Below are positions 1 through 33,202 of a stretch of DNA of 33,202 nucleotides, one piece after another (within the stretch, counting starts at the first letter, position 1; every line of letters begins with the position of its first letter). Below the pieces are notes generated by a model, which was not told the origin of the DNA, searched no databases, and saw only the letters and a program-made list of their open reading frames with translations. The position numbers and the translations under genes are program-made. Origin of the DNA: Lentisphaeria bacterium (lineage in GTDB: Bacteria > Verrucomicrobiota > Lentisphaeria > JABSQK01 > CAJWLW01); assembly GCA_030754995.1 (NCBI GenBank), contig JASLZG010000001.1:30796-63997 (forward strand). Direction: 5' to 3'.

Positions 1-1812
1 CGGATGCCCGCCCACCGCGTAACCGAGCGCGGTGGAATACCAGTTTGCACTCTGGTTGATATAGGTGTGATGACCGCCGTGCGAACGTGCCATATGCGAG
101 GCCTGTCGCAGGTAGTCAATCCAGTCTGTCCAGCGGCGGCGCGGATCCGTTGGGTTATGGAAGGCCATTACGATGCTCTCATCCATCATCAGGGAGCCGT
201 CCCGGCAGTAGATTTTCCAGGTGTCACTCGACTTCGGCCCCAGCAGGCTGCGGCCCAGGTTGTTGCCGATTCCCGCCGGTGGATCGAGGGCGGCCAGCAC
301 CTGCTTGACGTTGGGGAAGTGCTCGGTCGAGAGCGGCGCGGCATCGTAGCGGAACGCTTCCCAACCGTACTGCGCGGCGCTCGCGACGATCTGCTCGATA
401 TGGTACTCCAGGTAAGTCTTGCCGTCGAACGGAGAGACCACGTCGAAGTGCATTTCAATATGGGGATAGGCGGTTCCGGGGAAGAATTCGCCATTCATGT
501 ATTTCTCCATGACAGCGGTATTGAACCCGGCGTCCCTGTACCATTCGGGGTGGATTCGGATGACCTCGAAACCGGGCCAGCCGAACGGGATCGCGTTCAA
601 ATAGGCGACCGGCGCGATACCGTGCGCCTTCATCAGGCGGATGACGTGCAGGAGCTGCTTGCGCGAGACGATGTAGAAGGTCTGGCCGGTGAGGTATAGC
701 TCGTCGGTCTCCTCCGTCATGACGGTCGCATCCTCGCGCGCCCAGGCGAAGTACTCGTAGTAGGTGACGTAGTCGCGGCGCGAGGATTCGATGGCCAGCG
801 TGGTGTCCTTGACGTACTGGTCCCAGTTGTCCATCACCTTCTCTTTGAATCCCGCCAGGCCCAGGTGCCCGGAAGACGAGAGGAAGTAGGGGACATCGAA
901 CAAGCCGTTGCCCTGGATCATGCAGCGGAACGGGCTGTCGCTGACGGCGAACACGTCGCCGCGTTGATCGATCACTTGCCCATCCAGCAGCAGTTCACCG
1001 ACCGCCTCATAGCCGCCGTCTTCGGCGGGGACGACAAAGGGCACGGTGCTGCTGACGGTGGCCAACGCCGGCACCGTGAAACGCTTTGCCCGGCCGGGGA
1101 TTCGCTGGGCGGTGTCGGTGGTTACCACGGGGCGCACGTCGACCGTCTGCGGCTCGCCGGTGGCGTTCGTCAGGCGGATGTCCAGCGCCGCCTTTTCGGC
1201 ATGCTTGTAACGGAGCTTGACCGGGCGCGCCCAGCTGATGGATACCGGCAAGTCGAGCTTCTCCAGCTTCATCGAGGACTTCTCCACCTGCACCGTGCCG
1301 GCGTCACAGGTTGTGTCACCGACATACATCAGCCCCGCCTTCGCGGGCTTGCCGCTCTCCACATCAAAGGCCAGCGAGAACTCCTGCCACCTGCCCGGCG
1401 CGTCAAAGACGCAGCCGCTCATGGAGACGGATGCATCCGTCAAGGGGATAGGTCCATACCCGGTCGGGATTATCAGGCCGCCGGCCGCCCGGCTTACCAA
1501 CGCCTGAAGCACCAGCGTGCTGACGCCGAGCTTCTCGGTGCGGGCCCGCAGTGTGACGCGATAACGGCCCGGCTGCGTGACCGGCTCCCAGTCGACCACG
1601 GGGACCTGGGGATAGTACTTGGGCCCCAGCTGGACGCCGCCTTTAACAAAGAGCAGATCGTTCTCCAGCACCGTGCCGTTTTCCACTTCGCGGGTGTCGG
1701 GGCCGCTCTTCCATGGCATCAACCCGGCGGCATCGCCTACCGAAGACAACAGAGCTGCGCAGAAAATTGCCGGCATCACATGAGTCCGGGCAAACCCGGT
1801 GGTACTTGTCAT
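1..1812 (-). CDS. Putative exported glycoside hydrolase-like protein (TIM-barrel-like), C-terminus beyond the left edge
   Basis: Manual reverse-strand translation from ATG at 1812 is open for 604 codons to base 1: MTSTTGFARTHVMPAIFCAALLSSVGDAAGLMPWKSG... (signal-peptide-like N-terminus) ...WEAFRYDAAPLSTEHFPNVKQVL...LMDESIVMAFHNP...HTYINQSANWYSTALGYAVGGHP. Absent from the ORF track because it has no stop inside the window; the + ORFs here are antisense. Confidence 0.75.
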   Translation of the reverse strand, partial: MTSTTGFARTHVMPAIFCAALLSSVGDAAGLMPWKSGPDTREVENGTVLENDLLFVKGGVQLGPKYYPQVPVVDWEPVTQPGRYRVTLRARTEKLGVSTLVLQALVSRAAGGLIIPTGYGPIPLTDASVSMSGCVFDAPGRWQEFSLAFDVESGKPAKAGLMYVGDTTCDAGTVQVEKSSMKLEKLDLPVSISWARPVKLRYKHAEKAALDIRLTNATGEPQTVDVRPVVTTDTAQRIPGRAKRFTVPALATVSSTVPFVVPAEDGGYEAVGELLLDGQVIDQRGDVFAVSDSPFRCMIQGNGLFDVPYFLSSSGHLGLAGFKEKVMDNWDQYVKDTTLAIESSRRDYVTYYEYFAWAREDATVMTEETDELYLTGQTFYIVSRKQLLHVIRLMKAHGIAPVAYLNAIPFGWPGFEVIRIHPEWYRDAGFNTAVMEKYMNGEFFPGTAYPHIEMHFDVVSPFDGKTYLEYHIEQIVASAAQYGWEAFRYDAAPLSTEHFPNVKQVLAALDPPAGIGNNLGRSLLGPKSSDTWKIYCRDGSLMMDESIVMAFHNPTDPRRRWTDWIDYLRQASHMARSHGGHHTYINQSANWYSTALGYAVGGHP

Positions 1813-1921
1813 ATTCTCGATTCTCCCCCTCCCGTCCGGCGCTGGGGTGCAATCCAGCAACGGGCAGATTTTGTCGTGCGGTGACGGCGCTGCGCCCTGC
1901 CGCCACAGTTATCGATCATTT

Positions 1922-3400
1922 TCATCCGCGGTCCTGCTCCAGCGTGTTCAGATAGAGTTTATACGCCGCGTCATAAACCGCTTTCTTTGACGTGTCCGGT
2001 TCGATGTGTCGTTCGGTCATGGTCGTGGAACTGATCGCATCGGCATGATCCGAATAGATTCCGGCGGCGACACCAGCCATCAGCGCGGCGCCCAGGCAAG
2101 TGGATTGTTGACTGCGGGGAATGGAGACCGGCAAGCCGGTCGCGTCGGCCAGTATCTGCGACCACAGGTCGGAGGCGCCGCCGCCGGTCAGTTGCAGGCG
2201 GTTGATGTCGGGGACATGTTCGATCAACGCGTCCAGGGCATGACGCTGGGCAAAGACGACGCCTTCCAGGGCCGCCCGGGCCAGGTGCGCCGCGCCGTGT
2301 GACAACCGCAAGCCGATGATCTGCCCGCAGGCGTCGGGATCCCAGAGCGGCGACCCGGCACCGGCGAAGTGCGGCACCACCACGACCCCCTCGCTGCCCG
2401 GCGGTATCCGGGCGGCCATCTCGTCCATCGTCTTGAAGCTCAGTTCCTCGCCCTGCCCTGCCCCGTTCAGCAGGTCCCGCAACCAGCGATAGGCGGCACC
2501 GGCGGTCAACAGCAGGGCATCGACATCCCAGAGATCCGGCAGGGCCGCAGGACAGCAGTTCAGGCGCCGGTCAACAATCGGTTTTTCCGAGATCACGCCG
2601 ACCGCCGCGGCCGTCCCGATGTATATGCAGACGACCCCCCTGCCCTCGACTCCGGCGCCCAGCTTGAAACAGGCGTTGTCCGATCCTGACATAACCACGG
2701 GGGTGTCGGCGGCCAGTCCCGTGAACGTCGCCGCCGCCGCCGACAGCGGTCCGGCCACGGTGCCGGGCGGCACCAGCCGGGGAAGTTTGTCGGCCGTGAC
2801 CCCGGCGACCTTGAGCAATGCCTCTTCCCAGGACCGCGAGTGCAGGCCCATGAACCCCAGGTACGACCCGTTCGAGTCGTCGCAATACCAACCTTCGCCA
2901 GTCAAGGCATGTGCAAGCGCCGTTTGCGGCAACGCATAAACACTGGCGGCGGCGAATATGTCCGGGTGATTGTCCCGCCACCACATGATCTTGGTGATCG
3001 ACGGCGTTGGATCCAGGGCCACGCCGGTCAGGTTGAAGAAATCGTCCTGGCCGATTTCCTCCTTGATCTGTTCGGCCGCATCGGTGGCACGCCGGTCGTA
3101 CCAGAAAATGACCGGACCGACGGCTTGGCCGTCGGCGCCGAACGGCACAACCGTGGCCCGCGAGCCGGTCACGGCGATCGCTTTGACCTCGCCCACGGCG
3201 ACGCCACTGCTGTCGATCGCTTCCTTGAGGATTTCCAACGGCCACTGGGTCAGCACTTCGGCCGAACACTGAGCCCAGCCGGCCGCCGGCGAATCACTTG
3301 GGCAAGCGCGTGACGCGGTGGTGATTTCGTTCCCGTCGGTGTCGAAGAGGCAGGCTTTTACCTCGGATGCTCCGGCATCGATAGCGGCTATGTAGGTCAT
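1922..3400 (-). CDS. FGGY-family carbohydrate kinase (xylulokinase-like)
   Basis: 492 aa; N-terminal MTYIAAIDAGASEVKACLFDTDGNEI (ASKHA nucleotide-binding start) and C-terminal LTGGGASDLWSQILADATGLPVSIP...STCLGAALMAGVAAG, typical of FGGY kinases. Confidence 0.9.
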   Translation of the reverse strand: MTYIAAIDAGASEVKACLFDTDGNEITTASRACPSDSPAAGWAQCSAEVLTQWPLEILKEAIDSSGVAVGEVKAIAVTGSRATVVPFGADGQAVGPVIFWYDRRATDAAEQIKEEIGQDDFFNLTGVALDPTPSITKIMWWRDNHPDIFAAASVYALPQTALAHALTGEGWYCDDSNGSYLGFMGLHSRSWEEALLKVAGVTADKLPRLVPPGTVAGPLSAAAATFTGLAADTPVVMSGSDNACFKLGAGVEGRGVVCIYIGTAAAVGVISEKPIVDRRLNCCPAALPDLWDVDALLLTAGAAYRWLRDLLNGAGQGEELSFKTMDEMAARIPPGSEGVVVVPHFAGAGSPLWDPDACGQIIGLRLSHGAAHLARAALEGVVFAQRHALDALIEHVPDINRLQLTGGGASDLWSQILADATGLPVSIPRSQQSTCLGAALMAGVAAGIYSDHADAISSTTMTERHIEPDTSKKAVYDAAYKLYLNTLEQDRG

Positions 3401-3413
3401 TGGAAGGTTGGTT

Positions 3414-3423
3414 TAACCGGTTA
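3414..3423. promoter_or_regulatory. Candidate operator: perfect palindrome TAACCGGTTA just upstream of the FGGY kinase start
   Basis: TTTAACCGGTTAGA, CG-centred even palindrome as in many LacI-family operators; 14-23 bp upstream of ATG 3400 (minus strand). Confidence 0.35.
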
Positions 3424-3447
3424 GAGGTGAGAAAAATTTACGACGAG

Positions 3448-3468
3448 GACAACGCGGCAAGCGTTGTC
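3448..3468. repeat. Perfect inverted repeat GACAACGC-ggcaa-GCGTTGTC
   Basis: 8-bp arms, 5-bp spacer in the GH127-A/kinase intergenic region; could be an operator or an intercistronic hairpin. Confidence 0.5.
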
Positions 3469-3528
3469 GACCGCCGCAGCATCAGTAACTGGCAAGGCAA
3501 TGTGGTGCTCGCAGCGTTGCGGGTGATT

Positions 3529-3552
3529 TTCCATGGTTCCATTGTTCCATGC
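3529..3552. repeat. Three tandem 8-mers TTCCATGG-TTCCATTG-TTCCATGC
   Basis: Directly visible immediately 5' (in + coordinates) of the GH127-A stop. Confidence 0.6.
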
Positions 3553-3568
3553 CTGCACGCTTCCGAGC

Positions 3569-5845
3569 TCACGTCTCCAACACCCTGATTTCATAGATGC
3601 CGCCCTCCTTGCCTTTCTTGAGCTGTGCGACGACCCTGAGTGCTGTAGTGGTTAGCGGTTCGAAATTGACCCGGCTGAACCACACCGTGTCGGTGGTGTA
3701 ACCGGACGGGCTGACGACCGGGCGCCAATTCTCCTTCGCATCGAGGTATTCGACCCGCCAGGACTCCGGCGCCCACACCTCGCCGGTGAAATACTGGTTG
3801 ACCCAGTACACCTCGAGGGCGAACACCGCCAGCGCTTTCTCAAAAGTCAGGCACAACCATTCCTCGGTACCGGTCCGCTGTGCCCAATTGAACCAGGTCA
3901 TCCCACTCCAGCGCGCCGGGCTGGACGGGAAGAGACCGTCGTTGACCGACTCGATCGACGATCCTTCACCAGCAGCGGAGGCTGTCAGCGCGGCGCCCAT
4001 TGCCGCCGTAGGCTCGACCGGGTCCTCGGCGACCAGTGTCGTCTCCGGCATCCAGACCAGCATCTCCCCGGCTTGCCGATTGTCCTTGGCATAAAACGGT
4101 ATTGCTTTGAGCAGCGTCTCCGTTTCCGGTTCGGCTGGCCGGTAGAGCTCGTCCCGCCACCGCGTCGGGGCGCGCCGGCGTCCGGCCGCAGTTACCGTCA
4201 CCACGCCGCCGAGGAGGTCTTTCTCGAAAGACTCTTTGAGCTCGGCGTCGCGCGGCAACGCCAGGTCAGTGACCCTGCCGCCGTTGTCGGTCGCCTCGAA
4301 GCAATAAAGCAGCGGCCCTCTCTGCACAGCGACACAGCCGGGCGAAGTCTTGATCTGCGGGTTGGCTTCCAGGCGCTCCGTCACCATTGACAGGTCCAGT
4401 TCGACTGCATCGCCGGTCTGCCACTGGCGCCTGAGCATTACGTAGCCGTCCGGCTCCTGCGAAGCGTTCGACGGCTCGCCGTTGACCGTGACCGAGAACG
4501 CCTTGCTCCATCCGGGCACGCGGAGCATGAGCGCGAACTCCGTCGGCTGCGGCAGCTTGATCTCGAACCTGACACGCGACTCCCACGGGTAGTCGGTAAC
4601 CTGTGCCAGCTCGACCTCCTGTCCCGACAGTTCGATCCGAGCCGTACTGCCGACGAAGAGATTCACATATATCGCATCATCGGATACGGCATACATCCAT
4701 TCGCTCACCTCGAGCATGCAGCGGACCCAGTTCGGCGGGCAACACCAGATGCGCGGGTCGCGATGCGTGTGGCCGCGGCTGAAGAGTGCGACGGAATAGA
4801 AGGTGCCGTCGCCCACGAGGCCGCCGGAGCCGAGGAATCCGTTATAGAGGGCCTGTTCCATGATATCGGCGTAGCGCGTGTCGGGCCGGGCGAGGAGCAG
4901 GCGATAGCTCATGAAAATGTTGCCGAGCGTCGCACACATCTCACAGTTGCTTTTCTTTTCGGAGAGATCATAAGGTTTGTCAAACCCTTCCTTGGTGCAC
5001 ACCTCGCCGAGTCCGCCATTGACGTACATCTTGCGATTCACCATGTCGCGCCAGACCCGGTCACCGGTTGCCAGCAGCTCTTCGTCTGCGGTGCGAATTG
5101 CCACATCGATCATGCCGGCGAAGAAATTCGTCGCGCGCACCGCGTGGCCGTGGCCCTGGGCGTCTTCGATGTGTTCGGCATGGCGGGCGTATTCGATCAG
5201 TGTTCGCGACTGCTCCAGGTAGGCGCTCTCGCCGGTGGCGTCGTACAACTTGGCCAGCGCCATTTCGACCCCCGGATGCCCGGCCCGGTCGAAAGTCACT
5301 TTACCGCTGCGAAAGACATCGACGATGTGGTCGGCCAGCCGCCGGGCGACGTCGAGCAGCGCGTGCTTTCCACTCAACCGATAGTAGGCGGCGGCGGCTT
5401 CCATGAGGTGGCCCGCCGCGAACAGTTCATGGTTGTCCATATCGCTCCAGCGTGGCGTCGACCGCACCTGGTGGCAACTATGCAGGTACCCGTCGCTTTC
5501 CTGGGCTTTGGCCACCACGTCGATACGCCGGTCCAGTTCCGCCTCGAGCTCGGCATCCGGCGCCAGCGCCAGGCCGGCTGCCATGGCTTCCAGCGTGTTG
5601 TGCACGAACATGTCCGACCAGCAATGCTGGTCGGTGCTGGGCGTGTACTCGCCTTCCACCTCATGCATTCCGGCCAAATACTCGAAGTCACCTATCAGCG
5701 GCTGGGAGGTCTCGAGAAGGTGCGGCAAATACACCTCGCGAACGCGCTTCAACCACGGCGCCCAGAAGTTGTCGGTCAGGCGCACATCCTCGAATCTCAC
5801 CGGCCTCAGCGGCTGGCGGCCGTCAATCTGTTGGTCGTCAGTCAA
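3569..5845 (-). CDS. GH127/DUF1680 family beta-L-arabinofuranosidase with C-terminal discoidin-like region (paralog A)
   Basis: 758 aa; RFEDVRLTDNFWAPWLKRVREVYLPHLLETSQPLIGDFEYLAG, NCEMCATLGN, IWCCPPNWVRCMLE (E-x-C and CC motifs of the GH127 Zn/Cys site). The start codon is TTG (caa at 5843-5845) with GGGGAGG upstream. Confidence 0.92.
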   Translation of the reverse strand: MTDDQQIDGRQPLRPVRFEDVRLTDNFWAPWLKRVREVYLPHLLETSQPLIGDFEYLAGMHEVEGEYTPSTDQHCWSDMFVHNTLEAMAAGLALAPDAELEAELDRRIDVVAKAQESDGYLHSCHQVRSTPRWSDMDNHELFAAGHLMEAAAAYYRLSGKHALLDVARRLADHIVDVFRSGKVTFDRAGHPGVEMALAKLYDATGESAYLEQSRTLIEYARHAEHIEDAQGHGHAVRATNFFAGMIDVAIRTADEELLATGDRVWRDMVNRKMYVNGGLGEVCTKEGFDKPYDLSEKKSNCEMCATLGNIFMSYRLLLARPDTRYADIMEQALYNGFLGSGGLVGDGTFYSVALFSRGHTHRDPRIWCCPPNWVRCMLEVSEWMYAVSDDAIYVNLFVGSTARIELSGQEVELAQVTDYPWESRVRFEIKLPQPTEFALMLRVPGWSKAFSVTVNGEPSNASQEPDGYVMLRRQWQTGDAVELDLSMVTERLEANPQIKTSPGCVAVQRGPLLYCFEATDNGGRVTDLALPRDAELKESFEKDLLGGVVTVTAAGRRRAPTRWRDELYRPAEPETETLLKAIPFYAKDNRQAGEMLVWMPETTLVAEDPVEPTAAMGAALTASAAGEGSSIESVNDGLFPSSPARWSGMTWFNWAQRTGTEEWLCLTFEKALAVFALEVYWVNQYFTGEVWAPESWRVEYLDAKENWRPVVSPSGYTTDTVWFSRVNFEPLTTTALRVVAQLKKGKEGGIYEIRVLET

Positions 5846-5891
5846 TGGCCCAACCTCCCCTTTTGCTGTCCCTGTTATTGTTCATCGACGC

Positions 5892-8192
5892 TCAACGATC
5901 TTCATGCTTGCCATCCGTCTCCAGCACCCTGACCTGGTAGATGCCTGCCTGCTTGCCTTCCTTCAGCTGCGCGACAACCCTGAGCGCCTTGGTTCGCACC
6001 GGCTCGAAATTGACCCTGCTGAACCACACCTGGTCGGTGGTGTAGCCCGATGGGCTGATGACCGGCTGCCACTTTTCCCTCTCATCGAGGTATTCGACTC
6101 GCCAGGACTCGGGAGCCCACGTGGTGCCATTCCAGAACTCGTCCAGCCAGTACACCTTGACGGCAAACAGTTCCAGGCTCTTCCCGAAAGCCAGGCTCAG
6201 CCATTCTTCAGTACCGAGCCGATCTCCCCACTTGAAGCCGGGCGTCTCCCCCCAGCGCTGCGGGCTTGAAGGAACGAGCCCGTCGTTGACCGCCTCGGGC
6301 GGCCACTCGTCAACCGAAACAGAAGCCTCTACCTTCGCGTCCATCGCTGCCGTGGCACCCAGTTGATCTTCGGCAACAAGCGTCGTCTCGGGGATCCAGA
6401 CCAGCATCTCCCCTGCTTGCCGATTGTCCCTGGCGTAAAAAGGCACCGCTTTCAGAATCGTCTCCTTTTCCGGCTTGACCGGACGGTAGAGTTCGTCCTT
6501 CCACTCGTGTGACGTCCTGCGGCGCCCGGCTGCACTCACCGTCACCACGCCGCCCAGGACATCTTCTTCAAAGAGTTCCTTCAGCTCGGCGCCACGCGGC
6601 AGCGCCAGGTCCATAACCTTCCCACCGTTATCCATCGCCTCGAAGCAGTAAAGGATCGGCCCTCTCCTCAAGGCCACACATCCCGGTGAGGTCTTGATTT
6701 GAGGGTTGGCTTCCAGGCGTTCGGTTTCCATTGACAGATTCAGGTCGACCACATCGCCCGCTTTCCACTCGCGGTTGAAAGTTACATAGCCATCCTGCCC
6801 CTGTAAAGCGTTTAATTTTTCGCCATTAACCCTGGTCGAAAACCCCTTGCTCCATCCGGGCACCCGGAGTTTCAGGGAGAAATTCGTTGGACCGGGCACC
6901 TTGACCTCAAATCTCACCTGCGGATTCCAGGGGTAGTCGGTGACCTGGGTCAGTTCGATCTTTTGCCCGGAGACCTCCATCTGGGCCGTACTGCCGGCAA
7001 AGAGATTCACGTATATCTGGTCATCGGAAACAGCGTATATCCATTCGCTCATCTCGAGCATACAGCGCGTCCAGTTCGGCGGACAACACCAGATGCGCTG
7101 GTCGCGACGAGTGTGGCCGCGGCTGAAAATCGACACGGAATAGAAGATACCCCTGCCGTCCATGCCGCCGGAGCCGAGGAATCCGTTATAGAGCGCCTGC
7201 TCGATGATGTCGGCATAGCGCGTGTCGGGCCGGGCAAGGATCAAGCGGTGACTCAGAAGAATACTTCCCAGCGCGGCGCACATCTCAGCGTTGCACTTCC
7301 TGTCGGAGAGGTCATAGGGTTTGTAGAATCCTTCCAGCGTACAGACTTCACCGAGCCCGCCGTGAACATACATTCTGCGATTCACCATGTCACGCCAGGC
7401 CCGGTCGGCGGCGGTCAGGAGCTCTTCATCCCCGGTGCGTATTGCCACATCTACCATCCCCGCGAACAGATTCGTCGTTCGCACCGCGTGTCCGTCGCCG
7501 TGGGCATCGTCGATATGTTCGGCATGGCGGGCGTACTCGACCAGGGACCGCGCCCGCTCGAGATATGCTTCCTTGCCGGTAACATCGTATAACTTGGCGA
7601 ATCCCATTTCCACGGCAGCGCAACCGGACCGATCGAAAGGTACGTGCCCGCCTTCGAACTGATCGACAATGTGGTCGGCCATCCGCACGGCAACGTCCAG
7701 CAGCGTCCGCTTTCCGGTTAACCGGCAGTGAGCCGCCGCGGCTTCCATGAGATGGGCCGCCACGAACAGTTCATCGCCGTCAATATCGTTCAAGCGTGGT
7801 TTGGCGCGCACCTGGAAGTAGCCGTTAAGGTACCCATCGCTGTCCTGGGCCCTGGCCATTATGTCAATGAGCCGGTCCAATTCGGACTCGAGCTCGACAT
7901 CGGGCTCCATGGCCAAACAGGCAGCCATGGCCTCCATCGTGTTGTACACGAACATATCCGACCAGCAAGGATGGCTGCAGGGCACATAGTCTCCCTCCAC
8001 CTGATGCATCCCGGCCAGGTACTCGAAGTCGCGCACCAGCGGCCGGGTGGTCTCCAGAAGATGCGGCAATGTGACATCGCGAATGCGCTTCAGCCACGGT
8101 GACCAGAAGTTGTCGTGCAGGCGGACATCCTCGAATCTCACCGGCCTCAGCGGCCGGCGGCCGGCAATCTGTTCACCGTCGGTCAATGGCAC
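5892..8192 (-). CDS. GH127/DUF1680 family beta-L-arabinofuranosidase (paralog B)
   Basis: 766 aa, collinear with paralog A along its length; CNAEMCAALGS and IWCCPPNWTRCMLEMSEW motifs retained. Start is GTG at 8192, or TTG at 8186 aligning with paralog A's start. Confidence 0.92.
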   Translation of the reverse strand: MPLTDGEQIAGRRPLRPVRFEDVRLHDNFWSPWLKRIRDVTLPHLLETTRPLVRDFEYLAGMHQVEGDYVPCSHPCWSDMFVYNTMEAMAACLAMEPDVELESELDRLIDIMARAQDSDGYLNGYFQVRAKPRLNDIDGDELFVAAHLMEAAAAHCRLTGKRTLLDVAVRMADHIVDQFEGGHVPFDRSGCAAVEMGFAKLYDVTGKEAYLERARSLVEYARHAEHIDDAHGDGHAVRTTNLFAGMVDVAIRTGDEELLTAADRAWRDMVNRRMYVHGGLGEVCTLEGFYKPYDLSDRKCNAEMCAALGSILLSHRLILARPDTRYADIIEQALYNGFLGSGGMDGRGIFYSVSIFSRGHTRRDQRIWCCPPNWTRCMLEMSEWIYAVSDDQIYVNLFAGSTAQMEVSGQKIELTQVTDYPWNPQVRFEVKVPGPTNFSLKLRVPGWSKGFSTRVNGEKLNALQGQDGYVTFNREWKAGDVVDLNLSMETERLEANPQIKTSPGCVALRRGPILYCFEAMDNGGKVMDLALPRGAELKELFEEDVLGGVVTVSAAGRRRTSHEWKDELYRPVKPEKETILKAVPFYARDNRQAGEMLVWIPETTLVAEDQLGATAAMDAKVEASVSVDEWPPEAVNDGLVPSSPQRWGETPGFKWGDRLGTEEWLSLAFGKSLELFAVKVYWLDEFWNGTTWAPESWRVEYLDEREKWQPVISPSGYTTDQVWFSRVNFEPVRTKALRVVAQLKEGKQAGIYQVRVLETDGKHEDR

Positions 8193-8263
8193 GGGGTTTC
8201 CCTCGATTTTTCCTCTTGCACGTTGGGTGGAAGCCTATCGACTGAACACAGAGGAATCAAGCT

Positions 8264-10336
8264 TCACCCGCCCAGCACCGTTTGCCGATCTTCGCGCTCC
8301 GCCTCGAGGACGGCGCCGGCCAGTCCTTCCAGCACGGAGGCGGACGCCCAGCAGTGGCCGCAGAACCAGGTTGACGCGGGCGAGCCGTCGTCAAAGCGCT
8401 CCACCAGCAACGCGTCTGTGTAGCAGAAGCGTTCGTTGATGAGTCCGCGCCCGCCCCAGCCGTAGTGCTTCTCGTCCTGCAGGTAGACAGTGAGGCTCCA
8501 GCGGATCGTATCGACCAGGCGCGAAGCGAGATACGGGTCCGAGATATGCCGCACGGCGTACAGGATGCTCGCTGCAACCGCAGTGCCCATGGGGTGGATG
8601 TGGGAATTGTTGACCGAGGTCACGGAGCCGCCCGTGGAACACCAGTTCAGCGACTTGAGCGGCTCGACCTCGTTGACAACGTTGTAGGCGAACTTCCACG
8701 AGAACTCGTAGTCCAGGCCGGTCTGCAGGTCCTGCAAAAAGCGCTCGTCGCCGGTTTGCTCGTGCATGATACGGGCCGCGTTGATCCAGGCGAGAATCCC
8801 TTCCTCGTCGGGGCTCTTGTAGATGTCGTGCGGTCCGCCGCTGGCATCGAATGCCTCGACATGCCGGCGGTAAAAGTCCATGGCTGCGGTGGCGGCTTCG
8901 AGGTACCGATTCTCTCCGGTGATCCCGTACAGCGTCGCCAGGGCGGGGGTGAACCAGCAGCCGCTGAAACCGTCGCTGTCGAGGATGCTGCCGTCGTCCT
9001 CGCTGTAGGTGTAGCCGAAGCCGCCGGCCGCGGTCTGCGTGTCGACGACGTGATCCAGTACGCGATTGGCCGCTGCGCGCCAGGCCGGCTGATCGATCCC
9101 GGCGTCCTTTTCGAGCTGGTAGGCGAGCAGGAGATAATGACAGGCCTGACCGTTCACGTACCCGGAATGCCCCGGGTTCTCCAGGCAGGGATACCACCAG
9201 CCGCGGGTGTTCCACTGTTTTTCGACTGAATTGTAGCTCTCGAAAAACAGCGTGCTTTGGGCCGAGATCGCGTTCTCCGCAATATTCGAAAGTACGCCGC
9301 GGGCGCAGGCCAGCCACTGTTCGTTTCCCAGTTGCCGGCCGGCCACCAGCAGGGGATAGGCCGCCATTGTGCCGCCGCACCAACCGGTCAGGAAGTTGTT
9401 GTCGACTTCCTCCTGTATACGGGTCGTGTTTTTGAAGATTGTGGTGTCGAAATTCACCCCGGCCGGGTTGTAGGCTTCGTCGACCAGGGCCTGGGCGATG
9501 GCCGGCACGGCGTCGGCGACCGAACCGGCATCCCCGACCTCATCGTGGAGGAATGCATAGGCCTCACGCAGCAGCCGGCCGGCCGCCCGGTGCCGGGCAT
9601 CGTGTGTGAAACAGAACAGGAAGAAGTCGGACTCGACCGGCGCCCGGTCCAGGTCGACATAACCTTCCGGCCGGCTCACGAAGTTGCGACCCGACAGGCA
9701 GCAGTAGACATAGGGCGCGTTCATGAACCCGAGCGAGAACGTCAGGCGCCGCGGCGCCGCCGCGTTGATGCCGATGCCGTTCTTCTCCGCGACTCCGCCG
9801 CCGGCGTCGATGCTGACATCCCGGCCGCCCATGGCGTAGACCCGGTTGCCGGAGATCACCGACGTCGTGCCGTGGCTCGAGCGGTCGGCGCGCACCAGCC
9901 ATTCGTCCGCCCGCCACGGCTTTGACTTCACGTACTCGCCATCGTCAACCAGCTGTGGATAGGTGGCGTCCGGACTGTTGCCGCCGCGGTTGTTGCCGTA
10001 CATGAACGCCGGGACGAAGGCGAAGCCGTCCTCCTCCTCGGGCAGGGTCCAGACGAGACGGACCATGCAATGTCCGCGGCCCGAGGCCCGGAACTTTCCG
10101 GTGAGCCCGGCCCCACTCGCGGTCATGTCCAGGCACACCTCGACCTGTTCCTCGGCACAGTGGAAATGCACGCGAACACCGGCATCATGTTTTTCGACGC
10201 GGCCCGCTTCGCAGCGGCGCCGCACCAGGTTGTTGGCGGGCCGGATCACACTGGCGGTGAGCGCCCCTGCCGGGCAGGCGTCCAGCAGCACTGCGATGCG
10301 CGACGGATCCTCCTTTTTCAGCTCGAGCTCGTGCAT
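8264..10336 (-). CDS. Uncharacterised protein with predicted beta-rich N-terminus and (alpha/alpha)-toroid C-terminal half (glycosidase, lyase or epimerase-like)
   Basis: ORF 8264..10474; the native start is probably ATG at 10336 (MHELELKKEDPSRIA). Repeated helical-toroid signatures such as YLEAATAAMDFYRRHVEAFDASGGPHDIYKSPDEEGILAWINAARIMHEQTGDERFLQDLQTGLDYEF. Confidence 0.7.
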   Translation of the reverse strand: MHELELKKEDPSRIAVLLDACPAGALTASVIRPANNLVRRRCEAGRVEKHDAGVRVHFHCAEEQVEVCLDMTASGAGLTGKFRASGRGHCMVRLVWTLPEEEDGFAFVPAFMYGNNRGGNSPDATYPQLVDDGEYVKSKPWRADEWLVRADRSSHGTTSVISGNRVYAMGGRDVSIDAGGGVAEKNGIGINAAAPRRLTFSLGFMNAPYVYCCLSGRNFVSRPEGYVDLDRAPVESDFFLFCFTHDARHRAAGRLLREAYAFLHDEVGDAGSVADAVPAIAQALVDEAYNPAGVNFDTTIFKNTTRIQEEVDNNFLTGWCGGTMAAYPLLVAGRQLGNEQWLACARGVLSNIAENAISAQSTLFFESYNSVEKQWNTRGWWYPCLENPGHSGYVNGQACHYLLLAYQLEKDAGIDQPAWRAAANRVLDHVVDTQTAAGGFGYTYSEDDGSILDSDGFSGCWFTPALATLYGITGENRYLEAATAAMDFYRRHVEAFDASGGPHDIYKSPDEEGILAWINAARIMHEQTGDERFLQDLQTGLDYEFSWKFAYNVVNEVEPLKSLNWCSTGGSVTSVNNSHIHPMGTAVAASILYAVRHISDPYLASRLVDTIRWSLTVYLQDEKHYGWGGRGLINERFCYTDALLVERFDDGSPASTWFCGHCWASASVLEGLAGAVLEAEREDRQTVLGG

Positions 10337-10546
10337 GGGATTTCCCTGATCATTTCGTTCGTTCAAATTCAACGATGAACTGCCGCCGGCGTTCACGACG
10401 TACCGTTCAGCGTTTCCGCAACATCGCCCGGAGCGGACTTGCCGCCGCTCCGGACTCCCCCAGTGGTGCGGCAAACAGCATGCAGTCGCCGGGCGGCCAT
10501 GGAACGGGTGATGTCGATCCAGTCGCTCACGGGCAGTGTTTCGGGC

Positions 10547-11494
10547 TCATAGAAGGTCCCGCTCCTCCAGGTAGGCGAGCTGGTGGACGATCTGGCGGTC
10601 GCGGGCGTCGATCAGGGCCTGCGGGTCGCGCGCGCTCCAGTCGTAGAAGCCCCGGCCGCTCTTCATGCCCAGCTCACCGCGGGCGACGCTGTCGGCGAGC
10701 GCCGGGACCGGCTCGGGGTGGTTGCAGAGCGCCGCCGGCAGATACTGATGAATCGTCTCGATCAGATCGAGGCCGACCAGGTCCATATTTTCGAGCGGCC
10801 CGACCGCCGCTAACCGCAGGCCGAAGGTCAGCCGCGCCACGCGGTCGATGTCGGCCGGGGAGGCGACGCCGCATTCAACCAGGTAGATCGCTTCACGCCA
10901 AAGCGCATGCAGCATGCGATTGCCAATGAAGCCCGGCACGTCTTTTTCAACGCGCACCGGGATCTTGCCGATCGCCTCGATCAGTTCGCAAACCCGGTCC
11001 ATGACACGGTCAAGCGTCTGCTCGCCGCGGACGACCTCGACCAACGGCATCAGGTGCGGCGGATTCCAGAAGTGCGTTCCCACCAGCTGCTCGGCGCAGC
11101 CGCTTTGGCGGCCCAGTTCCGTGATGCTCAGGCCGCTGGTGGTGGTGATAAAGATCGCCCCGCGCCGCTGGCAGCCGGCCAACCGCTGGAACAGGTCCAC
11201 CTTCTGTTCCATCTCTTCGGCAATGCAGTCCATGACCAGGTCGGCCTGCTCATCAAGCTGGTGCAGGTCGTGCCCGGAGCGGATCACGCCGCCGGATTGC
11301 GGCGGCGGCCCGACATGCGACTGCATCCAGTCTTCAAGCGTTGCCAGTGTCTGCTGCACCGCCTGCAGCTTGTCCGGGTTTCTGCCCCAAAGCAGAACCT
11401 CGTAGCCGCTGCGCTTGAAGGCAACCGCGGCCGCGGCGCCCATCTGACCGATTCCGCAAATGCCGATTCGGTGAATCTCCAGGCTTGCTGCCAT
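10547..11494 (-). CDS. 3-hydroxyacyl-CoA dehydrogenase superfamily oxidoreductase (L-gulonate 3-dehydrogenase-like)
   Basis: MAASLEIHRIGICGIGQMGAAAAVAFKRSGYEVLLWGRN (Rossmann GxGxxG), GTHFWNPPHLMPLVEVVRG and DVPGFIGNRMLHALWREAIYLVECGVASPADIDRV are 3HCDH hallmarks. The start at 11494 gives a short overlap with the upstream SDR stop. Confidence 0.88.
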   Translation of the reverse strand: MAASLEIHRIGICGIGQMGAAAAVAFKRSGYEVLLWGRNPDKLQAVQQTLATLEDWMQSHVGPPPQSGGVIRSGHDLHQLDEQADLVMDCIAEEMEQKVDLFQRLAGCQRRGAIFITTTSGLSITELGRQSGCAEQLVGTHFWNPPHLMPLVEVVRGEQTLDRVMDRVCELIEAIGKIPVRVEKDVPGFIGNRMLHALWREAIYLVECGVASPADIDRVARLTFGLRLAAVGPLENMDLVGLDLIETIHQYLPAALCNHPEPVPALADSVARGELGMKSGRGFYDWSARDPQALIDARDRQIVHQLAYLEERDLL

Positions 11495-11498
11495 GCGG

Positions 11499-12326
11499 TT
11501 ATTCTTCCCGTTTCGGCGGCGCCACGGAGATACCTTCGAGCCCACCGCTCACCCGCCAGACTTCGCCGGTGACCCAGGATGCCGCGTCGCTGCAGAGGAA
11601 GGCCACGGTGGAGGCGATGTCTGTCGGTTCGCCCCAGCGCCCGAGCGGCACGGCGGTGCGGATGCGCTCGATCATCTCGTCCTCGGTCAGGTTCAGCGAC
11701 TGGCAGCGCTGGGCCATGACCTTCTTGTTGAACTCGGTGTAGACCGGGCCCGGGCTCACGGCATTGACCCGGACCCCGTAGGCGGCCAACTCCAGTGCCA
11801 GGGTCCTGGTCAGGCTGATCACGCCGGCTTTTGAGACATTGTATGAAGCCACCAGGGCGGGCGGGCTGTGGCCGTTCATCGAGGCAAGGTTGACGATGGC
11901 GCCGGACTCCTGGCGTTCCATCTGGCGGGCGGCGGCGCGACAGCAATTGAAGGTGCCGGTGATATTCACATCGAGCACGCGCTGCCACTCATCGTCGCTG
12001 AGTTCGACGATCGGCATCACCTTCTGGCCGAGGCCGGCGCTGTTCACCAGGATGTCGAGCCGGCCGTGGGTGGCCACGACCTGTGCCATGACATCGTCGA
12101 CCTGGCCGCTGTCGGTGACATCCAGCCGCATCGCCGCCGCGGTGCTGCCGGCCTGGCACAACGTGTCGGCCGCCGCCTGTGTTTTCTCGAGCTGCAGGTC
12201 GGCCAGCGTCACCGCGGCACCGGCCGCGGCCAGCTGCTCGGCAATTGCCAGCCCAAGGCCCTGGGCGGCGCCGGTGACGACGGCAACCATCCCGTCGACC
12301 GAAAATTCTGTGCCTGGTAGACTCAT
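11499..12326 (-). CDS. SDR-family NAD(P)-dependent oxidoreductase (1)
   Basis: MSLPGTEFSVDGMVAVVTGAAQGLGLAIAEQLAAAGAAVTLADL; NSAGLGQ, YNVSKAGVISLTRTLALELAAYGVRVNAVSPGPVYTEF; VTGEVWRVSGG. Confidence 0.92.
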   Translation of the reverse strand: MSLPGTEFSVDGMVAVVTGAAQGLGLAIAEQLAAAGAAVTLADLQLEKTQAAADTLCQAGSTAAAMRLDVTDSGQVDDVMAQVVATHGRLDILVNSAGLGQKVMPIVELSDDEWQRVLDVNITGTFNCCRAAARQMERQESGAIVNLASMNGHSPPALVASYNVSKAGVISLTRTLALELAAYGVRVNAVSPGPVYTEFNKKVMAQRCQSLNLTEDEMIERIRTAVPLGRWGEPTDIASTVAFLCSDAASWVTGEVWRVSGGLEGISVAPPKREE

Positions 12327-13081
12327 GAACGTATCTCCTCGAGGAATGCCGTTGAGGCGTTGGTCATGCATTTGATCGCGTGCGACGCGATGTAGCGGGC
12401 GCCGAGATCGATGAAGCGTTTTGCGGCTTCGCTGTCCACCGTGATGCAGCCGGCGATCTTGCCGGCTTCGGCGATGCGCCGGATCGACGTGGTGACCAGC
12501 TCCTGCACCCGGCGGTCACCGACGCGGCCGGGAATGCCGAGACTGTTCGAAAGATCGACCGGGCCGAGGTAATAGATGTCGATGCCCTCGACCGCCAGCA
12601 GCTTGTCGAGGTTGTTCACGGCATCTATGTGCTCGATGTGGGCGATGACCATGGTCTCGCGATTGGCCGTTTCGGTCTTGTCGGCGATCGGGCCTTGCAA
12701 GCCGTAGCCGAGCGCCCGGACGCCGGCGAGTCCGCGTTCGCCCTGCGGCCCGTACTTGCAGGCGGCGACGGCAGCGCCCCCGTCCGCCGCGGTATTGATG
12801 TCGGGGATGTGTACGGCCTGGGCGCCGATGTCCAGGGCGCGCAGGAGCAAGTGCGGCGAATTGTGTGTGACCCGGATGACCGGCGTCACCCCGGCGAGCT
12901 CGGCCGCGCGCACCATCTCCTCGGCGGCACCGATGTCGATCGGGCCATGCTCCATGTCGATGACGACAAAGTCGAACCCGGTCATCGCGATGATCTCCGT
13001 CAACTTGGCTGACGGGATATAGACGAAACTGCCGACCACCACCTGGCCGTCATCCAGTTTCTGTTTCATCTGGTTAATCAT
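12323..13081 (-). CDS. HpcH/HpaI family aldolase (1) (2-keto-3-deoxy sugar acid aldolase type)
   Basis: MINQMKQKLDDGQVVVGSFVYIPSAKLTEIIAMTGFDFVVIDMEHGPIDI; GERGLAGVRALGYGLQ; AVEGIDIYYLGPVDLSNSLGIPG. ORF extends to 13207 but the internal start fits operon spacing. Confidence 0.9.
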   Translation of the reverse strand: MINQMKQKLDDGQVVVGSFVYIPSAKLTEIIAMTGFDFVVIDMEHGPIDIGAAEEMVRAAELAGVTPVIRVTHNSPHLLLRALDIGAQAVHIPDINTAADGGAAVAACKYGPQGERGLAGVRALGYGLQGPIADKTETANRETMVIAHIEHIDAVNNLDKLLAVEGIDIYYLGPVDLSNSLGIPGRVGDRRVQELVTTSIRRIAEAGKIAGCITVDSEAAKRFIDLGARYIASHAIKCMTNASTAFLEEIRS

Positions 13082-13859
13082 TCGCTGTCTCCTTTGACCC
13101 GTAAGGCCATGGTATCTGCGACCACAGCCCGCCGTCGACGTAGAGTGTCTGGCCGGCGATGAATTGGGCCTTGTCACCGGCCAGAAAGACGACCGCATCG
13201 GCGACATCTTCGACCTGCCCGACCCGGCCGAGGGGGGTCAGCGGGCTCCAGGTCCCGGCGTAATCCGGGCTCTCATCCCGGGTCCGCTCGATCTCGATGC
13301 AACCGGGGGCCACGCAGTTGACCCGAATGCCGTATCGTCCCAGTTCGACCGCTGCGACAAGGGTGAATTGTTCGATTCCGCCTTTCGCCGCACAGTAGTC
13401 CACCAGGTTCGGGAACGGCGCCTTGTTGGCACCGGACCCGATGTTGACGATGGTGCCGCCGCCCCGGTCTTTCATGATCAACGCCGCCTGCTGGGTGCAG
13501 AGGAAGGTGCCCTTGAGGTTGGTGCGGATGGTCCGGTCCCAGTCTTTCTCTTCAAGCTCGAGCAATGGCGCCCACGTCTGCACGCCGGCATTGTTGACCA
13601 GCAGATCGAGGCGGTCGGCGGCTTCCATGTGTTGCGCCAACATCTGCTTGACGGCGTCCGAGTTGCCGACGTCGCCGCCGCCGACCCAGCACGTCCCGCC
13701 GCTGTTGCGGATCGTCGACGCCGTTTCATGGGCGCCTTGCTCGTCACGGTTGTAGTTGACCGTGACCGACCATCCGGCGCCCGCCAGGCCAATGGCAATG
13801 CCGCGGCCAACGCCCTTGCTGGCACCGGTGACCAGTGCACATTTACCATTTGATTCCAT
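13074..13859 (-). CDS. SDR-family NAD(P)-dependent oxidoreductase (2)
   Basis: MESNGKCALVTGASKGVGRGIAIGLAGAGWSVTVNYNRDE; NNAGVQTWAPLLE; YCAAKGGIEQFTLVAAVELGRYGIRVNCVAPGCIEIERT; AGQTLYVDGGL. Confidence 0.93.
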   Translation of the reverse strand: MESNGKCALVTGASKGVGRGIAIGLAGAGWSVTVNYNRDEQGAHETASTIRNSGGTCWVGGGDVGNSDAVKQMLAQHMEAADRLDLLVNNAGVQTWAPLLELEEKDWDRTIRTNLKGTFLCTQQAALIMKDRGGGTIVNIGSGANKAPFPNLVDYCAAKGGIEQFTLVAAVELGRYGIRVNCVAPGCIEIERTRDESPDYAGTWSPLTPLGRVGQVEDVADAVVFLAGDKAQFIAGQTLYVDGGLWSQIPWPYGSKETAND

Positions 13860-15020
13860 TCACATCTCAACCCAGGAGGCGCCGTCGGCAGCCGAGGTCA
13901 CGGCGCCATGGATGAACTGCATGCCACGCACGCCGTCGTAGACGGTGGGAAAGTTGTATGCCTCCGTCTTCATCGGCTCGCCGTCGAGATGGCAGCGGAT
14001 CGCCTCGGCAATGCCGCAGTAGATGGTGGCAAACGCTTCCAGGTAGCCCTCCGGGTGGCCGCTCGGGACGCGGCTGCAATCGACCGCCGGCTCCGACAGG
14101 TAGCCCTGGCCACGGGCCAGCGTCCGGCGCGGTTCACCGTACTTGTACAGGTCGAGATAGTTGGGGTTCTCCTGGGCCCAGCGGATGGCGCCCTCGGAGC
14201 CGTACACACGCAGGATCAGGCCGTTCTCTTCGCCGGTCGCCACCTGGCTGATCGACAGCACCCCCTTGCCGCCGCCCTTGAAGCGCAGCAGTGCATTGAC
14301 GTCCTCGTCCAGCACGCGGTCGGGAAGAAACGTGCTTTTGTCGGCGCACAGTTCGGTGATCGGGTCGCCGGTGACGTATTCGAGCAGGTTGACGCAGTGG
14401 GTGCCGACGTCTCCCAGCGTGCCGCCGGCGCCGGACTGCGCGGGGTCGACGCGCCAAGCCGCCTGTTTCTGGCCCAGTTTCTCGTGCGGCACCATCAGGA
14501 AATCCTGCAGGTACTCGACAATTACCTTGCGTACGGTGCCCATCTGCCCGGACTGGAAGAGGTGCCGCGCATGGCGGACCATCGGGTGGCCGGTGTAGTT
14601 GTGGGTGAGTCCAAACACCAGGCCGCTCTGCTCGACGAGCTGCGCCAGGTCCCTTGCCTCATCGAGGCTGAACGTCATCGGCTTGTCGCAGACGACGTGC
14701 AGACCGGCGGCGAGAAAGGTCTTGGCGATGTCGAAATGGAGGTTGTTCGGGGTGACGATACTGACGAAATCGATCCGTTCGCCGACCGGCAGCGCGGCTT
14801 CGGCAGCGGCCATTTCCTGGTAGGTCGCGTAGCACCGGTCCGGGTCCAGGTAGAGTGCCGCGCCGGTCCGTTTCGTGTTGTCGAAGTCACGCGAAAAGCA
14901 ACCCGCGACCATTTCGATCTGCCCGTCCATCGCCGCCGCCAGCCGGTGTACCGCGCCGATAAACGCCCCTTCGCCGCCGCCGACCATGCCCATTCTCAAT
15001 TTGCGTTGCCATGAGTCCAT
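13860..15020 (-). CDS. Gfo/Idh/MocA family oxidoreductase
   Basis: MDSWQRKLRMGMVGGGEGAFIGAVHRLAAAMDGQIEMVAGCFSRD; IDFVSIVTPNNLHFDIAKTFLAAGLHVVCDKPMTFSLDEARDL (conserved CDKP); GGTLGDVGTHCVNLLEYVTG. Confidence 0.95.
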   Translation of the reverse strand: MDSWQRKLRMGMVGGGEGAFIGAVHRLAAAMDGQIEMVAGCFSRDFDNTKRTGAALYLDPDRCYATYQEMAAAEAALPVGERIDFVSIVTPNNLHFDIAKTFLAAGLHVVCDKPMTFSLDEARDLAQLVEQSGLVFGLTHNYTGHPMVRHARHLFQSGQMGTVRKVIVEYLQDFLMVPHEKLGQKQAAWRVDPAQSGAGGTLGDVGTHCVNLLEYVTGDPITELCADKSTFLPDRVLDEDVNALLRFKGGGKGVLSISQVATGEENGLILRVYGSEGAIRWAQENPNYLDLYKYGEPRRTLARGQGYLSEPAVDCSRVPSGHPEGYLEAFATIYCGIAEAIRCHLDGEPMKTEAYNFPTVYDGVRGMQFIHGAVTSAADGASWVEM

Positions 15021-15050
15021 GCTGTTGTTCTCCTTGTCCTGTGAGTGGGT

Positions 15051-16100
15051 TCAGCCCAAGCCGAGGATTTCGCGATTGCTGTCGTGGTCACTGTCACCGC
15101 CGGCGAAGTCATCGAATGTGACATCGGTTGTTTCGATGATATGATCGAGGATGAATGGCACCGCTTCCGCCGCGCCCTGGTCCGGGCTCTTGACGCAGCA
15201 TTCCCATTCGAGGACCGCCCAGCCATCGTAGCCGGCCTCGGAGAGCAGCGTGAAGACGCGCCGGAAATCCACCTGGCCGTCGCCGAGCGAGCGGAACCTG
15301 CCGGCCCGGCCGGCCCACGATTCGTAGCCGCCATAGACCCCGACGCGACCTGATGGATTGAACTCGGCGTCTTTGACGTGGAAGCCGCTGATGCGACTGC
15401 CGTAGAGCTCGATGAAGTGGAGGTAATCGAGTTGTTGCAGCAGGAAATGACTGGGATCGTAATTGATGCATGCGGCCGGATGATCGGAGGTGTGCTTGAG
15501 GAACCGCTCGAAGGTCGCGCCGTCGTAAATGTCGGAACCCGGGTGCAGCTCATATCCCAGGACACAGCCGTTGTCGGCCGCCTCATCAAGCAGCGGCAGC
15601 CAGCGCCGGGCCAGCTCGGTGAAGGCTTCCTCGATGATGCCGGCCGGCCGCTGGGGCCACGGATAGGTCATGTGCCAGGCGAAGCCGCCGGAGAGTACCG
15701 GGATATTGCGGATTCCGAAGTTGGCCGACGCACGAATGCATTTCTGCAGCTCGGCGGTCGCCCAATCGGTTCTTTCCTGGCCGCGCAGCCCGGGTGGGTG
15801 GAAGGCATCGAACATGGTTTCGTAGGCCGGATGCACCGCGATCACCTGGCCGGCGAGGTAGCCGGGGATCTCCGTGGCTTCCAGCCCCATCGCTGCCAGG
15901 GTTCCCTGGTACTCTTCGCAGTAGTCCTTGGAGTCGGCCGCCTGGTCGATATCGATCACCCGGCCGTCCCACCCGGGAACCTGGATGCCCTTGTATCCCA
16001 GCCCGGCGGCCCACGGGCCGATGTTTTCGAGACAGTCGTACGGCGCTTCGTCACGCAGGAACTGGGCAAGGAAAACTGCGGGCCCTTTCATCTTACTCAT
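15051..16100 (-). CDS. Sugar phosphate isomerase/epimerase (xylose isomerase-like TIM barrel)
   Basis: MSKMKGPAVFLAQFLRDEAPYDCLENIGPWAAGLGYKGIQVPGWD; CVLGYELHPGSDIYDGATFERFLKHTSDHPAACINYDPSHFLLQQLDY; HVKDAEFNPSGR; GYDGWAVLEWECC. Start ATG at 16100 (ORF extends to 16235). Confidence 0.9.
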   Translation of the reverse strand: MSKMKGPAVFLAQFLRDEAPYDCLENIGPWAAGLGYKGIQVPGWDGRVIDIDQAADSKDYCEEYQGTLAAMGLEATEIPGYLAGQVIAVHPAYETMFDAFHPPGLRGQERTDWATAELQKCIRASANFGIRNIPVLSGGFAWHMTYPWPQRPAGIIEEAFTELARRWLPLLDEAADNGCVLGYELHPGSDIYDGATFERFLKHTSDHPAACINYDPSHFLLQQLDYLHFIELYGSRISGFHVKDAEFNPSGRVGVYGGYESWAGRAGRFRSLGDGQVDFRRVFTLLSEAGYDGWAVLEWECCVKSPDQGAAEAVPFILDHIIETTDVTFDDFAGGDSDHDSNREILGLG

Positions 16101-16258
16101 GGATTGCTCCTTTCGTAGTAAGTTTGGGTTGTCTGGAATACGTGGCAGTTCACCCCAACAATGGGGGTCATTTGGACATGCTGCTGGAGAGGCATGTTTT
16201 CCGGCAAACACTAATGGCGACCAACCGGAATTCAATTGATCAGGCCGGATAAATGCTT

Positions 16259-17740
16259 TTACGATTTACTCGAGAACATTGATCTCGGGTCATTCCACCA
16301 TCCCGACCTTGCGGAGTTTGTGGATGTCGAAAGGGTGTGAAGGATTCGGGCCCGCGTCGTTGGTGGCATTTCGGCGTCCCTGATCAGCACACCGTTTTTC
16401 AACGCCTCGAAATCGAGCAGATGCTTGAGGAACTCCCGCTCCTTCGCCTCATACTCCGCACTGCCCTCTATCGTCACCCGCTCGTCCGCGCAACCGTCCA
16501 GGCGCAGCAGTTCTCCGCAGCCGGAGAATGGGTAGTAGCAATACCGATACGCCGCCGTCTCGACGATTTTAATACCGTCGCCGAGCTCGGAGAAGTTCGC
16601 CGCGCGCGCTTGTTTCGGCTCCGGCCCCATCAGGTCAAGGAGCGAGCGGGAAAGTCCGATTTCCAGTGGTGCCCCGGCGATGTCGAGCACCGTCCCCGGG
16701 ATGTCCAGATTGCCGGTGAGCGCCTCTGATTTTGAGCCTGGCGTCAGATCCGGATGGTTGGCGATCACCAGCGGCACGCTGAGCTGCGCACTCCTCGAGA
16801 GCGCTCCCTTCCCCCAGAGGCCGAAGTCACCGAGCATGTCACCGTGATCGGCGGAGAATATTATCGTCGTATTCTCCAGCCGGCCGTTTTTCTCCAGGGC
16901 ATCGAGGACGCGGCCGATCTGCCGGTCGATGAAAGCGATCATTTCGGCGTAGGAAACGCGGATAGCCTCATTGTCCCGGACCGGATCCAGCGGCGGCGCC
17001 ACGATCTCCGGATCCTGCCCGGTCCGGTGTTGCTCGATCGGCGAGGCCCCGCCTTCCTTGTCGGTTCGCACCCGGGGCAGGAGCGCCGCGTCACAGCAGC
17101 CGCGGAGTTCGCGCGGCGGGTTCCAGGGGCCGTGCGGTCCCTGGAACGATACCCAGGCGAACAGCGGCTGATCGGCGGCAATCGAAGCCATCCAGTCGAT
17201 CGCCTGCGAGGCGATCCAGTATTCGTAGTGTTCCTCGGCGGCAAAGCGGAACTGCATGGTCTGTGGCGTGTAATCGGTATTCCAGATGTCCGTTACCTCC
17301 GGGTGCCGCGTTTGCAGCCATTTGAAATACGGCTCGTCCGCCCCGAGCCGCCCCTCCTCCATCTGCCGCGCCGTCCCGAACCCCTTGGCATCCAGGGCAG
17401 GTGCATGATGCAGTTTGCCGAAGGCGCCCGTGTGGTAGCCCAGCTCGTTCATGCATTCCGGCAGGTAACGCAGGCCGGGACGGAACGGCAGGTCGTTGGT
17501 CCACACACCGTGCTGCGCCGGATACAATCCGGTCATCATGCTGGCGCGGGCCGGGCCGCAGACCGCCGAGGCGGTGATGGCCCGGTCAAAGACCACGCCC
17601 TCGCGGGCGAGCCGGTCGAGATTCGGTGTCGGAATGGCCCGGCAGCCATACAGCGACAGGAAATCGCAACGCAACTGGTCGCAGAGAATGACGACGACGT
17701 CACGCGGGTCTTGATGTTCGCTCATAAAGATGGCTTCCAT
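16259..17740 (-). CDS. Sulfatase (S1-type, Cys-type active-site motif), 3' end probably frameshifted
   Basis: VVVILCDQLRCDFLSLYGCRAIPTPNLDRLAREGVVFDRAITASAVCGPARASMMTGLYPAQHGV (C-x-P-x-R formylglycine motif), FSADHGDMLGDFGLWGKG. No signal peptide. The alternative reading frame near the 3' end gives a more natural C-terminus ending at 16290. Confidence 0.92.
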   Translation of the reverse strand: MEAIFMSEHQDPRDVVVILCDQLRCDFLSLYGCRAIPTPNLDRLAREGVVFDRAITASAVCGPARASMMTGLYPAQHGVWTNDLPFRPGLRYLPECMNELGYHTGAFGKLHHAPALDAKGFGTARQMEEGRLGADEPYFKWLQTRHPEVTDIWNTDYTPQTMQFRFAAEEHYEYWIASQAIDWMASIAADQPLFAWVSFQGPHGPWNPPRELRGCCDAALLPRVRTDKEGGASPIEQHRTGQDPEIVAPPLDPVRDNEAIRVSYAEMIAFIDRQIGRVLDALEKNGRLENTTIIFSADHGDMLGDFGLWGKGALSRSAQLSVPLVIANHPDLTPGSKSEALTGNLDIPGTVLDIAGAPLEIGLSRSLLDLMGPEPKQARAANFSELGDGIKIVETAAYRYCYYPFSGCGELLRLDGCADERVTIEGSAEYEAKEREFLKHLLDFEALKNGVLIRDAEMPPTTRARILHTLSTSTNSARSGWWNDPRSMFSSKS

Positions 17741-17748
17741 TCAATGGA

Positions 17749-18732
17749 TCAAACCGGCAACTGCTCATCGATTCGATTGAGGATCTCACGCCCCTCGGCA
17801 AACCGATCGATGTTCTCGACCATGGACGCGTGCCTTTTCACCGCCGTGCCACAGGTTTCGCCGGCAACGTGAGGCGACACATACACGTTCGGCAACTGGT
17901 AGGCCGGCAGGTTCGGGTCCGTGGGTTCCGGGTCATGGACGTCGATACCGGCGCCGGCAAGCCGGCCGTTGAGAAGTGCATCGTGCAGGGCTTTCTCGTC
18001 CACCAGTCCGCCGCGGGCAACGTTGACGAAACAGGCCGTCCTCTTCATCAGGCCGAGTCGACGGGCATCGATGATATGTCGCGTTTTCTCGTGCAGATGC
18101 AAATGCAGCGAGAGATAGTCACATTCAGGAAGCAGCCGGTCCAGGTCGTCATCCGTTGTCCCCATGAAGTCAGGGCCGATATCGTCGATGATCTCCTGGC
18201 CGATCCGGCGAACGTCAATTCCCAAAACTCGCATGTCAAAGGCCTTTGCCCGCCTTGCCAAGGCCTGGCCGCTGGCCCCGAACCCGACAATCAGAACGGT
18301 TTTACCCGCCACGTCACCGACCATGGGCGCGTACAGCTTGCGGTCCTGGAAATATTCCTGGCATTCATTGAATGTGCGGGCGAGCAACAGCATGAACATC
18401 ATGGCGCACTCTGCCAGGGCGGTGCCACTATGAGCGCCGGGGCAGTAGGTCATCATGAAGCCCTTGCGCCGCATGTATTCGATGTCGCAGTGGTCGACAC
18501 CGTTTGAGACGATCTGCCACAGCTTGCAGTCCCCGGCCGCGTCCATCATCTCGCGGGTGCCGCGGCCACCGCTGTCGACCACGACCTCGACCCCGTCGAA
18601 CTGGGGTGCGACCGGCTTGGATGCGTCATATACCGACAGGTCGTGGCGCTCACCCGCCTGCTCGATTATGTCTTCCTGCCAGAACGGGTCGCAGTACAGC
18701 TCCGGCACGTAAAGCGTCTTGACTTTTCGCAT
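17749..18732 (-). CDS. D-2-hydroxyacid dehydrogenase (NAD-binding)
   Basis: GKTVLIVGFGASGQALARRAKAFDMRVLGIDVRR; LHLHLHEKTRHIIDARRLGLMKRTACFVNVARGGLVDEKALHDALLNGRLAGAGIDVHDPEP; PHVAGET. Confidence 0.93.
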   Translation of the reverse strand: MRKVKTLYVPELYCDPFWQEDIIEQAGERHDLSVYDASKPVAPQFDGVEVVVDSGGRGTREMMDAAGDCKLWQIVSNGVDHCDIEYMRRKGFMMTYCPGAHSGTALAECAMMFMLLLARTFNECQEYFQDRKLYAPMVGDVAGKTVLIVGFGASGQALARRAKAFDMRVLGIDVRRIGQEIIDDIGPDFMGTTDDDLDRLLPECDYLSLHLHLHEKTRHIIDARRLGLMKRTACFVNVARGGLVDEKALHDALLNGRLAGAGIDVHDPEPTDPNLPAYQLPNVYVSPHVAGETCGTAVKRHASMVENIDRFAEGREILNRIDEQLPV

Positions 18733-18735
18733 GTT

Positions 18736-19521
18736 TCAACTTTTCAACAACTCTTTCGACTGCTCACAACAGTCGATCACGTTCTTGCAGGCGGCGTGCA
18801 GCATCCATTCGTCACCGTCCACGAGCAGCATCTTATAGCCATCTCGAATCGGTGCATCGAAGGTTTCGGAGGTACAGGGAATAGCATCGACATCCATGCC
18901 GGGCGGTACACCTGCGTTTTGGGCCGCCGCCAGGACGGTTTCCACCGCTTCCTTGAAGCGGGGGTGTTCAAACTCTTGAGGGATGCCGAGGGAGATGGAA
19001 AGGTCGAAGGGGCCGACGAGACACGAATCCACACCTTCGACGGCAAGGATTTCGTCGATGTTGGCCACCGCCTGCGCCGTTTCTATGATCACGAGACAGA
19101 CGACGTTGTCATTCGCCTCGTCGAAGTAGTCCGCATCAAAACCGAATGCCGCCGCCCGTGCCGGGCCGTAACCGCGGTTGCCCTGTGGCGGGTACCGGCA
19201 GACCTCCGCAGCGCGGCGGGCTTCTTCCGCACTGTTGACGAAAGGCACCAGCACGCCTCCCGCTCCCATGTCGAGGTAAAGCCGGATCACATCCGGATCG
19301 TTATTCGGTACGCGCACGATCGGTGTCGCTTCCGACGAGGCCAGGCCCTGCAACTGTGCCTGAACGCCAATGGGCGTCTGCGGCGCATGCTCAGTGTCAA
19401 TGATCACGTAATCAAATCCCGCCTTGCCAAAGAGCTCGGCGATGGCTGGCGCGCCAAATCGAAGTTGTGCGCCGATCACAACCTCACCGGCACAGAGCCC
19501 CTGCTTCAATCGGTTTTTCAT
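18736..19521 (-). CDS. HpcH/HpaI family aldolase (2)
   Basis: From ATG 19521: MKNRLKQGLCAGEVVIGAQLRFGAPAIAELFGKAGFDYVIIDTEHAPQTP; PQGNRGYGPARAAAFG; AVEGVDSCLVGPFDLSISLGIPQ. Ends 3 bp before the next start. Confidence 0.9.
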   Translation of the reverse strand: MKNRLKQGLCAGEVVIGAQLRFGAPAIAELFGKAGFDYVIIDTEHAPQTPIGVQAQLQGLASSEATPIVRVPNNDPDVIRLYLDMGAGGVLVPFVNSAEEARRAAEVCRYPPQGNRGYGPARAAAFGFDADYFDEANDNVVCLVIIETAQAVANIDEILAVEGVDSCLVGPFDLSISLGIPQEFEHPRFKEAVETVLAAAQNAGVPPGMDVDAIPCTSETFDAPIRDGYKMLLVDGDEWMLHAACKNVIDCCEQSKELLKS

Positions 19522-19565
19522 GAGTTCCTCGCTAAAAGTCGATGTTACTGTTTCACGTTGGACAG

Positions 19566-20297
19566 TCAAGCCACTGTTTCTACGGACACGCGACGCACGG
19601 AAAAGCCGTCGTCGAAAACGGCGACCAGCTTGAAGGCGGTTTCCTCGGGGTACTGCAGCTGGCGGCACGTTCCGATGCTGGTGACCAGGGGGACCCCCTG
19701 CCAGACACCATCGACGTCCTGGTGCCAGTGGCCACAGAGAACGCAGGTGATTTTGCTCTCCTTGAAAAACTGCACCAGTTGATGGCGGTTTGGCATATTC
19801 CAGTAACACTCCTCCTCGTCCGGATGCTGTGTGAACAGCGGCCAGTGCATGACCACGAAGCGATGAGTCGCCTCGGCCGGTGCCGCCGCCACCGTCTCAC
19901 GCAAATACGCCCATTCCTCCGCCTGCGCCTCGGCCTCGAGGTCGCCGCGCAATGCCGAGGCGTTGAAGCCGACGAAAAAACAGCCCTTGTGGGTTAACGT
20001 GAACCGGTTCGGCGTCGCCTCGTGCGTCATGTAAACCGCGTGCTGGTCATGATTCCCCGACACCCCGTACCACGGCACCTTCAGGCGCCCGGCACCGGCC
20101 AGGAAAACATCAAGCTGCTCTACAGAGTCGCCGTGATTGACGTGGTCGCCGCCGAAAATGACGAGCTCGACATCGTCGTTGGCATTGATAAAATCGACCG
20201 CCTTGTCCAGCCGTGCCCGGGCGGAGTCATCGGCCTCCAGCCCGTTCGGGCTCGCCATGCCGATCTGCGGATCGGTGATGAATGCAAAGTTAAACAT
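19566..20297 (-). CDS. Calcineurin-like metallophosphoesterase
   Basis: From ATG 20297: MFNFAFITDPQIGMASP; LVIFGGDHVNHGDSVEQLDVF; GVSGNHDQHA; FVVMHWPLF; VLCGHWHQDVDG (metal-binding D/GD/GNHD/H/GHxH blocks). Confidence 0.92.
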   Translation of the reverse strand: MFNFAFITDPQIGMASPNGLEADDSARARLDKAVDFINANDDVELVIFGGDHVNHGDSVEQLDVFLAGAGRLKVPWYGVSGNHDQHAVYMTHEATPNRFTLTHKGCFFVGFNASALRGDLEAEAQAEEWAYLRETVAAAPAEATHRFVVMHWPLFTQHPDEEECYWNMPNRHQLVQFFKESKITCVLCGHWHQDVDGVWQGVPLVTSIGTCRQLQYPEETAFKLVAVFDDGFSVRRVSVETVA

Positions 20298-20342
20298 GGC
20301 TAAACGTACGCCATCGGCGGACGGGTTCAAAGTGCCAATGCA

Positions 20343-20400
20343 GATTGCCTCCCTCGAACAGCACGAAGTTCGAAAACCGCCGACAAGCCAGGAGGCAATC
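20343..20400. promoter_or_regulatory. Nested inverted repeat between divergent metallophosphoesterase and PL26-like genes
   Basis: Outer arms GATTGCCTCC (20343-20352) / GGAGGCAATC (20391-20400), perfect 10 bp; inner arms TCGAAC (20354-20359) / GTTCGA (20368-20373), perfect 6 bp. Confidence 0.55.
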
Positions 20401-20415
20401 CGTGCCCCGGGGTGT

Positions 20416-20444
20416 TTGATTTTTGTCATTGCTCCATTTAGTAT
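20416..20444 (+). promoter_or_regulatory. Candidate sigma70-type promoter for the PL26-like gene
   Basis: TTGATT - 17 bp - TAGTAT (4/6 match to each consensus hexamer), 35 bp before the GTG at 20480. Confidence 0.3.
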
Positions 20445-20479
20445 TCTGTTGGTTCCAAATTCAACATACCGGGGTCCCT

Positions 20480-22837
20480 GTGAAGAACGGCACGCTGAAG
20501 ATTAAGAACGAGACACTGACGAAACTGGATCACTACGTAATGACACGCGGTGTACCCATGCCGCCGGGAGCGGTACAGGATGCGCAGGGCGCCTCGGCCA
20601 GGGACGCCGAGGGCAAACTGCTGCCGAGCGAATGCAGGGTCCTGCAGCGCCGGCCGGACGGCAGCGTTGAGTGGATGCTCATGGATATTCTGCTCAAGCT
20701 CGCCGGCGAGGAGGCGACGACGATAACCGTCTGGCCCAAACCCGCGCGGCGCCCTGCCGTGACCAACCCCGTGGTCCTGCGGAAGAAGGGGCGGCTGGTA
20801 ACCGTCTCGAACGGCGTCAGCAGGATCACCGTGAACGGTTCGGGCGGATCGCTGATCCACGAGCTGGTCATCGACGGGAAGGTCATCGTCGACAAGTCGA
20901 CTCTCGTGGACCTTCAGGTCGTGGACGGTGGCGGAAAAATCCATCGCGCCAGCCTCAGCGGCGCCTACAGTGTGACCGTCGTGCATCAGAATCGATTGCG
21001 CACCGAGATTAAAGTGGAGGGCAAGCACGCCGCCCGTGACGAGACGACATTCATGGACTTTGCCCTGCGCTTCACCATCACGGCGGGCAGTCCGGACATC
21101 AAGATGGAGCACACGTTCTATTGTCGTGAACCGAGCGAAGACCGGATCCACGTTCGTTCCATGTGCCTGGTCATGCCGACGCTGATGGATCGCGGCGCGA
21201 CGAAGCTCCTGGGCCAGCGGCATCACGGCGAGGACATGCTGCATCGCAACATCAAGGTCGAGGAGAATGTCGAGATCGTCGCGAGCAGTGTCGGTGACAT
21301 AGACAATTACGCCCAGAACTTCGAGGGTGCCGCGGTCGCGCATCCGTGCGCCGGCGGCGAGGTTTTCATCCGCAATGTGGACAGCTTCAGGGAAGACTGG
21401 ACCGAATACCCGGTTCAAATGCGGCCCGATTACACGGGCGGATTCCGGGCCCACTCGTGGGTCGGCGCGCAACGTTCCGTGACACCGATAATCGGCTGGC
21501 GGGAAAAAGGCTTCACGGTGGCCACGGCGTTCGAGCATTTTCGCCAGCTCCATCCAAAATCCATCGCCATTGATGAAAACGTCATCACCTACTCGATCTG
21601 GCCGGAGTGGTCCCACCCGATGGTGGTTGTCCAGGGGGTCAGCAAGAGTCACATCATCTGGTTGACGGGTGCGGCCAAGGCGATGACTATGAACCAGGTT
21701 TCCGATCTGCAGGGTCGCTGGGAATACGGCTACGTGGAACCGGTCGATGTCTCCTTCGATCCCGCCTGGCCGGCCTTCTGTGAAGTGTTGGACTGCCAGC
21801 ATTTCCTCAAGTACCAACCCGAGAAATATTCATTGCTCGAGAACCTCCTCGAACCGGCCTCGCAGGCGGGAAACCCGAATCGACATTCCTATGACCGCCA
21901 GTCGGCGATCGGCATGTTTCACTTCGCCGACCTGGTCAATGCCGAGGGTACGCAGTGCGAGAATAACGAGGACGACTGCCAGGTTCTCTTTCCACTGCAG
22001 CATTTCCTGCGGACCGGCCACACGTATGCCTGGGATTTCGGCAAGGAAGCGGCTCGGCACTACATGGAAGTGGACTTCTGCGAGTGGAGCACCCGCCCAC
22101 GCCAACGCGGCGGGCTGATTCCGCATACCTCGCAGCATTTCATCGGCAACGTCTACCCGAGTCACCAGTGGGTCGAGGGCCTGCTCGCTTATTATTACCT
22201 GAGCGGCGACGAGCGCGCCCGCCACGCCGTGGTCAGCGTCGGCGATAATCATGTGTGGTGGGCAGCCAACAAGCTCGACTGCTTTGCTGACGGGCGCGAG
22301 GCCGGCATGCCGCTGGTCAACCTGGCGCTGGTCTACGGGCTGACGCGCGACAAGAAATACATCAAGGCGGCAAGGCAAATCATCGACGGCTTTGTTCTCA
22401 AATGCGTGAAGAAACACGGCTCATTCAAATACCCCTACCCGCAGAACAAACGGAAACACCCGGAAAAGCTGTATACCGGCTACGGCGACTGGTCGACCTT
22501 TTCGGGGCTCTTCCGGCTGTGGCAGCAGACCGGCGACGAGGACTTTCGCGCGCTGGCGGTGAAGCTGACCGAGCAGGCATTTTATCCCGGGTCAATCGCC
22601 GTCAACGACGATCGCGAAATGGACTTTTTCTCGATCTGGGCGCTGGCCGTCATGACCGGCGACACGGACGCCGCCATCGATCGCGTTGAGCCCGCAATCC
22701 CGATGTTCCTGCGCCGGGGCGGCAACGCCGTGCGGCGTCTGCATTTCCTGAAGATCCTCGATGAGCGCGGCATGATTGACGAAAAGTGTGTCGGCCATCG
22801 CCCCGGAGACATCCCATGGGAACGGCATCCGGATTGA
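20480..22837 (+). CDS. PcRGLX/YetA-like protein (PL26-like rhamnogalacturonan exolyase family)
   Basis: N-terminal VMTRGVPMPPGAVQDAQGASARDAEGKLLPSECRVLQRRPDGSVEWMLMDILL matches the RIFT-barrel start typical of YetA/PcRGLX proteins as I recall it; C-terminal toroid with HTYAWDFGKEAARHYMEVDFCEW, SHQWVEGLLAYYYLSGDERA. Likely GTG start at 20480 (ORF opens at 20423). Only complete plus-strand gene. Confidence 0.75.
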   Translation: MKNGTLKIKNETLTKLDHYVMTRGVPMPPGAVQDAQGASARDAEGKLLPSECRVLQRRPDGSVEWMLMDILLKLAGEEATTITVWPKPARRPAVTNPVVLRKKGRLVTVSNGVSRITVNGSGGSLIHELVIDGKVIVDKSTLVDLQVVDGGGKIHRASLSGAYSVTVVHQNRLRTEIKVEGKHAARDETTFMDFALRFTITAGSPDIKMEHTFYCREPSEDRIHVRSMCLVMPTLMDRGATKLLGQRHHGEDMLHRNIKVEENVEIVASSVGDIDNYAQNFEGAAVAHPCAGGEVFIRNVDSFREDWTEYPVQMRPDYTGGFRAHSWVGAQRSVTPIIGWREKGFTVATAFEHFRQLHPKSIAIDENVITYSIWPEWSHPMVVVQGVSKSHIIWLTGAAKAMTMNQVSDLQGRWEYGYVEPVDVSFDPAWPAFCEVLDCQHFLKYQPEKYSLLENLLEPASQAGNPNRHSYDRQSAIGMFHFADLVNAEGTQCENNEDDCQVLFPLQHFLRTGHTYAWDFGKEAARHYMEVDFCEWSTRPRQRGGLIPHTSQHFIGNVYPSHQWVEGLLAYYYLSGDERARHAVVSVGDNHVWWAANKLDCFADGREAGMPLVNLALVYGLTRDKKYIKAARQIIDGFVLKCVKKHGSFKYPYPQNKRKHPEKLYTGYGDWSTFSGLFRLWQQTGDEDFRALAVKLTEQAFYPGSIAVNDDREMDFFSIWALAVMTGDTDAAIDRVEPAIPMFLRRGGNAVRRLHFLKILDERGMIDEKCVGHRPGDIPWERHPD

Positions 22838-22863
22838 TGCTTTTCAGGTGCCGCGAGGCATCA
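22835..22863. terminator. Possible hairpin between convergent genes
   Basis: TGATGC...GCATCA 6-bp arms spanning the short convergent gap; no clear T-tract. Confidence 0.2.
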
Positions 22864-22865
22864 GG

Positions 22866-25508
22866 CTAGGCTTCCGTGGGCAACACCAGCACCAGGTAGT
22901 CGTCGTCTGATTCCGGCATGTCGATGACGCTCGAGCCGTGGATGGTTTCGGTTCGCACACAGCGTTTTTCATTCAGCGAAAAGACCTGGCACAGCAGCGG
23001 CTGCGCCGGCAGGTTCTGCAGGTCGATCGTGCATGCCGCCGGCTCCGGCATCCGGTTGAGGTTGCCGGCGAGATAGACGTGTCCGTCACGGACGATGTGG
23101 TTCGTGCAGTTGTAAAAGTAGGCGATCAGCGTCTGCCGGTCCGCAGACCACAGGTAGCTCGCCCGATAGTCCGCTGAAACACGCAGCGGCCCGGATGACA
23201 GAACGTCGTCGGTCAGCGTCGGTGCGGTGTAGGATTCGGTCGCATCGAGCATCGTGACGCCGGCCGGTTCCGGGTCGCCCGGTTGCACGTAACTGGTCAT
23301 CAGCGGCAGTGCCGAAAAGAACGCCTCGTATTCCTCCAACACCAGGCGGCCGTCGAAACCATCCGGCCCGCTCCCGACATTCGTGCCATCGACCCGGATC
23401 GCGACCGGTGCCTGGAGGAACGCCTGCGACCAGTCGACGGCGTCGCGAACCTGGCGGAACACTATCCGTTCGTCTTCGGCATGTTGCTCGCCCCAGGTGA
23501 TCAGCAGCGGGATACGATGGACCAGCCCGATATAGAGATTGTCGCGCAGCCGCCGCCGATAGTGCCCGGTACCGCACCAGGTATCCTCCTGGCCCATGAA
23601 CCGTTTGTACAGGTGCGGGCACGGCCAGCTGCCCTCGCCCATGAAGTAGTCTCCGAGCTGCAGGAACTTGAGCTCGATGGCGAGATCGAGTTCCGGCTTC
23701 AGTTCCATGCCCATCCAGTACATGCGGCTACCCGCCAGCTCCGCTTCCCAGGCGACGTCGGTCCGGCAGCCCTCGGGGAAGCCGGCCGTCCACTCATAGA
23801 CGATCCACGCCGCCCGGTGTGCGTCCGGCAGGTCGAAGAGGCGGTGGATCGGTTCGATTATATAGATGTGGTTCGGCATCTGTTTCTGCATGAAACGATA
23901 GGCGTCGTTGACCCGCTCCGGGCCGGCGGCAATGTCACCCTCGCCCGAGGTCGAGACGCAGAAGAGTGCCGTTTCGTCGCGGTACATGTCGGCGAAATCC
24001 TGCAGGTACCCATGAAAGAGTTCATCGAACCGCGACCCGTTGCCGGGGTGCGTCCAGTCCTCGTCCTTGAAGCCCGCCTCGAGATACTGGCGCAGCACCG
24101 GTGTCTGGTGTCCCTGCGTCTGACTGGTGCCGTATGGGTAGTGGGAAACGGCCTGCTCCAGAACGAGGCCGTGGCGCGCCGCCACCCGCATGACCAGCGC
24201 CAACTGCTCTGCCGCGCGGGGTATGATGTGCCCGCAAGCGTCGAGCTTTTCCCAGATACCCCAACCGACCAGCAGGTGAATCAGATCCCAGCCGCACGAC
24301 TGCAGGTATTCGAAGCGCCAGGTCAGTTCCGCCTCGGTCATCGCGTCCCAGTAATGCCAGTGCTCAGCCTCCGGATTAGCGTCCAGCTCCGCCTGTCCCT
24401 GCACCAGTGTTTCTTCCGGCGTGCCGATGTCACGGACAAATGCCATGTCCGCGGCAGAGCCGCTGAGCGGCCCCTGCACCTTGCCGTCCCGGACCAGGCT
24501 GTGGGCCGCCGATTCATAGCTGAGGAAAATGCCGTCCGTCACCCGGAGCACCAGTGAGCTCGTCGCCTCAATGGCACCGGCGGCGGTCAGTTCCGCCTCG
24601 TGTTCACCCGCCGGCAAGTCGGTAAAGGAGCCGCTCCACACACCGTCGAGCGCAATCAGCTCGGCGACGTGGTCCCCTGACCTGGCGGTCACCTGCACCG
24701 TCTGGGGATCCGGGACCTGGCCGTCCGCGCCGATGACGACAGCCGAGATCGGCATGCCTGTTTTTTCGATATTCTGTGCCGTTCGCACGACCGGCAGGCA
24801 GGGCACCAGCGCCGCGTGCCCCGCCATCGCTGCGGCAAAAGTGATGGACGCTTCGGCTTCCGGCGTTTCCGTCCACAGGCCGACGGCGATATGCACCGCC
24901 GCAAAGTGGTGCGCGTAACCTTTGGCTGCCATGGCGGCAGCCAGGTCCAGGGTCACGGCGCCCGGCTCCGTGTGCCAGTTGCTGGCCAGCAGGGGCGGAC
25001 CGGTGCGGCTCTTGACCAGCACACATACCTGCCACTGCGCGGTGGCGTCGCTGACCGTGACACTGAGAATCGGATGCTGGTCGAGGTTGACCTGCAGCTC
25101 GGGCAACGCCACAACTTCCCGCTGCCGGGCCGAGCGCTTTTCGAACGTCAGTTCGGAACCGGCATGCTGCAGCGGATTGGCCGGATCACTGAACCAGTCG
25201 CTGACCCGCGCCTCGCCGGTGAGCTCGAGATTGCCGGCGGCTTCATACGCCAGGACGGTGCGGTTGGGCGTCGCGGCCCAGCGCATGGCGCGGTTGAACG
25301 TCCGCGACTGCCCGAGAAAGGCGCAATACTCCGGCTCCGTTTGCCGTCCAGGTATGCGCGGTTCATGGTAGACCTCATCGGCGTGCCCCTCGAGCGCGAA
25401 TTCCGGGCGTTCCGTTGAAACAGTGCCGTCATCCCACTGCACGGTTCCCCATGAGCCAATGCCGGCAGCCCGGCGATTCTCCGGTTCGTTTGTTTCATCA
25501 TCACTCAT
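22866..25508 (-). CDS. Large uncharacterised glycoside hydrolase-like protein (TIM-barrel, clan-A-like)
   Basis: 880 aa; beta-rich N-terminal region then TIM-barrel-like LTWRFEYLQSCGWDLIHLLVGWGIWEKLDACGHIIPRAAEQLALVMRVAARHGLVLEQAVSHYPYG...DETALFCVSTSGEGD...PNHIYIIEP. AAGGA upstream of ATG at 25508. Confidence 0.65.
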   Translation of the reverse strand: MSDDETNEPENRRAAGIGSWGTVQWDDGTVSTERPEFALEGHADEVYHEPRIPGRQTEPEYCAFLGQSRTFNRAMRWAATPNRTVLAYEAAGNLELTGEARVSDWFSDPANPLQHAGSELTFEKRSARQREVVALPELQVNLDQHPILSVTVSDATAQWQVCVLVKSRTGPPLLASNWHTEPGAVTLDLAAAMAAKGYAHHFAAVHIAVGLWTETPEAEASITFAAAMAGHAALVPCLPVVRTAQNIEKTGMPISAVVIGADGQVPDPQTVQVTARSGDHVAELIALDGVWSGSFTDLPAGEHEAELTAAGAIEATSSLVLRVTDGIFLSYESAAHSLVRDGKVQGPLSGSAADMAFVRDIGTPEETLVQGQAELDANPEAEHWHYWDAMTEAELTWRFEYLQSCGWDLIHLLVGWGIWEKLDACGHIIPRAAEQLALVMRVAARHGLVLEQAVSHYPYGTSQTQGHQTPVLRQYLEAGFKDEDWTHPGNGSRFDELFHGYLQDFADMYRDETALFCVSTSGEGDIAAGPERVNDAYRFMQKQMPNHIYIIEPIHRLFDLPDAHRAAWIVYEWTAGFPEGCRTDVAWEAELAGSRMYWMGMELKPELDLAIELKFLQLGDYFMGEGSWPCPHLYKRFMGQEDTWCGTGHYRRRLRDNLYIGLVHRIPLLITWGEQHAEDERIVFRQVRDAVDWSQAFLQAPVAIRVDGTNVGSGPDGFDGRLVLEEYEAFFSALPLMTSYVQPGDPEPAGVTMLDATESYTAPTLTDDVLSSGPLRVSADYRASYLWSADRQTLIAYFYNCTNHIVRDGHVYLAGNLNRMPEPAACTIDLQNLPAQPLLCQVFSLNEKRCVRTETIHGSSVIDMPESDDDYLVLVLPTEA

Positions 25509-25598
25509 GTCGATTCCTTGATGTTTCTGTAAGGCTCCAAAGTAGTGCGGATCTCCGTTGGCGCCAAGTAGGACGGATTCGGATCGCCGCCCGGCTTG

Positions 25599-25703
25599 TT
25601 ACGCCTCCGGCACCAGGATTTCGTAAATGCCCGCTTCCTGGTCTTCGTGGTGCGGCGCGACAATTCTGAGAGCGCTGGTGGTTGGACGAGCATCGATCTG
25701 CAG
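25599..25703 (-). pseudogene. Orphan C-terminal remnant resembling the discoidin-like tail of the GH127 genes
   Basis: Reverse-strand reading DLQIDARPTTSALRIVAPHHEDQEAGIYEILVPEA* aligns with GH127-A tail FEPLTTTALRVVAQLKKGKEGGIYEIRVLET* and GH127-B tail FEPVRTKALRVVAQLKEGKQAGIYQVRVLET; no upstream start in this frame. Confidence 0.7.
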
Positions 25704-25704
25704 A

Positions 25705-27861
25705 TCACACCGACGACGGTGCCCCGGTGATCCGGTAGATCGTGTAGGGTTCCGTTCTCAGCGTCCCGCGGGTATCCTCGGGTGTGGCGGATTCACCGGA
25801 AATGCGCTCGACGCGAGCGCTGTCCGGCAGCTCATAATCGAACGCCGCGTAGGCGAACAGAACGCGGCCCGCCGCCGCCTGCCACTCAACCCCATGGTCG
25901 TCGGGCAGCAACCGGCGCGTCTCCATAAACGACTTGACCTGGTTGAAGGTATGGTAGTAGCTTGTCATCGCATCGAGGTTGCTCGGCCACTGGTCAATGA
26001 TATCGTCCTCGTGTTCGCCGAGCATGAGCAGCGAGTAGTTGGCCAGGGCGCGAAAACACTGCTCCTTCACCTGCTGCCCGGTCCGGCTCGGGTGTACGTG
26101 CACCATTGGCAGTGTGCCGACCAGCATGTCCTCGTGGCCGACCCACCAGGACCAGTCGTTCTGACCGGCTACGGCATGCGTCGCGGCGGGGTTGTCCGTC
26201 ACGTTGTCGCCCATGCCGAAACGGCCGAAGCCCATGGGGCCGATTCCTTCATTGGATATCGCCTTGACGCCCATCTTGTTGAGGCCGCCGATGAAACGGG
26301 CGACGCCGGCGGTATTCGGCTGCATCCCGGCCTGGTAATCGACGCCCATCATGGCGAAATTACCGATCGAGTCGAAGAAGACATAGTCGAGCCCGTGCCG
26401 TTTCCATTCGGCAAACGACTCCAGCAGCCAGTCACAGGCGGCGTTCCAGTTGAGGCCCCAGGTGACATTGATGAGGGGGCCGCCCGAGTGGGGCCGCGTG
26501 TTGACGGCCCGGCAGGCGAACTCGGGATGCTCCTTGAAGATCGGGGCATTCGGCGAGAGCTGCCCACCAACCCATTGGCCGATCTCCAGCCCGGCAGCCT
26601 TACCCGCCGCGTAGAACGCTTCCCACGCCTCCCAGCCGCCCCAGAATTCGGCCATCCGATAGCGCCAGCAATTGCAGGTGGAGCTGGTGACCAGGTCACC
26701 GTGAATCCCGCTCTGCAATTTGTAGGTGTAGCCGTTTTCCGATATGTCCGATTCACCCATCGGCTCAGGGAACACGCGACGCACGCCGGCCGCCGCGAGG
26801 TCCGGCAGGTGTTCCGCCCAGCCGGCCAGCGCGTTTTCCGGGGCATACGGTTTGCCGGCGATATAGATCAGCAGCTTGCCGTCGTCGTCAAGCTCCGGCC
26901 GGTAGGCCAGCCCGCACTCGGGCAGGAGATAGGGGGTGTTGACATCGAAGGCGGCGCGCACCACCCCCTGCGCATGCCGCAGGGCCCGCAGCCAGCGGTC
27001 ATGCATCAGGTGCTCCGGCGCCCCCCCACCTGGCGGCGGCGGCGCCAGGAGGATGCATTTGCGCGGGAACACCAGGTCCTGGCCCAGCAGCTGCAGGCAC
27101 TTGTCGAGCACGAAGACGACGTCCTCGCCCTTGTTCTTCTGGATCATCGAATGCACGTCCACGAACTCCGGCCAGTAGCCGAGCAGGGAGCCTGCGGGCC
27201 CATACTGGAAATCGAAGCATTGCATGGGGCTGTAGCGTGAACTGAACTGGAACGAGACCCCATGCGGGTTGCCCGCCTGGCCCAGTTGCCGCCAGCAGGT
27301 CGTGGTAAAGTCGGTGTCCTTTTCACAGTAGTACACGGGCGGGTTCACCTGGCCCTGGCTCAGGAGCGTGTTCCCCGAGGCGCTCCCGCCCAGCTCCCAG
27401 GTCGCCGTCATGGTGATCTGGTGGATCGACCGCTGATCGCTGCGGAAGCTCAAGGCGTAGGAGAAACCGTCGTACTGCACGCCGTCCAGGGTAAGCTGTT
27501 CGGGCTTGAACCGCCATTCGACGCTATCCTCGAAGGGCCCGCCTTCGACCCGCGGCCAGGCCAGCTGACTGTCGTACTCGTCGCGATATTCCCCGAACAG
27601 TCCCTGCCTGCCGAAGGCGGTGGTCAGCAGCACGACATCGGCGCCGTCGGTTTGCACGTCGTCGAGGCGGAACGAGTCGTACCGAATGCCGTCCGGCGTC
27701 ATGATGTCGGGTCTCAGCGGGACGGTTGCCGACCGTATTGTGACACCGTTGACGGTGATCTTGCCCAAACCAGGGAACCGGTCTTCCCGGGACAACAGTT
27801 CAATGGTCGCTTGACCAACCCTTATTTCCGCCGGCGTCGATGCCGTTGCGTCTTCCCTCAT
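25705..27861 (-). CDS. Uncharacterised glycosidase-like protein (beta-sandwich plus TIM barrel)
   Basis: From ATG 27861 (GGGAGGGGAAAGGAGC upstream): MREDATASTPAEIRVGQATIELLSREDRFPGLGKITVNG...; barrel-like LNWNAACDWLLESFAEWKRHGLDYVFFDSIGNFAMMG... and GVKAISNEGIGPMGFGRFGMGD. Family not identified. Confidence 0.65.
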   Translation of the reverse strand: MREDATASTPAEIRVGQATIELLSREDRFPGLGKITVNGVTIRSATVPLRPDIMTPDGIRYDSFRLDDVQTDGADVVLLTTAFGRQGLFGEYRDEYDSQLAWPRVEGGPFEDSVEWRFKPEQLTLDGVQYDGFSYALSFRSDQRSIHQITMTATWELGGSASGNTLLSQGQVNPPVYYCEKDTDFTTTCWRQLGQAGNPHGVSFQFSSRYSPMQCFDFQYGPAGSLLGYWPEFVDVHSMIQKNKGEDVVFVLDKCLQLLGQDLVFPRKCILLAPPPPGGGAPEHLMHDRWLRALRHAQGVVRAAFDVNTPYLLPECGLAYRPELDDDGKLLIYIAGKPYAPENALAGWAEHLPDLAAAGVRRVFPEPMGESDISENGYTYKLQSGIHGDLVTSSTCNCWRYRMAEFWGGWEAWEAFYAAGKAAGLEIGQWVGGQLSPNAPIFKEHPEFACRAVNTRPHSGGPLINVTWGLNWNAACDWLLESFAEWKRHGLDYVFFDSIGNFAMMGVDYQAGMQPNTAGVARFIGGLNKMGVKAISNEGIGPMGFGRFGMGDNVTDNPAATHAVAGQNDWSWWVGHEDMLVGTLPMVHVHPSRTGQQVKEQCFRALANYSLLMLGEHEDDIIDQWPSNLDAMTSYYHTFNQVKSFMETRRLLPDDHGVEWQAAAGRVLFAYAAFDYELPDSARVERISGESATPEDTRGTLRTEPYTIYRITGAPSSV

Positions 27862-27965
27862 GCTCCTTTCCCCTCCCCTGGTGGCAGTCAGTGATATATT
27901 TGAAATAGTGCGAATGCAGCACTCATGCAACCGCTGGGCCGTTCCAGGTCAATCTTCCCCCCCGG

Positions 27966-27986
27966 GATTTGTCAAGTGAACAAATC
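27966..27986. promoter_or_regulatory. Perfect 7-7-7 inverted repeat GATTTGT-caagtga-ACAAATC, candidate operator
   Basis: Located in the PL22-like / glycosidase-like intergenic region, about 105 bp upstream of ATG 27861 on the minus strand. Confidence 0.4.
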
Positions 27987-28025
27987 ATGAACGCCCAACA
28001 TGAAAAGTTGTTTCGGCGCGGCCCG

Positions 28026-29186
28026 TCAATCCAGGTTCGCCAGGAACCCGTCCGGTATCTCGGCCTTGAAAACGTGGGGGACGCCCCGGGGATCGGCATT
28101 GTATATCACGTGCCGCGTATCCGTCGTGAAATAAGCGTGGGGGTGGGTGTACTGCGCCCCCGCAAGGATGCCCGGCATATCCTCGAGGAGCTCGGCATAC
28201 TTGCCGGTCTCAAAGTTGCCGACAACCAGGGGAGTGCGCCCCGGCAAACCATCGGGATAAGAATCGCAAACGAAATATCTGCCGCACCTGGAGACGCAGA
28301 GATGGTTGAAATAATGGTCGGGCGTCGCGAAGACTGTCGGTTTTTCATCGCCCGGCACGGCGGTGAAAAGATTCCCCTGCGGATAACGGGCATCGAGGGA
28401 ACCGTCGGCACTGGCAAGCACTGTGAAAGCTACCCGCCCGGTATCCGCGACAAAGCACTCATGCCCGGTGAGGCCGGCAGTCACAGGCTCGCCGGCGGGG
28501 ACGGGACGCAGGTTGCCGCCCTCGGCATCGAGGACGAAGAGGGTCGTTCCCTGCTCGCTGTCGCCGGGGCTGGTGATCGTCCCGTCCGGGGCCATCTTCG
28601 AGCCGCGATTGTGTTGAACCATGAGATCTTTGCCAGTCACCGGGTTGTACTGGAGATGGGTGTTGACGATCTCGGGATGCTCGAAAATCACCTCCCATTC
28701 GCCCGACTCCAGGTCCATGCGCACCACCCCGATAGTCGGGCCGGAGAGCACCGCCTGGCCGACGAGGTAACGCTGATCCGGCGAAACCGAACTGAGGGTC
28801 ATTTCCCGGGGAAAAGTGACACTGGAGCTGATGATCTCCTTATCGAGGGTGTCCAGTGACAACCGCACCAGCTCATGCCCCTGGCGCATGTAGTAGATGT
28901 ATCCGCTCCAGGCGGCTGTGCAGGGCATATCATCGATACATTCCTCGACCAGCGTGCTCAGGAGGGTAGTAAGATCCGTCACCAGCAACATGCGCTGCGT
29001 AGTGCGGCACGAATCCATTCCCGACTGGCGCACGATGGTGACGCGATTACCGTCTTTGGAGCAGTAGGGTTGCTCGCAGTAGATGTTGTTGTTGTGGCAA
29101 ACCGCAGTCGTCAAGCGGGTGATCCTGGCGCCGCTTTGAGGATCAGGATTCATATCACTAGCTTCGGTGAACCACGTGAACATCAT
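28026..29186 (-). CDS. Oligogalacturonate lyase-like beta-propeller protein (PL22-like)
   Basis: 386 aa; ARITRLTTAVCHNNNIYCEQPYCSKDGNRVTIVRQ; repeated propeller blades; AGAQYTHPHAYFTTDTRHVIYNADPRG, where Q-x-x-H-x-H corresponds to the metal-ligand signature of PL22 as I recall it; TGHECF and NHLCVS histidines also present. Confidence 0.75.
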   Translation of the reverse strand: MMFTWFTEASDMNPDPQSGARITRLTTAVCHNNNIYCEQPYCSKDGNRVTIVRQSGMDSCRTTQRMLLVTDLTTLLSTLVEECIDDMPCTAAWSGYIYYMRQGHELVRLSLDTLDKEIISSSVTFPREMTLSSVSPDQRYLVGQAVLSGPTIGVVRMDLESGEWEVIFEHPEIVNTHLQYNPVTGKDLMVQHNRGSKMAPDGTITSPGDSEQGTTLFVLDAEGGNLRPVPAGEPVTAGLTGHECFVADTGRVAFTVLASADGSLDARYPQGNLFTAVPGDEKPTVFATPDHYFNHLCVSRCGRYFVCDSYPDGLPGRTPLVVGNFETGKYAELLEDMPGILAGAQYTHPHAYFTTDTRHVIYNADPRGVPHVFKAEIPDGFLANLD

Positions 29187-29242
29187 TTTTCTCCCAGTTG
29201 TCGAAATTTCATTGTCTCGGGGCAGGCGATGAAGCCGGCTCT

Positions 29243-29248
29243 ATTATA
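29243..29248 (-). promoter_or_regulatory. Candidate -10 element TATAAT for the PL22-like gene
   Basis: Minus strand reads GGATTGTCGAGTATAATAGAGCC, perfect -10 hexamer 57 bp upstream of ATG 29186; no strong -35. Confidence 0.3.
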
Positions 29249-29591
29249 CTCGACAATCCAGTCGAAATCACAGGCCTCCAAAAAGAATGGCGGCCGGCTC
29301 GGAAAACCCTGTCCAGCGGTCCATGATGGCGGTGCCGGCGGCGAACCCGCCGGGCCGTTCGAGGGGTGGAAGAACCAGCCGCGACCACCGGGGTGAAGGC
29401 GCCGGCGACGGGATCGAGCCGACGACCTGATCATGCCGGCCGCCCTGGCCCCGCAGGTTCGGACATGTTGTCGCTTCCTCTGGCCCGTGGCGCGGGCGGG
29501 AGGCGCCGCTGGCTGAGGGCGAACCGTCATTCACGATGCCCATGCGGTTGCCGAGTCCGGCCCTGTTGTGCTGACCGTCTTTGTTGGCGGT

Positions 29592-30554
29592 TCAGCCGAC
29601 TGGCTTTTCGTACATGCCGGAGTTCGAGCAGACGGTCGCACCGACGGCACCGTAAAATGGCACCAGTGCCGGGCCGGTCCAGTCGATGAAGCAACCGCTG
29701 CCGCCTTGCCGCCGGATATGGGCGGCGGCGCTCTCGCACATGGCGGTGCCCAAGCCCCGGCCGCGAAACTGTTCGGCAATCGACACGGCGCCGAAGCCGC
29801 CCATGTCGGTGCCGTAAATTCGTTCCCAGACCACATTGGGTCCACGGAACCGGCTGCCCGGCGTGAAGGTCTGGATACAGCCAACGACGTCCGCGCCGTG
29901 CTTGACCGCCAGCATGTTTTCCGCATCCCCATGAACCATCGCGAGCAGCAGCGAATCCAGCCACTTGCCATGGGCCTCCCGCTCGAGCAGCAGGCAGGCA
30001 CCGCTGAGGTCGGTGTCGGTCAGCGGCACCACGGCCATGCCCATGTCCGCCAGCCGGGCGGTGCTTTCCCGGGACATCTCGAAATCGGCGAGCGACCCGT
30101 ACATGTCGATGACGTCGGCGATCCGTTCATAACCGTTGGCCGCGAAAAACGCCTGGGCCCCCGGCAGGTCATCGGGCACGCCGGTCCAGAAGCGGTAGAA
30201 CCCGCGGCTGACGGTGACGGTGTCGATCCCGCAATCACGGGCCCGCTGCTCGAGCTCCGCCAGGACGCTGTTGCCGAGGCCGCGGCGCTGGGCCGTCGGG
30301 TCGACGAGGACGGCCTGGATCGAACCGCTGTCCGGCGGCCGCCCGGCGCGGCGGTTGATCTCGAGGTTGCCGAAACCGATCGCGTTGTCCCCGTCCAACT
30401 GCACGACGGCGTCGCCAAGTTCAAAATGGTCGTTGGTAAACAGGCGGGGTCGCAGGACCCGGTCGGTGACCGGGTAGCAATCACCGAGGGCGCGCTCCCA
30501 AAGCTCGGCCACCTGCCGGTGGTGCTGGTACGGGTCAAACGTCAACAGGGCCAT
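29592..30554 (-). CDS. GNAT-family N-acetyltransferase, probably two GNAT domains
   Basis: 320 aa; IQAVLVDPTAQRRGLGNSVLAELEQRARDCGIDTVTV and VSIAEQFRGRGLGTAMCESAAAHIRRQGGSGCFIDW (two Q/RxxGxG/A acetyl-CoA motifs). Confidence 0.88.
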   Translation of the reverse strand: MALLTFDPYQHHRQVAELWERALGDCYPVTDRVLRPRLFTNDHFELGDAVVQLDGDNAIGFGNLEINRRAGRPPDSGSIQAVLVDPTAQRRGLGNSVLAELEQRARDCGIDTVTVSRGFYRFWTGVPDDLPGAQAFFAANGYERIADVIDMYGSLADFEMSRESTARLADMGMAVVPLTDTDLSGACLLLEREAHGKWLDSLLLAMVHGDAENMLAVKHGADVVGCIQTFTPGSRFRGPNVVWERIYGTDMGGFGAVSIAEQFRGRGLGTAMCESAAAHIRRQGGSGCFIDWTGPALVPFYGAVGATVCSNSGMYEKPVG

Positions 30555-30614
30555 ATTAAAACCACGTGAAAAGGGATTTCGGTTGGTATGCCGCCTCGTA
30601 AAGCCGGGTCAGCT

Positions 30615-32018
30615 TCAGCAACGCTGCAAGGCTCGTTGCTCGATGGCGCGGAGTTCTTGCGACTGCTGATCGCTCAAGTGCCGCACGGGCGGCTGGGCGA
30701 GAATCTGCTCGGCTCGTTCGGCGGCGCCTTGGTTGAGATGTTTCGATCCGGCGGCTTCCCAGGTCTCGCGCTGGGTGCGCGCCATCAGCGGCGACTCGGA
30801 CAACGCCTCGCGGAAATGCCGCAGGGTGTGGTCGTGGGCCAGAAAGTCGCCGCCACCTGTCGCCACGTCGCGGATCGCCTCGTAGGCCAGGTTCTCGTCG
30901 TCCACGCACAGCCCGTCCCATATCCGCAGCAGCATGTCCGCACGCGCATCGTCGATTACCGCTTGCACGGGCGACAGGGCTTTCTGCGTTTCCAATTGTC
31001 CCACGCCCCAAATGACATTCGTGCCGGCCAGCACCTGCACCAAACCGATCATGGTCTTTTCGAGTGCCGCCTGGCCGTCGTCGATCAGGGCGTCGGTACA
31101 CATCCACGCGGCACTGGGCAGGCCGTAGTGGGCTGCCATTTGGGCCCCGGCGTGGGCCATCAAGCCGCATTCGGGGGCGCCCGAGAGGCAGGCGGCGCTG
31201 CGCATGTCTATCGTGTGTGCAAAACCAAGGTTGTGGATCACCGGACGGGCCGGTTCCAGGAGCTGGACCAGCACGACGCCCGCCAGGATTTCAGCGTTCG
31301 AAAGCGCGACGCTGCCGGCCAGGGTCACGGGGCTGGTCGCACCGGCAATCGGCTCGGCGTTGAGCATCAACGGCAGCTTGTGCCCCGACGATCGGCGCCA
31401 CAGTTCAACCGAAATCTGCGACCAGTGCAACGGGCTCAAGCAGGAATAGCCGAACGACACGAGCGGGTGTTCGGCCAGTGTGCGTCCGTCGGCGATCACC
31501 TGGGCCATCTCGAGAATCGGTTCGACGCCGGCGGCGGTGAACAAAAGCGGCCGAAGATGTTTGCCGCAGTTCTCGGCCAGGATCCGGAACCCGACGAAAT
31601 CGCGCGCCGGCGGCGGGACGTCCTCGATGCTGGTGCCGACCACGGCCGACACGTTGGGCAGCGCATCGGCCAGCCGCGCCATGTCAGCCAAGTCCTTGCT
31701 GACGATGGAACGGACCCGATTGTCCTCGATCCAGTTCAATGCGGCGCCGGTCCAAAACGTCGGACGTGAGCCGGTCCCGGACTCGCGGACGCCGCCGCGA
31801 CAATCGGCGAATCGGGCGGTCGGCGGCGCCAGCGCCAGGTACTCATCGACCATTTCCGGCGGCAGCAGCAAACGGTCATTCGTGCTTCCCTGGCCAGCCC
31901 CTGCCGACAAGGCCAGCTGCCTTAAACGATCGTCATCCACACGGACTCCGATCTCACTCAAGATCCGCCGGCTCGTCCGGTCGATCTCAGCAATCTGCTC
32001 GTGGCGCAACGTTGGCAT
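30615..32018 (-). CDS. Trimethylamine methyltransferase (MttB) family protein, non-pyrrolysine type
   Basis: 467 aa; IDRTSRRILSEIGVRVDDDRLRQLALSAGA...LLLPPEMVDEYLALAPPTARF (MttB N-terminus); MIGLVQVLAGTNVIWGVGQLETQKALSPVQAVIDDARADMLLRI; single ORF of near full family length without in-frame TAG. Confidence 0.88.
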   Translation of the reverse strand: MPTLRHEQIAEIDRTSRRILSEIGVRVDDDRLRQLALSAGAGQGSTNDRLLLPPEMVDEYLALAPPTARFADCRGGVRESGTGSRPTFWTGAALNWIEDNRVRSIVSKDLADMARLADALPNVSAVVGTSIEDVPPPARDFVGFRILAENCGKHLRPLLFTAAGVEPILEMAQVIADGRTLAEHPLVSFGYSCLSPLHWSQISVELWRRSSGHKLPLMLNAEPIAGATSPVTLAGSVALSNAEILAGVVLVQLLEPARPVIHNLGFAHTIDMRSAACLSGAPECGLMAHAGAQMAAHYGLPSAAWMCTDALIDDGQAALEKTMIGLVQVLAGTNVIWGVGQLETQKALSPVQAVIDDARADMLLRIWDGLCVDDENLAYEAIRDVATGGGDFLAHDHTLRHFREALSESPLMARTQRETWEAAGSKHLNQGAAERAEQILAQPPVRHLSDQQSQELRAIEQRALQRC

Positions 32019-32841
32019 GGAACTCTAGAAGGGGTAGGTCAACACACTTAACAGTGACAGCACTCCAGCGCGGGTCATTTGCAGAACGTTCACGGGATTC
32101 AGTCCTGGTTCACAAAGGAGCCTGAAGACACACCACCGGAGATTCTAACCCGGGGAAAGCGTTTCGCAATTCACTGTAGAGCTTTTATCACGACAGTATC
32201 ACGTCTGCCTGGAAGGAATCGCGGCGGAATGCAGCCGGTCTAACGCGGCGGGGAAGTGCCGGCAGCACCAGCACTCTCCGCCGCGCCTGCAGCGGCGGCT
32301 TGAACGAAGAGATGTGAGGCCTATTTACATCCTGGTCCTTGTGAAGGGACACGAAATCGTTTACATCAACAAGGTTCGGTGCTTTCGCGCGGCGCCATCC
32401 GGAAAGAGACGACGTTCCCTGGCATAAAACGTCGGGGAGCCATCCCCGCCAAGCAGTCTCATCGGCCGGCTGGAATGAAACGTGACAGCGTTATCATGTT
32501 ATCGCCAAGGTGCAATATTCACCACCTGCGAGGGGCGGTTCATGGCCGGGAAAACTTGCCGATGCCAGCCCTCGTTCCTTGATACTAATTGACCAAACGT
32601 TATACTTGGACAAGCCATTCCACCGGCGTGAAAATGGCTGACGCCACCGTCTTGACAAAGGAGTTTAACACCGGCCTCGGCCTGTTGAGCGCGGCCCGGG
32701 ATGCGCCAGGCAGTCATGGCGCCGGCACTCGCGCGTACCCAGAATAAGGGTACCGGGCAACCGTGGAAACACCCGTGCTTCAAGCAATGTCTACGTACCA
32801 CCCAACCCGACGGAGCGGGGGGATAGGAACCGATGTCTTGA

Positions 32842-32862
32842 CGGATGATCCGTGTTCATCCG
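32842..32862. promoter_or_regulatory. Perfect hairpin CGGATGA-tccgtgt-TCATCCG in the leader of the aldo/keto reductase
   Basis: 7-bp arms, 7-nt loop, 47 bp upstream of ATG 32909. Confidence 0.4.
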
Positions 32863-32908
32863 CGGTTCGATCCCGGTTGCGGCTCCGCCGCCTTTAGGAG
32901 TTACAGCC

Positions 32909-33202
32909 ATGCAGTATCGGCAGCTGGGAAAAACCGAGCTCGAGGTTTCGGTTTTCGGACTGGGTGGAAACACCTTCGGCCAACACGCCACGTTCAATCA
33001 TTACAATGACGAGCAAGGCTCGATCGCCATCATCCGGCAGGCGGCCGATCGTGGCATTAACCTCATCGACACCGCGGACATCTATTCGAACGGGTTGTCG
33101 GAGTCTTATATCGGCAAGGCGATTGCCGGACATCGTGATGATTTTGTGATCCTCAGCAAGGTCGGCATGGCGGTGGATGACGATCCGCAGAAAAGTGGCC
33201 TT
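32909..33202 (+). CDS. Aldo/keto reductase, N-terminal part (runs off right edge)
   Basis: ATG 32909, open for 98 codons to window end: MQYRQLGKTELEVSVFGLGGNTFGQHATFNHYNDEQGSIAIIRQAADRGINLIDTADIYSNGLSESYIGKAIAGHRDDFVILSKVG. TAGGAG 8 bp upstream. Not in the ORF track because it has no stop in the window. Confidence 0.93.
   Translation, partial: MQYRQLGKTELEVSVFGLGGNTFGQHATFNHYNDEQGSIAIIRQAADRGINLIDTADIYSNGLSESYIGKAIAGHRDDFVILSKVGMAVDDDPQKSGL

Follow-up and report, generated by a model that had tools for sequence, protein, structure and literature searches.

A probable remnant of a third GH127-type gene in a sugar-degradation cluster of a Lentisphaeria bacterium

Gene remnants in bacteria are well known. 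Broken genes of prokaryotes are a subject of two papers (PMC9336565, PMC3899985). Here we describe a short unstarted reading frame that resembles the end of a GH127-type C-terminal domain. This domain is CBM32-like, or of the F5/8 type C (PF00754, PF22633), and belongs to proteins composed of PF07944, PF20736 and PF20737. The window, that is the whole stretch of DNA analysed, comprises 33,202 nucleotides of one contig of a Lentisphaeria bacterium, and the relevant features are compiled in Table 1.

Table 1. Features at the junction and related genes, with positions in the window
Feature	Positions	Strand	Basis
Remnant: open unstarted frame of 35 residues	25599..25706	(-)	resembles the two final beta-strands of the CBM32-like domain at the C-terminus of GH127-type proteins
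Probable junction zone at the end of the 718-codon gene, from its conserved YRI codons to the TGA stop	25707..25735	(-)	indel-containing local alignments to GH127a/b
Upstream neighbour of 718 codons, counted from ATG, with its own end at or near the present stop	25705..27861	(-)	homolog ends
Downstream neighbour, 880 codons, intact, with its own start and upstream spacer	22866..25508	(-)	
GH127 paralog a; nothing found is closer to the remnant than its last 34 residues	3569..5845	(-)	genome and phylum searches
GH127 paralog b; second closest within the genome	5892..8192	(-)	genome search

An unstarted frame with similarity to GH127 C-terminal domains

Translation of the minus strand from 25599 to 25706 yields the 35-residue peptide DLQIDARPTTSALRIVAPHHEDQEAGIYEILVPEA* (DLQID...LVPEA), which ends at a TAA stop codon. 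A preliminary description had placed such a peptide between the gene at 25705-27861 and that at 22866-25508, in a gap of 196 bp, and both the translation and the size of the gap bear this out. The missing start codon was confirmed as well: the frame is open back to ∼25757, and no ATG, GTG or TTG lies inside it. The tail does begin abruptly at the stop of the upstream gene. Its first codon shares two bases with the TGA stop, and relative to that gene it occupies the +1 frame, beginning right at the stop codon. The length of 741 codons from a TTG given for the upstream ORF did not hold; most likely this gene has 718 codons and starts at an ATG at 27861, which is preceded by a purine-rich stretch resembling a ribosome-binding site.

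A six-frame search of all 4.94 Mb of the genome with the 35-mer found, apart from the tail itself, just the C-termini of both GH127 paralogs (58% identity, E 0.013, and 50% identity, E 0.05). In the reverse search, the GH127 C-terminal domain found the tail as the sole third match in the genome. Both genes proposed as relatives of the tail, at 3569-5845 and 5892-8192, were thus matched, and the matches are reciprocal at genome scale. An alignment "nearly residue for residue" was an overstatement, as 15/26 and 13/26 of the last 26 residues are identical (48% and 42% over 33 residues). Among all six-frame peptides of the contig the tail is third in rank, behind the two GH127 genes and above all others. 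In 388 genomes of the phylum nothing matched it more closely than GH127a on the same contig, as expected of a local paralog.

A profile was made of the last ∼34 columns of 30 related domains, gathered from 198 genomes of the class. Against this profile the tail scored 20.4 bits, while the best of 5000 shuffles reached 9.3. With the two paralogs of the window left out of the profile, the tail scored 12.7 bits and the best of 5000 shuffles 8.1. At the level of sequence, these comparisons establish homology of the tail to the end of a GH127-type C-terminal CBM32-like domain. The tail (∼34 aa) has no Pfam hit of its own. The GH127 domains PF07944, PF20736 and PF20737 are absent from it, and the likeness is limited to the accessory domain that ends such proteins.

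The domain, its source gene and the probable deletion

For the intact domain of GH127a, the matches to PF00754 and PF22633 are weak; PF22633 is matched by 10 of 11 relatives. Its model (mean pLDDT 87) is a beta-sandwich, and among solved structures modules of the beta-galactosidase BgaA and CBM32 modules come nearest. The final two strands of the model (108-125 and 132-141) are those represented in the tail, which holds ∼34 of some 140 domain residues. Among the proteins examined, those with a terminal copy of the domain are GH127 enzymes, and the two internal copies examined belong to HZS_alpha-type proteins. The tail scored 10.8 bits with the set of terminal domains versus 7.7 with the internal set. 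Because of this better score, and because the remnant stops at the equivalent point, a GH127-type source is most likely, and we infer that the lost gene was a GH127 gene. In the tandem GH127 genes at 3569-8192, the NCBIfam model of aceric acid hydrolase (cut-off 950) gives gene a 398 bits, a score hinting at a possible role on rhamnogalacturonan-II-like sugars.

We consider the tail to be probably what is left, at the 3' end, of a third GH127-type gene formerly located between the 718- and 880-codon genes and since deleted. This gene would have had the same orientation as its neighbours and, at its end, a CBM32-like (F5/8 type C, discoidin-like) domain, as in both GH127 paralogs of the cluster. 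Through the deletion, the final ∼100-130 bases of the GH127-type gene would have come to follow the end of the 718-codon gene, and they would then have decayed. A deletion scar had been one of two explanations offered at the outset; it is supported by the homology of the tail and by the tail-less homologs of the upstream protein, with a technical caveat on the assembly. We infer both the deletion and its occurrence in the organism rather than in the assembly. Since the remnant has no start codon and retains only two strands of a beta-sandwich, it is probably not translated to a useful product.

Over 26 codons, tail and GH127a differ at 6, 7 and 11 first, second and third codon positions (pN 0.23, pS 0.56). 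In this test on 26 codons, the third-position excess indicates that the divergence mostly arose while the gene was coding. The tail is without a Phe found in 30/30 panel domains, and between Pro and Thr-Thr it has one residue fewer (F-x-P-V-x-T spacing); both changes fit decay. The DNA similarity to GH127a/b appears to continue upstream past the stop codon with small indels (CACCGTCGTCGGTGTGATCTG vs CACCGACACGGTGTGGTTCAG). For this extension the shuffle fractions are 0.043 and 0.092, uncorrected, and the presence of ∼25 further degraded bases of the lost domain at 25707..25735 is suggestive only. If the extension is real, the last codons and the stop of the 718-codon gene would be made from the lost domain, and the join would lie near the conserved TACCGGATC. 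A genome search with the tail DNA returned only the tail itself and, upstream of it, 27 bp matching the paralog of the 718-codon gene at its 3' end.

In no relative were both neighbours, or the intact arrangement, found. The flanking genes have few homologs, which are nowhere adjacent, and contigs with homologs of the 718-codon gene carry neither a GH127 neighbour nor an 880-codon homolog. The 880-codon protein (22866-25508) has no Pfam match and matched no named family by sequence. Its gene is rare in relatives, with one distant homolog besides itself in 60 genomes. A plasmid collection gave no match, and no RNA families were found in the window. At 32019-32851, ∼830 bp contain no convincing gene; the plus-strand gene that follows at 32852 resembles an aldo/keto reductase.

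Other origins of the tail

The join may also have been made by the assembly. The contig carrying the 718-codon gene would then have been mis-joined to one with a GH127-type 3' end followed by the 880-codon gene, and the intact gene might persist in the organism or in another community member. We judge this unlikely but give it real weight, as the draft genome is fragmented (527 contigs) and 84% complete, and two 10-N gaps, at C111:25115-25124 and 30786-30795, interrupt the scaffold of the window. Beside the first gap, ∼150 bp of an aldehyde dehydrogenase gene (PF00171, E 8e-18) have been joined to an unrelated gene with the frame kept. The piece (L012:9115-9275, equal to C111:25115-25275, outside the window) sits between the signal-peptide-like start and the body of this gene, which is a paralog of the 1-1860 (-) gene of the window; the latter is without the insert. 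No second copy of the piece is present in the assembly. This fusion is likely a chimeric contig end or mis-join, and a likely mis-join elsewhere in the scaffold means that the event behind the remnant may be technical. The second gap lies directly before base 1 of the window, inside or beside the 1-1860 (-) gene.

The window itself, however, is free of Ns. No exact repeat >12 bases within the contig touches the junction and no long match exists elsewhere in the genome, so no assembly-graph repeat explains the join. Moreover, the remnant looks degraded at its 5' end, which would be needless if it had been cut from an intact gene, and the assembly showed no truncated GH127-type gene that carries the absent part of the domain.

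A full third gene might never have been present at this site. A short GH127-type piece could have been copied or inserted here, or the 718-codon gene could have inserted into a GH127-type end. Two GH127 genes do lie 17-22 kb away on the same strand, but the protein identity of the tail to these paralogs is just 50-58%, and it is thus not a recent copy of either. A domain split by insertion, with its 5' part upstream of the 718-codon gene, was also considered and rejected, as no such part was found in the 164-bp spacer there or elsewhere in the assembly. We regard an ectopic fragment as improbable.

The second explanation offered at the outset was a frameshift: the 718-codon protein would naturally end in the tail, and one extra base would separate the two. 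The exact start of the tail at the stop codon, in the +1 frame, would suit this reading. A 69% paralog on the same contig (L011:5862-7991), however, ends ...EPYTIYRISE*, and a 59% homolog from a Phycisphaeraceae MAG ends ...TAYRITPGQRR*. Other, more distant homologs terminate in that column or close to it (...VYRMH*, ...VYRLLP*, ...VYRLSEPGPA*). Neither the tail in frame nor any piece of its domain occurs in any of the compared homologs, and the tail was rejected as a C-terminal extension of this protein. Furthermore, the tail is a quarter of its domain; fusing the frames would give no foldable domain, because ∼34 of some 140 residues are present. A frameshift is therefore very improbable. The 718-codon protein has no Pfam, NCBIfam or PDB match and matched no named family by sequence. 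The ∼710-residue family that it forms with the L011 copy, which also lacks a Pfam match, was found in 9/388 phylum genomes (E <= 1e-20). Conserved motifs such as QNDWSWWVGHEDM suggest that it may be an undescribed enzyme family.

Chance resemblance of a non-coding spacer might be suspected of a tail of just 35 residues with modest single-sequence E-values (0.013), but it is hardly credible: in the shuffled control 0/5000 shuffles reach the score of the tail with either profile, with or without the window paralogs, and the matches are reciprocal and exclusive at genome scale. In this lineage alone, +1 frameshifting at GTG-TGA might translate the tail as a short C-terminal extension of the 718-codon protein and so make a new fusion end; this is extremely improbable, and the open frame is the one point in its favour.

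Comparison with known proteins and gene remnants

The remnant suggests that the sugar-degradation cluster, with its GH127, oligogalacturonate-lyase-like and sulfatase-like genes, once had a third GH127-type enzyme. Reading the tail as a remnant guards against a mistaken extension of the upstream gene, and the scaffold has joins in need of checking against reads. Outside the source genome the feature has little significance.

The remnant agrees with the GH127-type C-terminal domains in the residues of the two final strands, F-x-P-V-x-T-x-A-L-R ... G-G-I-Y-E-x-x-V, and in where the stop lies. It differs from GH127-type proteins in that about three quarters of the domain and the entire enzyme are missing and the invariant Phe is lost. 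Compared with other bacterial gene remnants (truncated pseudogenes), its one peculiarity is that it sits exactly at the stop codon of a neighbour, and it may, with lower probability, stem from the assembly. Like them, it is a short unstarted stretch from one end of a gene family, with intact flanks and no functional product expected. It has significant similarity to part of a family, lacks a start codon and is missing most of the gene. The feature is probably an ordinary gene remnant, a known kind of genetic scar.
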